DNA of 64,000 nucleotides from Ignavibacteriales bacterium (GTDB taxonomy: Bacteria; Bacteroidota; Ignavibacteria; UBA10030; SZUA-254): positions 124,001 to 188,000 of the forward strand of contig JACRMQ010000007.1 in NCBI GenBank assembly GCA_016214905.1, written 5' to 3'. Position 1 is the first letter of the stretch. Each line of letters starts with the position of its first letter. The notes under the pieces are model-generated. The model saw only the letters and a program-made list of their open reading frames with translations, was not told the DNA's origin and made no database searches. The position numbers and the translations under genes were made by a program. This document shows positions 1 through 64,000 of this stretch, piece after piece.

Positions 1-1007
1 TCATTTCCATCAAGATAGAAATTCGAGAAAAATTTAATCGGTTGTTGATGTCCGTTCGATTGATCGTGGCAGGAATGGCAGCCATCTCCGAGTCCATACC
101 CAGTATGCGCGTTGGTACTTGTTAAGAATGGACGCTTGTCTGATGCAATTTGTCCGCCGAGGCGATACTGCGAATCGGGATTATTGCCATCGTGGCATTT
201 CAAGCACCAGGTTGTTCGGTTATTCCCGATAGATGTGGAATCATTTCGTACACCCGCACTGTCCGGTACAGCTCTCAAGTTTACAACTCCATTAGCGTGT
301 TGGTCGGGATAATCGTTATGACAAATCAAACAATTATTATCGGCGGGTGTAGATAAATTTCCGCTTGAATTGAACGTCAATGGATGATGCGGCTTGCTCG
401 ATGAGAAATCTGTTCCTATTGGTCTGCGAGAACCCATTGCAGATTGATGACATCCCAAACAATTTGGACCACCCCCCGCGCCGGAGAAGCCCACGTCGTG
501 CGGATGGCATGTTGTGCAATTTGTGCCGTTGTTATGAGGTTGACCGGTTCCATCTTTTCGGTGATATGCTGTTGTGGTGTGACAAACCTCGCACACACCA
601 TCGCGTGTTGCGTCGCCATCGGCGAATGAATTTGCACCCGAAGTAGCCATTAGCTTTACCGAACGTCCGTTGATATTCGTTTTAACAAGTTTCGAATATG
701 CGGAACCGTAGGATCTTTCTTGTTCCTGATGATGCGGATTATGACATGTGGTGCATGCTAATCCGCGATGAGATTCAGCCGCGGGTGCGGTTGAACCGTT
801 GTGGCAACTTAAGCATTTATCGTTAAGCGTAGCCGGTTGATTGGGCGCATTGTATCCAAAATGGCAATCAGCACAGAGATTTGATAATTTTGTTGAATCT
901 CCATGCGGCGCATCGACACTTAATATACTGGATGGTGTTTGTGCCAACGCAAATACCGACGCGATAAGGATGAGTGAGCTGATTAAAATTATTCTTCGTG
1001 ATTGCAT
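1..1007 (-). CDS. multihaem c-type cytochrome, partial (C-terminus beyond window)
   Basis: Read on the minus strand from the ATG at 1007, the frame stays open to the window edge (335 codons) and never meets a stop. It begins with a signal peptide (basic MQSRR, then a hydrophobic stretch ending at about residue 23 in ALAQ). Nine CxxCH haem-attachment motifs follow: CADCH, CLSCH, CTTCH, CEVCH, CTTCH, CLGCH, CLICH, CLKCH and CHSCH, with extra His residues (HNPHH, KPHHP) that could be distal ligands. The role is probably periplasmic or outer-surface electron transfer; no specific family is recognised. The start is supported by an AAGGA 8 bases upstream and by the 11-base gap to the upstream NHL gene, so the two are probably co-transcribed. 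The substrate is unknown and the total haem number is a minimum because the gene is cut. Confidence 0.9.
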   Translation of the reverse strand, partial: MQSRRIILISSLILIASVFALAQTPSSILSVDAPHGDSTKLSNLCADCHFGYNAPNQPATLNDKCLSCHNGSTAPAAESHRGLACTTCHNPHHQEQERSYGSAYSKLVKTNINGRSVKLMATSGANSFADGDATRDGVCEVCHTTTAYHRKDGTGQPHNNGTNCTTCHPHDVGFSGAGGGPNCLGCHQSAMGSRRPIGTDFSSSKPHHPLTFNSSGNLSTPADNNCLICHNDYPDQHANGVVNLRAVPDSAGVRNDSTSIGNNRTTWCLKCHDGNNPDSQYRLGGQIASDKRPFLTSTNAHTGYGLGDGCHSCHDQSNGHQQPIKFFSNFYLDGN

Positions 1008-1018
1008 GGGTCCCGTCC

Positions 1019-2224
1019 TTATTTAAGAAATACCATTTTGTTTGTTTGGGAATATTTATCTCCCACCTGAAGGTGATAGAAATATATTCCCGAGGCAACC
1101 TGCGCACCGGCGCTGTTTCTGCCGTTCCACTCTATCGTGTACATTCCGCCTTTATAATCTTCGCTTGCCAGTACAATCACTTCGCGTCCAACGATATCAT
1201 AAATTTTTAATGTTACCCATCCCGGCTCCGGCAGCGAAAATTTTATCTGCGTTGCAGGATTGAATGGATTTGGAAAATTTTGTTCAAGAGAATATTTTTG
1301 AGGTAATCCAGATGGGTCAATTTTAACATCCGTAGTTGTTTCAATCGAATATTCTTTTATGTCGGAACCTGCAGTTGAAGCAATGAATAAATTATTTTTT
1401 TCAGAAATTGTTACACCGGCAGGAACTCTGAATTGAACCGCGTGTTTACCGTCTCTCCCAAGAAATCCAATATGGTTGCCTTTATTGTCAAAAATCTGCA
1501 GGTGGTTCAAACCCGCGTCGGAGATATAAATTCTATCATCACTGTCTGTGGCAATTCCACTCATTCGCGCAAATGTTCCCACAAACTGCCAAACTCCATC
1601 GGTTTGTTTGATGTGTTCACCGAAACCCCTTAAGAATTGTCCGTTTTTCGAAAACACCTGAACCCTTGAATTACCGGCATCAGCAACAAAAATTTCATCT
1701 GCCGTTTTGCTTATAGATATTCCGATGGGAAAACGTAACTGTCCCGGATTGTTACCAATCATTCCGATATAAGATTGAACCTCTCCGGCTGCGTTCATAA
1801 CGGTAACCCGGTGCATTTCACGTTCAACAATAAAAACCGATCCGTCGCCATCTACCGCCAAATCTACAACCGATTGAAATGAGATTCCATGTTGAGAGGA
1901 ACGATCTATTATAGTTCCAGATTGATCCAGCGTGAGAACATCGTTGCTTGTTCCGACAAGAATATTACCGTCGCTTTTAAAGGCAACGCTCGTGGGAGGT
2001 ACTTCAAGCGAGATTGCTCTTTGTAGCCGGTGCGCTTCATCGTACAATGAAATTTGTTTTCTGTGAATGTCCGCAACGGCAATTGTTCCGGTTTGGCTTA
2101 CGGTTACATCAATAGGGCGGAAAAGCTGATGATTCCATGAGCTTTTCAGTGTTATTGGCACACCTGCCGATGTTAAAGATGCCGATAAAATTATTAGATA
2201 AAATATATTTTTCAATCGTTTCAT
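1019..2224 (-). CDS. NHL-repeat beta-propeller protein with T9SS sorting domain
   Basis: 401 residues. An N-terminal signal peptide (residues 1-20) precedes several NHL-type blades; a typical blade shows 'IFVADAGNSRVQVFSKNGQF', and others show 'IYISDAGLNHLQIFDNKGN'. The last 80 residues are a T9SS type A sorting domain (NFPNPFNP core, then a small beta-sandwich ending in GIYFYHLQ...KMVFLK). This predicts export across the outer membrane and attachment at the cell surface or release. It sits between two multihaem cytochrome genes on the same strand, with gaps of 11 bases on each side, so it is probably part of the same operon. NHL propellers occur in some extracellular electron conduits, but a partner role here is inferred from position only. 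Confidence 0.88.
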   Translation of the reverse strand: MKRLKNIFYLIILSASLTSAGVPITLKSSWNHQLFRPIDVTVSQTGTIAVADIHRKQISLYDEAHRLQRAISLEVPPTSVAFKSDGNILVGTSNDVLTLDQSGTIIDRSSQHGISFQSVVDLAVDGDGSVFIVEREMHRVTVMNAAGEVQSYIGMIGNNPGQLRFPIGISISKTADEIFVADAGNSRVQVFSKNGQFLRGFGEHIKQTDGVWQFVGTFARMSGIATDSDDRIYISDAGLNHLQIFDNKGNHIGFLGRDGKHAVQFRVPAGVTISEKNNLFIASTAGSDIKEYSIETTTDVKIDPSGLPQKYSLEQNFPNPFNPATQIKFSLPEPGWVTLKIYDIVGREVIVLASEDYKGGMYTIEWNGRNSAGAQVASGIYFYHLQVGDKYSQTNKMVFLK

Positions 2225-2235
2225 AATATCACCCG

Positions 2236-3012
2236 TTATTTGTTATGGCAGGTTATACATAGAAGTCCCTGGTCTGTTGTTTTTCGTAAGAAAGGAAAAA
2301 CAATTGGGTTGTGCGGATCATGACAGGACGGACACTCTAACCGACTATTGAATAAAAGTTTTTGTGAAACAGTTCCACCCAAACCACTCGGTTTAGAATC
2401 GGGATTAAATAAATCACCTCGTAAGACATCCGGGTGCGAACCATCATATACTATGCTCACAGGATGATCGTTGGTTAGATCTCGGCCGGATGCTCCACCG
2501 TATCCTTGACCAATATTCGCACCGGGAAATGATGCGAACGGACTTCCCGGATAATAAACATCTCCTAATTTTGTATATCCACCGGCCATTTGAGGTTGTC
2601 CAAGACTCGATGGGTTCAACAACATGTTCATCGGAGTAGAACCATCGTGGCAACTCAAGCACATCAATGAATAACTCCCGCTAAGATCGCTGTTAGAGGG
2701 AACACCCATCGTGGGAGATGAATACATTGAAAAAATTGCGTCGCTGGGATTCGATTTATTCCATAGTGGTTTAATAGCACCCTGTGGAGTGTGCGGTGTA
2801 TGGCAAAAAATACAAACCTGTTTCTCGTTTGTGCTTTGCCATTTTGTTGCACCATCGTTTAAACTCGATAAATCGTGTTTTGACTTAATTACGCTTTGGC
2901 ATAAAACGATCTGCGAAGCAACGAGAATTCCTATAACGATCTTCTGTAATCGCATAACAATTTTAATAAAATTTATAATAACTATGGTTGTTTTGGGGTG
3001 ACTCTTATCCAC
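2236..3012 (-). CDS. tetrahaem cytochrome c, paired-CxxCH type
   Basis: 258 residues from the GTG at 3012. Four haem motifs are visible: CIFCH (followed by TPHTP and a downstream PLWN), CLSCH, CPSCH (followed by DPHNP) and CITCH close to the C-terminus. The 'CxxCHTPH...PLWN' arrangement is typical of the doubled-CxxCH cytochrome family seen in metal- or mineral-reducing bacteria. The start is ambiguous. The GTG at 3012 has a good GAGG seven bases ahead but gives a long N-region before the signal peptide. The ATG at 2955 (MRLQKIVIGILVASQIVLCQ) gives a textbook signal peptide but has no Shine-Dalgarno. It is the first gene of the minus-strand cytochrome/NHL operon. Periplasmic or surface location is expected. 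Confidence 0.87.
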   Translation of the reverse strand: MDKSHPKTTIVIINFIKIVMRLQKIVIGILVASQIVLCQSVIKSKHDLSSLNDGATKWQSTNEKQVCIFCHTPHTPQGAIKPLWNKSNPSDAIFSMYSSPTMGVPSNSDLSGSYSLMCLSCHDGSTPMNMLLNPSSLGQPQMAGGYTKLGDVYYPGSPFASFPGANIGQGYGGASGRDLTNDHPVSIVYDGSHPDVLRGDLFNPDSKPSGLGGTVSQKLLFNSRLECPSCHDPHNPIVFPFLRKTTDQGLLCITCHNK

Positions 3013-3094
3013 GGTATACCCTCAATTATTATACCACAAGGAAAATCCGAAAAAACAACTGTTTATTGCGGTTCTCTCCTAAGTAATTGAGTTC

Positions 3095-3115
3095 TATACC
3101 CCACCGTGGGTTATA
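3095..3115. promoter_or_regulatory. near-perfect palindrome upstream of the cytochrome operon (candidate operator)
   Basis: Ten-base arms TATACCCCAC and GTGGGTTATA flank a single C, with one mismatch. The centre lies about 90 bases upstream of the tetrahaem gene's GTG. No T-run follows on either strand, so it is not a terminator. It could be the binding site of a dimeric regulator of the cytochrome operon. The rest of the 325-base spacer (3013-3337) holds only the terminator at 3289-3313; I see no gene in it. Confidence 0.35.
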
Positions 3116-3279
3116 TAACACAAACGATTTTATGAGATATGAGAAAAGATAATCGATTTACTCATTTTGGAGTGCGCAATCGGTTAGCTTCCGGGATTTG
3201 AATTGATCGTTTTAAAGACCGGAAATTAAATTGTAATCCTATTGAAACTTTGGTTTTTCTTTTTTATCTCTATCTTCTT

Positions 3280-3313
3280 AAAAACAAAAACGCCCCATTT
3301 AGGACGGGGCGTT
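3280..3313 (-). terminator. intrinsic terminator of the Spy-like gene
   Basis: On the minus strand, AACGCCCC pairs with GGGGCGTT (3289-3313, 9-base loop) and is followed by TTTGTTTTT. It lies 24 bases after the stop of the Spy/CpxP-like gene. Confidence 0.85.
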
Positions 3314-3337
3314 GATTCTAATTGGAGGTATTGCTAC

Positions 3338-3856
3338 TCATCTGCGGTTTCGCTCACAGCATCCTTTTCTATCGAAACCCTTACCGCGACCTTTCATGTG
3401 TCGACCCTCTCCTTTCATTCCGGATAATCCTCGTGGTCCTGCGCCACCGCCTAATTTCATCGAATGGTTCTTCCAGATTTTTTGTTGCTCAGGTGTAAGA
3501 ATTTTGTTCACACCGAACCAAAAATTAAGATGATTCATTTTCATTTCGTTTTGCAATTTCGAAATTTCATTTATCTTTGATTCTATTTTGCTTTGACTTG
3601 GAGAATCTTCGTTCATAAAATCACGCATGTCGATTCTTAATGTTTGGATATTTGATCGTATATCGATTTGCTTTTTCTGCATCTCAGATCTCAGAGATTC
3701 GAATTGTTTTTCCTGGTCGGGTTTTAATTCTAATTTCTCAATTATCATTCCCCTGCCAAACGCAGGTCTGCCGAATGGTGCGTCATCATCGTTCCAGCTC
3801 GGTTGCGCTGTTGTCAGCGATGCTGCTATCAACATAAAAAAAAGTATTTGCTTCAT
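3338..3856 (-). CDS. Spy/CpxP-like periplasmic protein
   Basis: 172 residues with a signal peptide (residues 1-17, MKQILFFMLIAASLTTAQ). The middle is a charged, helical, coiled-coil-like region (about 40-120) containing two LTxxQ-like elements: 'LKPDQEKQFESLR' and 'LTPEQQKIWKNH'. These are characteristic of the Spy/CpxP/ZraP family of periplasmic chaperones and metal sensors. The C-terminal 45 residues are rich in Gly, Arg, Met and His and end in GCCERNRR, which could bind metal. It appears monocistronic, with its own terminator and a divergent spacer to typA. A chaperone or metal-response role is inferred from family similarity; no two-component partner lies nearby. Confidence 0.75.
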   Translation of the reverse strand: MKQILFFMLIAASLTTAQPSWNDDDAPFGRPAFGRGMIIEKLELKPDQEKQFESLRSEMQKKQIDIRSNIQTLRIDMRDFMNEDSPSQSKIESKINEISKLQNEMKMNHLNFWFGVNKILTPEQQKIWKNHSMKLGGGAGPRGLSGMKGEGRHMKGRGKGFDRKGCCERNRR

Positions 3857-3995
3857 TCCTTTTTTCCTTTAATGGTTAATTTATTTGCTCTGTTATCTTA
3901 GATTACTCAATCCACACAAAGTTTAATTATCGATTATTCAAATAATTTTTAATACTGACAGATTTTTCGTATCTTATTTCAGTCAAATAATCAAT

Positions 3996-4029
3996 CGCCT
4001 CGGGTAATAGATACCTGAGGCGTTTTTAT
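3996..4029 (+). terminator. terminator-like hairpin in the typA leader
   Basis: CGCCTCGGGTA pairs with TACCTGAGGCG (3996-4022, one internal mismatch) and is followed directly by TTTTTATT on the plus strand. No plus-strand gene precedes it: the region to the left is the 5' side of the minus-strand Spy gene. It lies 83 bases before the typA start. It would end a short transcript that starts in the 3857-3995 spacer, or act as a leader attenuator. Confidence 0.6.
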
Positions 4030-4111
4030 TCTCTTATCCCTCATACATTTCGGGCTTGATTATTGATTGATTTTTTAATGAATTATTGATATAAATAGGC
4101 ATAAAGCACAA

Positions 4112-5974
4112 ATGAATTTTAATAAAAACATTAGAAATATAGCAATTATAGCACACGTCGATCATGGAAAAACGACTCTCGTTGATCACATGCTCAGGCA
4201 AACCGGCACGTTCAGAGCAAATCAAGAAGTTGTTAAGCGGGTGATGGACTCTAACGAACTTGAGCGCGAAAAAGGGATCACTATTCTTGCAAAAAACACC
4301 GCTGTGTTTTATAAACATAAAGACTCAAACGCTGAAGACACTGTAACAAAGATAAATATTGTTGATACGCCGGGACATACAGATTTCGCCGGTGAAGTTG
4401 AACGAACATTAAAGATGGTAGAAGGGGTTCTTTTACTCGTTGATTCCGCCGAGGGTCCGCTTCCCGGTACAAAATTCGTCTTAAAAAAATCACTTGATTT
4501 ACATTTACAACCGATCGTTGTCATAAATAAAATCGACAGAAAAGATGCGCGTCCACACGAAGTTTTGGATGAAGTGTTTGAATTATTTCTTTCACTCGGA
4601 GCCGATAATCAGCAGCTCGACTTTCCAATTATATATGCAATTTCAAAACAGGGGATAGCAAAGAATGAACTTGATGAAGAGAATGTCAATCTTGACCCGT
4701 TGTTCGATGCTATAATCAATAAGATACCGCCGCCGCCGAGCAATCTTGATAAATCTTTCAAGATGCTGGTTACCACGATTGATTATAATGATTATTTAGG
4801 GCGCCTCGGTATCGGAAGAATCGAGCAGGGTACTATCCGGCTCGGCGGTCCGATGAAGGTTGTGCGCCGTGACGGCACAATAGAAGATGCACGCGTTACA
4901 AAAATATATACTTTTGCGGGATTGAAACGAGTTGAAGTAGAAGAAGCAAGTGCGGGCGATATTATAGCACTCGCAGGCATGGAAGATGTTGATATTGGAG
5001 AAACTATTGCCGACGCCGCGGATCCGTCCCCTCTTCCTTTCGTTGCAATCGAAGAACCGACTCTGTCGATGAATTTTGTCGTGAATAATTCTCCGTTAGC
5101 CGGTCAGGAAGGTAAGTATGTTACAACCAGAAATTTAGGAGAGCGTTTAGCGCGCGAACTTCGTTCTAATGTAAGCTTGCGGGTCGAACTCACGGATAAT
5201 CCCGACACATTTAAAATTAGTGGTCGGGGGGAATTACACCTCGCAATATTGATTGAAACAATGCGGCGCGAAGGTTTCGAATTTCAGGTTTCCGCACCGG
5301 AAGTAATCTACAAACGAATCGACGATGTGTTGTGCGAACCGATGGAACATGTTATTATAGATGTTCCCGATGAATTTGTCGGCATTATAATTGAAAACCT
5401 CGGTTCCCGAAAAGGTGTGATGAAAAATCTTCTGCAGATGCAGGGAAATTCACGTGTTGAATTTTTAGTACCTGCCCGTGGGTTGTTGGGATTCCGTTCC
5501 GAATTTATGACCGACACAAAAGGAACCGGAATACTTCACCACAACTTTCACGGTTACGAACCGTTCAAAGGTGAAATCTCCACCCGTCATAAAGGAGCGA
5601 TAGTTCAGCTCGAAGACGGTATGGCAACAGGTTATGCCATGTGGAAGCTTCAGGAAAGAATCAGATTTTTTATTGAACCTGGAGTTCGTGTTTATAAAGG
5701 AATGATTGTGGGTGAAAATGCCCGTGAAGAAGATGTCATTGTTAATGTTTGCAAGACCAAACAACTTACAAATATGCGGGCAAGCGGCGCTGATGAGGCA
5801 ATCCGACTCGAACCACCGCATATTCATACACTTGAACAAGCGATTGAATGGATTTCTAACGATGAATATATCGAAGTAACTCCGAAATCCCTTCGACTCA
5901 GAAAAAAATATCTCGATCATAACGAACGGCTGCGAATGTCGAAGAAAAAAGCCGAATCAATTTATGTCGAGTAA
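4112..5974 (+). CDS. typA: ribosome-binding GTPase TypA/BipA
   Basis: 620 residues, the usual length for the family. The GTPase motifs are all present: G1 AHVDHGKT (residues 14-21), G3 DTPGH and G4 NKID. EF-G-like domains and a TypA-specific C-terminal domain follow (GLLGFRSEFMTDTKGTG, and KEKQ/NMRASG-type 'KTKQLTNMRASG'). TypA binds 70S ribosomes and helps large-subunit assembly and translation under stress or cold. The start chosen is the first ATG, six residues before the conserved 'RNIAIIAHVDHGK'. The Shine-Dalgarno is weak (AAAG) and a terminator-like hairpin precedes it. No operon partner is evident. Confidence 0.97.
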   Translation: MNFNKNIRNIAIIAHVDHGKTTLVDHMLRQTGTFRANQEVVKRVMDSNELEREKGITILAKNTAVFYKHKDSNAEDTVTKINIVDTPGHTDFAGEVERTLKMVEGVLLLVDSAEGPLPGTKFVLKKSLDLHLQPIVVINKIDRKDARPHEVLDEVFELFLSLGADNQQLDFPIIYAISKQGIAKNELDEENVNLDPLFDAIINKIPPPPSNLDKSFKMLVTTIDYNDYLGRLGIGRIEQGTIRLGGPMKVVRRDGTIEDARVTKIYTFAGLKRVEVEEASAGDIIALAGMEDVDIGETIADAADPSPLPFVAIEEPTLSMNFVVNNSPLAGQEGKYVTTRNLGERLARELRSNVSLRVELTDNPDTFKISGRGELHLAILIETMRREGFEFQVSAPEVIYKRIDDVLCEPMEHVIIDVPDEFVGIIIENLGSRKGVMKNLLQMQGNSRVEFLVPARGLLGFRSEFMTDTKGTGILHHNFHGYEPFKGEISTRHKGAIVQLEDGMATGYAMWKLQERIRFFIEPGVRVYKGMIVGENAREEDVIVNVCKTKQLTNMRASGADEAIRLEPPHIHTLEQAIEWISNDEYIEVTPKSLRLRKKYLDHNERLRMSKKKAESIYVE

Positions 5975-6065
5975 AATCGGTTAAAAATGAAAATGTCCCG
6001 AGGGGATACTTTTAGCACAAAATTAAAAATATTCCTTAATTCAACACTCCAATAATCTATTTTGC

Positions 6066-7256
6066 ATGACCTTCTCTGAGCGAACCAACTGGCACCTGCA
6101 ACAAAATAAATTAACAGAGTTATTTGATTCTATGCGTAAGAGTGGCCGACATATTTTAGATCTAACTGTTTCCAATCCAACAGAGTGTGGTTTTATCTAT
6201 CCTGAAAAAGAGATTTTATCTTCTTTTGAAAACCACTTATCGATGGTGTACGATCCCAACCCCCGTGGACTTCTCAGCGCTCGCCAATCTGTTTCCGAAT
6301 ATTATCAGCAAAAAAATATTACTGTTGATCCTTCGAATATATTTCTAACAACAAGCACAAGCGAGGCGTATTCGATTGCATTTAAATTATTGTGTAATCC
6401 AGGCGATTCAGTTCTTGTTCCAAAACCGTCGTATCCCCTCTTCGAATATCTTGCACAAATAAACGATGTTAAACTTCAACATTACAATCTTCGGTATGAC
6501 GATGAATGGTGTCTTGATATTGAATCATTAAATAATTTAATGATCGAAAATATTGGAAAGATTAAAGCAATCGTCATTGTCAATCCTCATAATCCGACAG
6601 GAATGTTTCTGAAGAAAGATGAGTACGATGCGATAAAAGAATTTGCCCGCCAGCATAGCTTGGCATTAATTGTTGATGAAGTTTTCATCGATTATGCTTT
6701 TGAAGATGATGAGCGTAGAATCTCATCAACAGCAAATGAAACCGAAGTATTGACATTCACTCTAAACGGTATTTCTAAGATGATCGGATTGCCGCAGATG
6801 AAGTTGGGCTGGTTAGTTGTGAGCGGTAAGTCGTCGGTGGTGAGTGAGGCGGCCGCACGATTGGAAATAATTTGTGATACATTTCTATCTGTGAATACTC
6901 CTGTTCAGGTTGCACTACCTAAATTGTTGACCGAAGAAAAAAATATTCAGAACCAAATCCTTAATCGTGTTAAATCAAACTACAACACACTACTCACAAC
7001 TCACAACTCACAACCCACATCTCAATCCTCCCCACTTTTATCCGAAGGCGGTTGGTATGGCATCATCCGCGTTCCTCGTACAAAATCGGACGAAGAGTGG
7101 GCTTTGCAACTGCTTGAAAAGAAAGGCGTTTACGTTTACCCAGGGTATTTCTTCGACTTCCAGAATGAGGGGTATCTTGTTATAAGTTTATTGGTGGAAA
7201 ATTCTATTTTCCAGAAGGCGGTAAGTGGGATTGTGGATCATGTCTCCACCGCCTAA
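6066..7256 (+). CDS. PLP-dependent class I/II aminotransferase
   Basis: 396 residues of fold-type I aminotransferase. Visible motifs are HNPTG (about 175), DEVFIDY (about 205, the PLP-N1 aspartate), 'NGISKMIGLPQMKLGW' with the Schiff-base lysine at about 238, and a C-terminal substrate arginine region. The relatives I recognise are aspartate/alanine-like aminotransferases in which the lysine loop reads S-K-x-x-G-L-P-Q. The substrate cannot be fixed from sequence. Two surface segments (about residues 253-263 and 306-320) are encoded by degenerate heptanucleotide repeats (separate entries) and look like tolerated insertions. The gene is convergent with addB, 23 bases from its stop. Confidence 0.88.
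   Translation: MTFSERTNWHLQQNKLTELFDSMRKSGRHILDLTVSNPTECGFIYPEKEILSSFENHLSMVYDPNPRGLLSARQSVSEYYQQKNITVDPSNIFLTTSTSEAYSIAFKLLCNPGDSVLVPKPSYPLFEYLAQINDVKLQHYNLRYDDEWCLDIESLNNLMIENIGKIKAIVIVNPHNPTGMFLKKDEYDAIKEFARQHSLALIVDEVFIDYAFEDDERRISSTANETEVLTFTLNGISKMIGLPQMKLGWLVVSGKSSVVSEAAARLEIICDTFLSVNTPVQVALPKLLTEEKNIQNQILNRVKSNYNTLLTTHNSQPTSQSSPLLSEGGWYGIIRVPRTKSDEEWALQLLEKKGVYVYPGYFFDFQNEGYLVISLLVENSIFQKAVSGIVDHVSTA
6824..6852 (+). repeat. degenerate heptanucleotide tract inside the aminotransferase gene
   Basis: Four consecutive seven-base units related to GTGAGTG (GTGAGCG, GTAAGTC, GTCGGTG, GTGAGTG) occur in frame. They encode the Ser/Val-rich stretch VSGKSSVVSE just after the active-site lysine loop, at a point where related enzymes have a variable surface segment. 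Confidence 0.5.
6983..7022 (+). repeat. tandem CTCACAA heptanucleotide repeat inside the aminotransferase gene
   Basis: Three exact CTCACAA units, with degenerate units on each side (CACTA and CCCACAT), are read in frame. They give a Thr/His/Asn/Ser/Gln-rich linker (TTHNSQPTSQSS) just before the conserved 'EGGWYGIIRVP' strand. The composition is unlike the rest of the protein. Confidence 0.65.
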
Positions 7257-7279
7257 TCAACCAACACTCCATTAATCCA

Positions 7280-10126
7280 TTACTCCAGTTTCACATCACT
7301 TATCCAAGTTGTTCCACATATTGCACTGTACGGACATTTCGAGCATTCATCTTCTAAAAATTCTGTCGGCACAAACGGCTGATTGATATTCAATATTTCA
7401 TCCACAAGTTTGAAAATAACTTGTTTGATCGAATCAAATATTTTCACAGGTGAAATGTCATCGTCGCCAATCGGAACCTCAATTTCTTCATTAAGCCGAT
7501 TCCGTCCAAGAAAAAGATAAGCAGGTATGATATTCTCAAGCGGTGTGCCTGTTTGCTGATTATATAAAAGCATATAGATCGGCAGTTGAAACGAGCCGAT
7601 AGCATCGCGATATGTTTCTCTATTATTGATATCCAATTTATCGAATCGGATTCTAACACTTTCATCATCTTTGCTCGTTTTATAATCAATAATATAAACC
7701 ATGTTGCTGCGAAGTTCGATTCTATCAACCTTACCTACAAATGTAATTCCTTTCGTTTCAACTGTGAATTTCTTCTCCAGATCTTTTATAATTATTTCTG
7801 ATTTTTGTAACATGGGAATCTGATATTCTTCGACAAACTGCCACAGGTGATTTACAATTTGTGTGTGCATCATGAAAGTCGGTCCCAGCCAATCTTTCCC
7901 ATAAACTTCTTCCATCTTCCGGGCGATGATTTCTTCTAATCGATCTCGTGTAAGTTTTTCTATTTTCTTTCCCAAAAAGGGTTTGAAATATTCCTCCAAC
8001 ACCGTGTGAATAAGAATGCCGACGTCCAACGCGTCTATCTCATCGCTGACTTCTGTTTTCTCGCGCAGCCGAAGAACATTCTGATAATAAAATTTCAACT
8101 GACACGCAAGATACGTATCAAGCAGAGAGGCGCTGTATTTGATTGTTCGAAGATGTTGTACAATTTCTTTTGTTTTAGCGATCGCTTTGGGCTTGGGATT
8201 TTCTAATTTTACTCCAAATCGTATAGTTTTTTCAAATGGAGTCAGCTTATCGGTTTTTGTTTCCTGCTGTTTTTGCCATAACAGTTTCTGGACAAATCTG
8301 CTTTTTTCTTTTTTACCGTCTTTCTGATTCTCGGTATAATATAGATGAACTTCCTTGGCGCTCTTCACGACTAAATCAAAATAATATTCAACCAATTTTT
8401 CGCGGTCATGGTATGTTTCAAGTCCCAACATTTTTCTAATGTGCTGCGGAAGAAGCATATCTTCGCCCGGTTTGCCCGGAACAATATCATCGTTCGCGTT
8501 TATAAAATACAGGGTGTCGAATGCCAGATTGCGTGTTTCTAAAAGTCCAAGTACCTGCAATCCGCGAAGCGGTGTCCCATGGAACGGGACAGTTTCACTT
8601 TCAAGAAAATGCTGCAGAAATATTATATATCCTGAGGGTTCATTGAATTTTTCATTCTTCACCAAGGAATGAGCAACCTGGTCGAGCACTTCCATTAACT
8701 TCTGAACATACGGTTTGAAATATGGGTGTAGGTTCGCCGTGCTTTCGGTGAATATATAATTGAGAACCTCAATCGCTCTTTGAGCAAAATCGCCTATTGA
8801 TTTTATATCAACAAATTTTCGGATTGTATTATCGTGAATCGATTTTATTTGAGATTTTAACTTCTCAATATTAACACCTTCAACGATTCCCGCCAATGCT
8901 TTCGTGCAACCATCAAAAAATTCATCGTCACCTTCAATTGACTCAAGCGACAATAATACTTTTGATTTTTCTTCGGCAAGATATTTTTCAAGCTGATGAA
9001 ACATAATCCGCGTAACATCTGAACGCTGCTCATATCGGATGTTCTTCACGTACGGATGAAGAATCACACGAAGATATGATGATGCCGAAAATTTATTGTT
9101 GAATGCAGTTGCAATCAACTCCAACAAATTACTCAGAAAACCGTAAGCCGGCGTGCGTTTAATCGGGTAACCGAGCGCGATGTTATATGTTTCCTCTTTT
9201 AATAACGACAATGGAAAATGTATTGCGGGAAATAAAGCTTCGAATGACGGCAACACAACCGCGGTGTGGTGATCGATCTCGTTTCCATTCTCTGTTCGTT
9301 TCTGGATTTCTGCTGCTAGCGCGTAAATTTGTCCGTGCGTATCGGAAGCTTTGTAAAAATGGAAATCCGGCTCGTTGTTTTTTACCGAATAATTTTCTTC
9401 CGGCTTCACATCAAAGCCGAGCATCTTCAACCGCTCATTCAATCCAATCCCGTATTGAAAAATAAATTTTACATTGCTCTTCTTTTGCAATCCTTCAATT
9501 ATTTTCTTTTCAACATTCGTAAAGGCATAAAAGCCGGCGAGGATAATTTTATCATGAGACGAGAAATCAATCTTTTCAATTTCATTAGCGACGGTGCGAT
9601 ATATCATTGAGCGTATTACAAAACCACGTCGTTCTATTTCTTCATAAAAATTTTTGAAGTACTCGGCAAGCGAATGAAACTTGGCAAATTCAATATTCTG
9701 TAAAACTTCTTTAACCCTTCTCGCTGTTTGATTCGCCATCATAACTTCTTCTAATTCACCCAAAAGCTTCAAAGCAACCGGGAAGAAATTATCGAACGAA
9801 TCGTAATGTGAACGACCAAGTCGCTGTTCTGTTTTTTTGTGAACATCGAACAAAATTGCAACCGCATCTATTGACTCCAATGTTTGCTGACGATAGCCGA
9901 GAACATCTCTAAATAGGTACTCGTTAAACTCGTCCATTGAAAATATTTTTGGCGGGAAAAAGCTTGTATTTTCGCGCTCTGCAAGCGTTTTTCTTAGAAA
10001 GTGCGACGGTCGTTTTCCGGGGAAAACTATCACCTGACGTGAATAATCTTTATCGTTGGCGGCCAATTCCGCCGCTAAAACATCGATAAGGTTTTCCTGA
10101 GCTGATATAATTTTTATACTGCTCAT
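7280..10126 (-). CDS. addB: AddB-like PD-(D/E)XK nuclease/helicase-fold subunit
   Basis: 948 residues. The N-terminal half is helicase-like but lacks a clear Walker A motif, as is usual for AddB. The C-terminal nuclease domain shows 'FVGKVDRIEL' and 'IDYKTSKDD', the D...D-x-K signature of RecB-type nucleases. Cysteines fit the AddB iron-sulphur staple: one in 'YLACQLKFYY' and three in 'ECSKCPYSAICG' at the C-terminus. With AddA it would resect double-strand breaks and load RecA. Its ATG overlaps the addA stop by four bases (ATGA), which indicates translational coupling. Bacteroidota-type AddB proteins are very divergent, so the symbol is assigned by architecture and by its neighbour. Confidence 0.82.
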   Translation of the reverse strand: MSSIKIISAQENLIDVLAAELAANDKDYSRQVIVFPGKRPSHFLRKTLAERENTSFFPPKIFSMDEFNEYLFRDVLGYRQQTLESIDAVAILFDVHKKTEQRLGRSHYDSFDNFFPVALKLLGELEEVMMANQTARRVKEVLQNIEFAKFHSLAEYFKNFYEEIERRGFVIRSMIYRTVANEIEKIDFSSHDKIILAGFYAFTNVEKKIIEGLQKKSNVKFIFQYGIGLNERLKMLGFDVKPEENYSVKNNEPDFHFYKASDTHGQIYALAAEIQKRTENGNEIDHHTAVVLPSFEALFPAIHFPLSLLKEETYNIALGYPIKRTPAYGFLSNLLELIATAFNNKFSASSYLRVILHPYVKNIRYEQRSDVTRIMFHQLEKYLAEEKSKVLLSLESIEGDDEFFDGCTKALAGIVEGVNIEKLKSQIKSIHDNTIRKFVDIKSIGDFAQRAIEVLNYIFTESTANLHPYFKPYVQKLMEVLDQVAHSLVKNEKFNEPSGYIIFLQHFLESETVPFHGTPLRGLQVLGLLETRNLAFDTLYFINANDDIVPGKPGEDMLLPQHIRKMLGLETYHDREKLVEYYFDLVVKSAKEVHLYYTENQKDGKKEKSRFVQKLLWQKQQETKTDKLTPFEKTIRFGVKLENPKPKAIAKTKEIVQHLRTIKYSASLLDTYLACQLKFYYQNVLRLREKTEVSDEIDALDVGILIHTVLEEYFKPFLGKKIEKLTRDRLEEIIARKMEEVYGKDWLGPTFMMHTQIVNHLWQFVEEYQIPMLQKSEIIIKDLEKKFTVETKGITFVGKVDRIELRSNMVYIIDYKTSKDDESVRIRFDKLDINNRETYRDAIGSFQLPIYMLLYNQQTGTPLENIIPAYLFLGRNRLNEEIEVPIGDDDISPVKIFDSIKQVIFKLVDEILNINQPFVPTEFLEDECSKCPYSAICGTTWISDVKLE

Positions 10127-13100
10127 TTTACCTCCCGCACTTTCTTCAGATCGACGTATGCGATTGCTCCACGAATTTTCTTACCGTAATATTTCTCTGC
10201 AAGAATTTTCATGTACTCTTTCACCTGATTCGAGTGCTCGCCATTCTCCGAACCTGTTTTAAAATCAATCACGGTTACAATATCTGAATCAACATTTATT
10301 CTGTCGATACGAAACAATGCACCTGTTGGACTTACAATCTCTTGTTCTGTCAGAACAATTCTGTTTGGACGAGCGGTAAAATATTCTTTTACATCATCAG
10401 CATTTATAAATTTATGAATGAGATTATAAGTATCATCCACATTAAATTCCTGATGATGCATGAACTTAATATTTTCTATTGCGGCTTTTATTTGTTCTTC
10501 AAGAGATTTACCGATGAAATTAATTTGCGCCAGTATGGCATGTATAAAATCGCCGCGCTTTGTTTCTTCCAAACCGATCTTTGAAAAACTTTTCGTCTGC
10601 GAAATACCCCGTGTTCTCGGGAAAATAATTGCCGCTTCTTTTTCTTCTTCTTCCTTAACCTTATCGGCGTTTGTGCGTTTACCGATTACGAATCCGTCTG
10701 CTGGTAAAAATTTTGACGGCTCTTCTGATTTTTTTTGGATTGATACAACATACATTTCTTTTTCTGCCCGTGTCATAGCCACATATAATTTATTCAGATC
10801 ATCAAGCTTGCGAAGAGTTTCTTTCTCCTTATACCTATCCGAAAGCACATTGTTAAACTCCGACTCTTTCTTTGTAACATGCATTAGTTGAATTCCATCT
10901 TCACCCTCTTTGATAACCATAGAATCTGTGTGCGGCTTCGTGTCATAAAACAAACTTATCACAATCGGAAAGCCGAGCCCTTTTGCTTTATGAATCGTCA
11001 TAACAGTTACGGCGTTTTCACTTGGCGGAACCGCGATGTTCCACATCTCTTCTTCTGAATCGTCATCTGAAAAAGAGAGAAAATCTTTCAAGCTCAAACT
11101 GCCGCGTCCCTCATAAGCATTTATTATCTCCAACAATTTTACAAGCGTTGCAGCTTCATCCGGGAAATTTTCAAACAAATTAAATTTTTTATAAACTTCC
11201 GCTATCAAATCATAAAGCGGAAGATAGCCGACCATGTTGAAAAGATGCTCGAAGTTTTTCTCCCACAATTGCGGATATTGCTCACGGAAATATGTATAAA
11301 GCGCCTGATGCGATTTGCCGTTTCTACTGCATTCAAAAAGAAATGTGCGGAAATCGGACGAATCTTCGGTTTTTTTCAATTCTTCCGATAAGACGTCGCT
11401 CAATAAAAACGAAGCGAATGAAAGATCGTCGATCGGTGAATCGAGAAATTTTAAGAGCGATAAAATCTCTCCGACAATCTTTCGTTTGCGTATATCGAGA
11501 CTGCTGTGCGAAAGGAATTTTATTTCTTCGGCGTTAAGCCAGCCGCTCACGGCAATCACATATTTATTCTGCGGAGTGAGGATTGCTATATCTCCAAGTT
11601 TGTAACCGCGACTTTCGCAATCTTGGATTATTTCAATAATCGCTTGCCGCTCCGGTGGAGAATCGGTTTCTTCTTCCGGCTCATCAAACTTCTTTACTTC
11701 AACATAACCTTTGCCGCGTGCATTCTGCATAACTTCTTGTTTGTACGAAACAAGTCCGCTGAGGTCCGCAATTTCTTTTTGAATTTGCTGCGGACCGATT
11801 TCATGAAATACCTTTTTCGCAAACTCCACCACCGCTTCCGAGCTGCGATAGTTTGTATCCAATTCCTTTCTGTTGCATAGAGCCGACGGGAATTCTTCTT
11901 TTTCCCTCATTCGCGCCATTATTTGCCAGTCGCCGCCGCGAAATGAAAATATCGCTTGCTTCGTGTCTCCAACAAGAAACAGCGTTCCTCCCTTTCCTAA
12001 AGATTCTTCAACAAGCGGTCTGAGCGCTGTCCATTGAATCGGCGATGTATCTTGAAATTCGTCGATCAGAAAATGGTAAATCTGTTCACCCAAAGAAAAA
12101 TAAATTTCTGGAAGATTCATTTCAGATATTTTCGATGCAAGCATTTTTGTAGCTTCGCTCAACGCTACCTCGCCGCGTTCTCTCCGCACTTTCTCTATTA
12201 TTCCGAGAAGATATTGATTCACCTCAACGAACGGCTGATAATATTGAAGCGACGCCATAAGATAATATTCTCCAACTATCTTCAACAATTCCCTTTGCAT
12301 CTCCTCAATTTTTTCCTTAAACGCGGGGAAATTATTTTCCTTGGAAGTTAGCAAAGCTTTCTGATCCAACGTTCTTCCTATGAGCAAATTAAAATCACCG
12401 CTATGTGCAAAATCGATAATGCTTTGAAAATTTTTTGTCGGATTAAAATTACTCTTCGCTATAGCATCGCCGATTGAGATCAGCTCATTTAATATTTTAT
12501 CACGGAGTTCTTCAATAAGACCATCTTGCGTTTTAGAGACTGATTGGCCCGCATGAGAACTGAGACGCTTATAAATGTTTTTCACTTCTCTTGAAAGTTT
12601 CTCATTCGGATTCCAGAGAAACTTTTTATCAAAGCTTTGATTGCGGTTGATAATTTCTATTATCTGCTGAAAGATTTTTCTCTTATCAGAATCGTATCCT
12701 AATTCTTGAGCAAGATGTTCAAACGCTTCATCAAGAATTATATCTGAGTTAAGTATGACATCGAATGAAGGCGGCAGACCGAACTCTAACGCCGAGACTT
12801 TCATAATCCGCGACAAAAAGCTATCGATTGTTTGCACCTGAAAATCTGAATAGTTATCGAGTATCCGGTCAACCTCCGCCCGCGAACGTTCTATGAGGTT
12901 CTCAGCATCGAGCCCGACTTTTTTCATTTCCTGCAATGTTTTCGCATCGCCAAATGAAGCTTTCTTTAAAGATTCCACAACCTTTTGTTTCATCTGGAGT
13001 GCGGCATTGTTTGTAAAAGTAATAGCGAGAATATTTTTGAGGCGGTTGTTTGGAATATTATCCGAGAGAAGCAATCGAATAAACCGCATGGTAAGCTGGG

Positions 13101-13173
13101 TTGTTTTGCCTGAACCTGCAGACGCGGAAACGAGTGTGAAGTTTGAATCTATGTTTTGTGATTTCTTACTCAT
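10123..13173 (-). CDS. addA: UvrD/AddA-type helicase-nuclease
   Basis: 1016 residues from the ATG at 13173; an in-frame ATG at 13230 would add 19 residues of atypical sequence. Superfamily I helicase motifs are seen in order: Walker A ASAGSGKT, motif II LIDEFQDTS, motif III VGDTKQAIFSFRGGD, motif IV NYRSS, motif V MTIHKAKGLGFP and motif VI VAMTRAE. The C-terminal RecB-type nuclease shows 'FRIDRI' and 'VIDFKTG'. The protein should be the ATP-driven subunit of an AddAB complex with the gene overlapping its stop. No Shine-Dalgarno is obvious at either start, so the start remains uncertain. The accessory region begins directly upstream. Confidence 0.9.
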   Translation of the reverse strand: MSKKSQNIDSNFTLVSASAGSGKTTQLTMRFIRLLLSDNIPNNRLKNILAITFTNNAALQMKQKVVESLKKASFGDAKTLQEMKKVGLDAENLIERSRAEVDRILDNYSDFQVQTIDSFLSRIMKVSALEFGLPPSFDVILNSDIILDEAFEHLAQELGYDSDKRKIFQQIIEIINRNQSFDKKFLWNPNEKLSREVKNIYKRLSSHAGQSVSKTQDGLIEELRDKILNELISIGDAIAKSNFNPTKNFQSIIDFAHSGDFNLLIGRTLDQKALLTSKENNFPAFKEKIEEMQRELLKIVGEYYLMASLQYYQPFVEVNQYLLGIIEKVRRERGEVALSEATKMLASKISEMNLPEIYFSLGEQIYHFLIDEFQDTSPIQWTALRPLVEESLGKGGTLFLVGDTKQAIFSFRGGDWQIMARMREKEEFPSALCNRKELDTNYRSSEAVVEFAKKVFHEIGPQQIQKEIADLSGLVSYKQEVMQNARGKGYVEVKKFDEPEEETDSPPERQAIIEIIQDCESRGYKLGDIAILTPQNKYVIAVSGWLNAEEIKFLSHSSLDIRKRKIVGEILSLLKFLDSPIDDLSFASFLLSDVLSEELKKTEDSSDFRTFLFECSRNGKSHQALYTYFREQYPQLWEKNFEHLFNMVGYLPLYDLIAEVYKKFNLFENFPDEAATLVKLLEIINAYEGRGSLSLKDFLSFSDDDSEEEMWNIAVPPSENAVTVMTIHKAKGLGFPIVISLFYDTKPHTDSMVIKEGEDGIQLMHVTKKESEFNNVLSDRYKEKETLRKLDDLNKLYVAMTRAEKEMYVVSIQKKSEEPSKFLPADGFVIGKRTNADKVKEEEEKEAAIIFPRTRGISQTKSFSKIGLEETKRGDFIHAILAQINFIGKSLEEQIKAAIENIKFMHHQEFNVDDTYNLIHKFINADDVKEYFTARPNRIVLTEQEIVSPTGALFRIDRINVDSDIVTVIDFKTGSENGEHSNQVKEYMKILAEKYYGKKIRGAIAYVDLKKVREVK

Positions 13174-13271
13174 GCAATGTGAAATGTAAGAAAATTTTGA
13201 GTGATATAGAATTCTAAACAATGCCGGCACGCTGCTGTGAGGGTCTGAGGTTAACTTATAAGTTCTTTATT

Positions 13272-13355
13272 GTCACTCCCGCGTGTTTTAAGCGGGAGTC
13301 CAGCGCTCAGATTTTACCAGATTTCTGGATTCCCGATAGAAGCATTCGGGAATGA
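13272..13355. repeat. dispersed palindromic element (double hairpin, GTCA...TGAC ends)
   Basis: Two hairpins sit in tandem: CTCCCGC/GCGGGAG, then ATTCCCGA/TTCGGGAAT. They are joined by AGTCCAG...CTGGATT arms, so the whole 84 bases folds as one cruciform with GTCA and TGAC ends. Elements of this look are common in intergenic DNA of many unrelated bacteria. No coding potential. It separates addA from the HNH gene; the rest of the 13174-13570 spacer shows no gene. Confidence 0.6.
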
Positions 13356-13570
13356 CATTACTTTTTTATCAGCTTCAAGACTAACAAGAATTTCGCACGC
13401 CTCGCAATTTTGACATGTTCTAAGATTTTCAGTATACTAGGCGAAGTTACTGAGAGAATGAACTTTGTTTGATATATAGTATCTGTAAAAGGAAAAACGA
13501 ATATAAAATTGCCGCTGCAAAATGGAAACACTTGGCAAAAAATATGACCTCAAAGATTATCTAATCTGAA

Positions 13571-13873
13571 ATGGCAAATAGATGGAAAATACCGAAATCT
13601 ATTGAGCAAAAAATTAGAAAACGGGATACACGGTGTGTTTATTGCGGAACAAACTTTGCTTCTAACGCTAAGGAAAGAGCAACGTGGGAACACATTGATA
13701 ACGATGCAGGCAATATTTCAGAAGAGAATATTTGTTTATGCTGTAATTCATGTAACGCCAGTAAAAGAACGATACATCTACAAGTCTGGCTGAAATCTCA
13801 CTATTGTCTGAACAATAATATTAACGAACGGACCGTTGCAAAAATTGTCCGACTCAATCTTGGTATCAGATAG
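13571..13873 (+). CDS. small HNH-type nuclease domain protein
   Basis: 100 residues. An HNH/zinc-knuckle pattern is visible: Cys22-x2-Cys25, then the WEHIDN core (His41, Asp43, Asn44), Asn53, and Cys58-x2-Cys61 followed by NASK. This matches stand-alone HNH proteins that may cut DNA, though a cellular role is unknown. No clear Shine-Dalgarno is seen ahead of the ATG. It is followed 59 bases later by the YdeI-like gene, but the two may not be co-transcribed. It lies in the accessory stretch right of a dispersed palindrome, which suggests acquisition. A solitary homing or restriction nuclease is possible; no methylase is nearby. Confidence 0.72.
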   Translation: MANRWKIPKSIEQKIRKRDTRCVYCGTNFASNAKERATWEHIDNDAGNISEENICLCCNSCNASKRTIHLQVWLKSHYCLNNNINERTVAKIVRLNLGIR

Positions 13874-13932
13874 ACGATTACCGTGGGCTCGTAACTGGTT
13901 GTGCCAGCTTCACCAAAAAAGAAAATCCTTAA

Positions 13933-14490
13933 ATGAAACCAATATTTTTTCCATCCCAATCAGAATTTAGAAAGTGGTTAGAAAAAAACTACAAGAAGAA
14001 AACCGAGTTATTGGTTGGTTATTACAAAGTGGACAGCGGCAAACCGAGCATGACATGGTCCCAATCTGTTGATGAAGCGCTTTGTTTTGGCTGGATAGAT
14101 GGAATCCGCAGATCAATCGACAAAGAGAGTTACTGCATTCGCTTCACGCCAAGAAAATTGTCAAGCAACTGGAGTGCAATAAATATTCAAAAAGTTAAAA
14201 CACTAATCAAACAAGGGCTAATGCGGCAAGCAGGGCTTGAGGCATTTAGTCATCGTAAGAAAGATAAATCAAAAACCTACAGTTTCGAAAACGCCGCCCA
14301 AAAATTTACCGAAAGTTTTGAAACCAAATTTAAGTCGAACAAAAAGGGGTGGGATTTCTTTAAAGCACAGCCGCCGTCATACCAAAAAATGGTTATCCAT
14401 TGGATTATGTCTGCCAAGCAGGAATCAACTCAGTTTACCCGTCTCGAAAAAACTATCACCGAAAGTAAAAAACAAAAACGGCTTTATTAA
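13933..14490 (+). CDS. YdeI/OmpD-associated family protein
   Basis: 185 residues. The N-terminus has the 'FPSQSEFRKWLEKNY...ELLVGYYKV' and 'MTWSQSVDEALCFGWIDG' segments typical of the YdeI/OmpD-associated (bacteriocin-protection) family. The middle 'FTPRKLSSNWSAINIQKV' and the C-terminal helical domain with 'YQKMVIHWIMSAKQ' also fit. It has no signal peptide, so it is cytoplasmic. The molecular function of the family is not established; some members are linked to resistance to antimicrobial peptides. It starts 59 bases after the HNH gene. A dispersed palindrome follows 60 bases after its stop. Confidence 0.85.
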   Translation: MKPIFFPSQSEFRKWLEKNYKKKTELLVGYYKVDSGKPSMTWSQSVDEALCFGWIDGIRRSIDKESYCIRFTPRKLSSNWSAINIQKVKTLIKQGLMRQAGLEAFSHRKKDKSKTYSFENAAQKFTESFETKFKSNKKGWDFFKAQPPSYQKMVIHWIMSAKQESTQFTRLEKTITESKKQKRLY

Positions 14491-14551
14491 AAACTAATGC
14501 TATGCAGTTCGATAGTATATTTTTTATTTAGCCATTTGTTATAATCTTGTG

Positions 14552-14615
14552 GAACTCAACCCCCTTTAAGTTCCCCCTTCTCTAAAATTAGAGAAGGGGG
14601 ATGGGGGATGAGTTC
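14552..14615. repeat. dispersed C/G-block palindrome, copy 1
   Basis: Nested inverted repeat of 64 bases. The outer arms are GAACTCAACCCCC and GGGGGATGAGTTC (one mismatch). The inner arms CCCCCTTCTCT and AGAGAAGGGGG are perfect around a six-base loop. A second copy of the same design lies at 52643-52699. Probably a non-autonomous repeat; it could also end transcription. Confidence 0.7.
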
Positions 14616-14979
14616 AATAAAACATAGTAATGGCATTGTCGATTGTCAATATTGCGGAACGTCAGTGAATAAATAAAAACAGAGTAATATAAAACATCGG
14701 TTGTTGAAGCGCCGCGGAAATTCTCAGAATTATTGAGCCAGCCGAAATCCGCCGGTATTACTTTGCATCTTAATTACATACCTGATAACAAAAACTTTGT
14801 TCCCCTGTGGGCTCAAAGGAAGGGCTGCAGAAGTTCCTTGAAAATTGCACTCCAGAAAACAACTCATCATTGAATTCGCTAAAATCTGAAAATTCTTACA
14901 CTTTTTGGTTTTATTTATGCAAATATTTATGAAACCTCCTTCATAATATTTCGTAAGTTGTGAAAGAAAGGATAATTTC
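14616..14979. other. spacer without a supported gene
   Basis: 364 bases between the palindrome and the MarR-GNAT gene. Reading frames here are short and unconvincing. An AAAGGA Shine-Dalgarno for the next gene lies at the right end. I see no RNA gene or strong hairpin. Confidence 0.5.
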
Positions 14980-15951
14980 ATGGATATCATATCAGACCTC
15001 GGAGAAATGGCATTTGCAAGCCGCCTAAGGAGACTTGGAGAGCGACTTGCCAAAGATGTAACTCTCCTCTATCACAAACTTGACATAGATTTTGAAGCAC
15101 GCTGGTTCTCGGTTTTTTACAGCTTGCATTGTTACTCTCCGATTACAGTTACAGGATTAGCCGACTCGCTTGGTATCAGCCATACCGGTGTCAAACAACT
15201 CGCGAGAGAAATGGCAGAGAAAAAACTTGTCACATGGTCAAAAGGGAAAGACGACAAACGGCAGCAATTGATTTCACTGACTGCAAAAGGGAAAGAAATA
15301 GCTCAACAGTTGTTGCCCGTATGGGAAGAAGTACGCAAAGCAACTAAAGAACTTCTTGATACCACGGATTGCAACATGCTGGGTGGATTGAAAAATATTG
15401 AGCAACAGTTAGATCAGCGAAACATGTACGAAAGAGTTTGGTTTCAGTTAAAAGGTTCATTACCCGGTGAAATTGAGATACACGAGTACAGCCCCGCTAT
15501 GAAAAAATATTTCAAGTCGTTGAATTACGAATGGCTCGAAGAAAATTTTACGATTGAGAAAGCCGACAATAGGTTGCTTTCAGATCCCAATACAAGAATT
15601 GTCAAAAGGGGCGGTGCAGTTCTCTTCGCTTCGCTTGAAGGCGACGTTGTAGGAACATGCGCTTTAATTAAACACCGCAATGGGGTCTTCGAATTAGCTA
15701 AAATGGCAGTTACAAAAAAATATCAGGGGCGCGGTATCGGGAAAAAACTGATTATTGCAATCATTGATAAAGCAAAGACGTTAGGCGCTTCAGAACTTTA
15801 CCTGCAAACGAATGCAAAACTCAAATCAGCTAATTATCTCTATAACAAGTTAGGGTTTATAAAGACAACCGCGGCTTCATTTATCAGAAAAAAATACCGC
15901 CGATCTACATTCGTAATGAAATTAGACTTAACTAATCTGAAAACAATTTAA
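14980..15951 (+). CDS. MarR-family regulator fused to GNAT acetyltransferase
   Basis: 323 residues. Residues 1-150 form a MarR winged helix; the recognition region is 'ITVTGLADSLGISHTGVKQLAREMAEKKLV' (given in part), followed by the wing 'SKGKDDKRQQLISLT'. Residues 160-315 form a GNAT domain with the acetyl-CoA loop 'YQGRGIGKKL' (about 247-256) and 'NYLYNKLGF' near the end. Such fusions are a known architecture of stand-alone bifunctional regulators. The acetylated substrate is unknown. AAAGGA eight bases upstream supports the start. The S41 protease gene follows after 40 bases and could be its target or operon partner. Confidence 0.9.
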   Translation: MDIISDLGEMAFASRLRRLGERLAKDVTLLYHKLDIDFEARWFSVFYSLHCYSPITVTGLADSLGISHTGVKQLAREMAEKKLVTWSKGKDDKRQQLISLTAKGKEIAQQLLPVWEEVRKATKELLDTTDCNMLGGLKNIEQQLDQRNMYERVWFQLKGSLPGEIEIHEYSPAMKKYFKSLNYEWLEENFTIEKADNRLLSDPNTRIVKRGGAVLFASLEGDVVGTCALIKHRNGVFELAKMAVTKKYQGRGIGKKLIIAIIDKAKTLGASELYLQTNAKLKSANYLYNKLGFIKTTAASFIRKKYRRSTFVMKLDLTNLKTI

Positions 15952-15991
15952 ACACCAACAGCATTAAAGAATATTTTTGAAGGGAATTTAT

Positions 15992-17347
15992 ATGCGAACA
16001 AACAGCATCAACAAAAACAGCAATATGTGGAGTACTTTGATTCTTATTGTAGTACTTCTACTTGTTGTTCCGATATATTCACCAGCACAGCAACCCACTA
16101 TCGATAGTAAAACACAAGGAACTGTAATCGATTCGATATGTTTGACACTCAATGATGTTTATGTCTTTCCGGATGTGGCAAAGAAAATGGAACAACTACT
16201 TCGGAAAAATTTTAAGGACGGTAAATATAAAAATACTGCTAACCTTATGGAGTTTACCGATCAATTAACAACCGATTTACAATCGATAAGCCATGATAAG
16301 CACTTACGTGTTAGGCCTCTACCACCGCGTGATCCCGGCAGTTCAACTCAGCCGTCAGCCGAAGAGGAACGAAAAGGACAATTAGAGCGACTCCACAAGG
16401 ATAACTTCGGATTTAAGAAGATCGAAATTTTGCCAGGTAACATTGGTTATATTGATTTTCGTTTCTTCGCTGAAACGAGTGTCGGAGACGCTAGTGCGAC
16501 TGCAATCGCAGCAATGAATTTCTTAGCTCATGTCGATGCGATTATTTTCGATCTAAGACATAATGGCGGTGGCAGTCCCTCGATGATTCAGCTCATCAGT
16601 AGTTATCTATTCGATGAACCGGTTCACCTTAACAGTTTCTATATTCGCAAAACAAACGAAACTCAACAGTTTTGGACACAGGGGCATGTCCAGGGTAAAA
16701 AATTAATCAATGTGCCGGTCTACGTGCTAACAAGCAGTTTTACGTTTTCCGGTGCTGAGGAGTTCACTTACAATATCAAGAATCTAAAACGCGGAACAAT
16801 TATTGGAGAAACAACGGGTGGCGGTGCTCATCCTGTTGAGGGACATACTTTCGAAAACTTGCCTGTACTCGTAACCGTTTCTTTTGGCCGCGCGGTAAAT
16901 CCAATAACAAACACTAATTGGGAAGGAACCGGTGTAGAGCCAGACATAAAAGTTACGTCAGATCAAGCATTAATTGTTGCACGAACCGAAGCTTTAAAAA
17001 AACTAATGGAGAACGAGAAAGACGATGGAAAGAAAAAACAGTTTGCATGGGGAATAGCAGGGCTTGAAGCAGAAAGGAATCCCATTACGGTTGATGAGAA
17101 GACATTACAAACTTACGTCGGTGAATACGGACCGAGAAAAGTGATGTTTGAAAATGGTAATCTTTTTTATCAGCGGGAAGGGAGACCGAAATACAAATTA
17201 ATCCCAATGGGAGATGATACTTTCGCACTTGATGGAATGGATACTTTTAGAGTAAAATTTAAACGTGACAGCTCGGGGAAAGTTATTGAATTTGTCGGGA
17301 TGTACAGTGATGGCATGACAGATTCAAATCAAAAAAGCGACAAATAA
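15992..17347 (+). CDS. S41-family (C-terminal-processing/IRBP-like) serine peptidase
   Basis: 451 residues from the ATG at 15992, which has AAGGGA seven bases ahead; an upstream TTG is rejected. A membrane anchor or signal segment spans residues 13-35. An N-terminal helical S41 domain follows (VFPDVAKKMEQLLR), then the catalytic core with 'GYIDFRFF', 'IIFDLRHNGGGS' and 'TSSFTFSGAEEF', whose nucleophile is about Ser253, and 'IGETTGGGAHP'. No PDZ domain is apparent. The last 100 residues are a small beta-rich domain (TYVGEYGPRKVMFENGNLFY). It is probably exported and degrades peptides in the periplasm. The 3' end of this gene is partly duplicated as a remnant at 19627-19712. Confidence 0.9.
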   Translation: MRTNSINKNSNMWSTLILIVVLLLVVPIYSPAQQPTIDSKTQGTVIDSICLTLNDVYVFPDVAKKMEQLLRKNFKDGKYKNTANLMEFTDQLTTDLQSISHDKHLRVRPLPPRDPGSSTQPSAEEERKGQLERLHKDNFGFKKIEILPGNIGYIDFRFFAETSVGDASATAIAAMNFLAHVDAIIFDLRHNGGGSPSMIQLISSYLFDEPVHLNSFYIRKTNETQQFWTQGHVQGKKLINVPVYVLTSSFTFSGAEEFTYNIKNLKRGTIIGETTGGGAHPVEGHTFENLPVLVTVSFGRAVNPITNTNWEGTGVEPDIKVTSDQALIVARTEALKKLMENEKDDGKKKQFAWGIAGLEAERNPITVDEKTLQTYVGEYGPRKVMFENGNLFYQREGRPKYKLIPMGDDTFALDGMDTFRVKFKRDSSGKVIEFVGMYSDGMTDSNQKSDK

Positions 17348-17394
17348 GTTATTGAAGAAATGCCAAACGCAACAAACCTCAGAAGGAGTAAGTC

Positions 17395-19560
17395 ATGATT
17401 ACGAAGGTTTATAAAACAAATCTAATAACTATAACTGTGGTGTTATTCCTTTTATTGCAATGCCTTTTAAAAACAGCATTGATCGCTGAAGTAAGTTTTA
17501 AACCTTTTAAAACGACAACACCCCCTATCATAGACGGTAGTTTGGATGATGCAGTATGGCAATCGACTCAGAAGGTTACAGGATTTAAAACTTTCCAACC
17601 TGATTTTGGGAAAGATATGTCGGTAAATACAGATGCATATTTAGCGTACGATGAAGAGAATCTTTATTTTGCATTTAAGTGTTACGAATCGGAACCGGAT
17701 AAGATAAAAGCAAATGTATCCGGTAGAGATAGAATGACCGGAGATGATCATGTTTGTTTGAATCTCGATACCTTTGGAGATCAACAAACGTTAACATGCT
17801 TTTATGTCAATCCACTCGGTATACAGGGAGATAGTAAAGCTACATCTAATAGCGAAGATTTTAGTTTCGATGCGGTTTGGGAGAGTGCGGGAAAGATTGA
17901 TGTTGATGGATACAGTATCGAAATTTGCATTCCCTTGAAAAGTATTCGCTATTCGGATCAAGATCCAACTACAATGAGATTGACGATACAACGAAAGGTA
18001 ACTCTAAGACAGGAAAACGGAACATTGCCTCCGCTTGATCCGAAGATTGGTGGAAATTTTGTTGTTCAGGGTGCAACTGTGAATTACGAAGGATTGAAAC
18101 ATTATACATTGTTTGAATTGCTTCCGGCGTACACTTATACTCATAGGGAGACTATGGAGCAGGGTTCTCTTGTTCCTGAAGAACGTAAAGGCAATATCAG
18201 CTTAAATGCAAAGTATGGATTAACACAGAATCTAATACTCGATGGAACATATAATCCGGATTTCAGTCAGATTGAAGCAGATGCCGGACAGGTAGATGTT
18301 AATCTTAGATATGAAATTTATTATCCTGAGACGAGACCGTTTTTTCTTGAAGGAAATGAAAATTTTCAAATGTCGAATGGACCGACGATTATTCATACAA
18401 GAAAAATTGTTGATCCATTAGCCGGTGCAAAAGTTACAGGTAAGATAGCAGACGGACAAACAATTGCTGCAATGTACGCAATTGACGAATTGAATCCTTT
18501 GGAATATCCTGACCAGCAATATGCACATTTCGGGATTTTCAGATATAAGGGAGATATCGGCAATGGGAATTATTTAGGAGGGCTTGTTGCAGATAAAGAG
18601 ATGAAGGGACATTATAATAGAGCAGTGGCAGTAGACGGGCAATACAGATTAACACCCGGTTCCACTTTATCAATTCTTGGTTCTTATACGAAAACTTACG
18701 ATGAAGCAACTGTAACCGATAATAACGGACATGCATTATGTATGAATTTTAATAATTTTGACCGTAACTTAAATTACGGTGTAAATTATGAAAAAATATC
18801 TGAAAACTATTCGGCAGAAATGGGGCAGATGTACCGTACAGGATATTCTGGAATCGGCGGTTACTTTGGTCCACGTTTGTATTTTGACTCAAGTGTAGTT
18901 CTGAATATTATGCCCCAGATTTCAACTTATCATTTACGAGATGATCTGAGCCAGATGTGGGAAAATAGTTACAGTGCTCATATAAATGGTACGTTCGTTA
19001 ATAGAATAAATGCGTGTGCAGGATATGAGTGGAGTACAGAAGTTTATCAGTTACAGAAATTCAATACAGACAATATGCATTCTTCATTCAGTATGCAAGC
19101 GACAAGAGAATTGAATATAAATCTGATTGGGAATTACAGAAATGCTATTCGTTATGTAAATGATCCTTATCCGGGTTATGGCTGGGGTGCGAGCGCTGGA
19201 GTAAGTTATCAACCGATATCTAATATCGCTATTTCTTTATCTTACAATTATTCTGATTTCTATCGTAAATCTGATGATAAGAAGATATTTAACTATTCAA
19301 TTTATAGAGTAAGGTCAACATATCAAGTAAACAAATACTTATTCTTCAGATGTGTTGTTGAGTATAACGATTATCGCAAGAGGTTGTTTACAGATTTTCT
19401 TGCATCATTTACATACATACCGGGTACGGTATTTTATCTTGGCTATGGATCAATATTCCAGAAAACTCAATGGGAAACCGACCGATATGTACCCAGCAAT
19501 AGATTTCTAGAAACAAAAAGAGGATTGTTCCTTAAAGTATCCTACTTGTGGAGAATGTGA
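17395..19560 (+). CDS. DUF5916 outer-membrane protein with CBM9-like N-terminal domain
   Basis: 721 residues with a signal peptide (about 1-32). Residues 40-220 resemble a CBM9-type sandwich ('PPIIDGSLDDAVWQ', 'AYLAYDEENLYFAFKCYE'). The rest is aromatic-rich, alternating beta sequence with 'YYPETRPFFLEGNENF', which is diagnostic of the DUF5916 family of predicted outer-membrane barrels. It ends in an aromatic-containing strand (LKVSYLWRM). AGAAGGAG stands seven bases before the ATG. It follows the S41 peptidase gene by 47 bases. Ligand and function are unknown; uptake or surface binding of a carbohydrate or peptide is a guess from the domains. Confidence 0.85.
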   Translation: MITKVYKTNLITITVVLFLLLQCLLKTALIAEVSFKPFKTTTPPIIDGSLDDAVWQSTQKVTGFKTFQPDFGKDMSVNTDAYLAYDEENLYFAFKCYESEPDKIKANVSGRDRMTGDDHVCLNLDTFGDQQTLTCFYVNPLGIQGDSKATSNSEDFSFDAVWESAGKIDVDGYSIEICIPLKSIRYSDQDPTTMRLTIQRKVTLRQENGTLPPLDPKIGGNFVVQGATVNYEGLKHYTLFELLPAYTYTHRETMEQGSLVPEERKGNISLNAKYGLTQNLILDGTYNPDFSQIEADAGQVDVNLRYEIYYPETRPFFLEGNENFQMSNGPTIIHTRKIVDPLAGAKVTGKIADGQTIAAMYAIDELNPLEYPDQQYAHFGIFRYKGDIGNGNYLGGLVADKEMKGHYNRAVAVDGQYRLTPGSTLSILGSYTKTYDEATVTDNNGHALCMNFNNFDRNLNYGVNYEKISENYSAEMGQMYRTGYSGIGGYFGPRLYFDSSVVLNIMPQISTYHLRDDLSQMWENSYSAHINGTFVNRINACAGYEWSTEVYQLQKFNTDNMHSSFSMQATRELNINLIGNYRNAIRYVNDPYPGYGWGASAGVSYQPISNIAISLSYNYSDFYRKSDDKKIFNYSIYRVRSTYQVNKYLFFRCVVEYNDYRKRLFTDFLASFTYIPGTVFYLGYGSIFQKTQWETDRYVPSNRFLETKRGLFLKVSYLWRM

Positions 19561-19626
19561 GAATCGAATCGTGTCTGAAACGTGCAAACCTTGAATGGAA
19601 GGATTGAATACTTCTTAATTAAAGTT

Positions 19627-19712
19627 TTGCCCCGATGGCTCGGGGAAAGCGATAGAATTTGTCGGGATGTATGGGGGTGCGTGACAGATTTAAATCAAAG
19701 AACAGAAAAGTA
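19627..19712 (+). pseudogene. 3'-end remnant of a second S41-peptidase-like gene
   Basis: The bases around 19636-19712 closely match the last 75 bases of the S41 gene (about 17270-17347). The shared words are CTCGGGGAAAG, GAATTTGTCGGGATGTA and TGACAGATT, ending in a TAA. One base is missing about 30 bases before the end, so the frame breaks. Only the tail survives, so this is a duplicated or deleted gene fragment. The rest of the 19561-19854 spacer holds no gene. Confidence 0.7.
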
Positions 19713-19854
19713 ATACTATGTATGAGTTTCGGTTTAAGAACAATGATGGTTTTAAAATAACAAACAAGTAGTATCTTGTAAAGTTGCAGTATTTATTTAG
19801 GTATTATATTTTAGTTCGAATCACAGTTCTTTAACAATTCTGATGAGGATAATT

Positions 19855-21357
19855 ATGAGAAGATTAGTTTTTCTGCTACTTACTTTTATTACAGCTAGCT
19901 ATTTACATTCACAGCAAGATGGTGAAGATATTTCTTTGGGAAAATATCGTGTGTTGCACTCAAAGATTCTCAATGAAGATAGAACACTTCTTGTAGCTTT
20001 ACCGGACGAGCATGAAAATTCCAGCATTTCCTTCCCTGTATTATATCTACTCTACGGTGATCAGGTGAAGGGATATTTTGCGGAGGTTGTTAATGTTATA
20101 GATCGTCTCAGCGGAGCCGGTGAAATACCACCGTTGATTATTGTGGGTGTAGCGAATAAAGACAGGTACCGTGACTGTCTTCCCCTACAGCAAAACGGTA
20201 CTCCGGGCGGTGCAGAAAAATTTCTTAGATTTTTTAAGGAAGAACTGAATCCATTCATCAACTCAAATTATCGGACTAAGAACTTTAATATCCTCGCGGG
20301 ACCGCAAGCCGGAGCTGCGTTCGGTCTATATTCACTACTCGAAAAATCTGACCTTTTTGGAGCACTCATGGTAACAAATCCGTTTTGGATTGAGTATACA
20401 CGCTCATATTTTCTTGAGCGAACGGAAAAATATACTCGTTCAGACTCTATTCAAAAGAAGTTCATGTTTATCACATACTGGGATAAAGAAGGATGGCAAG
20501 ATCATCGTGGGGCGGTTAAAGCATTAAACAGTTTTTCAGAATTATTCAGCAAACAAAAATCCACAGATTTTGTCATGCATCTCAATTACATCCCGGACAA
20601 TAAAGATTTTGTGCCTCCAATCGGTTTGAAGGAAGGGCTGCGGAAGTATTTTCAAAATTATAATCCCTCAAACTATTCAGAATTGAATACACTTTCGGAT
20701 ATTCAAAAATATTACCTTGCTCTTTCGAAAGAGTACGGTTTCGAGGTTGATATCCCGGAGATGATATTGGTTCGCAAAAGCGATGACCTACAGAATAGTG
20801 GAAATTTGAGCGAGGTCAAGAACATCCTCAATCATATTCTTAGCACTAATCCCGTATCGTTAAATGCCTTATCGAGAATGGCTAATTTACATCGGACGCT
20901 TGGAGAATACGATATTTCTATCAGTTACTTTAAGAAGTTATGTCAGATTAAACAAGAACCTTTCTTTGAGCGGCAGCTCCAATTATTGTTAAAGTTCAAA
21001 GATGAATCGGCGGTTTACATCTTAGAACCGATTCTAAATTCTTCAGGGACTGAAGCTATGTTTTTCAAGTATCGCGATCTTAAAAACTATCAGCAGAATA
21101 AAAGAAAGTTTGACGAAAGAGAATTTAATTCCTGGGGATATCGGTTATTGCAAAGAAGTGAAAATGAAAAAGCAATAGAAGTATTTAAATTGAATGCAGA
21201 GCTCTACTCGGAATCTGCAAATGTGTACGACAGTTTAGGCGAGGCATACATAAAAGCCGGCAACAAAGAACTTGCTATCAAGAATTATAAGAAATCGTTG
21301 ATGTTGAATCCCGACAATGACAATACCAAAAAGATGTTGGAACGGCTGCAGAAGTAA
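19855..21357 (+). CDS. esterase-fold protein with TPR tail, catalytic residues replaced
   Basis: 500 residues from the ATG at 19855, preceded by GAGG; an ATG 12 bases upstream is less likely. A signal peptide (1-19) precedes an esterase (alpha/beta hydrolase) domain of the PF00756 type (about 20-275): 'RTLLVALP', 'FPVLYLLYGD', 'PPLIIVGVANKDR', then 'ILAGPQAGAAFGLYS'. The nucleophile elbow normally reads G-x-S-x-G, but here the Ser is Gln151. The usual 'NHGSVP' histidine site reads NKDFVP, so His becomes Lys250. The C-terminal third carries TPR-like helices ('NVYDSLGEAYIKAGNKELAI'). It is therefore probably a non-catalytic binding protein in the periplasm. The ligand is unknown. Confidence 0.85.
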   Translation: MRRLVFLLLTFITASYLHSQQDGEDISLGKYRVLHSKILNEDRTLLVALPDEHENSSISFPVLYLLYGDQVKGYFAEVVNVIDRLSGAGEIPPLIIVGVANKDRYRDCLPLQQNGTPGGAEKFLRFFKEELNPFINSNYRTKNFNILAGPQAGAAFGLYSLLEKSDLFGALMVTNPFWIEYTRSYFLERTEKYTRSDSIQKKFMFITYWDKEGWQDHRGAVKALNSFSELFSKQKSTDFVMHLNYIPDNKDFVPPIGLKEGLRKYFQNYNPSNYSELNTLSDIQKYYLALSKEYGFEVDIPEMILVRKSDDLQNSGNLSEVKNILNHILSTNPVSLNALSRMANLHRTLGEYDISISYFKKLCQIKQEPFFERQLQLLLKFKDESAVYILEPILNSSGTEAMFFKYRDLKNYQQNKRKFDEREFNSWGYRLLQRSENEKAIEVFKLNAELYSESANVYDSLGEAYIKAGNKELAIKNYKKSLMLNPDNDNTKKMLERLQK

Positions 21358-21411
21358 AAAGTATTACATCATCGAAGAGTTGAGACTGAAATATCAAAAA
21401 AAAGAATTATA

Positions 21412-22290
21412 ATGAAAAGAACAGTACTGATCTATTGCCTGCTTGCGTTCCTCATCTCTTGGTCGGCAAAATTCATCTTTTGTGCAGAGGATCTGGGATG
21501 GATAGTCACTGTAGTACCAAAAGGTGTCCTGCAACTAATCGCTTCCTACGGTCCTTCCCTTGCAGGTCTTATCGTATACTATCTCGAATTTCACGGGAAA
21601 GAGTGGATAGCTGTGATGCATAGCCTGACACGGGTGAATGTTCGGATGAGATGGTACCTTTTTGCCCTGTTCTTTGAGCTGGCATCATTTATTCTCATCG
21701 TCCTGTTTGCAAATCTTACCGGATATCGGGACATCTCTTTCATATCTGATGAGATATCAAACAGCATCCTCATGTTCTTTGTCAATACGTTTACACTTAC
21801 CCTCCTGACAGGATTAGGAGAAGAGATCGGATGGAGGGGTTTTCTTTTACCAAAGCTACAATCACGATTCCCGGTAATCACGGCTGCCCTTATCCTTGCA
21901 TTCATCAATAGCTTGTGGCATCTCAGGACCGATTTACTTTCCCTATTAATGAGGGGAGATATCCACGGATTTATCATCGGGTACTTCCCTGACATGGGAC
22001 TAAGGATCCTTATATCCGTTCCGATCGTATTCATCATGGTGTACCTGTTTAATAAAACTGGAGGAAGTCTTTTTATCATGATCCTCTACCATGGTTCAGC
22101 TAATGCTTCCTGGGAGTGGGTGAAACAGGTGACAAGAATCCCTGATCCTTCGTACTTACTACCGTTATGGACCGTATTCCTATGGCTGACAGCCATCCTT
22201 TTTGTTCCTGCCCTGCTACAGCAGGCAAGAAATAAGGAGCTTGTTACCTGCATCTTTCAGCCAAAACAGTCATCGACTCCTGATCAATGA
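21412..22290 (+). CDS. CPBP-family intramembrane metalloprotease
   Basis: 292 residues with about eight hydrophobic segments. The CPBP (Abi/Rce1-like) motifs are present: 'GEEIGWRGFLLPKL' (about residues 140-153), 'NSLWHL' (second motif His), and 'ILYHGSANAS' (third motif His). Members cleave membrane proteins or prenylated peptides and are sometimes linked to bacteriocin self-immunity. It starts 54 bases after the esterase-TPR stop; no clear Shine-Dalgarno is seen. Broken gene fragments follow immediately, so this is the last intact gene of the accessory stretch. Confidence 0.88.
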   Translation: MKRTVLIYCLLAFLISWSAKFIFCAEDLGWIVTVVPKGVLQLIASYGPSLAGLIVYYLEFHGKEWIAVMHSLTRVNVRMRWYLFALFFELASFILIVLFANLTGYRDISFISDEISNSILMFFVNTFTLTLLTGLGEEIGWRGFLLPKLQSRFPVITAALILAFINSLWHLRTDLLSLLMRGDIHGFIIGYFPDMGLRILISVPIVFIMVYLFNKTGGSLFIMILYHGSANASWEWVKQVTRIPDPSYLLPLWTVFLWLTAILFVPALLQQARNKELVTCIFQPKQSSTPDQ

Positions 22291-22578
22291 GAATGATTAT
22301 ATTCCTGCTGGTAATATGGAGCTTCATCCTGACGGTACGGAAATCACCTTTATATCCTTGCGGGACGGCCATTATGAGATTTATACCAATGGATGGCCGA
22401 TGGAGGTAAATCATTGCCGTTAGCTCTAACAGAAAATGGCCACAATGAAGGTGCAGCATGGTCTCCTGACGGAAAAAGAATAGCATTCACCAGCACACGC
22501 TCCGGGAGTTTTGATATATGGATAATGGATGTGGATATTGAACGAGTAAAGAAGGAACTCCGGGGGTTAAACAAATGA
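22287..22578 (+). pseudogene. frameshifted fragment of a PD40/TolB-like beta-propeller protein
   Basis: Two overlapping frames together read as PD40 blades: 'ELHPDGTEITFISLRDGHYEIYT' (given in part) ending near 22387, then 'DGGKSLPLALTENGHNEGAA' and 'WSPDGKRIAFTSTRSGSFDI' from 22393. Restoring one base between 22387 and 22393 would join them as a standard E-I-Y-T-M-x-x-D-G-G repeat. The second frame ends at 22578. No start codon or signal peptide survives, so it is a decayed fragment. Confidence 0.75.
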
Positions 22579-22588
22579 AACCAAAACT

Positions 22589-22726
22589 CTCTTGAAAGTC
22601 ATTATTACTACTGCTCATTATGAATATTCTATTGTAGATTATTTATTAAAACCATTTTCATTTGAGGGGTTTCTGAAATCAGTAAATAAACTAATTCAAA
22701 AAGAGGAGAAACTTGCTCAGATTTAA
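22589..22726 (+). pseudogene. remnant of a LytTR-type response regulator receiver domain
   Basis: In one frame, 22598-22726 reads VIITTAHYEYSI, then [19 protein letters not shown], ending in a stop. This is the beta4-alpha5 end of a LytR/AlgR-type receiver (consensus ...[38 protein letters not shown]). The six or so residues between 'EYSI' and 'VDYLLKP' are missing. No phospho-acceptor aspartate, no start and no LytTR DNA-binding domain remain. It abuts the PD40 fragment. Confidence 0.75.
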
Positions 22727-22733
22727 TCTGACC

Positions 22734-23444
22734 TCAACTCCTACCAAGCGCTCCGTTTATAAATCTGACGAAAGGATACAAATCTTTGTAAATATCTACA
22801 ACTTTCTTAAGAAATATTTCATCCAAACATTCATCAACCTTCCACTCAACGCCTGTATAAAACTGTTTATACTTCAACCACTCCCCCATCAAATGATCGC
22901 GCGAATACCCAAGTGGAATACGCTGTAACTTTTCACCCTGCATCGCACCAAACCGTTTCACAAACTTTGTGTTTTGTATGATACCAAGAAATTGTTTGGA
23001 TTGCTCGGCTATCGCTTCACGGATCTTCTTTAACTGATCTTTATCGGGCATGTAAAATCCACCGCCAACATAAATACCATCGGGAGAAATTTCCAAATAA
23101 AACCCAGCGCTCTCTTGCCAATGTCCTTTTATGTGAAACACCGCGGCAACATGTGTCTTGTACGGAGTTTTATCTTTGCTGAAGCGTGTGTCTTTATATA
23201 TGCGAAACATGCCGCGCTTTGGATTAACATCGATCTCCGGCGCCAGCTTAGACATCGGCAGCTTCAGCGAGGCAATCAAACATTGCATCGGGAATTTTGC
23301 AAAGTTTTCATATTCAGATTTATGTTCCGCAAACCAAGCGCGGTTGTTGTTCTTCTTCAATTGCTTGAAAAATTTTATTCCTTCGGCAGGAAATCCCTCG
23401 AATGGCGGATAAATTTCATCGTCTAATATTAATTCTTTAATCAT
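22734..23444 (-). CDS. DUF2461 family protein
   Basis: 236 residues. The N-terminus 'FEGFPAEGIKFFKQLKKNNNRAWF' (in part), then 'NPKRGMFRIYKDTRFSKDKTPYKTH' (in part) and 'GFYLEISPDGIYVGGGFY' are the hallmark blocks of the DUF2461 (TIGR02453) family, which has no established function. It is cytoplasmic. Its ATG is two bases beyond the murQ stop (23447), so it is the last gene of the minus-strand origin-proximal cluster. It ends at 22734, against the pseudogene patch on the opposite strand. Confidence 0.9.
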   Translation of the reverse strand: MIKELILDDEIYPPFEGFPAEGIKFFKQLKKNNNRAWFAEHKSEYENFAKFPMQCLIASLKLPMSKLAPEIDVNPKRGMFRIYKDTRFSKDKTPYKTHVAAVFHIKGHWQESAGFYLEISPDGIYVGGGFYMPDKDQLKKIREAIAEQSKQFLGIIQNTKFVKRFGAMQGEKLQRIPLGYSRDHLMGEWLKYKQFYTGVEWKVDECLDEIFLKKVVDIYKDLYPFVRFINGALGRS

Positions 23445-23446
23445 TA

Positions 23447-24388
23447 TTATTCCTCAGTAGCTATTCTAACAAAACCGTTTGCTTTTTTCAAAAGATTCTG
23501 GGCTTGTTTGGCTGTAACGCTTCGTTTTATCATAACGATTGCTGTTTTCACGTGTCCGCTCGCTTTTGCTAAATATCTTGCGGCTGTTTCATAATCCACT
23601 TTTGTAACCGTCATAATTACACGCTTGGCTCGTTCCTCGAGTTTTTTGCTGTTCATTTTTAAGTCAACCATCATGTTCTCATAGACCTTACCTAATCTAA
23701 TCATCGCTGTGGTTGTAATCATATTCAGCACCATTTTTTGCGCTGTGCCTGATTTCATTCTGGTCGAACCGGCAAGAACTTCTGGACCAACATCTACACA
23801 AATTGAAATATCTAAATTATTTTTTAGATTCCGCATTTCCGGCCTACTTAGCAAGCGGCGTGGATTAGTTGTGATAAGAATAGTTTTCGTATGCAATTTT
23901 TTTGCTTCAGCCATTGCTGCCACCACGTATGGAGTTCGCATGCTGGCAGCTATACCACAAATTACATCGTTGCTTGTTGGGTGAACCTTTTTTAAATCTC
24001 TGATTGCCGCTTTAATATCATCCTCTGCACCCTCTTGCGATCTAAACACCGCAGATTTGCCGCCGGCAATAATACCTTGGACTGCTCGGGGATCGGCACC
24101 GAAAGTCGGCAGACATTCGGTTGCGTCAAGAATTCCAAGTCGTCCGCTTGTCCCGGCGCCAACGTATATCAATCTTCCGTTATTTTTAAAAGATTCGACA
24201 ACCAATTTTACCGCCTCTTCAATGTGGAATAGTTCTTTGCCAACAGCGATGGCAACTTTTTTGTCTTCATTGTTGATCGTTGACAAAATATCTTTTACTG
24301 AAGATATATCTATTTTCATCGATTTCTTGTTGCGCTTCTCAGTTGAGAGTGTATTTAATTGTTTATATAATTTTTTTGAGTTGCTCAT
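23447..24388 (-). CDS. murQ: N-acetylmuramic acid 6-phosphate etherase
   Basis: 313 residues from the ATG at 24388; a TTG four codons upstream is less likely. It has a SIS-type sugar-isomerase fold: 'GRLIYVGAGTSGRLGILDATECLPTFG' (in part) is the MurQ signature with the catalytic Glu region, and 'VLAGSTRMKSGTAQKMVLNM' carries the second active-site segment. It cleaves the lactyl ether of MurNAc-6-phosphate to give GlcNAc-6-phosphate in peptidoglycan recycling. It overlaps or abuts rsmG (stop at 24397), consistent with one transcript. No anmK or PTS partner is visible. Confidence 0.95.
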   Translation of the reverse strand: MSNSKKLYKQLNTLSTEKRNKKSMKIDISSVKDILSTINNEDKKVAIAVGKELFHIEEAVKLVVESFKNNGRLIYVGAGTSGRLGILDATECLPTFGADPRAVQGIIAGGKSAVFRSQEGAEDDIKAAIRDLKKVHPTSNDVICGIAASMRTPYVVAAMAEAKKLHTKTILITTNPRRLLSRPEMRNLKNNLDISICVDVGPEVLAGSTRMKSGTAQKMVLNMITTTAMIRLGKVYENMMVDLKMNSKKLEERAKRVIMTVTKVDYETAARYLAKASGHVKTAIVMIKRSVTAKQAQNLLKKANGFVRIATEE

Positions 24389-24396
24389 CGTTATAT

Positions 24397-25134
24397 TCAA
24401 ATATTTATTATGATTAACTTTTTATCTGCATCCTGTTCATTGTTTAAGTCACCGAAAGAGATCGGATGAATTGAAATCTTTTTAGTGTGAAATTTATTTT
24501 GTGCAACTTGTAATTCTTTTTCAAGATTACCCCCCTTCCAAAGCACAAAAGATCTCGTCTCAATCATTTTCTTCTCCGCTGAATCAGACTCTTTATCGAC
24601 GTTATTACAATCATTAAATTTTAAAAGAGGCAAAGACCATTCAATCAGATTCTCGGTTGGGGCTACTGCCCGCGCTAAAATATAATCAAATGAGCGTTGA
24701 TATATATTTTTCTTGGATAATTCTTCAACTCTCTCTGTTACCACTATGACATTTTTTAATTTCAATCTATCAACCATATCGGTTACCGCCATACATTTTT
24801 TTCGTATCGAATCCACCAAAACAAATTTTATAGACGGCTCCACAATCGCCAGCGGTATGCCGGGCAGACCACCTCCCGTGCCAATATCAATAGCGTGAGA
24901 ATTTGATTTAAGTTTAAAGAAAAATAATAATGAAAGCGAATGTAGAATATGCCGAGGCCACACATTCACTTCATCTTTCCTTGAAATTAAATTAATCTTT
25001 TGATTCCACTCTATTAATAATTCAACATACTCTTGAAGTTGTATCACCTGATTATCGGAACAACCTTCAATTTTCATTTTGATTAAATCAATAGAGTTTA
25101 ATAATGAGTTTAAATAATCTGATTTATTTATCAT
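24397..25134 (-). CDS. rsmG: 16S rRNA (guanine-527 N7) methyltransferase
   Basis: 245 residues, slightly longer than usual because of an insertion around residues 180-200 (KFNDCNNVDKESDSAEKKM). The SAM-binding motif 'AIDIGTGGGLPGIPLAI' (about 82-98), 'VDSIRKKC' and 'ILARAVAPTENL' identify RsmG (GidB). It methylates G527 of 16S rRNA; loss gives low-level streptomycin resistance in other bacteria. It lies downstream of mnmG, as in many origin regions, with a 60-base spacer that holds a parS-like palindrome. MurQ follows with overlap. Confidence 0.96.
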   Translation of the reverse strand: MINKSDYLNSLLNSIDLIKMKIEGCSDNQVIQLQEYVELLIEWNQKINLISRKDEVNVWPRHILHSLSLLFFFKLKSNSHAIDIGTGGGLPGIPLAIVEPSIKFVLVDSIRKKCMAVTDMVDRLKLKNVIVVTERVEELSKKNIYQRSFDYILARAVAPTENLIEWSLPLLKFNDCNNVDKESDSAEKKMIETRSFVLWKGGNLEKELQVAQNKFHTKKISIHPISFGDLNNEQDADKKLIIINI

Positions 25135-25172
25135 CGTGGAAGTTGTTGTTATTTAATGACATAGCGTGACCG

Positions 25173-25188
25173 GGTTTCACATGAAACG
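25173..25188. promoter_or_regulatory. weaker parS-like site between mnmG and rsmG
   Basis: The 16 bases read GGTTTCACATGAAACG: the parS palindrome GTTTCACGTGAAAC with one change at the centre (G to A). It lies in the 60-base gap between rsmG and mnmG. It is close to the better match at 27119-27134. Confidence 0.45.
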
Positions 25189-25194
25189 AATTGG

Positions 25195-27126
25195 TTATCT
25201 TTTTAAGTGCACCAGCAGAACTGCGATATCTGCCGCTGTCACTCCGCTGATCCTTGCTGCTTGACCAATTGATCTGGGCCGCACCTTGCTTAGTTTTTCA
25301 CATCCTTCTATTGAAAGAGATTTTATTTTATTGTAATTAAAGTCAGAAGGAATTTTCAGTGATTCTTGTTGTTCAAACTTTTCAATCTCATTCAATTGCC
25401 TTTTATGGTACCCTTCGTATTTAACTTCAATTTCTACTTGATTAAAAACATCATTCAATATTTTTTCTGAATGAGATTTTGATAGATTTAATATTGTTTC
25501 GGATTTATTCAGAGAGTCTAATTTAATGATGTCGATTATTTTAATTTCCGGTCGTTGCAAAATTTGATACAACCTTGTAGGTTGGAAAATTTGTGAAGTT
25601 TCTTTTGATTCTAATAATGGATTAATTTCCTTCGGTGTAATATTGGTTTCTCGAATCATTTCTATCAAATTAATAATAGCATTTTCCTTTTTTAAATATT
25701 TTTCAAATTGCAGGTGATCAATTAATCCAAATTTAGCACCATATTTCATCAGTCGTGCGTCTGCATTGTCTTGTCGTAGAACCAATCTATATTCTGCTCG
25801 AGATGTAAACATGCGATACGGTTCTTCAGCGCCTTTATTTATAAGATCATCGATCAGAACGCCAATATATGCTTCTGACCTTTTTAATATGAATGGATCC
25901 TTCCCTTGAATTTGAAGAGCGGCATTAATACCCGCAATGATCCCTTGAGCGGCGGCTTCTTCGTAGCCGGAGGTTCCATTTATTTGCCCCGCGAAATATA
26001 GTCCTCCAATTAATTTAGTTTCTAATGTTAACGACAGTTGATGTGGGAGAAAATAATCGTATTCAACAGCATATCCAGGTCTTATCATTTCAACGTTATT
26101 AAGTCCAGGGATTGTTCGTAAACCTTTAAGTTGAATTTCTTTTGACAGGCTTGTAGAAAATCCATTTACATAAACTATTTCACTATTATAACCTTCTTGT
26201 TCAAAAAATATCTGATGCCTTTCTTTTTCTTTAAACCTTACAATTTTATCTTCGATTGATGGACAATACCTCGGTCCGACGCCTTTGATCCTACCTGTAA
26301 AAAGTGGAGATGAATCGAATCCCTTCTCAAGTTCCTCATGCGTTTTTGAATTTGTATATGATACATACATTGGAATTTGTTTATTGACAATTTTATCAAT
26401 CGAAAAAGAAAATGGTTGGGGATTCTCCTCCGAGTGTTGAATTATTGTCTCATCCAGGTCTATGCTTGAGAACCTAATTCTGGGTGGGGTTCCCGTTTTA
26501 AATCTTCCGCTAATAAAACCTGTTTTTTCAAGTGATTCTGTCAATCCTAACACTGGTTGCTCATTAAATCGTCCTCCGCTGCTTGTTTCTTTTCCTGTGT
26601 ATAGAATTCCCCTCAGAAAGGTACCAGTTGATAGTATTAAAGCCTGACAATAAAATTCTGAATTAGTTAATGTAATGATTTTTGATACAAATTGTTTTCT
26701 AAATTGAGTATTTTCTCTGATTATCACATCGATTACGGTATCAGAAATTATAGTTAGGTTATTGAGCGATTTTAATCTATTAATCGCACATTCAGAATAC
26801 CACAATCTATCATTTTGCGATCGTGGAGACCATACTGCGGGACCTTTCGATTTATTTAGCATGCGAAAATGAATTCCGGTATCATCTGCTAATTTTCCAA
26901 TTTCGCCACCCAACGCATCAACCTCTCGAACTAATTGCCCTTTTGAAATACCACCGATCGCTGGATTACAGGACATTCTTCCAATAGAATTAATGTCTGT
27001 GGTTAATAATAAAGTTTTACATCCCATTCTAGAAGACGCTGATGCGGCCTCTATTCCAGCGTGGCCACCTCCAACCACAATTACATCAAATTTTCTATCT
27101 TTATTAATTCGGTTTTTACGTTCCAC
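25195..27126 (-). CDS. mnmG: tRNA uridine-5-carboxymethylaminomethyl modification enzyme MnmG
   Basis: 643 residues from a GTG start. The FAD-binding '[15 protein letters not shown]' (about 14-28), '[26 protein letters not shown]' (in part) and '[15 protein letters not shown]' identify MnmG (GidA). With MnmE it installs the cmnm5 group at the wobble uridine of certain tRNAs, using FAD and methylene-tetrahydrofolate. The GTG start is supported by GAAGG six bases ahead and lies inside a parS-like palindrome. The gene begins 12 bases after the mnmE stop, so the pair is co-transcribed. Confidence 0.97.
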
Positions 27127-27134
27127 GTGAAACC
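27119..27134. promoter_or_regulatory. parS-like centromere site overlapping the mnmG start codon
   Basis: On the minus strand this reads GGTTTCACGTGGAACG. The 14-base core GTTTCACGTGGAAC equals the ParB-binding parS core known from other bacteria (TGTTTCACGTGGAACA); only the outermost base on each side differs. The GTG of mnmG is inside it. It lies about 4.6 kb from dnaA, as expected for parS near oriC. parA and parB are not in this window. Confidence 0.75.
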
Positions 27135-27138
27135 TTCG

Positions 27139-28518
27139 TCATTTACCTATGCAAAAATTTGAGAATATATTACTGATGATCTCATCTGATGTTATTTCTC
27201 CAGTAATTTCAGATAATATGTTTATTCCTCTTCGTAATTCTGCGGTTAAATATTCATTACTGATTTTTTGGTTTAATTGATCTGAAACAGATTTTATAAT
27301 CAGGCAGGCATCACTCAGACACCTGTGTTGGCGTCTATTTGTTATTATTACTGTGTCATTTACGTCAATTTTCTTTCCCGAAAACAATTTTTCAATAATA
27401 GCTCTTTTTAATAATTGGATATTTTCACCTGTTAAAGCAGAAATGTTGATGTATGATTTATCTTTATTTTCAGGGCAATCTTCAAGTCTATTATTTACAA
27501 GATCAATCTTATTTCTCACCTTGATAATTTTTTTCTTACTTATTAGGTAGTCAATAATATCTTTTTCCTGTTCATCTATTCTTTTTAAATCATCAGTCAC
27601 AGAAATAATAATATCGGCGGTTTGGATTTCCTCTTTTGTTTTTTTAAAGCTTTCTAACTCAATAAAATCGTCGGAATCACGCAACCCGGCAGTATCAACA
27701 ATTTTAAAAAGTATACCATCAATTACAATACTTTCTTCTATTTTATCTCTCGTGGTTCCTGGAATATTTGTAACAATTGCTCTATTTTCCCCTAATAAAG
27801 TATTGAAAATACTTGATTTACCAACATTTGGCGATCCCACCAATACAATCTTTGCGCCTTCTTTGTAAATTCTTCCAGTTTCATATGATCCTATTAGTTC
27901 GACCAGCGTGGTTATAATTATTTGAAGTTTTAGAGTCAATTCATCGCGAGAGACAAACTCAATATCTTCATCAGAAAAATCGAGCTCAAGTTCTAGTAGC
28001 CCACAAAAATGAATTAATTGTTCTCTTAGATAGGAAATTTTTGAAGATAACTTTCCTTGTAATTGACTTAAGGAGATATTTCGCGATAATTCAGATTGAG
28101 AATGAATAATATCTGCAACTGCTTCTGCCTGTGCGAGGTCAATTTTTCCATTCGCGAATGCGCGGAAAGTGAATTCACCGGGCTCGGCGGCACGAACGCC
28201 GGACTGAATTAATTCTTCTAAAATCTTTTGAGAAATGTACATTCCTCCGTGACAACTGATTTCCACAACATTTTCACCAGTATACGAATTAGGCTGTAGA
28301 AAAATTGTTGTTATTACTTGATCAATTGGCTCCGAACGTTGTGATTCAAAAATTCCAAAATGGGCTGTATGAGATGTTGCATCGCAAAGGTTTTGTTTTC
28401 CACGAAAGCATTTATCGGCAATACTAATTGCATCTTTACCGCTAATTCGAATAACCGAAATTCCTCCTTCGCCAATTGGGGTTGCTATTGCTGCTATGGT
28501 ATCATTTCTAAGGTACAT
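27139..28518 (-). CDS. mnmE: tRNA modification GTPase MnmE
   Basis: 459 residues from the ATG at 28518, matching the usual length; a TTG 14 codons upstream is rejected. The N-terminal folate-binding domain shows 'DTIAAIATPIGEGGISVIRISG' (in part). The inserted G domain has 'GSPNVGKSS' (G1), 'DTAGLRD' (G3) and 'NKID' (G4). The C-terminus is CIGK, the conserved MnmE tail with its functional cysteine. It works with MnmG encoded directly downstream. A terminator for yidC stands upstream at 28600-28630, so mnmE probably has its own promoter in 28519-28600. Confidence 0.97.
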   Translation of the reverse strand: MYLRNDTIAAIATPIGEGGISVIRISGKDAISIADKCFRGKQNLCDATSHTAHFGIFESQRSEPIDQVITTIFLQPNSYTGENVVEISCHGGMYISQKILEELIQSGVRAAEPGEFTFRAFANGKIDLAQAEAVADIIHSQSELSRNISLSQLQGKLSSKISYLREQLIHFCGLLELELDFSDEDIEFVSRDELTLKLQIIITTLVELIGSYETGRIYKEGAKIVLVGSPNVGKSSIFNTLLGENRAIVTNIPGTTRDKIEESIVIDGILFKIVDTAGLRDSDDFIELESFKKTKEEIQTADIIISVTDDLKRIDEQEKDIIDYLISKKKIIKVRNKIDLVNNRLEDCPENKDKSYINISALTGENIQLLKRAIIEKLFSGKKIDVNDTVIITNRRQHRCLSDACLIIKSVSDQLNQKISNEYLTAELRRGINILSEITGEITSDEIISNIFSNFCIGK

Positions 28519-28597
28519 ACTTTTCTTTTTTAATTTAGAAAACTTCAACCTTAAAAACAATAACTAAACAAATGCCTCATGCCATTAATTCCATAAA

Positions 28598-28630
28598 ATA
28601 AAAAACCCCGCTTGTTATGAGCGGGGTTTA
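28598..28630 (-). terminator. intrinsic terminator after yidC
   Basis: On the minus strand, AAACCCCGCT pairs with AGCGGGGTTT around a short loop and is followed by TTTATTTT. It lies 21 bases after the yidC stop and 80 bases before the mnmE start, so it divides the origin-proximal cluster into two transcription units. Confidence 0.88.
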
Positions 28631-28650
28631 ATTATTATTATTTGAGTCTA

Positions 28651-30453
28651 TTATTTTTTTTGCTTCATTGGCAAATCTTTCGCTAATCGACTTATCCAAC
28701 CTGTAGATTTTTTGGGCTCGACTTTTCTCAGTGGTTCATTTTTATGTTTTTTATTAACCCACGCCTGCTGTCCGATTGATAATAAATTAAAAACAAAATA
28801 ATACAAATTTAATCCGGCTGGGAAGCTGTTGAACATTAACGTCAATAAGATCGGCATCATCCATACCATCATTTTTTGTCTAGGATCTTTTACAGACATT
28901 TTTTGCTGCACGAACATTGTAATTCCCATTAGAAGAGCGAGTCCGCTTATTTCATTTATATTAAAAATTGGAATTCTAAATGGTAGTCTCATAATCATAT
29001 CGGGTATCGACAAATCAGAAATCCACAAAACAAAAGATGCTTGCCGCAATTCAATAGCAGAGCTAAACACCGCCCATAGAGCATATAAAATTGGCAACTG
29101 TAATAGCATTGGCAAACATCCACCAGCAGGATTAACACCATACTCTTTATATAATCTCATCACTTGCTGATTCATTTTTTGCGGATCGTCTTTATATTTT
29201 TCACGGATTTCTTCCATCATCGGTTGTAACGATTGCATTTTCTGCATCGATTTCATGCTGGTTTTTGTAAGAGGGTGGAGCACAACTTTGACAATCAATG
29301 AAAATATTATAAGAATTATTCCGAAGTTCGGTATAAACATTTTTAAAAACTTAAACAGAGGAATTATTGCATATTCCGAAATTGGCCGTATCAACCATAC
29401 TGCTCCCAAACTCATAATTCGATCTAATTCTATATTGTATTTTTTAACTACCTCGAAGTTTAGCGGACCGGCAAATATTGTGTATCGATCCTCCTCGAAT
29501 GCATTTCCACCAAAAGGCATTTCCATTGCCATGAAATATTTTTCTGCTGCTCCTTCGTCTGGAAGATGTGTTCTTGTTCCCTCTAGATATGCACGTTTAC
29601 TTTCTTTCATTCTTGGAATTACTGCCACTGCAAAATATTTGTTACGCATTGCTATCCAGTTGACTCTTCCGGAAATATTACTGTCTTTAACTGTCTCGTT
29701 AAAATTGGTTGCGTCTATCTCAGAAAGTTCACCCCCAGCAAGAGCATAGGCCTGTGCAAAATTCGATTCATCAACACTATTATGCTCGGCATTTCTAATG
29801 CCTGTTTCCCATACAACCTGATATGCATAATTGGCGATTATCGATTCCATTCCCTGGAATTTGTATGAAATATCTACCGAATATCGGTTCCCGTAAAATA
29901 TTAATGTTTTAATGATCTTGCTGCTCGGCGTTACATTAAGCTGCATTTCAAGTTTAAGAGAGTCTTCGTCTGTTATTTTAAAATTATTTGTGTTGTTTTT
30001 TGGTTCAAACTGAAGATATTTTGTGCTGATTATTTTACCGTCACTCGTTGAAAATAGCAAGTGAAAATCACCCGTATTGTTCTGAGTCAGTAAATCTATG
30101 GGATGCCGGTCCCACGTTAAATAATCTTTTAATGTCCACGAAGTAACCGTTCCGCCAACAGAGGAAAGCTCTAATTTGTAACAATCTGTTTCAACAATGA
30201 TTTTCTTTTTTTCTTTTTTTATAAGGTGTGAAAAATATTTTCCAAGAGTGTCTTCAACAGAAATTGAAGTTTGAACGGTTCCGGGCTTGCTTGTTGTATT
30301 TGGCTCTAAGGGTTCTTTTGTCTTTTGATGGTTTAAATTTCCGGTAGTATCTTTATCTTGAACTTGTGTCTGCGGCGGCGGTGCCGTCATCCACAACCAC
30401 ACCATCAACACAATGCCTATTAAGACAAAACCTATGACTGTATTTTTATCCAT
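28651..30453 (-). CDS. yidC: membrane protein insertase YidC
   Basis: 600 residues, the long Gram-negative form. A first membrane segment (about 5-22) precedes a Pro/Thr-rich linker, a large periplasmic beta domain (about 75-345) and the conserved C-terminal core of five membrane segments, including 'LHPLTKTSMKSMQKMQ' and 'GGCLPMLLQLPILYALWAVF'. The tail is basic. It inserts inner-membrane proteins alone or with SecYEG. It lies 123 bases downstream of yidD in the usual rpmH-rnpA-yidD-yidC order and ends with a strong terminator. Confidence 0.97.
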   Translation of the reverse strand: MDKNTVIGFVLIGIVLMVWLWMTAPPPQTQVQDKDTTGNLNHQKTKEPLEPNTTSKPGTVQTSISVEDTLGKYFSHLIKKEKKKIIVETDCYKLELSSVGGTVTSWTLKDYLTWDRHPIDLLTQNNTGDFHLLFSTSDGKIISTKYLQFEPKNNTNNFKITDEDSLKLEMQLNVTPSSKIIKTLIFYGNRYSVDISYKFQGMESIIANYAYQVVWETGIRNAEHNSVDESNFAQAYALAGGELSEIDATNFNETVKDSNISGRVNWIAMRNKYFAVAVIPRMKESKRAYLEGTRTHLPDEGAAEKYFMAMEMPFGGNAFEEDRYTIFAGPLNFEVVKKYNIELDRIMSLGAVWLIRPISEYAIIPLFKFLKMFIPNFGIILIIFSLIVKVVLHPLTKTSMKSMQKMQSLQPMMEEIREKYKDDPQKMNQQVMRLYKEYGVNPAGGCLPMLLQLPILYALWAVFSSAIELRQASFVLWISDLSIPDMIMRLPFRIPIFNINEISGLALLMGITMFVQQKMSVKDPRQKMMVWMMPILLTLMFNSFPAGLNLYYFVFNLLSIGQQAWVNKKHKNEPLRKVEPKKSTGWISRLAKDLPMKQKK

Positions 30454-30576
30454 GTTGAAACTCCGTTACACTTAAATTTTATTCAGACCCCTTTGTGGGG
30501 AGAATTTAATATTTTGACTTGGGATAAATCCAATTTGTTTTAATCAATTTCACCTTGCGCTTATTTACATTTTTGA

Positions 30577-30780
30577 TCATGGTACCGGATCGTACCCGCC
30601 TGGATGGAAAGGGTGACAGCGAAAAATTCTCTTTATCGCCATCCACATTCCTTTTAATGAACCATACTTTGTTACAGCGTCATGTGCATATGAAGAACAA
30701 GTTGGATAAAACCGGCATGTGTTGGGTGGAATAATGGGAGATACCAACACCCTGTAAATGCTTATAAAAAATAGTACCAT
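30577..30780 (-). CDS. yidD: membrane protein insertion efficiency factor YidD
   Basis: 67 residues. The whole family signature is present: '[20 protein letters not shown]' followed by CSSYA, then '[14 protein letters not shown]' at the C-terminus, with three conserved cysteines. It is a small amphipathic protein at the inner membrane that helps YidC-dependent insertion. It starts 4 bases after the rnpA stop and precedes yidC, the conserved arrangement. Confidence 0.95.
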
Positions 30781-30784
30781 TTAA

Positions 30785-31189
30785 TTATTGGAAATGAGAT
30801 TGACCTATTTTATTTAGTATAAATATAACATCATCCCGCAGATGACAATATGAAGGTTTTGACGAAACCTGTGATTCGCCCGGATAAAAAAACAAAATAG
30901 CCGCTATCTGGTTTTGCTCTTTCGACACATTATCTATAAGTGCTCTGTTTAATCTTAATGTTTCACGAACGATGCGCTTGATTCTGTTTCGATCTATGGC
31001 TCTTTTTATATTTCGAGAAACTTTAATGCCAAATGATGAATTTATTTTTTGATTATTTTCATTCAGTAAGAGAACAAAAGATCGAATAATATTTCCATTT
31101 ATCTTTTTACCGTTCCTGAAAATTAAATCAAAATTCTTTTTACCCCGAATGATTTTATCTCGTGGAAGTTTGTATCCCACAAATATCAC
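30785..31189 (-). CDS. rnpA: ribonuclease P protein component
   Basis: 134 residues from the GTG at 31189; an internal GTG four codons later is also possible. The conserved basic helix reads 'GIKVSRNIKRAIDRNRIKRIVRETLR' (in part), the RNR signature of RnpA. The N-terminal 'LPRDKIIRGKKNFDLIFRNG' matches too. It assists the catalytic RNase P RNA in maturing tRNA 5' ends. It begins five bases after the rpmH stop, so the two are co-transcribed. The rnpB RNA itself is not seen in this window. Confidence 0.95.
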   Translation of the reverse strand: MIFVGYKLPRDKIIRGKKNFDLIFRNGKKINGNIIRSFVLLLNENNQKINSSFGIKVSRNIKRAIDRNRIKRIVRETLRLNRALIDNVSKEQNQIAAILFFYPGESQVSSKPSYCHLRDDVIFILNKIGQSHFQ

Positions 31190-31194
31190 TTTAA

Positions 31195-31341
31195 TTAAGC
31201 TTCATCGCTAACGGTAAGTTTTTTTCTGCCAACCGATCTCCTGCGCTTCAATACTTTTTGACCATTCTTGGATTTCATTCTTTCGCGGAAACCATGTTTA
31301 TTTTTTCGTTTCCTGTTGCTTGGTTGAAATGTTCTTTTCAT
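31195..31341 (-). CDS. rpmH: 50S ribosomal protein L34
   Basis: 48 residues, from the ATG at 31341 to the TAA at 31195. The sequence begins [20 protein letters not shown] and continues with the '[22 protein letters not shown]' type block (in part) that defines L34. It is slightly longer than the 44-46 residues usual in the family because of a short acidic tail (TVSDEA). It is the first gene of the rpmH-rnpA-yidD-yidC unit next to the origin. A terminator-like hairpin lies 33-61 bases upstream on the same strand. Confidence 0.97.
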
Positions 31342-31370
31342 GTTATCCTCATTAAATAAACGATTTGCCA

Positions 31371-31402
31371 ATGAAAAAAAGAGGATTGTTGTAACAATCC
31401 TC
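31371..31402 (-). terminator. terminator-like hairpin in the rpmH leader
   Basis: GAGGATTGTT and AACAATCCTC (31381-31402) are perfect ten-base arms with a two-base loop. On the minus strand the stem is followed by seven T. No minus-strand gene lies upstream, as dnaA is on the other strand. The hairpin is 33 bases before the rpmH ATG. It may attenuate rpmH-rnpA or end a short transcript coming out of the origin. Confidence 0.65.
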
Positions 31403-31726
31403 TAAATTTCAAAGATAAAGTTATAAAATTTTCTATTAAATATATCAAAATTGTGTGATTATTACAAACTTATATTACGATTAAAAATATAGACTTGACT
31501 CGCTAATCTATTATATGTATTTTCTTAAGGGGATTAAAAACAAATTAATTGTTAATAAAATGTTGATAAATTTCATTGTTATTGAAAAGCTCGATAATTT
31601 ATCTCATATTTGAATATTTATTGAATCTTTTTTGAACTTTTGTCAATATTTATGTTAATATCATGTTGATAAGACATCCATGACAATCAAATTATAAAAC
31701 GATTTTATTCATTAACGAGGCAATTA
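31403..31726. other. origin region, left arm (rpmH-dnaA spacer)
   Basis: AT-rich 324-base spacer at the point where gene direction flips. DnaA-box variants on the plus strand read TGTTAATAA (31550-31558), TGTTGATAA (31561-31569) and TGTTGATAA (31664-31672); on the other strand these are TTATTAACA and TTATCAACA, close to the TTATCCACA consensus. A fourth, TGTTAATAT, is at 31653-31661. The dnaA Shine-Dalgarno GAGG is at the right end. Confidence 0.75.
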
Positions 31727-33142
31727 ATGCAAAATGCGAATCCAGCTATAAACATATGGGTTCAGGCGCTCTCACTTATTAAAAGTAGGGTGAACACCCA
31801 AACTTATAAGTCTTGGTTTGAACCGATAGTACCGGTTGATTTAGACACAAATAAAATTACTCTTCAGGTACCAAGCCAGTTTTTCGTTGATTGGTTAGAA
31901 GAGCATTATTATTCTCTGATAAATGAGGTTTTGACACAGATTTCCAACCGGGAATTATTTGTTATCTATGCGATTGTACCAGAAGATCCGGATCTGAATA
32001 GACCTCAAGCCGAGGTTATCAATGATACAACTCATGTAAACAATTTATTACATAATCTTAGTAAAAGTCCATCAACATCAGCGCAATCATCTGTCAAACA
32101 ATTTGTCAATCCATCCTTAAATACGCGATATACTTTCGACAAATATATTAAAGGTGAGAGTAATCAATTTGCACGTGCGGCTGCGTTAGCCGTTGCGAAT
32201 AATCCGGGCGGCACATCTTTTAACCCGTTAGTAATTTATGGTGGTGTCGGGCTCGGAAAAACACATCTTGTGCAAGCAATTGGAAATCATGTTTTGCTTT
32301 CTGGGAAAAGCTCAAAGGTTTTATACGTTTCTAGCGAAAAATTTACCGTTGATTTTGTTGAAGCTATTCAAAAAGATAATATATCATCATTTTCAAATTA
32401 TTATCGGAATATTGATTTGCTTATCGTCGATGATATTCAATTCTTTGCAGGAAAAGAAAAAACTCAGGACATTTTTTTTCACACATTTAACGCTCTTCAT
32501 CAACTTGGAAAACAGATTGTATTATCATCGGACAGACCTCCAAAAGATCTTCAGGGTCTTAATGATCGGCTTACTTCCAGGTTTCAATGGGGTTTAACCG
32601 CTGATATTCAATCGCCTGATTTAGAAACGCGTATTGCCATTTTGCAAAAGAAAAGTTCCGATACTGGTGTAGAGTTATCGCAAGATGTTGTGGAATTTAT
32701 TGCAAACAATATTACTTCAAATATCCGTGAGCTTGAAGGTTGTCTTATAAGTTTGCTTGCCCGTGCGTCTTTAGAAAATTGTGCTATAAACCTCGATTTA
32801 GCGTACAATGTTGTCCGTACTTTGGTTGGAGAAGTTCGATCTCACATCACGATAGAAGAAATTCAACGTGTGGTTGCAAATCATTTCGGCATTCCCGATG
32901 ATTTGCTTCGCGCTAAAACACGGAAACAAGAAGTTGTTAATGCGCGACAGATAGCAATGTATTTAGCGAAAGAATTAACAAATTCCTCTTTAAAAACTAT
33001 AGGTTTGCATTTTGGCGGAAGAGATCACAGCACTGTTATTCATGCATATCAAACTGTTGAAGACAGTACTCATTTGGACAATAAACAAAAATCGGTAGTT
33101 CAGCATTTACGAAATACAATTGAACATGGGATTCGTAGATAA
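31727..33142 (+). CDS. dnaA: chromosomal replication initiator DnaA
   Basis: 471 residues. Domain I (about 1-90, with 'TYKSWFEPIVPV') binds helicase and partners; a Ser/Asn-rich linker follows to about residue 125. The AAA+ domain begins at 'NTRYTFDKYIKGESNQFA', with Walker A 'GGVGLGKTHL' and Walker B 'LLIVDDIQFFAGKE'. The C-terminal DNA-binding domain carries the signature 'GGRDHSTVIHAYQ'. GAGG lies nine bases before the ATG. DnaA-box variants flank the gene on both sides, so it may be autoregulated. Confidence 0.99.
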   Translation: MQNANPAINIWVQALSLIKSRVNTQTYKSWFEPIVPVDLDTNKITLQVPSQFFVDWLEEHYYSLINEVLTQISNRELFVIYAIVPEDPDLNRPQAEVINDTTHVNNLLHNLSKSPSTSAQSSVKQFVNPSLNTRYTFDKYIKGESNQFARAAALAVANNPGGTSFNPLVIYGGVGLGKTHLVQAIGNHVLLSGKSSKVLYVSSEKFTVDFVEAIQKDNISSFSNYYRNIDLLIVDDIQFFAGKEKTQDIFFHTFNALHQLGKQIVLSSDRPPKDLQGLNDRLTSRFQWGLTADIQSPDLETRIAILQKKSSDTGVELSQDVVEFIANNITSNIRELEGCLISLLARASLENCAINLDLAYNVVRTLVGEVRSHITIEEIQRVVANHFGIPDDLLRAKTRKQEVVNARQIAMYLAKELTNSSLKTIGLHFGGRDHSTVIHAYQTVEDSTHLDNKQKSVVQHLRNTIEHGIRR

Positions 33143-33484
33143 GTATGTTAATAAGATATTCTTTTTTATTGAATTATCTTTTTTCTATGTTAATAACTAT
33201 AAATGTTTTTTTACTTTTCTAATTTTATTTATAAGAATTATCTTTTCATCAATCAGAACACAAATTACCAACAATCATCTTTAATTCTAATCAATTTATT
33301 TTTCATATTTTTCTGGTTATAAACATATCCACAGTATTATTATTATATATCTTTTTATTTTTCCTTATAACTTATTATAATAAAATAGAGTTATGGAGAA
33401 ATTAATCTTTGATATTCGCTATAATTTTTGTACATTTAAACATGTTATTTTCGATTCACTTCATAATCCTTTAAGGAATTTATT
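33143..33484. other. origin region, right arm (dnaA-dnaN spacer)
   Basis: 342 very AT-rich bases without a gene, a plausible DNA-unwinding element. DnaA-box-like words are TGTTAATAA at 33146-33154 and 33188-33196, and TTATAAACA (33317-33325) overlapping by one base ATATCCACA (33325-33333), one mismatch from the consensus. A TAAGGA Shine-Dalgarno for dnaN lies at the right end. Confidence 0.65.
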
Positions 33485-34600
33485 ATGAAATTTTCTTGCT
33501 CAAGCACAGATCTTCAACGTGTTCTCGGTAATATTGGTGGTGTTATTCCATCTAAATCAACTCTCCCAATCCTTGAAAATTTTTTATTTCAACTTTCAAA
33601 AAACCGACTGAGTATAACCGCTACAGATCTTGATATATCTATGACGGTTACATTAAATGTTGATGCTAAAGAGGATGGTGAAATTGCAATTCCAGCGAAA
33701 CGTCTTTTTGAGACAGTGCGTGCACTTCCGAATATTGAAATAAATTTTCAAGTAAATACAGACACAAATAAAATTATAATGAAAACTCCGAGCGGTGAAT
33801 ATAAACTAACCGGCGAATCAAGTGAAAATTTTCCAAGCATACCTGCATTTCGTGGAAAAGAAGAAATTGAAGTTGAAAGTGATTCTTTCAGACGAATAAT
33901 TACGAAGACAGTTTTTGCCGTAAGTTCAGACGAACTAAGACCCGCAATGACCGGTATTTTATTGCAGATTAGAAAAAGTGAAATCAGAGTGGCTGCAACG
34001 GACGGGCACAGATTAGTTCGTTTAATAAACTCGAATTTTTCGAACGCAGATTTTGAAAGAGAAATAATTGTACCGGTGAAAGCCTTAAACCTTGCATCGA
34101 AATCAGCGAATAGTCAGAAGAGTACAATTTCATTAAACGAAAATCATATAATGTTTTCATTCGGAGATACAGTGTTGGTATCAAGATTAATCGAAGAAAA
34201 ATATCCGAGCTACGAAAGCGTTATTCCACTTGAAAACGACAAGCTTCTTGTTGTAGATAAAAATCAACTTTTGTCATCAATCAGGAGAATTTCTCTCTAC
34301 GCAAGTTCCACAACGCATCAAATTCGTCTTTCTTTAAAACGTAATAACGTTTCAATATCGGCTGAAGATATTGATGTTGGAAGTGAGGCTATCGAATCAT
34401 TAACATGTGATTATGGCTCCGACTCAATGGAAATTGGATTTAATTCAGGTTATTTAATCGATATTTTATCACACATTGACACTGACGAAGCGATATTTAA
34501 AATGAGTTCACCAACCAGGGCTAGCATTATTCAACCGTTTACGCAAAAAGATGGAGAAAATCTTCTCATGCTTGTCATGCCAGTTCGGCTGAATGCATGA
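33485..34600 (+). CDS. dnaN: DNA polymerase III sliding clamp, beta subunit
   Basis: 371 residues, the normal length for three clamp domains. Recognisable blocks are 'TLPILENFLFQLSKNRLSITATDLDI' (in part), 'RPAMTGILLQI', 'VAATDGHRLVRL' and the C-terminal 'MLVMPVRL'. The homodimer encircles DNA and tethers polymerase III. AAGGA lies before the ATG. RecF starts 13 bases after the stop. Confidence 0.98.
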   Translation: MKFSCSSTDLQRVLGNIGGVIPSKSTLPILENFLFQLSKNRLSITATDLDISMTVTLNVDAKEDGEIAIPAKRLFETVRALPNIEINFQVNTDTNKIIMKTPSGEYKLTGESSENFPSIPAFRGKEEIEVESDSFRRIITKTVFAVSSDELRPAMTGILLQIRKSEIRVAATDGHRLVRLINSNFSNADFEREIIVPVKALNLASKSANSQKSTISLNENHIMFSFGDTVLVSRLIEEKYPSYESVIPLENDKLLVVDKNQLLSSIRRISLYASSTTHQIRLSLKRNNVSISAEDIDVGSEAIESLTCDYGSDSMEIGFNSGYLIDILSHIDTDEAIFKMSSPTRASIIQPFTQKDGENLLMLVMPVRLNA

Positions 34601-34613
34601 AGTCAATATCTGA

Positions 34614-35759
34614 ATGTATTTAAAAAACATACGAGTCCATAACTTCCGGAACCATACCGAATCAATTTTTGATTTCGGGCAACGGGCTAATATACTTGTC
34701 GGTGAAAACGGCCAGGGAAAAACAAATATCCTCGAAGCTATTTCATACCTTTGCCTTACAAAAAGTTTTTATTCGCACGGCGATAGTCATGTGGTAAAAA
34801 TTGGAAACGGCATTTTCGAAGTTGAAGGTGTTTTCAATACCGAACGCACTGGTGACCAGCGAATTAGAGTTGCTTATTCGGATGAGCAGAAAGAAAAAAT
34901 ATTTACCATCAACAAAAATCATGTTGAACCGCTTTCTTCCGTTATTGGAAAATTCCCGGTTGTTATTTGTTCACCAGAGCACGCACCAATTACCAGCCAG
35001 GGTCCAGTTGAGAGAAGAAGGTTTATTGATCTGGTGATATCGCAATCGAGCAATATCTATTTTCAACACCTGATGGAATACAGAAAAATTTTGAGGAATA
35101 GGAATAAAGTTTTAGCCGACGCAAGATCTCAGAGAACAGACCCCACTGAAATTTTAGAACCCTGGAATGAGCAACTGATAAATGCCGGTGCATATATTGT
35201 GATGCGCAGGCAAAAATTTGTCGATGAATTTGAACGCTATCTGAGTTCCTCATATCAGCAGCTTGTAAACAACGGTGAGTTGCCTTTCATTGCATACGAA
35301 CCATCATTGCCGATTGACAAATCTGTTAATCAGGAAGAAGTGAAAAATGTTTTTTCTTTAGAACTCTCAAGAAAGAAAGAGAGAGAAATTCAAATCGGAA
35401 CAACCGTGGTCGGGCCACATAGAGACGAACTTCTTTTTAATATTAACGGACTTGATTTGCGCCGGTATGCTTCGCAGGGACAACACAAAACATTTTTAGT
35501 TGCATTGAAAATTGCCGAGTTTTTTTATTTACGGGAACAATGTAATGAAACCCCGATTCTCTTATTGGATGATATTTTCAGTGAGCTTGATAACATGAGG
35601 GCCGCCAAACTATTGGATTTTGTAGGAACCATTAGTCAAACGTTTATTACATCGACGAATAAAGATTTATTTGAAAAAAATGCAACGGATGCCGAAAACA
35701 GGAAGATGTTTACAATAAATAACGGAGCGGTAATGGAAGAACAAAAATATGTCGCGTAG
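34614..35759 (+). CDS. recF: DNA replication and repair protein RecF
   Basis: 381 residues. Walker A 'GENGQGKTN' is at residues 30-38. The ABC-type signature region and Walker B 'ILLLDDIFSELD' (near residue 320) follow. 'HNFRNHTESIFDF' at the N-terminus is typical of RecF. It helps RecOR load RecA at single-strand gaps. It starts 13 bases after dnaN and ends six bases before the DUF721 gene, so the genes are probably co-transcribed. The segment 'ASQGQHKTFLVALKIAEF' is the signature motif. Confidence 0.97.
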   Translation: MYLKNIRVHNFRNHTESIFDFGQRANILVGENGQGKTNILEAISYLCLTKSFYSHGDSHVVKIGNGIFEVEGVFNTERTGDQRIRVAYSDEQKEKIFTINKNHVEPLSSVIGKFPVVICSPEHAPITSQGPVERRRFIDLVISQSSNIYFQHLMEYRKILRNRNKVLADARSQRTDPTEILEPWNEQLINAGAYIVMRRQKFVDEFERYLSSSYQQLVNNGELPFIAYEPSLPIDKSVNQEEVKNVFSLELSRKKEREIQIGTTVVGPHRDELLFNINGLDLRRYASQGQHKTFLVALKIAEFFYLREQCNETPILLLDDIFSELDNMRAAKLLDFVGTISQTFITSTNKDLFEKNATDAENRKMFTINNGAVMEEQKYVA

Positions 35760-35765
35760 TTGAAA

Positions 35766-36044
35766 ATGGCTCGGCACATTGGAACAGCGATTGAATCGGT
35801 ATTAAAACAACTCGGTATCGGAGAACGTCTTAGGCAATACGAAATTTTGGAAGCATGGTCTTCAATAGTTGGAGAACAAATTTCGAAAGTTGCTAAAGCA
35901 GAGCATATACGTGAGGGAAAATTATTTGTACATGTTACACACGCTACATGGCGAAATGAATTGGTTTATCTGAAAAAAGATATCATAGATAAAATAAACA
36001 AAGCGATGAATCAAAAAATTGTTAAAGATATTATTTTTCATTAA
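35766..36044 (+). CDS. DUF721/DciA-like protein
   Basis: 92 residues from the ATG at 35766; a TTG two codons earlier is rejected. 'LRQYEILEAWSSIVGEQISKVAKAEHIREGKLFVHV' (in part) and 'TWRNELVYLKKDIIDKINK' are the DUF721 core. Some DUF721 proteins (DciA) load the replicative helicase in bacteria that lack DnaC or DnaI. Position between recF and gyrB is common for the family. A helicase-loader role is inferred from this. Confidence 0.85.
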   Translation: MARHIGTAIESVLKQLGIGERLRQYEILEAWSSIVGEQISKVAKAEHIREGKLFVHVTHATWRNELVYLKKDIIDKINKAMNQKIVKDIIFH

Positions 36045-38129
<2,085 letters not shown>

Positions 38130-38166
38130 AAAATTTATCAGTAACATGAAATATAATGGAGCTTAA

Positions 38167-40686
38167 ATGGCTGGCATAAACGAAAAAATAATTCCGGTTG
38201 ATATTGAAGAAGAAATGAAAGGTTCGTATATCGATTACGCCATGAGCGTAATCGTTTCTCGCGCACTCCCCGATGTTCGCGATGGCTTGAAGCCGGTACA
38301 TCGCCGGGTGCTTTTCGGCATGCACGAACTTGGACTTGCCAGCAACCGTGCCTATAAAAAAAGCGCCCGCGTAGTTGGAGAAGTTTTAGGAAAATACCAT
38401 CCTCATGGCGACAGCGCCGTGTACGATACGATGGTTCGCATGGCACAAGATTTTTCACTCCGATACCCGCTTGTGGATGGTCAGGGAAATTTTGGTTCGG
38501 TAGACGGCGATTCACCCGCGGCGATGCGTTACACAGAAGTGCGGCTCGCGCGTGCGGCAGAAGAAATGCTGCGTGATCTGGAAAAAAATACGGTTGATTT
38601 GAGTCCAAACTTCGACGACACCTTAAAAGAACCGACAGTTCTTCCGGCGCAAATCCCCAATCTCTTGGTAAACGGAACATCGGGTATAGCAGTTGGGATG
38701 ACTACAAATATTCCTCCGCATAATCTTACAGAAATCATAGATGGATGTGTTTCAATTATCGACACACCAACACTTCCGGAAGAAAAATTATTGAAGATAA
38801 TTAAAGCGCCCGACTTCCCAACCGGCGGTATCATATACGGTTACGACGGTGTTAAGGAAGCATACCGCACAGGAAGAGGAAAAATACTTGTAAGGGCTAA
38901 GGCGACCATAGAAACAGGACGTGCAGACAGACAAGCAATTGTAGTTACTGAAATTCCTTATCAGGTAAACAAAGCATCGCTTATCGAGAAAATAGCAGAT
39001 CTGGTTCGCGATAAAAAGATAGAAGATATTGCCGATATCAGAGACGAATCTGATCGCGACGGACTTCGTATTGTAATCGAATTAAAGCGAGACGCGAACG
39101 CGCCTGTTGTGCTCAACAATTTGTACAAGCATACACAAATGCAAACGACATTCGGCGTGATCATGCTCGCGCTGGTAGAGGGCAAACCACAGATACTTAC
39201 GCTGAGACAAACCATCGATCATTTTATTAAGCATAGAAACGATGTTATTGTACGTCGCGCTAAGTTCGAACTCGACGAAGCCGAGCGCCGCGCTCATATT
39301 CTTGAAGGATATATAATCGCTCTCGATAATATCGATGAAATAATCAAACTGATAAAGAAATCAAAAGATATACCTTCCGCGCAGGAAGGATTAATGAAAC
39401 GTTTCAAGCTTTCCGAGATTCAGGCAAAAGCGATTCTTGATATGCGCCTGCAAAGATTAACCGGTTTAGAGCGGAAAAAAGTTGAAGACGAATACAAAGA
39501 AACAATAAAATTGATCGAAAAATTAAGATCAATTTTATCGAGCAAGAAACTGCAACTGCAAATCATCAAAGAAGAGTTGCTTGAAATAAAGAAAAAATTC
39601 GGAGACGAAAGACGGACAGAAGTAATTTATAAAGCCGAAGAATTCAGCATCGAAGATATGATTGCCGAAGAAGATGTGGTAATCACAATTAGTCATGCCG
39701 GCTTCATAAAACGACTTCCGGTTTCGGGTTACAGGCGTCAGGCACGCGGAGGGAAAGGGGTTACCGGCGCGACAACGAAGGAAGATGATTTCATTGAACA
39801 TATGTTTATTGCTTCAACGCACGACTATATCATGTTCTTTACGGACCGAGGAAGATGCTACTGGCTCAAAGTGCACGAAATTCCCGAAGCCGGAAGAATG
39901 GCACGCGGGAAATCGATCGTCAACCTGATTGAAAAGCAAAACGATGAAAACGTCGCATCGTATGTGCCGGTAAAAGGATTCGACGAAGATCATTTCATAG
40001 CGATGATAACAGAAAAGGGTTTGGTAAAGAAAACTTCGCTGTTTGAATTCAGCAACGTTCGACGAAACGGCATCGCCGCGATAACGCTTCAAAAAGGGGA
40101 TAGCGTTATTGATGTGAAACTGACCGACGGCAAGCAAGATATTGTAATCGGAACTTATAACGGTATGGCGATAAGGTTCAACGAACAGGAAGCGCGTGCC
40201 GTTGGAAGAATCTCGATGGGTGTTCGTGGTATCAAGTTGAACAAAAACGATAAAGTGATTGGCAGTGTTGTTGTAAAACGGCAAAGTACATCGATACTTG
40301 TTGTTGCAGAAAACGGATACGGAAAACGGAGCGAGCTCGACGAGTACCGGGTGAGCCACCGCGGCGGTAAAGGTGTTATTACAATCCGCGTGACAGAAAA
40401 AACAGGTCGCATGGTTGCGATCAAAGAAGTATTAGAGAACGACGACATAGTTGTTGTAACATCGCAGGGTGTTGTAATTCGCCAGCCCGCAGAAACAATT
40501 CGTGTTGCCGGTAGAAACACACAGGGCGTTCGGCTAATACGGCTCGACGAAGGAGATAAAATAGCCGACACCGCCGTTGTGCCTGCGGAGGAGGAAAAGG
40601 TAGAAGACGTTTCGGAAGAAAAACCGGAAGAAACAAAGACAAAATCTGAAAAGCAAACAAAAAAAGAAAAAAGCAAAAAGAAATAA
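38167..40686 (+). CDS. gyrA: DNA gyrase subunit A
   Basis: 839 residues. The quinolone-resistance region reads '[18 protein letters not shown]', with wild-type Ser and Asp at the positions that mutate in resistant strains. The catalytic Tyr is in '[10 protein letters not shown]'. The GyrA box is present as 'RRQARGGKG' (near residue 520), which distinguishes gyrase from topoisomerase IV. Six-bladed C-terminal wrapping domain follows, then a Lys/Glu-rich tail of about 35 residues. It starts 37 bases after gyrB and ends the replication gene block. Confidence 0.98.
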
Positions 40687-40750
40687 AAACCTCCGGTACC
40701 TTCTTAAGTAATTCAAAGTGAGATTCCAGGGGTTTTATAAGTAGACATCA

Positions 40751-40776
40751 ATCTCCCCATCAATTGAGGGGGAGAT
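40751..40776. repeat. short C/G-block hairpin after gyrA
   Basis: ATCTCCCC and GGGGAGAT are perfect eight-base arms around ten bases; GAGGGGGTCAAA follows. It is related in style to the longer palindromes at 14552 and 52643. To its right, 40811-40854 holds a second repeat type (GTCTGACATT and ATGTCGGATATT) also seen near 51058. No gene in the 264-base gyrA-lipoprotein spacer. Confidence 0.45.
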
Positions 40777-40950
40777 CATAGAGGGGGTCAAATATTATGG
40801 CTAAAAAAATGTCTGACATTTTCATCAGACCTGCTAAATAAAATGTCGGATATTTGCAACTGCTCGTTCCCGAAGTCTGCTTTGGAAATGTGATAGACGC
40901 AATGAATCAACATGGATCTTATTTTGCAACATAGTTTGCTTCTTATTATT

Positions 40951-42315
40951 TTATCTTTTTCCTATATAAACAACCCCTTTACTATGAATCGGTTCGAATG
41001 AGTAACCGGTAGCCACCACCAATCTATTTTTTTGGTCTAGAGATATCAATCTTCCATATCCGCTGAGTTCTTCGTAGTGTTTATACGTTATTCCATTATG
41101 ATGGGCAATCATAAAATATTCACCAACAATAAATAAATCGTTCAAATTATTACCTCGTACCCGCCAAGGGAATCCACGCCAGGTTTGTGGAAATGGCATT
41201 TGCTTCGCTTCACCTTTAGTAGAAGATTGACATTTGAATATTCCATAATCAGATAAAACAAATAACTTTTTATCGTTTTGCAACCACACGCTGGTTAATA
41301 AACCTGACAGTGAGTCTGTATTGAGTGTGAATGGATTTATTTTCTCCCACACTTTTCTTACGATATTATTCTCTATCCGTAATAATACCGTCGGTTTAAA
41401 ATCTTCCCAGCCGCATGCCCATACTACTTTTCCATCCGGGCTTCCCCATACATCTGTTAAATTTACATCTGTTCCGCTCTCTATCTTTTGCCACTGGCTT
41501 CCGTCATAATGTGCCAAAGATCCATTAGTACCGCACATGTACATATTGGATGAACTTGTTCCCCAGAATTTATTGACGTATCCATTGAAGGCTCCATCCA
41601 ATTTAAACGTTCTCCAAACTACACCGTTCCAATGATATGGACCAGAAGTTCCAGCCCAAATATTAGTGTCCGAAAATACAAATATTGACCTCACAGGTAC
41701 AGAAGTAATGCTTTTCATCTCCCAGTTCTTTCCACCCCATTTTAAAAAGTTATAGGGGATATTATTCCAATTACCAAGAGAATCTTTTTTATAAATTTCT
41801 CCCACCGCATATACGCAAGTATCATTTATTATTGCTACATCGTTTATAATACTACCATTACCATCACCCAGCGTATCAACCTGCCACGTAAAGTTATGGC
41901 TTGTCGTATCCATTGTCGTTACATCAGCATAACTGCGTTCTTTTATTTGGAAGAAATTTTCTACGGTGAGCGTGTATCTATAACTCTGTTTTGGTAGAAG
42001 TCTCTCGTCTATAATTAAAGTGTCGATTAGTGAGCGGTGAGTTGCTTGCCCGCCTGCGGCGGGTGAAAGTGGTGAGTGGTATACTGTTGCTGTATCGTTT
42101 TGCTGTTTAATGTTTTGGCGTTTCAATGTAACGGTGCGGTTCATTAATCCTCCAGGCAAACGTAATCGCAAAACAGCGTCAGTCACTCCTACATCTTCAA
42201 CAGTTAACATACCATTGGAAACGGTACCGTTTCCCGGCTCGGGTGGTGTTTCTTTGCAGGAGAAAGAAAACAGCAAAAATAAAATTGTCATCGTAATAAA
42301 CGTTTTAATTTTCAT
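40951..42315 (-). CDS. lipoprotein with beta-propeller-like repeats
   Basis: 454 residues. A lipoprotein signal peptide ends in the lipobox LFSFSC (Cys20). An N-terminal beta domain (about 35-140) precedes repeats of about 40 residues, including 'IWAGTSGPYHWNGVVWRTF', 'MYMCGTNGSLAHYDGSQW' and 'VWACGWEDFK', which look like beta-propeller blades. The family is common in Ignavibacteria-like genomes, with no known function. A segment around residues 80-100 (HSPLSPAAGGQATHRS) is encoded by heptanucleotide repeats and a palindrome, and looks inserted. It stands alone, divergent from mqnD. Confidence 0.75.
   Translation of the reverse strand: MKIKTFITMTILFLLFSFSCKETPPEPGNGTVSNGMLTVEDVGVTDAVLRLRLPGGLMNRTVTLKRQNIKQQNDTATVYHSPLSPAAGGQATHRSLIDTLIIDERLLPKQSYRYTLTVENFFQIKERSYADVTTMDTTSHNFTWQVDTLGDGNGSIINDVAIINDTCVYAVGEIYKKDSLGNWNNIPYNFLKWGGKNWEMKSITSVPVRSIFVFSDTNIWAGTSGPYHWNGVVWRTFKLDGAFNGYVNKFWGTSSSNMYMCGTNGSLAHYDGSQWQKIESGTDVNLTDVWGSPDGKVVWACGWEDFKPTVLLRIENNIVRKVWEKINPFTLNTDSLSGLLTSVWLQNDKKLFVLSDYGIFKCQSSTKGEAKQMPFPQTWRGFPWRVRGNNLNDLFIVGEYFMIAHHNGITYKHYEELSGYGRLISLDQKNRLVVATGYSFEPIHSKGVVYIGKR
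42028..42082. repeat. heptanucleotide tract with GC palindrome inside the lipoprotein gene
   Basis: GTGAGCG and GTGAGTT units (42031-42044), then the perfect palindrome CCCGCC-TGC-GGCGGG (42049-42063), then GTGAAAG and GTGAGTG units (42063-42080). All are in frame with the minus-strand lipoprotein gene. The unit matches the tract at 6824-6852 in the aminotransferase gene. Confidence 0.55.
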
Positions 42316-42448
42316 AACCTATTTTTCATTGATAAATGAGTTAGAAAACATGTCATATCATTATTACGTCTCAGGAAGGCGGGCACCCACCCAAGCCGCT
42401 TTTAAATCTCGCATAAGTTAAAGATATTTTCTTATAATGTCAAAAAGA

Positions 42449-42497
42449 AACCTTCCGAAGATTACTATCGCATAATTAAATCAATCTTCGTAAGGTT
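42449..42497. repeat. 15-base inverted repeat in the lipoprotein/mqnD spacer
   Basis: AACCTTCCGAAGATT and AATCTTCGTAAGGTT pair with one mismatch around 19 bases. No T-run follows, so it is not a terminator. It lies in the 312-base divergent spacer (42316-42627), which otherwise shows no gene. Possible operator or remnant of a small mobile repeat. Confidence 0.5.
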
Positions 42498-42627
42498 CCT
42501 AAGTTGCCTATTGTCGTGAAGATATAATTGATTTTACGATCAATCAGATCCAATATTACCCAAAAGTTTCAACTCCAAAATTATTTTACTATCTTTTCAT
42601 AACAGCAATTTAAGAATATTGAAAAAC

Positions 42628-43464
42628 ATGCAAAATAAAGTTATACGCGTAGGGCACAGCCCCGATCCGGACGATGCTTTTATGTTTTACGGACTCGCTT
42701 CGTGTAAAGTAAAATTGGACGGAATCATAATCGAGCACATGCTCGAAGATATCCAATCGTTGAACGAACGTGCGTTGAAAGCTGAACTCGAAGTTACGGC
42801 AATCTCGGCGCACGCATTTCCTTACGTGGCCGATAATTATTGGATTATGCGCACAGGAGCAAGTATGGGCGAAGGATATGGCCCTGTTATTATTTCTAAA
42901 AAATATAAATCACTTGGTGAATTATCGGGTAAAACCGTCGCTACTCCGGGTCCGCTTACAACCGCAACACTTCTCTTCAAAATCTTCACGAATGGAATAA
43001 AGAATATCGATATGCCTTTCGATAAAATCATGGATGCGGTGGATAACGGAACTGTCGATGCCGGACTGTTGATTCACGAAGGTCAAATTACCTACCAATC
43101 TTTAGGGTATAATAAAATTTTAGATTTCGGAGAATTTTGGGAAAAAGAAACCGGAGGACTTCCGCTTCCTTTAGGTCTTGATGTTGTGAAAAAAGATTTG
43201 GGCGAACCACTCGCCCGTAAATTATCTCTTGGTTTAAAAGAAAGCATAGCTTACGGTTATGATCATCAAGCAGAATCGATACCTTATGCCATGCGATGGG
43301 GAAGAGGGATAGATTACAATTTGGGTGAAAAATTTGTAAAGATGTATGTCAGTCAGTTAACTATTGACATGGGTGAAAACGGAAAAAAAGCACTCGAGTT
43401 ATTGTTCCAAAAAGGATATGAGAAAAAATTATTACCGCGCGTTCCCGAAATCATTCTTATTTAA
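42628..43464 (+). CDS. mqnD: MqnD-like 1,4-dihydroxy-6-naphthoate synthase
   Basis: 278 residues from the ATG at 42628; a TTG three codons upstream is rejected. The periplasmic-binding-protein fold of the MqnA/MqnD family is shown by 'GHSPDPDDAFMFYGLA' near the N-terminus and 'AGLLIHEGQITY', with the catalytic His at about residue 150. The family converts cyclic dehypoxanthinyl futalosine to dihydroxynaphthoate in the futalosine pathway to menaquinone. No other mqn gene is in the window. It is followed by an SDR gene 21 bases later. Substrate assignment within the family is likely but not certain. Confidence 0.8.
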   Translation: MQNKVIRVGHSPDPDDAFMFYGLASCKVKLDGIIIEHMLEDIQSLNERALKAELEVTAISAHAFPYVADNYWIMRTGASMGEGYGPVIISKKYKSLGELSGKTVATPGPLTTATLLFKIFTNGIKNIDMPFDKIMDAVDNGTVDAGLLIHEGQITYQSLGYNKILDFGEFWEKETGGLPLPLGLDVVKKDLGEPLARKLSLGLKESIAYGYDHQAESIPYAMRWGRGIDYNLGEKFVKMYVSQLTIDMGENGKKALELLFQKGYEKKLLPRVPEIILI

Positions 43465-43485
43465 AATAATTTATAAATAGAAAAC

Positions 43486-44277
43486 ATGAATTTAGGTCTT
43501 CAAGGAAAAGTTATCGTTGTAACCGGCGCGAGCAAAGGAATAGGTAAAGCAACAGCGCTTGCCTTTGCCGAAGAAGGATGCCGGCTGGCTCTGTGCGCCC
43601 GCGATGAACATGAATTGAAGCTGACCGCAGATTATATCCAGATGCATTTGAAGACCGATGTGATTGCGGTAAAAACAAATTTAACCCGTCTTAACGATAT
43701 CCGCCGTTTTGTAACTGCCATTATCAAAAAGTTCAATCGGATCGATGTACTTATCAATAACGCGGGCGGTGCGCATGTCGGTGGAATAGTTCAAACGACT
43801 GACGACGATTGGGAACAACATATTCAACTAAAACTTCTTGGTTATATAAAAATGGCGCGTGAAGTTATACCTCACATGAGAAAAAACGGAGGTGGAAAAA
43901 TTATCAACATCATCGGAACTGCCGGAAAAGAACCGACTCCCCATTTTATGGTTCCGGGGGTTACAAATGCCGGCTTGATGAATTTTACTAAATCTCTTGC
44001 GAAAGAACTCGAACCCGACAATATAACCGTTAACGCTTTGAACCCCGGCACAACCGATACGCCGCTTACGCATGAGACATTCAAATCGTTGGGTTTGCTT
44101 TGGCAAAAAACACCCGAAGAGGTTAGAAAGATTATTGAATCTCAATTGCCGCAAAACCGGCTTGCCACGGCTGAAGAAATTGCACGGGTTGCCGTATTGT
44201 TCGGGTCGGATTCGTTCGGGTTCATAAACGGAGTATCGCTAAACATTGATGCCGGAAAAACACCGGGTCTTTTTTAA
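43486..44277 (+). CDS. SDR-family protein lacking the canonical YxxxK
   Basis: 263 residues of Rossmann-fold SDR: 'VIVVTGASKGIGKATALAFA' (TGxxxGxG), 'NNAGG' and 'ITVNALNPGTTDTPL' are present. The catalytic Ser-Tyr-Lys is not: the site where Tyr-x-x-x-Lys should stand reads P-G-V-T-N (Pro157, Asn161), in 'GVTNAGLMNFTKSLAKEL', and the Ser strand reads NIIGTAG. This variant exists in other SDR groups whose activity is unclear. It might still bind NAD(P). The gene follows mqnD closely and probably shares its transcript. Confidence 0.85.
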   Translation: MNLGLQGKVIVVTGASKGIGKATALAFAEEGCRLALCARDEHELKLTADYIQMHLKTDVIAVKTNLTRLNDIRRFVTAIIKKFNRIDVLINNAGGAHVGGIVQTTDDDWEQHIQLKLLGYIKMAREVIPHMRKNGGGKIINIIGTAGKEPTPHFMVPGVTNAGLMNFTKSLAKELEPDNITVNALNPGTTDTPLTHETFKSLGLLWQKTPEEVRKIIESQLPQNRLATAEEIARVAVLFGSDSFGFINGVSLNIDAGKTPGLF

Positions 44278-44293
44278 ATTCCATCGGATTCGA

Positions 44294-46198
44294 ATGAATC
44301 GTTATCTAAAAGATGTTCACCGACAACGTTGTCTTTTGCTGATTCTTTCAATCGTTATTTTTCATCAATCATCGGCGGCACAACAAGAAAATATAGGGGG
44401 AAAAATCGTTGCACTCAATCCCGATTCTCTTCGGGGGAACCTTGCTTCTATTGTATTCGATAAATCTTTTAACACTTATCATTGGAACGGAGCGGCGTTT
44501 TTAAACCGCAAGTTCGGACCGGTATCGGTTCGATTTAATGAACAGTTCCGTTCAACATTGATCCGCACCGAACCAAAGTTGATCACCGATAATCAGAATC
44601 TCGATTTGAGGTTGATGTATAATATTTCTGAGAATGTTGATTTCGGCATCGAGTGCAATTCCTTTATTTTGTCGGATAATAAAAGTATCGGTGGTAGTAT
44701 CAGTAAGGCGTCATCGCACGCTATTTACGCGTCGGCAACATATAGGCCTTTTGATAATATGACCGTTGAACCATCGCTGGGGACGCGGTTCGACATACAG
44801 TTCGACCAGCAAGATCACGGACTATCGTACCTGTTGGGTTTCTCGTTATACCCTTCAATCTATTCAGGATATTTGATAAACACACGTGGAAAATTTCAAT
44901 ACGATAAGATCGATCCGCGTGTAATGGAATCGTATAATGCGACTGTTCGCATAGAGAAATCATACTTCGAACAAACGAGAAATTATCTTTCACTGTCGTA
45001 TTATCGAGTGAGACGTGATTTTTATTTTCATGCCGATTCCACATCGGGCAATAATTTACCGAACTTTTTTAATGTTGAAACTCGTTCCGATAATTTATTC
45101 GAAATCAACGATTCATTGCGATATACAGTGAGCAATAAGTTCTCTTGGTCTCTATACGGGGGAATAGCATCACGAGAAATCACGCGATTATCAAGTGGAA
45201 CAACTATTCCCGGTACAACAATAAGCAATCTGCGGATTGAAGGGGGAGTTCGAGCAATGTTTGAAATACATCGACGAATAAACTCATCAATTTCGTTTTC
45301 GTATCACGAGAAAGATGAAAAACATGAAACTGATTCGGAAAGTAATATCAAACGTCAGGAAGAACGAAGAAACAATCAGGCAAGGCGAAGCGGTATTGCA
45401 GGTGCTATATCATGGGTAATTTCCGATTCAGATACGTTAAATATTTCAGGTTCTACTCATTTACTTCGTTACGACACCCCAAGCCGTGAGAACGATGATG
45501 ATCGCGACGAGCAACTTTATCTTTTCAATTTATCTACCCGACATCGGTTCGGCACAGTTTTATTTATGAAGGTTGATGCCGATTTGAACATAGGGCATCT
45601 TGTTTATCTCTTTGCCTCGCGCAGCGCGGATAATTCCTGGAACAGAATAATTCGCTTATCTCCGTCGGTTGAATATCAACCATTGAATATTTTTCGCACC
45701 GTAAACACTTTTGAAGTAGTTGCAAATTACACGGTTTATGATTTTGAGAGATTCACTTCTCAAGTGCATAGCTATGTTTTTCGTCAGTTTGCGTTTGTTG
45801 ACTCTTCATCAATATCATTGACAAACAAGCTGCGAATGGATTGGTTGAGCCATATCCGTCTTTATGAGCGCGGCGAATTAAAATGGAATGCGTTTTCTGA
45901 GAGACCGATAAATTACTTCGAAGAAAAAACATATTTAGGATCGTTGTCATATATTCCTTCGCAAGGTTTGCTTTTTTCTGTAGGTATTCGTTATTTTAAT
46001 CAATTACAGTTCGGTTTTTCCGGAAAGTCGCGCTTTGTCGAAAATGATCTCCGGAGCGTAGGACCGACAACAAAAATTGAAATATCTACCGGCAACGCTG
46101 ATTTTTCGGTTTACGGCTGGTATGAACGTCAATCGCAAACAAATCAATCGAATCGCGGGTATGCAACTTTGGTAATGGCGTTAAATGTTAAAATCTAA
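44294..46198 (+). CDS. predicted outer-membrane beta-barrel protein of unknown family
   Basis: 634 residues from the ATG at 44294; an in-frame ATG at 44246 would overlap the SDR gene. A signal peptide (ending near 'HQSSAAQ') leads into many alternating aromatic/polar strands, such as 'GLSYLLGFSLYPSIYSGYL' and 'YLSLSYYRVRRDFYFHAD'. The last strand, 'GYATLVMALNVKI', is compatible with a barrel end. I do not recognise the family. Its 3' end overlaps the RsbW-like gene by 14 bases, which suggests co-translation. No TonB box or plug domain is visible. Confidence 0.7.
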   Translation: MNRYLKDVHRQRCLLLILSIVIFHQSSAAQQENIGGKIVALNPDSLRGNLASIVFDKSFNTYHWNGAAFLNRKFGPVSVRFNEQFRSTLIRTEPKLITDNQNLDLRLMYNISENVDFGIECNSFILSDNKSIGGSISKASSHAIYASATYRPFDNMTVEPSLGTRFDIQFDQQDHGLSYLLGFSLYPSIYSGYLINTRGKFQYDKIDPRVMESYNATVRIEKSYFEQTRNYLSLSYYRVRRDFYFHADSTSGNNLPNFFNVETRSDNLFEINDSLRYTVSNKFSWSLYGGIASREITRLSSGTTIPGTTISNLRIEGGVRAMFEIHRRINSSISFSYHEKDEKHETDSESNIKRQEERRNNQARRSGIAGAISWVISDSDTLNISGSTHLLRYDTPSRENDDDRDEQLYLFNLSTRHRFGTVLFMKVDADLNIGHLVYLFASRSADNSWNRIIRLSPSVEYQPLNIFRTVNTFEVVANYTVYDFERFTSQVHSYVFRQFAFVDSSSISLTNKLRMDWLSHIRLYERGELKWNAFSERPINYFEEKTYLGSLSYIPSQGLLFSVGIRYFNQLQFGFSGKSRFVENDLRSVGPTTKIEISTGNADFSVYGWYERQSQTNQSNRGYATLVMALNVKI

Positions 46199-46622
46199 AA
46201 AGAAAACTACAGTTAAATTGTTCAAACAAGCATTGGTTCTAAAAAGCGAGCCGAAAGAAATAATAAAAGTTGAACATTTCCTTGAGAAAATAAATAATAA
46301 ATTGAATCTAGATGAAATGCGTTTCAACAAACTCCTTGTTGCTGCCACCGAAGCTGTGAATAACGGTATTATTCACGGCAACAAGCGCGACCCACGGAAA
46401 AAAGTTAAGCTTACATGTACATTGAAAAATTCTATATTGACAATAACTGTGAAGGACCAGGGAAAGGGAATAAATCCCGACACGATACCGGACCCGCTAT
46501 CGCAAGAAAATATACTGCGCGAAAACGGGCGGGGAATATTTTTAATGAAATCGCTGATGGAAAAAATTGTTTTTAAGAAATCAAAAACAGGATCATCGGT
46601 GATTATGACAATGAAAATCTAA
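46185..46622 (+). CDS. RsbW-like HATPase (anti-sigma-type serine kinase)
   Basis: 145 residues with a GHKL ATPase: 'LLVAATEAVNNGIIHGNKRD' (N box), 'VKDQGKGINP' (G1) and 'ENGRGIFLMKSLM' (G2). The family covers RsbW and SpoIIAB-type kinases that sequester sigma factors or phosphorylate anti-anti-sigma proteins. No STAS-domain partner or PP2C phosphatase is in the window. It overlaps the upstream barrel gene by 14 bases. The target is unknown. Confidence 0.88.
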   Translation: MLKSKKKTTVKLFKQALVLKSEPKEIIKVEHFLEKINNKLNLDEMRFNKLLVAATEAVNNGIIHGNKRDPRKKVKLTCTLKNSILTITVKDQGKGINPDTIPDPLSQENILRENGRGIFLMKSLMEKIVFKKSKTGSSVIMTMKI

Positions 46623-46667
46623 ACAAAACATTTATAAATCTGATGTTAAATATTAAACGGATGTTTT

Positions 46668-47396
46668 ATGAAATACTTTGCTATTATAGGAGTTATGATC
46701 CTTCTTATTCCGGTTTTCGTTTCCGCCCAGGTATACGTTCGAGGTGGAATAGGATATGGATTAAGTCTAGGATCGGGACAACTCGGTACATCAACAAACT
46801 CAATAACTGCCGTTCATCAATATGAAGGAGTTTATGGATCGTTCGGGAAAGGATTTAATTTTGTAGCCGCTTTAGGGGCAACGATCAATCAAAATTTTAA
46901 AGGAGAGCTTGGCATCTCTTATACAACAGGCGGCTCTATTGAAGAGAAGGATGTTAATTCGTCGGGATCATTAACCACCACTTATAGCGGATCAATGTTT
47001 TCTTTCATGCCGGGAATTATTGTTTCATCTTCTATCTCCGGTGTCGAACCGTATGCCCGTATCAACGCCATCATCGCATTTCCATCATTGAAAGTTGAAG
47101 AATCCGGGTACGATAATGATAAATCTGAATTTACCGGCAATATCGCAGTCGGATTTGGCGGTGGAATCGGAATACAGTTACCGTTACAGAATCGGTTTAG
47201 TGTTTACGGAGAACTTGCATTTTCAAACATTTCGTGGGGTCCGTCGGAAGAAAAGTATACAAACATGCCGAGCGGAAATACAGTAACCATACAATTTAAA
47301 GACAGTTGGAACGAAAATGAACAGAACACATCAACAACTCCGCGCATTCCTTTCGGACATGTTGGAATAAATATTGGCCTGCTTATTAATCTTTAA
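46668..47396 (+). CDS. outer-membrane beta-barrel protein (OmpA/PorT-like size)
   Basis: 242 residues with a signal peptide (residues 1-20, ending VSAQ). The sequence 'VYVRGGIGYGLSLGSGQ', 'FVAALGATINQNFKGELGIS' and 'IPFGHVGINIGLLINL' suggests an eight-stranded barrel. No conserved functional motif is recognised. It lies 45 bases after the RsbW-like gene and ends with a terminator at 47432-47464. Confidence 0.72.
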   Translation: MKYFAIIGVMILLIPVFVSAQVYVRGGIGYGLSLGSGQLGTSTNSITAVHQYEGVYGSFGKGFNFVAALGATINQNFKGELGISYTTGGSIEEKDVNSSGSLTTTYSGSMFSFMPGIIVSSSISGVEPYARINAIIAFPSLKVEESGYDNDKSEFTGNIAVGFGGGIGIQLPLQNRFSVYGELAFSNISWGPSEEKYTNMPSGNTVTIQFKDSWNENEQNTSTTPRIPFGHVGINIGLLINL

Positions 47397-47431
47397 AAAA
47401 TTTAAGTAAAATTTATTTTTATTAAGAATAA

Positions 47432-47464
47432 AAAAGCCATCCCGATAAATCGAGATGGCTTTTG
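47432..47464. terminator. bidirectional intrinsic terminator between convergent genes
   Basis: AAAAAGCCATC pairs with GATGGCTTTT, with a CCGATAAATCG inner stem. A-runs and T-runs on both sides make it work in either direction. It serves the barrel gene on the plus strand and the etfBA-nuclease operon on the minus strand. Confidence 0.88.
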
Positions 47465-47499
47465 TTTATAAAAATTAAATGAAGAGTTGTGCAGTAAAA

Positions 47500-48045
47500 C
47501 TACAGATCTAATTTTTTTATCTGGTCGCGGAGTTGGGCGGCGCGCTCGTAATCTTCGCGTTCAACAGCTTCATTAAGTTGTGCTTTAAGTGCTTCAAGCC
47601 GGGTTAACCGGTTTTCGGGTGGGGTTTTTTCGGGTTCATGCTCTTCGCTTTCAGGCAGGAACGAAGCTTCTTCCATCACTTTATCCGAAACAAAAATTGG
47701 AACGCCAAAACGAACCGCAAGAGCTATTGCATCGCTGGGGCGCGCATCTATATCTTGTCCGTCGAAACTTAGAGTGGCGTAAAATGTTCCTTCACGCAAT
47801 TCACCGATAGTAATTTCTATCAACTCAGAACCGAGAGTTTCAATAATATTTTTCATCAAATCGTGAGTGAGTGGACGCGGAGGTTTTATACCTTCGATTT
47901 CAAGAGCAATTGACTGCGCTTCAAATGCGCCAATGATGATTGGAAGTCGGCGATTACCGCTGACTTCTTTCAAAATGAGGGCGTATGCCCCGCCGCTTGC
48001 CGGACTCGTTGATAATCCCATTATATCGACTTGAATTCTTTCCAC
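47500..48045 (-). CDS. bifunctional nuclease-domain (DUF151) protein with UVR motif
   Basis: 181 residues. The BFN domain spans residues 1-130 ('LPIIIGAFEAQSIALEIEG', 'RPLTHDL', 'DARPSDAIALAVRFGVPIFV'). A C-terminal UVR-type coiled coil follows ('RLEALKAQLNEAVEREDYER'), as in UvrB/UvrC. The family has been reported to have RNase and DNase activity in plants; the bacterial role is unclear. It starts 14 bases after the etfA stop and probably shares its transcript. Confidence 0.88.
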   Translation of the reverse strand: MERIQVDIMGLSTSPASGGAYALILKEVSGNRRLPIIIGAFEAQSIALEIEGIKPPRPLTHDLMKNIIETLGSELIEITIGELREGTFYATLSFDGQDIDARPSDAIALAVRFGVPIFVSDKVMEEASFLPESEEHEPEKTPPENRLTRLEALKAQLNEAVEREDYERAAQLRDQIKKLDL

Positions 48046-48059
48046 TATTAATTACCTTA

Positions 48060-49034
48060 TTATTTTCCGAGGAGTTTTTTAAATTCTTCCGTCAAAGGGG
48101 GAAGAATCTCAAATAAATCCCCGGCTATTCCATAATCTGCTAATTGAAATATCGGCGCATCCTTATCTTTATTGATGGCGACAATAAATTTCGATGAAGA
48201 CATTCCTGCTATGTGCTGAATTGCCCCTGATATTCCACATGCAATATATAATGTGGGTGAAACTGTTTTACCGGTCTGCCCTACCTGTTCATCATGCGTA
48301 CGCCAGCCGGCATCTACAACGGCTCTCGATGCGCCAACTGCTCCGCCGAGAATATCTGCAAGTTTTTCGATCAATTGAAAATGTTCCGGACCTTTCATGC
48401 CGCGGCCGCCCGATACGACAATATTCGCCTCGGTAACATCGGGTCTGCCCTCTGCTACTTTTACATCAATTACTTTGGATGCAAAATCAGCATCTGTCAG
48501 TTCCGGTTTTACGTTCTCCACTATAACCTGCGCACCATCTTTTGGTGTTGCGGTAAAAACGTTTGACCGAAGAGCAAAAATCTTGACGGGTGAATTTATT
48601 TTTACCTCGATGAGCGTTTTACCCGCATAAACCGGTCTTGTAGCGATTACCTCAGATCCTTCAATTCTAATCGCAATACAATCGGATGCGAGACCGGCAT
48701 TTAATTTTGCCGCGACGCGTGGCGCAACATCTTTCCCCATCTGAGTGGCAGAGAAAAATATAATTGCCGCACCTTCTTTTTGCGCAATTTCACCAATAAC
48801 TTTAGCGTATGCCGTTGTTGAATAACGATCGAGGCGTGCATCCTGAATCGCAATAATTTTATTCGCCCCGTATTTTCCAAGGTCTGACAATATTCCATCA
48901 AGAGAATTTCCAACAACCACAGTTATTAATTCGGCATTCAATTTTGTGGCTACGCCTGCCGCTGCTTGAGTTACTTCGAATGCAGATTTTTTAAATTTTC
49001 CGTCGCGTTGTTCCGCAAATGCAAGTATTTTCAT
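48060..49034 (-). CDS. etfA: electron transfer flavoprotein, alpha subunit
   Basis: 324 residues from the ATG at 49034; an upstream TTG is rejected. The FAD-binding C-terminus shows 'VVSGGRGMKGPEHFQLIEKL' and 'SRAVVDAGWRTHDEQVGQTG' through 'GISGAIQHIAGM' and 'FQLADYGIAGDLFEILP'. It carries electrons from acyl-CoA dehydrogenases or related flavoenzymes to the membrane quinone pool. It lies 68 bases after etfB. No ETF-quinone oxidoreductase is in the window. Confidence 0.96.
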   Translation of the reverse strand: MKILAFAEQRDGKFKKSAFEVTQAAAGVATKLNAELITVVVGNSLDGILSDLGKYGANKIIAIQDARLDRYSTTAYAKVIGEIAQKEGAAIIFFSATQMGKDVAPRVAAKLNAGLASDCIAIRIEGSEVIATRPVYAGKTLIEVKINSPVKIFALRSNVFTATPKDGAQVIVENVKPELTDADFASKVIDVKVAEGRPDVTEANIVVSGGRGMKGPEHFQLIEKLADILGGAVGASRAVVDAGWRTHDEQVGQTGKTVSPTLYIACGISGAIQHIAGMSSSKFIVAINKDKDAPIFQLADYGIAGDLFEILPPLTEEFKKLLGK

Positions 49035-49102
49035 AATCAAGTAAAAATTAAAATATAAAATTTAAAAAAAATTGTTTGTATACATCTCATGTTTCTTGTT
49101 TA

Positions 49103-49849
49103 TTATATGACTTTCGCTTCCTCGTGAAGTAATCGCACAAGTTCCGGTACCGCTGTCGCGTCGGCACCGACAATCTTACCTGATTGTTTTGATTGAGGTT
49201 TAATCATAGTAATTGTTTCAACTGCGGGCGCTACGGCTATCGGCTGAACTTCTGTAATCGGTTTTGTTTTTGATGCCATGATCCCCTTTAACGACGGATA
49301 ACGCGGTTCGTTCAAACCTTTCTGCGCAGAAATGACAACCGGATAAGTTGTTTCAACAACTTCTTGCCCGCCCTCAATTTCGCGGTGACATGTAACTTTT
49401 TTATCTTCAACCGTCAATTTTACGACGGAAGTCACGGACGGAACACCGAGGAACGCGGCTACCATTCCGGGAATTTGCTCGTTATAATAATCTATTGATT
49501 GTTTTCCGAAAAGTATAAAATCGGGAGAATGTTTTTTCAATTCTTCCGCAAGAGCTTTTGCCACAGATAAAGAATCTCTGACTGAATCATCTTTTAAAAG
49601 CACGGCTTTATCAACACCCATCGCGAGAGCTTTGCGAAGAGTTTCTTTGTGCGAATCTCCGCCAAGCGTAATCGCTATCGTCTCTCCGCCGTTTTTTTCT
49701 TTGAGTTGAAGAATTGCTTCTGTCGCAAACTCGTCGTACGGATTAAGAATATGGTTTATGCCTGTTTTATCAATATACTTTCCATCAGCGCCAACTTTAA
49801 TCTTGGCTTCTGTATCAGGAACATGATTTACGCAAACTATGCACTTCAT
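49103..49849 (-). CDS. etfB: electron transfer flavoprotein, beta subunit
   Basis: 248 residues. Family blocks are 'NHILNPYDEFATEAILQLKE', 'ITLGGDSHKETLRKALAMG', 'LLFGKQSIDYYNEQIPGMVA' (approximate) and 'EGGQEVVETTYPVVISAQKG'. It binds AMP and pairs with EtfA. It is the first gene of the etfB-etfA-nuclease unit; 178 bases separate it from the divergent fbp gene, where the promoters of both must lie. Confidence 0.96.
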   Translation of the reverse strand: MKCIVCVNHVPDTEAKIKVGADGKYIDKTGINHILNPYDEFATEAILQLKEKNGGETIAITLGGDSHKETLRKALAMGVDKAVLLKDDSVRDSLSVAKALAEELKKHSPDFILFGKQSIDYYNEQIPGMVAAFLGVPSVTSVVKLTVEDKKVTCHREIEGGQEVVETTYPVVISAQKGLNEPRYPSLKGIMASKTKPITEVQPIAVAPAVETITMIKPQSKQSGKIVGADATAVPELVRLLHEEAKVI

Positions 49850-50027
49850 AAATTTTCTTCGCTGTTTAAATATAGTGTTAAGAGGGCTCGCCTCAAAATA
49901 AACTTAACTTGGATTCAATATAAATAGTATCCTATAAAAAGGCAAAAATGCGAATTGCATGTAAGATTGCTTTTTGGTAAATTCATGATACTGCATAATC
50001 CACAATATCACTTCACGGGGAATAAAG

Positions 50028-51038
50028 ATGAGTAGTACAAAAAAATTAATGACATTGGAACGCTTCATTCACGAGCAGGAACACCTGTACCCGTCGGCAA
50101 CGGGTGAATTTTCTGAACTTCTTCATGATCTTTCGGTTGCCGCCAAACTTGTATGGCGCGAAGTAAGCAAGGCGGGGCTCGTGAATATTCTTGGATCAAC
50201 CGGCCGCACAAACGCAAGCGGTGACAGTGTGAAAAAACTTGATGAGTTTGCCGATGAAACAATTTACCGCGCGATGGATTTCAGCGGTCATCTTTGCGTT
50301 ATGGCATCTGAAGAGAATGAAGACATTCTGCAAATCCCTGAAGAATATAAATCGGGTGGTTATGTTTTACTTTACGACCCGCTCGATGGATCATCAAACA
50401 TCGATGCTAATATTACAATAGGTTCGATCTTCAGCATTTACAAAAGAGTTTCTCCTGGCGGCAAGGGTAAGTTGGAAGATTGTCTGCAGCAGGGATTGAA
50501 ACAAGTTGCCGCCGGATATATTATTTATGGATCGAGCACCGTATTTGTTTATTCTACCGGACGCGGTGTGCACGGTTTCACTCTCGATCCCAGCGTTGGT
50601 GAGTTTATTCTTTCGAATGAAAAAATTGTCATTCCTCAAAAAGGAAAAATCTACAGCATGAACGAAGGCAACTACCGCAACTGGGACAAAGGTTTACAAA
50701 ATTATATTCAGTATATAACCGAAGATGATAAAACTACCGGCAGACCATACTCATTGCGATACATCGGAACAATGGTTGGCGACGCTCACCGAACCCTTAT
50801 GTATGGCGGTATCTTTGCCTATCCGGGTGATAAAAAAAATCCGGATGGTAAATTACGTTTATGTTACGAGTGTAATCCAATGGCGTATATAATAGAACAG
50901 GCAGGCGGCAGAGCTATAGACGGGAAGAAGCGCATACTTGAAGTTCAGCCGACAGCGCTCCACCAGCATACACCTGTGTTTTTGGGAAGCGTTGAAGATG
51001 TTAATTTATGTGAAGAGTTTTTGCAGGGGAAAAGGTAG
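50028..51038 (+). CDS. fbp: fructose-1,6-bisphosphatase, class I
   Basis: 336 residues. The metal and substrate site 'YDPLDGSSNIDANITIGSIF' (about 120-140), 'RYIGTMVGDAHRTLMYGGIF' and 'CYECNPMAYIIEQAGG' define class I FBPase. It hydrolyses fructose-1,6-bisphosphate to fructose-6-phosphate in gluconeogenesis. GGGGA lies upstream of the ATG. It is single, divergent from etfB. Confidence 0.97.
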   Translation: MSSTKKLMTLERFIHEQEHLYPSATGEFSELLHDLSVAAKLVWREVSKAGLVNILGSTGRTNASGDSVKKLDEFADETIYRAMDFSGHLCVMASEENEDILQIPEEYKSGGYVLLYDPLDGSSNIDANITIGSIFSIYKRVSPGGKGKLEDCLQQGLKQVAAGYIIYGSSTVFVYSTGRGVHGFTLDPSVGEFILSNEKIVIPQKGKIYSMNEGNYRNWDKGLQNYIQYITEDDKTTGRPYSLRYIGTMVGDAHRTLMYGGIFAYPGDKKNPDGKLRLCYECNPMAYIIEQAGGRAIDGKKRILEVQPTALHQHTPVFLGSVEDVNLCEEFLQGKR

Positions 51039-51046
51039 ATTTGATA

Positions 51047-51117
51047 TTAGATGTCCGATGTCGGATATTCATAGGTTATTCAAACGAACATCTGACATCG
51101 GAAAACTGATATCGGGA
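51047..51117. repeat. imperfect palindrome with GTCCGATGTC / GACATCGG words
   Basis: The left arm contains CCGATGTCGGAT, and the right arm reads ATCTGACATCGG, in inverted order around about 30 bases. The word ATGTCGGATATT (51058-51069) recurs at 40843-40854. It fills the convergent spacer between fbp and the DUF4139 gene. Confidence 0.5.
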
Positions 51118-51122
51118 GATTA

Positions 51123-52580
51123 TTACCACGAATACCTTATCGTGTAAGTTATAACTTTCTCTTCATCCTTACCAATCTTAACGGGAAATTTGATTGTTGA
51201 CTGATCCATCTTTTCAAAATTCGAAGAGTTTTTAGTGATTTCCCACTGACTCCACCGCCACGGGTGTTCGTATACCATAACTTCAACGGGTTCTGTTTTG
51301 TGGTTGCGGACTTTTATCTCGATAGTTTCTTCTACAACTCTTTTACTGATGGTTCTAAAATCTTTCTGTGCCCGCTCGCCAACTATATCGAAAGCATTTC
51401 CGAGGTATAGGCGAAGCTCTTCATCTTTCGGCGTATGATCGATCATATCCTCGCCGATAAATTGTTCTTTGCCGTCATCATCTTTTTTATAAACACGGAT
51501 TTTCCCTTTTGGCAATGCGATGCCGAGACCCGATTTCTCTTCGTTCTTGAAAGTAACAAAAACTCCGACCTTCTGATTCGATTGCTGTCCAAAACTTCCC
51601 TGGTCTCTGTATGAATAATTGTTGTACCAATAGCGCCACTGATCTGAAAGCCCATCATATATAAAAACCTTTTTAGCGGGAACATTTTTCCCTGAAATCA
51701 ATTCAATTTGTTTGGTTTCGTTGTCATTGACATCAGTGCGGCGCTGTAATGAGTAAAGTTTGAACTCGAATAAATCGGTTTGTTTGAATTGTGGTTCTGC
51801 CGCTTTTGCCGCGAAATCCATCATGGGTCGCACTCTATCAAATTCCTGACGCACAATATTTACATCACCGGCAACAAGTTTAAGTCCGGCATTTTTAAAA
51901 GATGTCCCTGAATTATTCGTAAGCGTTACCCAGCCGGTCAGATCCAATTTATTGTCATCTTTATTTAAGATCGCGACATAATTTGCATTCCAGGATAGTT
52001 GTCCTGCAAGATAACTTATTTCGGTTTTATGTTCACCTGCTTTTTCATTCTCAACAAGCCATTCGAGCTGTGGTTTCAGAATTAATCCTTCGGGTAACGA
52101 TGGCAAAACCAGCCGGCCCGCAGGATTGATTTCAATCTTGCCGTTTATTTCCGCAACTAAGCCGCCGCTGAAACTCGATGAAATTAATTTAGCTTTCACC
52201 GTGTATTCTTTTTTTGTTTCTTCGTTCAAGCGGACGAACTCTACATCTTTGCCGATATATTTTTCCATCAGCTTCGCCTGATTGACAAGATCGTACTGAT
52301 AGTTTTGCTCAAGAACTCTTACAGCCGTTGGATTTGTAAGACTTGAAAAGTGAAGCGATGTTCCATCAATTGTTGCAGGAATGTCGGGAATGATTACACG
52401 GCTAATATCTGCGGGGATAGTTATTTTTCTTTCTTCTCGGATAAGCGAAAGATTTTGATTGTAAATAGTGAGATCAACAGATGTGCGTTCAGTTGCGGTT
52501 GATTGCTTCAACTGGGCATGCACGTACACGTTGCTCAACGCAACGCAGATTAGCAGAGATAAGAATAATATTTTTTTCAT
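51123..52580 (-). CDS. DUF4139 domain protein, exported
   Basis: 485 residues from the ATG at 52580, preceded by AAGGGA. A signal peptide (1-22, ending VHAQ) is followed by a beta-rich region ('VDLTIYNQNLSLIREERKI') and the DUF4139 domain ('AGEHKTEISYLAGQLSWNAN' through 'GWVTLTNNSGTSF'). The family has no defined function and is common in Bacteroidota-related and thermophilic bacteria. An outer location is expected. It is monocistronic and convergent with fbp. Confidence 0.88.
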   Translation of the reverse strand: MKKILFLSLLICVALSNVYVHAQLKQSTATERTSVDLTIYNQNLSLIREERKITIPADISRVIIPDIPATIDGTSLHFSSLTNPTAVRVLEQNYQYDLVNQAKLMEKYIGKDVEFVRLNEETKKEYTVKAKLISSSFSGGLVAEINGKIEINPAGRLVLPSLPEGLILKPQLEWLVENEKAGEHKTEISYLAGQLSWNANYVAILNKDDNKLDLTGWVTLTNNSGTSFKNAGLKLVAGDVNIVRQEFDRVRPMMDFAAKAAEPQFKQTDLFEFKLYSLQRRTDVNDNETKQIELISGKNVPAKKVFIYDGLSDQWRYWYNNYSYRDQGSFGQQSNQKVGVFVTFKNEEKSGLGIALPKGKIRVYKKDDDGKEQFIGEDMIDHTPKDEELRLYLGNAFDIVGERAQKDFRTISKRVVEETIEIKVRNHKTEPVEVMVYEHPWRWSQWEITKNSSNFEKMDQSTIKFPVKIGKDEEKVITYTIRYSW

Positions 52581-52642
52581 AATAATTCCCTTTCTTATAA
52601 TAAGACGATTCAAACTACTGTTTCGTTTATTTGCATTATAAA

Positions 52643-52699
52643 ACTCAATCCTCTTAATCCCCCTTCTCTTTTAAAAGAGAATGGGGCTGGGGGTTGAGT
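52643..52699. repeat. dispersed C/G-block palindrome, copy 2
   Basis: ACTCAATCC and GGGTTGAGT form the outer arms. CCC-CTT-CTCTTTT and AAAAGAG-AAT-GGGG form the inner stem. It shares its design and many bases (CCCCCTTCTCT, AGAGAA) with copy 1 at 14552-14615. It lies in the 492-base spacer between the DUF4139 gene and the T9SS propeller gene, with another repeat at 52808-52875 and no gene. Confidence 0.65.
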
Positions 52700-52807
52700 A
52701 TGATAAGTTAAGAATGTTTCGGCTAATTATCCACTTGTTAAAATTATCGCCTCGGTTGTATGGTATGAGAAGTAACGAAATGAGACTTCTGAAAAATCTC
52801 TCCAACT

Positions 52808-52875
52808 GTCACCCTGAACAAAGTGAAGGGTCCCAAGCCTTTAGAATCGAGATGTTTCGCTACGCTCAACATGAC
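52808..52875. repeat. dispersed element of the 'CHPEQSEG' type
   Basis: Begins GTCACCCTGAAC and ends CTCAACATGAC, with GTCA/TGAC ends and an ACCCT...AGGGT inner hairpin. Its plus-frame translation gives CHPEQSEGSQ and FRYAQHDK, a peptide produced by a widespread non-coding repeat rather than a true gene. No gene is called here. Confidence 0.7.
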
Positions 52876-53072
52876 AAAAAAGAATAATTCAGAAGTCTCA
52901 AAATAATAGTTTGTCATTCAGATCAGGATATTAGCCCTGCAAACCCGATTTGACAATGAATATATTTTTGCTACATTAACAAGAAATTTATGTGTTCTTT
53001 CATTAGCCGAACGATAGTTTAATTAATAGTTAGGCATCAATGCACATGTATAAATTTTGAGGTTTAATTTCT

Positions 53073-54350
53073 ATGCTAAATAAATCAATATCATTTATTT
53101 TCTTTTTAGTTTTTTCAATTCTTTCTCCCCAGATAATGATAGCCCAATGGATTAATACAAATTTCCCTACAAATATTTATATTCGTTGTTTTACGTCCAT
53201 CGGATCGAATCTCTTCGCTGGGGGTTCTGGCGGTGTTTATCTTTCAAATGACGAGGGCACAAATTGGTTCGAAGTGAATAACGGTTTGACAAATAAAGAT
53301 GTATTTTCACTCTGCGTAAGTGGCGATAACCTTTTCGCGGGGACTGGATCTGGAGTTTTTATATCAACTAACAATGGCGAAAATTGGAACCCCGCAAATT
53401 CAGGCTTGCCTTATATTGTTTCTTCTCTTGCCACTATGGGCTCATGCCTTTTTGCTGGAAGTTATAATGGTGTTTATATTTCTACTAATAATGGAGTAAG
53501 CTGGCAAAATGTTGGTTTGGGTTCTTGGTCCGTAAAATCACTCTTCTCAATAGATTCAATAATTTTTGCACCAGTTTATTTCGGTGGTGATTCCGGAGGA
53601 GTTTTTCTATCATCTGATTATGGTTTAAATTGGACCAGAGCCGATTCCGGACTAAACTCTTATTATATTTATAATTTTGCAGCGAAAGACACAATTATCT
53701 TTACTGCAACTAATAATGGTGTTTACAAATCTACAAACTATGGTAAAAACTGGATTTCTGTTAGCCTAGGCTTACCAATTACTTATGACAGTTATCCGTG
53801 TACTCTTGCCAATGGCGATACTAATCTTTTTGTAGGGCTTTATGGCGGTGGTGTATTTCTTTCTACTAATAACGGAACAAGCTGGAATTCCATCAATTCC
53901 GGATTAGGGAATCCGTATGTGCAGACAATTTTTATAAATGGTAAGCACCTCTTTTCTAGCAATTATGATCCTTATGTTCCTGTTGGGAATGGAGGTAGCG
54001 TCTGGAAACTTTCAATTGCCGAAATGGTTGTTTCTGTAGAGACCATTTCAATCAATCAGCCGAAATACTATTATTTAGAACAAAATTATCCGAATCCATT
54101 TAATCCATCAACAACCATTCGATACCAATTACCCAACGATTGTTTGGTAACAATAAAAGTATTTAATATTCTTGGTGAAGAGATAAAAACACTTGTAGAC
54201 AAATATGAAACTGCCGGACATAAATCAGTTGAATTGGATGCAAGCAATCTTCCGAACGGGGTCTATTATTATCGATTCCAATCCGGTTCCCCTTCGTCAA
54301 ACTCAGGAAAAGGTTTCTCCGATGTCAAGAAAATGTTATTAGTTAAATAG
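53073..54350 (+). CDS. sortilin/BNR-type beta-propeller protein with T9SS sorting domain
   Basis: 425 residues. A signal peptide (1-25) precedes repeated blades of about 40 residues, such as 'GVFISTNNGENWNPANSGLP' and 'GVYKSTNYGKNWISVSLGLP' (S-x-D/N-x-G-x-x-W Asp-box motifs). The C-terminal 90 residues are a T9SS sorting domain (NYPNPFNPSTTIRYQLP...ILGEEIKTLVDK, in parts). It is a second T9SS cargo in the window, unrelated in its N-terminal part to the NHL protein. Surface function is unknown. A terminator follows at 54395. Confidence 0.88.
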   Translation: MLNKSISFIFFLVFSILSPQIMIAQWINTNFPTNIYIRCFTSIGSNLFAGGSGGVYLSNDEGTNWFEVNNGLTNKDVFSLCVSGDNLFAGTGSGVFISTNNGENWNPANSGLPYIVSSLATMGSCLFAGSYNGVYISTNNGVSWQNVGLGSWSVKSLFSIDSIIFAPVYFGGDSGGVFLSSDYGLNWTRADSGLNSYYIYNFAAKDTIIFTATNNGVYKSTNYGKNWISVSLGLPITYDSYPCTLANGDTNLFVGLYGGGVFLSTNNGTSWNSINSGLGNPYVQTIFINGKHLFSSNYDPYVPVGNGGSVWKLSIAEMVVSVETISINQPKYYYLEQNYPNPFNPSTTIRYQLPNDCLVTIKVFNILGEEIKTLVDKYETAGHKSVELDASNLPNGVYYYRFQSGSPSSNSGKGFSDVKKMLLVK

Positions 54351-54394
54351 TTTTGAACAATATCAGTAATTATATTTTTTATCAAAAATGAAGG

Positions 54395-54430
54395 GCGGGA
54401 TGATTGTTGAAAATGTCCCGCTTTTTATTT
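54395..54430 (+). terminator. intrinsic terminator after the T9SS propeller gene
   Basis: GCGGGA and TCCCGC form a six-base stem around 15 bases, followed by TTTTTATTTT. The T-run runs into the stop of the convergent ABC gene. Confidence 0.7.
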
Positions 54431-56203
54431 TATAGTTTTGCCTTCCTGCTCTTTATACTGCAGCTTGTACAGTTTATAATAAATTCCCTCCATCGCTAAA
54501 AGCTCCTGATGTGTTCCCATCTCGCGGATTTCACCTTTATGCATCACTATTATTTTATTCGCCCGCTGTATGGTCGATAACCTGTGCGCTATTACAATCG
54601 ACGTTCTCCCCTGCAATAATTTTTTAATCGCCTGCTGAATAAGTATTTCGGTTTCAGTGTCGATGCTCGATGTTGCCTCATCGAGTATTAAAATTTTAGG
54701 ATGAACAGCAAGCGCGCGGGCAAATGAAATCAATTGTTTTTGTCCGACCGATAATGTTGCGCCGCGTTCTTTTACTTCTTCATCATACTGGTTCGGCATT
54801 TTTTCTATGAATCTGTTCGCACCAACAACCCTCGCCGCAGCTTTTATCCGATCCATGGAAATATCATCGTTGCCTAAATTGATGTTTGATTTGATGTCTC
54901 CCGAAAAAAGAAAAACATCCTGCAAAACAATAGCCATTTGTTTTCTGAGATCCTCTTTATTTATAGCGCGTATATCCGTGCCGTCAATAAGAATTTCTCC
55001 CCGCTGGAATTCATAAAACCTGCAAATCAGATTAATAATGCTGGTTTTACCAGCGCCAGTATGACCAACGAAAGCGGCAGTTTCACCCGGATTGATTTTA
55101 AAAGAAACATTTTTTAAAACCCAGTCCTCGCCAATATAAGCAAACCAGACGTTCCGGAATTCAATTTCACCACGCACTTTTTCAAGCGATACCGGCGATA
55201 CGGGATTCGGAATTACCGACCGATCATCGAGAAGTTTGAATATCCGCTCCGATGATGCCATGGCGGTTTGCATGATGTTATATTTTTCAGATAGATCGCG
55301 TATGGGTCGCCAGAACATTTCATTGAACTGGAAAAACGCAATCACGGTTCCAATCGTAAGGGATCCTTTCAACGCATCTATTCCAGCGTACCAGATGATA
55401 AGTCCGATGGCAATTGCGCCGATAAGATCGACGCCCGGATAGAACAGCGCATAATAGAAGATAGATTTAATATTTGCATCGCGATGAGAGGCGTTTATAC
55501 CCGAAAACTTTTCGTGTGATTTTTTTTCACGGTTGAATATCTGATCGACTATCATGCCTGTTATATGTTCCTGCATAAAAGTATTGATGCGTGCGATTTG
55601 TAAACGCACTTCGCGATATGCCTCACGCGCTTTTTTCCTGAAAAGAAACGTGCCGTAAAACAACAGCGGCAAAACACTGAGAGATAATAATGCAAGCTCC
55701 CAGCTCATCGAAAACATAAACCAGAGAATTCCGATAATCGTAAAGACATCGCTGAATACCATAACAATGCCGGACGAAAACATTTCATTCAACACTTCAA
55801 CGTCGTTTGTTACGCGTGTTATCAGCCGTCCAATAGGATTGCTGTCGAAATATTTAATACTGAGATTCTGGAGGTGCGTAAATATCTGCATCCTTAGATC
55901 ATAAATTGTTTTTTGTCCGATCCATTGTGTAAGATATGCGCTTGCATATTGCACCATCCCCCTGAAAATCAGCAACCCGAGAAACGCGACAGCCGTAATG
56001 AGCAAACCCTGTTTATCATTGTTGGCAATATTTGTATCTACGGCATATTTGGTGAACCACGGGCGCACCGCTTCCATTCCCGAAACGATTACGCTCAAGA
56101 AAATTCCAAGCACAACATGCCATTTATACGGCTTCAAATACTTTATCAGCCGCTTCATCAAGCGGGTATCGTATGCCTTACCGAGGATTTCTTCGTCAAC
56201 CAT
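54425..56203 (-). CDS. ABC exporter half-transporter (canonical catalytic site)
   Basis: 592 residues: a six-helix membrane domain (about 15-330) fused to a nucleotide-binding domain. Walker A is 'GHTGAGKTS', Walker B 'ILILDEATSSID' has the catalytic Glu, and the H-loop 'IVIAHRLSTI' is intact. The signature motif reads LSVGQ rather than LSGGQ. In heterodimeric exporters (TM287/288 or BmrCD type), the partner of a degenerate subunit carries just such an altered signature. It follows the partner gene with a four-helix-bundle gene between them. The exported compound is unknown. Confidence 0.92.
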   Translation of the reverse strand: MVDEEILGKAYDTRLMKRLIKYLKPYKWHVVLGIFLSVIVSGMEAVRPWFTKYAVDTNIANNDKQGLLITAVAFLGLLIFRGMVQYASAYLTQWIGQKTIYDLRMQIFTHLQNLSIKYFDSNPIGRLITRVTNDVEVLNEMFSSGIVMVFSDVFTIIGILWFMFSMSWELALLSLSVLPLLFYGTFLFRKKAREAYREVRLQIARINTFMQEHITGMIVDQIFNREKKSHEKFSGINASHRDANIKSIFYYALFYPGVDLIGAIAIGLIIWYAGIDALKGSLTIGTVIAFFQFNEMFWRPIRDLSEKYNIMQTAMASSERIFKLLDDRSVIPNPVSPVSLEKVRGEIEFRNVWFAYIGEDWVLKNVSFKINPGETAAFVGHTGAGKTSIINLICRFYEFQRGEILIDGTDIRAINKEDLRKQMAIVLQDVFLFSGDIKSNINLGNDDISMDRIKAAARVVGANRFIEKMPNQYDEEVKERGATLSVGQKQLISFARALAVHPKILILDEATSSIDTETEILIQQAIKKLLQGRTSIVIAHRLSTIQRANKIIVMHKGEIREMGTHQELLAMEGIYYKLYKLQYKEQEGKTIK

Positions 56204-56209
56204 AGATCA

Positions 56210-56241
56210 ATTCAAAATGAAAAAAGCAAAATGCAAAAAGG
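56210..56241. repeat. A-rich GCAAAATGCAAAA flank, left of the four-helix-bundle gene
   Basis: Reads ATTCAAAATG...GCAAAATGCAAAA on the plus strand. The right flank at 56613-56644, read on the minus strand, is CAATGCAAAATTTAAAATGC. The two flanks form imperfect inverted repeats around the S23-type gene and could mark the ends of a mobile cassette. Confidence 0.45.
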
Positions 56242-56598
56242 TTACCTTTTAGATTTATTACGAGCTTTGCTAACAATAGCGCCGAGAATTCTTTTAATCT
56301 CATCAGCTTCAGAGATCATTTCATTTAGAGAAAATTGTTCGATAAATTTTATTGCATCAATCATCCTCAACCAATAATGAGTTTCTCTGGCTTCGCTAAG
56401 TGCAATATTCATTTTATAAGTAAAAACATCTTTAGTATATCCAGATTCGGCTTCTTCAACGTTGGCGCCGATAGAAGTTCCAGATCGAAGCAATTGTTTG
56501 CCAAGTACGTATCCTTCTCTTGATTGTGGAAGTTTCGAAGTTAGGTTTACTATTTTAACTCCAAAATTAAAAGTTCTTTCAACAATATCCTGATACAT
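56242..56598 (-). CDS. four-helix-bundle protein (23S rRNA intervening-sequence type)
   Basis: 118 residues, nearly all helical. 'LPQSREGYVLGKQLLRSGTS', 'IGANVEEAESG' and 'ARETHYWLRMID' are the hallmarks of the four-helix-bundle family (TIGR02436) first seen in intervening sequences of 23S rRNA. Related to the Avd proteins of diversity-generating retroelements, but no reverse transcriptase is here. It interrupts an otherwise adjacent pair of ABC half-transporters and is flanked by A-rich inverted repeats. The family has no firm function. Confidence 0.9.
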   Translation of the reverse strand: MYQDIVERTFNFGVKIVNLTSKLPQSREGYVLGKQLLRSGTSIGANVEEAESGYTKDVFTYKMNIALSEARETHYWLRMIDAIKFIEQFSLNEMISEADEIKRILGAIVSKARNKSKR

Positions 56599-56644
56599 AA
56601 TCCCTCCAATATTTTTTAATTTCGCATTTTAAATTTTGCATTGA

Positions 56645-58438
56645 TTAAAGTTTATCAAGTTCTTCTTCCAACAACTGCTTTTCATACAGATCGGCATATA
56701 TTCCTCCGACTGCAACAAGTTCTTCGTGATTTCCGCGTTCTACGATTTCTCCGTTGTTCAGCACAATAATCAAATCCGCATCCTTCACTGTTGATATACG
56801 GTGGCTGATAATAATACTTGTGCGGTCCTTCATGACAGTGCGAAGACGCTTGAGAATTTCCTCTTCAGTATAAGTATCTACCGCGGATAGTGCGTCATCA
56901 AGAATTAATATTTTCGGATTACGCATAACTGCGCGGGCAATGCTGGCGCGCTGTTTTTGTCCGCCTGAGAGAGTGATTCCGCGTTCACCAAGCATTGTTT
57001 CAAATCCGTTTGGAAAATCTTTTACATCCTTAGCTATTTGAGATACCTCTGCTGCATTAAAAATATTCTCCATTAATCCATTACTCCATTTTCCATCCTT
57101 ATCTACTTCATCTTCTAAAATCCCATACGATATATTTTCTTTCAATGTATCAGAGAAAAGAAACGTTTCCTGCTGAACATAACCTATATTTGACCTGAGA
57201 ACTTCAAGCGGGATTTTTTTAATGCTGATTCCGTCGATTAGAAGATCACCTGCTGTCACATCATATAACCGCGGGATAAGATTTATGAGTGTCGATTTAC
57301 CGGAGCCGGTATGTCCGACTATTGCCACTGTAGAACCGCCGGGGATTTTAAGGTTGATGTTTTTTAGAACGGGTGTTTCGGAGTTTTTATGCGTAAAAAA
57401 GATGTTCTTGAATTCAATGTTCCCTTGAATTTCTTTCACTGAATAATCTGTGCGGTTTGAATCCTGAATCTCTGGTTCCGCATCCATAATCTTAATCAAT
57501 CTTCCCATCGAAGCGGCACCCTGCTGGAGAAGATTTGTAACCCAGCCGAATGCAATCATGGGCCAAATCAGAAGCGTAAGGTATCCGAAAAATGCGGTGA
57601 GAGTGCCAATTGACATTTCACCGTTGATGACTTTCAAACCGCCGACATAAACAATAATAACCAACGAAGAGCCGACGAGTAAAAACATGAGGGGCCAGAG
57701 TATCGATTGAATTTTTGCCAGCACAAGATTCTTCTTGAGATATTCGAAGCTCAGTTTTTTGAACCGGTCAATTTCATACGCTTCCCGATCATATGCTTTC
57801 ACTATGCGTATGCCGGATAAATTTTCCTGCGCACGGGTTGTGAGGAGCGAGAATTGTTCCTGACGTTCTTCAAATTTTTTATGGATTTGTTTCCCCAATT
57901 TGTAAACCGCAAACGAAACAAGCGGCATCGGAATTAGAGCGTATAAAGTTAGCTGCCAGTTGGTTAGGAACATCATGATAAGAACCATTGAGAGCGTCAT
58001 AAACGTGTCACTCGGATACATGATGCCGGGACCGACAACATTACGCACCGAGCCGATATCGTTTGTGGCATGCGCCATTAAGTCGCCCGTTGGTGTATTC
58101 TGATAATATGACAGCGAAAGTTTCTGGATATGTTTTAGGAAATCGTTCCGCAGATCGAACTCGATATGGCGTGAGACTACGATTATTGTTTGACGAGTAA
58201 GGTATGTGAAAATTCCGGCAATAAGATTTAGAGCTACCAATGCAACGGCGTATAAAAGAATTCCCATTCCATCGATGTTCTTGGTTTCAATACCGATCTT
58301 CAATTTATCGATCGCGTTCCCTACGATCTGTGGCTGAAAAACGGTAAAGACGTTGCTCATCACTACCGTGAGGAGTCCCCACAGTAAAGTGCGTTTGTAT
58401 TTTTTAAGATATGGAAGTAATCGGAGTAATGATTTCAT
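56645..58438 (-). CDS. ABC exporter half-transporter (degenerate catalytic site)
   Basis: 597 residues: a six-helix membrane domain (about 10-320) and an ABC domain with Walker A 'GHTGSGKST', signature 'LSGGQKQR' and H-loop 'IIISHRIST'. The residue after Walker B is Asp rather than Glu ('ILILDDALSAVD'), the hallmark of the weak-site subunit in heterodimeric exporters such as TM287, BmrC or LmrC. It would pair with the 54425-56203 protein, which has the Glu and an altered LSVGQ motif. A 13-base inverted repeat follows its start, at 58450-58496. Confidence 0.93.
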   Translation of the reverse strand: MKSLLRLLPYLKKYKRTLLWGLLTVVMSNVFTVFQPQIVGNAIDKLKIGIETKNIDGMGILLYAVALVALNLIAGIFTYLTRQTIIVVSRHIEFDLRNDFLKHIQKLSLSYYQNTPTGDLMAHATNDIGSVRNVVGPGIMYPSDTFMTLSMVLIMMFLTNWQLTLYALIPMPLVSFAVYKLGKQIHKKFEERQEQFSLLTTRAQENLSGIRIVKAYDREAYEIDRFKKLSFEYLKKNLVLAKIQSILWPLMFLLVGSSLVIIVYVGGLKVINGEMSIGTLTAFFGYLTLLIWPMIAFGWVTNLLQQGAASMGRLIKIMDAEPEIQDSNRTDYSVKEIQGNIEFKNIFFTHKNSETPVLKNINLKIPGGSTVAIVGHTGSGKSTLINLIPRLYDVTAGDLLIDGISIKKIPLEVLRSNIGYVQQETFLFSDTLKENISYGILEDEVDKDGKWSNGLMENIFNAAEVSQIAKDVKDFPNGFETMLGERGITLSGGQKQRASIARAVMRNPKILILDDALSAVDTYTEEEILKRLRTVMKDRTSIIISHRISTVKDADLIIVLNNGEIVERGNHEELVAVGGIYADLYEKQLLEEELDKL

Positions 58439-58449
58439 ATAGTTCTGAT

Positions 58450-58496
58450 GTGCGACTCACGTTCAAACAGAGGCAGTAGTTAGACGTGAGTCGCAC
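58450..58496. repeat. perfect 13-base inverted repeat upstream of the ABC operon
   Basis: GTGCGACTCACGT (58450-58462) and ACGTGAGTCGCAC (58484-58496) are exact inverted arms around 21 bases. No T-run follows. Ten bases before the exporter ATG, it could be an operator or a dispersed palindrome. A second small one, TTGAAAC-GG-GTTTCAA, lies at 58529-58544. Confidence 0.6.
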
Positions 58497-58578
58497 TTTA
58501 CAAGATACGAAACTATAACATTAAATTCTTGAAACGGGTTTCAACCGGCTCATCTTAGAAACCGAATGCGATAACAAT

Positions 58579-59529
58579 TTACAATAACACTTGTTTGATA
58601 AATTCAGCGTCAACGTTACCACCGCTGATCACCGCAGCGATCTTCTTTTTATGCAACCCGGATAGATTCTTCATAACAGCCGCCGGAGCTACGGCTCCTG
58701 TTGGCTCGACGAGAATTTTCATCCGTTCAAGATAGAATTTCATCATCGGGTAAATGTCTTCGTCTTTGATCGTGATAACATCATCAACATACTTCATTAT
58801 GATTTCGAAGTTGTGTTTACCGACTGAAAGCGTTCTCATTCCATCCGCAATAGTATTAACAGATGGAAGTTTGATTAGTTTCTTAGCACGGAAAGATTGG
58901 TAACAATCGTTGGCTCCTTCGGTTTCAACGCCGATTACTTTAATTCCCGGACAGAAATGTTTTGCTGCAATCGAGCAGCCGGATATCAATCCTCCACCTC
59001 CTATAGGAACAAAAAGATAATCAAGCTCTTTCACGTCCTGAAAGATTTCTAATCCAACCGTCCCCTGTCCGGCAATCAACCTCTCATCATCATAAGGATG
59101 GATGAGCGTGTAACCGAACTTGTCGATGTACTCCTGTGTCATTTTTTCACGGTCATCAGTGGATAATCCACAAAACACTATCTCAGCACCATAATTTTTT
59201 GTGGCCTCAACTTTACTTTTCACCGAGTTGTGGGGCATAACAATTACGGCTTTGATGCCGAATAATTTAGAAGCCAGCGCGACTCCCTGCCCATGATTTC
59301 CGGATGAATGAGCTATTACACCTCTTCTTTGCTCCGCATCGGTTAGTAAGGCAATTTTATTGTATGCACCACGAAACTTAAACGCACCGATACGCTGAAA
59401 ATTTTCCGCTTTGAAATAAACCTCGTTGCCGACCATCTCGTTGAACTTACGCGAAGAGAGAAGTGGGGTTTTGTGAACCACCGGTTTAAGAATCCTGTAA
59501 GCTGATTCAATGTCGGAGAAATTTATCAT
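58579..59529 (-). CDS. threonine/serine dehydratase-like PLP enzyme
   Basis: 316 residues of fold-type II PLP enzyme. The Schiff-base lysine is in 'GAFKFRGAYN'; the phosphate loop is 'PIGGGGLISG'; 'HSSGNHGQGVALASKLFG' is also present. It lacks the regulatory C-terminal domain of biosynthetic IlvA, so it resembles catabolic threonine ammonia-lyase (TdcB) or serine racemase. The choice between these cannot be made here. It is about 140 bases downstream of the start of the ABC exporter unit on the same strand. Confidence 0.88.
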   Translation of the reverse strand: MINFSDIESAYRILKPVVHKTPLLSSRKFNEMVGNEVYFKAENFQRIGAFKFRGAYNKIALLTDAEQRRGVIAHSSGNHGQGVALASKLFGIKAVIVMPHNSVKSKVEATKNYGAEIVFCGLSTDDREKMTQEYIDKFGYTLIHPYDDERLIAGQGTVGLEIFQDVKELDYLFVPIGGGGLISGCSIAAKHFCPGIKVIGVETEGANDCYQSFRAKKLIKLPSVNTIADGMRTLSVGKHNFEIIMKYVDDVITIKDEDIYPMMKFYLERMKILVEPTGAVAPAAVMKNLSGLHKKKIAAVISGGNVDAEFIKQVLL

Positions 59530-59579
59530 TTATCCATTTAACAATATATTTGATAGAAAACACGGGCTTTCAAAAAGAG

Positions 59580-59930
59580 TCAGACCTTTCGTTGCCACAA
59601 ACAAAGATGGCATCCGTCCGGCGTGGTAAACATTGCGAACCAGCCCATGTTTTGAACTTTTGATTTCTTAATTATTACGGTTCCACCGGCTTTTTCAACT
59701 CTTTTCAGAATTGCGTTAATCTCTTTAACCTCGACATAAACATTAACCTGATTTGTTTTTGGCATTTTCTTAACTTTAAAAAACCCGCCGTTCGGTTTCA
59801 TGCCTGCTTTGAAAAGAACATATTCAATTTTTGGTACGTCTTGAAATGTCCAACCGAATACGTAACCAAAAAATGTCTTAGCGATTTCAAAGTTCGTTGT
59901 GGGTATTTCTATATGTCCGATATGATTCAT
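59580..59930 (-). CDS. VOC-superfamily (glyoxalase-like) protein
   Basis: 116 residues from the ATG at 59930, with AAAGGA eight bases ahead; an ATG/TTG 8 codons upstream is less likely. Two beta-alpha-beta-beta-beta modules are visible: 'IGHIEIPTTNFEIAKTFFGY' and 'FAMFTTPDGCHLCLWQ'. Glyoxalase, dioxygenase or resistance activity cannot be assigned. It lies 10 bases after the bacterioferritin stop and is probably co-transcribed with it. Confidence 0.85.
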   Translation of the reverse strand: MNHIGHIEIPTTNFEIAKTFFGYVFGWTFQDVPKIEYVLFKAGMKPNGGFFKVKKMPKTNQVNVYVEVKEINAILKRVEKAGGTVIIKKSKVQNMGWFAMFTTPDGCHLCLWQRKV

Positions 59931-59940
59931 GATATTTCCT

Positions 59941-60414
59941 TTATGCTTTCTCAATTTGTTGTGATAAGTAATTCTGAATTCCTATCTGCTTAATTTGATC
60001 GAGTTGTGCTTCTAACCAGTCGATGTGATTTTCTTCGTCAACCAAGATGGCTTCCAGCATTTCGCGTGTGCCATTATCGCCCAAAGAAACCGCGAGCTTG
60101 ATATCGTTGTTGTAATCTTTGATAGCGCCACTTTCGGCATTCCAATCGCTTTTAAATTGTTGTCCAACATCCGCGCCTATTGACATTTTATTAGGCTTAC
60201 TTACAACAGGTGTGCCTTCTAAGAATAAAATTCGGGCAATAAGTTTTTCGGCGTGCTTCATTTCTTCGATAGCGCGCTTCTCGATTGTGTGATGCAATTT
60301 TTCGTAACCCCAGTTTGCACACATTTCTGAATGTACTATGTATTGATTGATAGCTGTTAACTCATCGGCAAGTCTGTCGTTGAGCATGTTTATTATTTTT
60401 GTGTTTCCCTTCAT
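59941..60414 (-). CDS. bfr: bacterioferritin
   Basis: 157 residues. The four-helix ferritin fold is shown by 'LTAINQYIVHSEMCANWGY', 'EEMKHAEKLIARILFLEG' (with the haem-ligand Met) and 'EENHIDWLEAQL', which carry the di-iron carboxylates. It stores iron as a 24-mer with haem between subunits. It lies downstream of the alcohol dehydrogenase gene by 18 bases and upstream of the VOC gene. Confidence 0.93.
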   Translation of the reverse strand: MKGNTKIINMLNDRLADELTAINQYIVHSEMCANWGYEKLHHTIEKRAIEEMKHAEKLIARILFLEGTPVVSKPNKMSIGADVGQQFKSDWNAESGAIKDYNNDIKLAVSLGDNGTREMLEAILVDEENHIDWLEAQLDQIKQIGIQNYLSQQIEKA

Positions 60415-60432
60415 GATGATTCTCCTTTATTA

Positions 60433-61473
60433 TTAAATTGATAAAACTATTTTCCCAAAAATATTTCGATCTTCCATTCTTTTGTGTGCCTCGGACGCTT
60501 TCTCTAGTGGAAAATCAGAGTCAATAACAGGTTTAAGCCGATTATTTCCATTGTTATTTCTGAAGAATTTCAAAACCTCTATCATTTCGCGTTTCGTTCC
60601 CATAAATGAGCCAAAGATCGATAAATGTTTTGCAAAAACGTAACGGATATCAACTTTTGCAAGATAATTATCGGTCGAGCCGCAGGTAACAAGTTTACCT
60701 CCTTTGGCGAGAACCGGAATACTCTTTTCGAAAATTTCTCCGCCCGTATGTTCGAATACGATATCAACACCTCGCTTACCCGTTAGCTTCTTAATTTCTT
60801 CTGCAAAATCTTTTTCTTTATAATTGATTATTTCATCGGCGCCAAGTTCTTTGGCTTTGATCAATTTATCTTCTGTGCCGGCAGTTGTTATTACATGCGC
60901 ACCAAAAAGTTTCGCAATTTGAATCCCCGCCGAACCAACGCCGCTTCCTGCCGCATGAATAAGTACCGTATCTCCCGGTTTAATTTTTGTCAAACCAACG
61001 AGCATATGCCACGCAGTCAAAAATACTAACGGTATCGCTGCGGCTTGGTTGAAATCTAAATCGTCCGGAATCGGAAGAACATTTGTCGCGGGAAGTTTTA
61101 TAAACTCGGAATATGTTCCATCTTCTTTTGTGCCGAGCACATGATATGTTCTGCATAAATTATCCGATCCACCTAAACACATATCGCAATGGCCGCATGA
61201 AATTCCGGGAGAAATTAATACTTTGTCTCCAACCTTCAGAAAGTCAACCGAGCTTCCAACTTCCGCAATGATCCCGGCGCCGTCTGACCCGGGGATGTGA
61301 GGAAGAGGTATACTTTTTTCTCTGTCACCGCTTCGCACAAAGAGATCAAGGTGATTTAACGCGGCTGCTTTCATTTGAAGAAGGACATCGTTAGATCCAA
61401 TTAATGGTTTTGGTGCTTCTTCCAATTTCAAAACATCTGCATCGCCAAACTTGTGGAAACGTATCGCTTTCAT
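60433..61473 (-). CDS. zinc-type alcohol dehydrogenase / quinone-reductase-like protein
   Basis: 346 residues from the ATG at 61473, with AGAAAG ahead; a start nine codons earlier is less likely. MDR fold: N-terminal 'LNHLDLFVRSGDREKSIPLP' and 'PHIPGSDGAGIIAEVG'; structural-zinc cysteines in 'CGHCDMCLGGSDNLC'; and the NAD(P) site 'AAGSGVGSAGIQIAKLFGAH'. The substrate is unknown. It starts a short unit with bfr and the VOC gene on the minus strand. Confidence 0.9.
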   Translation of the reverse strand: MKAIRFHKFGDADVLKLEEAPKPLIGSNDVLLQMKAAALNHLDLFVRSGDREKSIPLPHIPGSDGAGIIAEVGSSVDFLKVGDKVLISPGISCGHCDMCLGGSDNLCRTYHVLGTKEDGTYSEFIKLPATNVLPIPDDLDFNQAAAIPLVFLTAWHMLVGLTKIKPGDTVLIHAAGSGVGSAGIQIAKLFGAHVITTAGTEDKLIKAKELGADEIINYKEKDFAEEIKKLTGKRGVDIVFEHTGGEIFEKSIPVLAKGGKLVTCGSTDNYLAKVDIRYVFAKHLSIFGSFMGTKREMIEVLKFFRNNNGNNRLKPVIDSDFPLEKASEAHKRMEDRNIFGKIVLSI

Positions 61474-61500
61474 AATCTTTCTTTCGATTGAAACTTTCAC

Positions 61501-61686
61501 TTTGAAAGATAACGAAAAGGAATCTCATCTTCAATCTTATCGGGTTTGCTGCTCATACCTACCACTTAGTGCTCTCTACCCTCTGCTCTAAGCTCTTATC
61601 TGATAGTTTGCATCTAACTTCTCATTTCGCTAATTTCATAAATAATATAGTATTATCAACATTCTCAAGAATCAACAGGAGAGTTC
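61501..61686. promoter_or_regulatory. divergent spacer with pyrimidine-rich degenerate tract
   Basis: Holds the promoters of the alcohol dehydrogenase and POT genes. The part at 61550-61600 is rich in CTCT and GCTCT words without a clear repeat unit. AACAGGAGAG before 61687 is the Shine-Dalgarno of the POT gene. I see no gene. Confidence 0.4.
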
Positions 61687-62958
61687 ATGGATTTAAAAAA
61701 GAGTTTGACTCAACTCCGAGAAGGTTTTCACCCGACATTTTGGGTAGCGAATGGAATGGAGTTGTTCGAGCGGCTTGCTTATTACGGTCAGCAAATCGTT
61801 TTTATGATTTACATGCGAAACCAGCTCGGCTTCACGGAAGCACAAGCCGGACAGCTTTCGGGACTTTTCGGCGGATTGATTTATCTGCTGCCGATTTTAG
61901 GCGGAACGTTGGCAGATAAGTGGGGATTTCGTAGGGCTTTTAATGTTGCCTTTTCGATTTTAGCACTCGGATATTTTTTAATCGGCTCTGTTGGCATGAG
62001 CGCTTTCGCCGGTGTATACAGCGGATTCGATCATTATTGGTTGGTAACTATATTTATTGTCTTTACTGCGTTCGGCGGTTCATTTATAAAACCTTCGGTT
62101 CTTGGAACTGTTGCGGTAACTTCAACAGAAGAAACCAAGTCTTTAGGGTATGCGGTTTATTATTGGCTCGTGAATGCCGGCGCCATGATTGGACCTACAA
62201 TTGCTTATTTCGTCAGAGATAGTTTTGGAAATGAATTTGTTTATATGGTTTCCGCGGTAAGTTGTTTGGCGATGATGTTTGTCAATATGATCTTGTACAA
62301 AGAGGTCAAGAGTAAAAAAACAGAAGTGGTAGAATCGCTTGGTAAAAAATTTGCCAATCTCTTTGTGGTGCTCGCCAATTTTAAATTTATGATTTTACTT
62401 TTAATATACTCTCTTTATTGGATTATCTTCTGGCAGGAATTTATCATCATCCCGTACTACATAACCGATTTCATCAGCGCGACCGCTCCATACGAAATTA
62501 TACAATCGTGGGCCGGCGCGGGTGCAATTATATTGTTGCAGATTCCGGTCAACCGATTCACAAAAAATCTTCCCACAAGAAAAGCGCTGCTCGTTGGATT
62601 TGCCATGTCGAGTTTGATGTGGATTATAATAGGTATTTTTCCGAGTATTCCGACAATTGCGGCAGGGATTGTTGCTTTCTCGATCGGAGAGATGATACAG
62701 GCGCCGCGATATTACGAATATATTTCCGAAATCGCTCCTCCGGGACAACAAGGATTGTTTCAGGGTTATGCATTTCTGCCGATCGCAATTGCCCGCTTCG
62801 TTGGCGACCCCATCGGCGGTTGGTTATATCAAAACTCAAAAGCATCCGGCAACATGAACCTTGTATGGGTTGGACTCATCGGAATCGGCGTGCTCGCAAC
62901 TGTCTTGATGGCAATATATAATAAAGTTGTAACCGTGCAGGAAGCAAAACAAGCGTAA
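61687..62958 (+). CDS. POT/PTR-type proton-coupled transporter
   Basis: 423 residues with about 12 membrane segments. The N-terminal 'ELFERLAYYGQQ' is the ExxERxxYYG motif of the proton-dependent oligopeptide (POT) family. 'FGGSFIKPSVLG' and 'GIFPSIPTIAAG' lie in later helices. It probably imports di- or tripeptides, though other substrates occur in the family. AGGAG lies before the ATG. The Nramp gene follows after 42 bases. Confidence 0.9.
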   Translation: MDLKKSLTQLREGFHPTFWVANGMELFERLAYYGQQIVFMIYMRNQLGFTEAQAGQLSGLFGGLIYLLPILGGTLADKWGFRRAFNVAFSILALGYFLIGSVGMSAFAGVYSGFDHYWLVTIFIVFTAFGGSFIKPSVLGTVAVTSTEETKSLGYAVYYWLVNAGAMIGPTIAYFVRDSFGNEFVYMVSAVSCLAMMFVNMILYKEVKSKKTEVVESLGKKFANLFVVLANFKFMILLLIYSLYWIIFWQEFIIIPYYITDFISATAPYEIIQSWAGAGAIILLQIPVNRFTKNLPTRKALLVGFAMSSLMWIIIGIFPSIPTIAAGIVAFSIGEMIQAPRYYEYISEIAPPGQQGLFQGYAFLPIAIARFVGDPIGGWLYQNSKASGNMNLVWVGLIGIGVLATVLMAIYNKVVTVQEAKQA

Positions 62959-63000
62959 ACAATTCACGAACTCATTGAACGTTTCAGATGTTATTATTGT

Positions 63001-64000
63001 ATGAATAATAAAAACCAGAAGTCTGAATCACTCTCTGAGGTTCATCGCTCGGTTTCAATCCCGAAAAATGCAGGAACACTTAAACGTTTCTTAGCATTCA
63101 TCGGTCCCGCATATCTGGTAAGCGTGGGATACATGGATCCGGGTAATTGGGCAACCGATCTTGAAGGCGGCGCACGGTTTGGTTACTCTTTGATATGGGT
63201 TTTGCTGATGTCGAATCTGATTGCCGTTTTATTGCAAACACTTTCGGCCAGATTAGGAATTGTTACAGGAAGAGATCTTGCGCAGGCGTGCCGCGAGAAT
63301 TATCCGAAACCGGTCGCTTTCATCTTATGGGTGTTGTGCGAGATCGCGATTGCCGCCTGCGATCTTGCCGAAGTTCTTGGCACGGCTATCGGTTTGAATC
63401 TCTTATTGAATGTTCCGCTCCTGTATGGTGTTATCATCACCGGATTTGACACTATTTTATTTCTTGTCATTCAAAATTTCGGAATCAGAAAAGTTGAAGC
63501 GTTTATTGTTATGCTGATTTCAACTATCGGATTGTGTTTCGGTATTGAAATATTTTTAGCAGAGCCGGTGTGGGGAGAAGTTGCTAAAGGGTTTGTTCCC
63601 CACTTGACTTCAGAGAGTTTATATGTCGCAATCGGAATACTGGGTGCAACAGTGATGCCGCATAATTTATATCTTCATTCTGCGCTCGTTCAAACGCGCG
63701 CCGTATGCGAAACCGATGAATGTAAAAAGCAGGCATGCCGGTGGAATCTACTCGATACATCAATCGCGCTCAATGCCGCGTTCTTTGTGAATGCTGCAAT
63801 TCTTATTGTTGCCGCTTCGGTTTTCTACAAAAACGGAATTGTTGTAACAGAAATCCAGCAAGCCCATCATTTGCTTACACCGTTGCTCGGAACAACAATT
63901 GCCAGTACCCTTTTTGCGCTTGCTCTTCTTTCTGCCGGACAAAGCTCAACACTTACCGGTACACTCGCGGGACAAATTGTAATGGAAGGATTTTTGCAAT
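63001..64000 (+). CDS. mntH: Nramp-family divalent metal transporter, partial
   Basis: 333 codons from the ATG at 63001, open to the window edge. The metal-site motifs DPGN (residues 46-49) and MPHN (about 219-222) are intact, with about eight membrane segments visible. The family imports Mn2+ or Fe2+ with protons. The N-terminal 25 residues are polar and cytoplasmic. The C-terminus is outside the window. It is probably co-transcribed with the POT gene. Confidence 0.93.
   Translation, partial: MNNKNQKSESLSEVHRSVSIPKNAGTLKRFLAFIGPAYLVSVGYMDPGNWATDLEGGARFGYSLIWVLLMSNLIAVLLQTLSARLGIVTGRDLAQACRENYPKPVAFILWVLCEIAIAACDLAEVLGTAIGLNLLLNVPLLYGVIITGFDTILFLVIQNFGIRKVEAFIVMLISTIGLCFGIEIFLAEPVWGEVAKGFVPHLTSESLYVAIGILGATVMPHNLYLHSALVQTRAVCETDECKKQACRWNLLDTSIALNAAFFVNAAILIVAASVFYKNGIVVTEIQQAHHLLTPLLGTTIASTLFALALLSAGQSSTLTGTLAGQIVMEGFLQ

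Follow-up and report, generated by a model that had tools for sequence, protein, structure and literature searches.

A probable bipartite replication origin with non-canonical DnaA boxes around dnaA in an Ignavibacteriales bacterium

The region around dnaA described here is very probably a chromosomal origin of replication (oriC) of the bipartite Bacillus/Helicobacter type, in which repeated TGTTRATAA words would serve as DnaA boxes and the unwinding site would lie after dnaA. It is contained in a window (the whole stretch of DNA analysed, 64,000 nucleotides) that covers positions 124,001-188,000 of a 1.38-Mb contig (C7), in a genome of 3.3 Mb and 10 contigs. The first-pass annotation had already proposed that the origin is bipartite and that these words are its DnaA boxes. 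The box pairs and modules of relatives speak strongly for that proposal, but it had missed the probable unwinding module at 33325. At the level of sequence, boxes occur on both sides of dnaA and the presumed unwinding region on one side, which is the arrangement that marks a bipartite origin. The origin is of a known kind and is a new example in a little-studied lineage; the result is a map, base by base, of a probable oriC in a lineage known mostly from metagenomes.

Gene layout

The genes are arranged as rnpA(-), rpmH(-), spacer, dnaA(+), spacer, dnaN(+), recF-like gene(+) and dciA(+), and the strand switch reported earlier is thus borne out. The recF-like label is based on an SMC_N match and on gene position.

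30785..31189, - strand: rnpA
about 31195-31341, - strand: rpmH, between rnpA and the upstream spacer
31342..31726, + strand: oriC1, the spacer between rpmH and dnaA; it contains two double DnaA boxes as well as the presumed dnaA promoter
31727..33142, + strand: dnaA, 471 aa, domains DnaA_N, Bac_DnaA and Bac_DnaA_C
33143..33484, + strand: oriC2, the dnaA-dnaN spacer
33485..34600, + strand: dnaN (sliding clamp)

Scans of the window for tRNA genes and Rfam families gave no matches. Other genes we take, from their translations, to be gyrB, gyrA, yidC, trmE, gidA and gidB. DnaA of the window shares 90% identity with its counterpart in 'Chlorobiaceae bacterium SW.3.66' (L001), 62-70% with those of L002-L011 and 59% with those of L012-L013; L002-L013 are MAGs named Ignavibacteria, Ignavibacteriae, Bacteroidetes or Bacteroidota.

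Probable double DnaA boxes upstream of dnaA

The five exact TGTTRATAA words reported on both sides of dnaA are confirmed, three before the gene (31550, 31561 and 31664, in the rpmH-dnaA spacer) and two after it (33146 and 33188, in the dnaA-dnaN spacer), all on the + strand. The upstream spacer contains the following features.

31495..31523, + strand: presumed dnaA promoter, TTGACT (31495-31500), 17 bp, TATTTT (31518-31523), consensus read by eye
31550..31569, + strand: double DnaA box 1, TGTTAATAA-aa-TGTTGATAA, 11 bp start to start
31653..31672, + strand: double DnaA box 2, TGTTAATAT-ca-TGTTGATAA, starts at 31653 and 31664, 2-bp gap

E. coli DnaA is reported to prefer box pairs that are 2 or 3 bp apart (PMC11317965), and both 31550/31561 and 31653/31664 are same-strand pairs with such a gap. 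In the other genome of the genus examined, double DnaA box 2 is present with one gap base different. As a DnaA box (TTATNCACA) we counted any site with at most two mismatches to TTATCCACA. There is one mismatch at 31561, 31664 and 33325 and there are two at 31550, 33146, 33188 and 33317. The earlier statement that only one box is near the consensus was therefore imprecise, since TGTTGATAA (31561, 31664) equals TTATCAACA and is one mismatch from TTATCCACA, as is ATATCCACA (33325).

The spacers of relatives were compared in 60 genomes including our own, 56 of which had a dnaA match and four no DnaA match. After L090, L173 and L175 had been dropped (truncated or short), 53 of the 56 upstream spacers were usable. 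A pair was defined as two same-strand boxes, each of which differs from either TGTGGATAA or TGTTGATAA at no more than two positions. Pairs at 11 bp, i.e. with the 2-bp gap of E. coli double boxes, were found upstream of dnaA in 47 of the 53 spacers of the order (50 shuffles: mean 1.04, maximum 4), and six had no pair as defined. When the total mismatch was limited to two, 40/53 spacers still had an 11-bp pair and 50 shuffles gave 0. The 12-bp spacing (3-bp gap) came second with 34/53, and the remaining spacings from 9 to 15 bp occurred in 2 to 9 spacers. With the canonical box alone as yardstick (at most two mismatches each), 11-bp pairs were seen in 21/29 and 12-bp pairs in 11/29 spacers; in 200 shuffles of this test no spacing from 9 to 30 exceeded 2 spacers. 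The likeness to the E. coli double box (PMC11317965) is one of sequence, and unlike there both members are non-consensus in this genome.

Orientation was fixed as well. Among the 30 best loci, 29 of which have an upstream spacer, upstream TGTTRATAA was forward 45 times and reverse 0 times, and TTATNCACA sites in the 29 upstream spacers ran in the same direction in 35 cases vs 2. The 40 good pairs had TGTTGATAA as first box 15 times and TGTGGATAA twice, and as second box TGTGGATAA 17 times and TGTTGATAA seven times; L093, L099 and L101 have exactly TGTTGATAA-nn-TGTGGATAA. The word of the window and the canonical DnaA box thus replace each other at one place. The pair pattern also holds in spacers with more than 40% GC.

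Double DnaA box 1 is the sole zero-mismatch TGTKRATAANNTGTKRATAA place in this genome. In the 60 whole genomes, 9/9 zero-mismatch places lie within 700 bp of dnaA, as do 34/56 places with up to one mismatch; the reversed-pattern control gave 7 places altogether.

The upstream double boxes could be an autoregulatory operator of dnaA only, with the dnaA-dnaN module alone forming a unipartite origin. Double box 1 begins 27 bp past the presumed -10, and in many relatives a TATAAT-like -10 precedes the box pair (by eye). In Melioribacter roseus, which belongs to the wider group, the authors put oriC between dnaA and dnaN only (PMC3534657); figure S1 of that paper gives a predicted box consensus. 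On the other hand, the second pair (31653-31672) is away from the promoter, further boxes follow the dnaA stop, and the upstream clusters of B. subtilis and H. pylori belong to a bipartite origin (PMC8235120). Operator and origin roles are also compatible with each other. We regard an operator without an origin role as possible but rather unlikely, and prefer a bipartite origin in which pair 1, because it is located just downstream of the presumed promoter, probably also represses dnaA.

Probable unwinding module downstream of dnaA

The features of the downstream spacer are as follows, the first two being assigned by sequence match.

33146..33154, + strand: putative DnaA box TGTTAATAA, directly after the dnaA stop
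33188..33196, + strand: putative DnaA box TGTTAATAA
33317..33333, + strand: tandem boxes TTATAAACA (33317-33325) and ATATCCACA (33325-33333), 1-bp overlap
33334..33345, + strand: GTA 3-bp spacer, then TTATTATTA, i.e. three DnaA-trios (3'-AAT-5', other strand)
33335..33394, + strand: presumed region of duplex unwinding, the 60 bp with the lowest GC in the spacer (10%)

The elements TTATAAACA-TATCCACA, 3 bp, TTATTATTA and an AT-rich stretch thus form a module at 33317-33394. In the basal origin unwinding system (BUS), a box guides DnaA onto trios and the duplex opens; it was predicted in 1755 of 2070 origins (PMC8287927). As in the BUS, the window has at 33325-33345 a box with at most two mismatches, a spacer of no more than 16 bp and at least three 3'-NAN-5' trios, and the boxes are in tandem. 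The commonest BUS trio is 3'-GAT-5', whereas those of the window are 3'-AAT-5', and unlike the BUS the tandem boxes of the window overlap by 1 bp and the spacer is just GTA (PMC8287927).

Fifty-two of the 56 downstream spacers were usable (L089, L172, L174 and L176 were dropped, truncated or short). A loose module, defined after the spacers had been viewed as tandem boxes, a 0-7-bp spacer and TTATTA-like trios, was found in 35/52 (60 shuffles: mean 0.78, maximum 3), and 17/52 had no module as defined. With at most three box mismatches it was found in 33/52 (shuffles: mean 0.05, maximum 2). Under a strict rule of three perfect trios, 12/52 spacers scored at least one and 40 shuffles gave 0. In a number of relatives the module spacer is CCCC or GCCC. 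The comparison of spacers in relatives, which had been proposed as a check, thus came out in favour of an origin on both sides of dnaA.

The pattern ACATATYMACAN{1,7}TTAT occurs once in the 3.3-Mb genome, at window position 33323, and its reversed control 0 times. Over the 60 genomes the pattern has 36 distinct places; 19 of them adjoin dnaA, and the remaining 17 are comparable in number to all places of the reversed-pattern control, 11. In the same-genus comparison there are 3 differences in the 78 bp that start at 33317, vs 73% identity over the whole spacer, and TGTTGATAA stands at the place of the 33146 box. The orientation of TGTTRATAA downstream of dnaA is mixed in relatives (13 forward, 6 reverse, 30 loci). 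Among 20 members of the class outside the order, a dnaN behind dnaA was found in 4 and the module (stricter regex) in 1, and the module is therefore not claimed for the class.

The oriC layout of two KSB1 loci (L014, L016) is similar, and the boxes before their dnaA are canonical TTATCCACA. Judged from these boxes, the layout may predate the box drift.

Word counts and chance controls

The first-pass annotation had taken the number of words in short spacers as support for an origin. This holds for the given word and fails for a freely chosen one. In dinucleotide shuffles of both spacers TGTTRATAA had a mean of 0.10, and five copies were reached in 0/5000, and the whole window has 8 copies vs 2.33 expected. 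When any 9-mer with one degenerate base could be chosen, however, at least five copies were reached in 55/300 shuffles, and this control led us to reject the word count as a stand-alone proof. What makes the count convincing is solely the likeness of the word to a DnaA box and its recurrence in relatives.

A similar density in other AT-rich spacers had been named as evidence against the origin. ORF-free stretches elsewhere (those lacking any ORF of at least 60 aa; 401 kb of the genome sampled) had 3 words in 49,694 bp, and no equally AT-rich control existed. Such a control hardly exists because no other 300-bp window sampled was as AT-rich as the spacers: all five 300-bp windows with at most 25% GC in the 401-kb sample were inside the two dnaA-flanking spacers. 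Given the chance controls and the lack of an AT-rich comparison, the decision rests on the relatives.

TGTTRATAA might have arisen by chance or from base composition in very AT-rich spacers, or might be bound by a different regulator. The free-choice control agrees with this, as does the lack of genome-wide enrichment of the word (169 matches vs 185 for the reversed word). The fixed upstream orientation, the 11/12-bp register, the canonical box swapped in across the order and the persistence of the pattern above 40% GC all argue against it, and we give this explanation hardly any weight.

GC skew

Cumulative skew was computed over 0-300 kb of the contig with two small gaps. A minimum away from dnaA had been set as a point against the origin, and the lowest cumulative G-C count is indeed near 215 kb of C7 (-1900; L136), some 58 kb rightward of dnaA, while dnaA itself has a local minimum (-1693 at 156 kb). 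Pooled third-position skew was -0.047/-0.036 left of dnaA and -0.003/+0.030 right of it; stretch means were -0.020 on the left (7 stretches) and +0.034 on the right (18), the two window blocks at dnaA being excluded. The sign change is roughly 100-200 kb from dnaA in one relative (G024) and near dnaA, though blurred, in another (G017); in a third (G001) nothing clear was seen in the three stretches checked for skew. Two clear GC-skew transitions are described for Melioribacter roseus as the likely origin and terminus (PMC3534657). The skew in our genome is weak and displaced and therefore neither fixes nor excludes dnaA as the origin; we rejected it as an origin locator.

The true origin could instead be near the skew low point, with the boxes at dnaA being regulatory. 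The displaced minimum and the displaced sign change in G024 would fit. The skew basin is shallow and broad, however, and the unwinding-module pattern and the exact pair each occur once in the genome, both at dnaA. We therefore consider an origin elsewhere improbable.

Proposed mechanism and known systems

From the words, their pairing, register and orientation, the module, its conservation and its rarity in the genome, all of which were read from the sequence, we infer DnaA binding, opening of the duplex, a loop that joins the two parts, and autoregulation, as follows. DnaA would load head to tail on 31550-31569 and 31653-31672, where the boxes are one helical turn apart. DnaA on 33317-33333 would spread as a filament onto the trio strand and open 33335-33394, and oriC1 and oriC2 would meet via DnaA with dnaA looped out. 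The box at 33325, in its tandem-box/DnaA-trio module, is likely the functional heart of the origin.

In B. subtilis and H. pylori, two box clusters are split by dnaA and bridged by DnaA, and 2 bp is given as the optimal box distance for a DnaA filament (PMC8235120). Like these origins, that of the window has two clusters flanking dnaA, an unwinding region after dnaA, and a GC-rich or short spacer with DnaA-trios after the box. The H. pylori box is TYATTCACN, whereas here it is TTAT(C/T)AACA with one ATATCCACA; B. subtilis oriC has 13 + 7 boxes, and the candidate boxes recognised in our sequence are fewer (PMC8235120).

Literature searches directed at this lineage or this word turned up no study of the lineage's DnaA boxes. 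A literature search for TGTTGATAA with DnaA gave no match, and one for TTATCAACA with DnaA gave two papers. TTATCAACA is given as an oriC DnaA box in the linear-chromosome origin of Cyanothece 51142 (PMC4674748). The box word is the same, being the reverse complement of TGTTGATAA; Cyanothece, of a different phylum, has two imperfect boxes 10 nt apart (PMC4674748).

The data suggest that the double box and the box/trio module known from E. coli, Bacillus and Helicobacter extend across much of a Bacteroidota order despite box drift. For origin finding, same-strand box pairs at 11-12 bp could be searched for rather than single TTATCCACA matches.

The box and the DnaA protein

As a sequence, TGTTRATAA is a degenerate TGTGGATAA (TTATCCACA on the other strand) with the canonical base 6 changed from C to A. 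C at this DnaA box position is absent and A is present in all five words; relatives have C or A there in the same tandem places. Base 6 of the canonical box falls in the half that the recognition helix reads (PMC5742627). The suggestion that the preferred box is lineage-specific therefore stands in a weak sense only, as canonical TGTGGATAA occupies the same tandem positions in relatives.

Of the DnaA residues compared in the order, R399 is found in 54/55, D433 in 55/55 and H434 in 55/55 proteins, and DnaA of the window keeps all three. S435 is present in 53/55 in the order and 58/60 in other Bacteroidota. Two positions differ: Q401 in 54/55 vs R401 in 60/60 other Bacteroidota loci, and N419 in 51/55 vs K419 in 59/60. 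A co-varying change of DnaA specificity was nevertheless rejected, since residues 401 and 419 do not track box type in the 20 members of the class from beyond the order, and both KSB1 loci, whose boxes are canonical, have K401 and K419.

Eleven of these 20 class members also have pairs spaced 11 or 12 bp with no more than two mismatches. In other families of the class, L194, L198, L201 and L208 have TGTTAATAA or TGTTGATAA upstream of dnaA, mostly with the same orientation; one reverse word is present as well in each of L194 and L201. Judged by such matches, the non-canonical box also occurs beyond the order. The words can be read most simply as a degenerate TGTKRATAA family whose non-canonical members would be tolerated through cooperativity and AT-rich drift.

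Base 4 of the word was T in 28/40 first boxes vs 14/40 second boxes. With one vote per genus (24 genera), T-G prevailed over G-T by 10 to 2 (P = 0.04) and 12 voted otherwise, a count that removes relatedness only in part. The first-box preference for T is suggestive only, and the double box of the window has T in both members. One may speculate that the double box of the order is asymmetric by design, with promoter-proximal TTATCAACA and distal TTATCCACA forming a graded sensor that would depend on ATP-DnaA and link the repression of dnaA to the firing of the origin; we think this doubtful.

A double box outside the dnaA region

One more double DnaA box was recognised by sequence away from dnaA. 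TCTGGATAA-at-TGTGGATAA is found at G000:C3:58031-58050 (L177:1501-1520), between rtcB and the ORF of a PAS/GAF sensor histidine kinase, which starts about 165 bp further on. The pair may mark a promoter under DnaA control or a site like datA or DARS, and it is identical in the other genome of the genus (G001:C61:7597-7616, L178).
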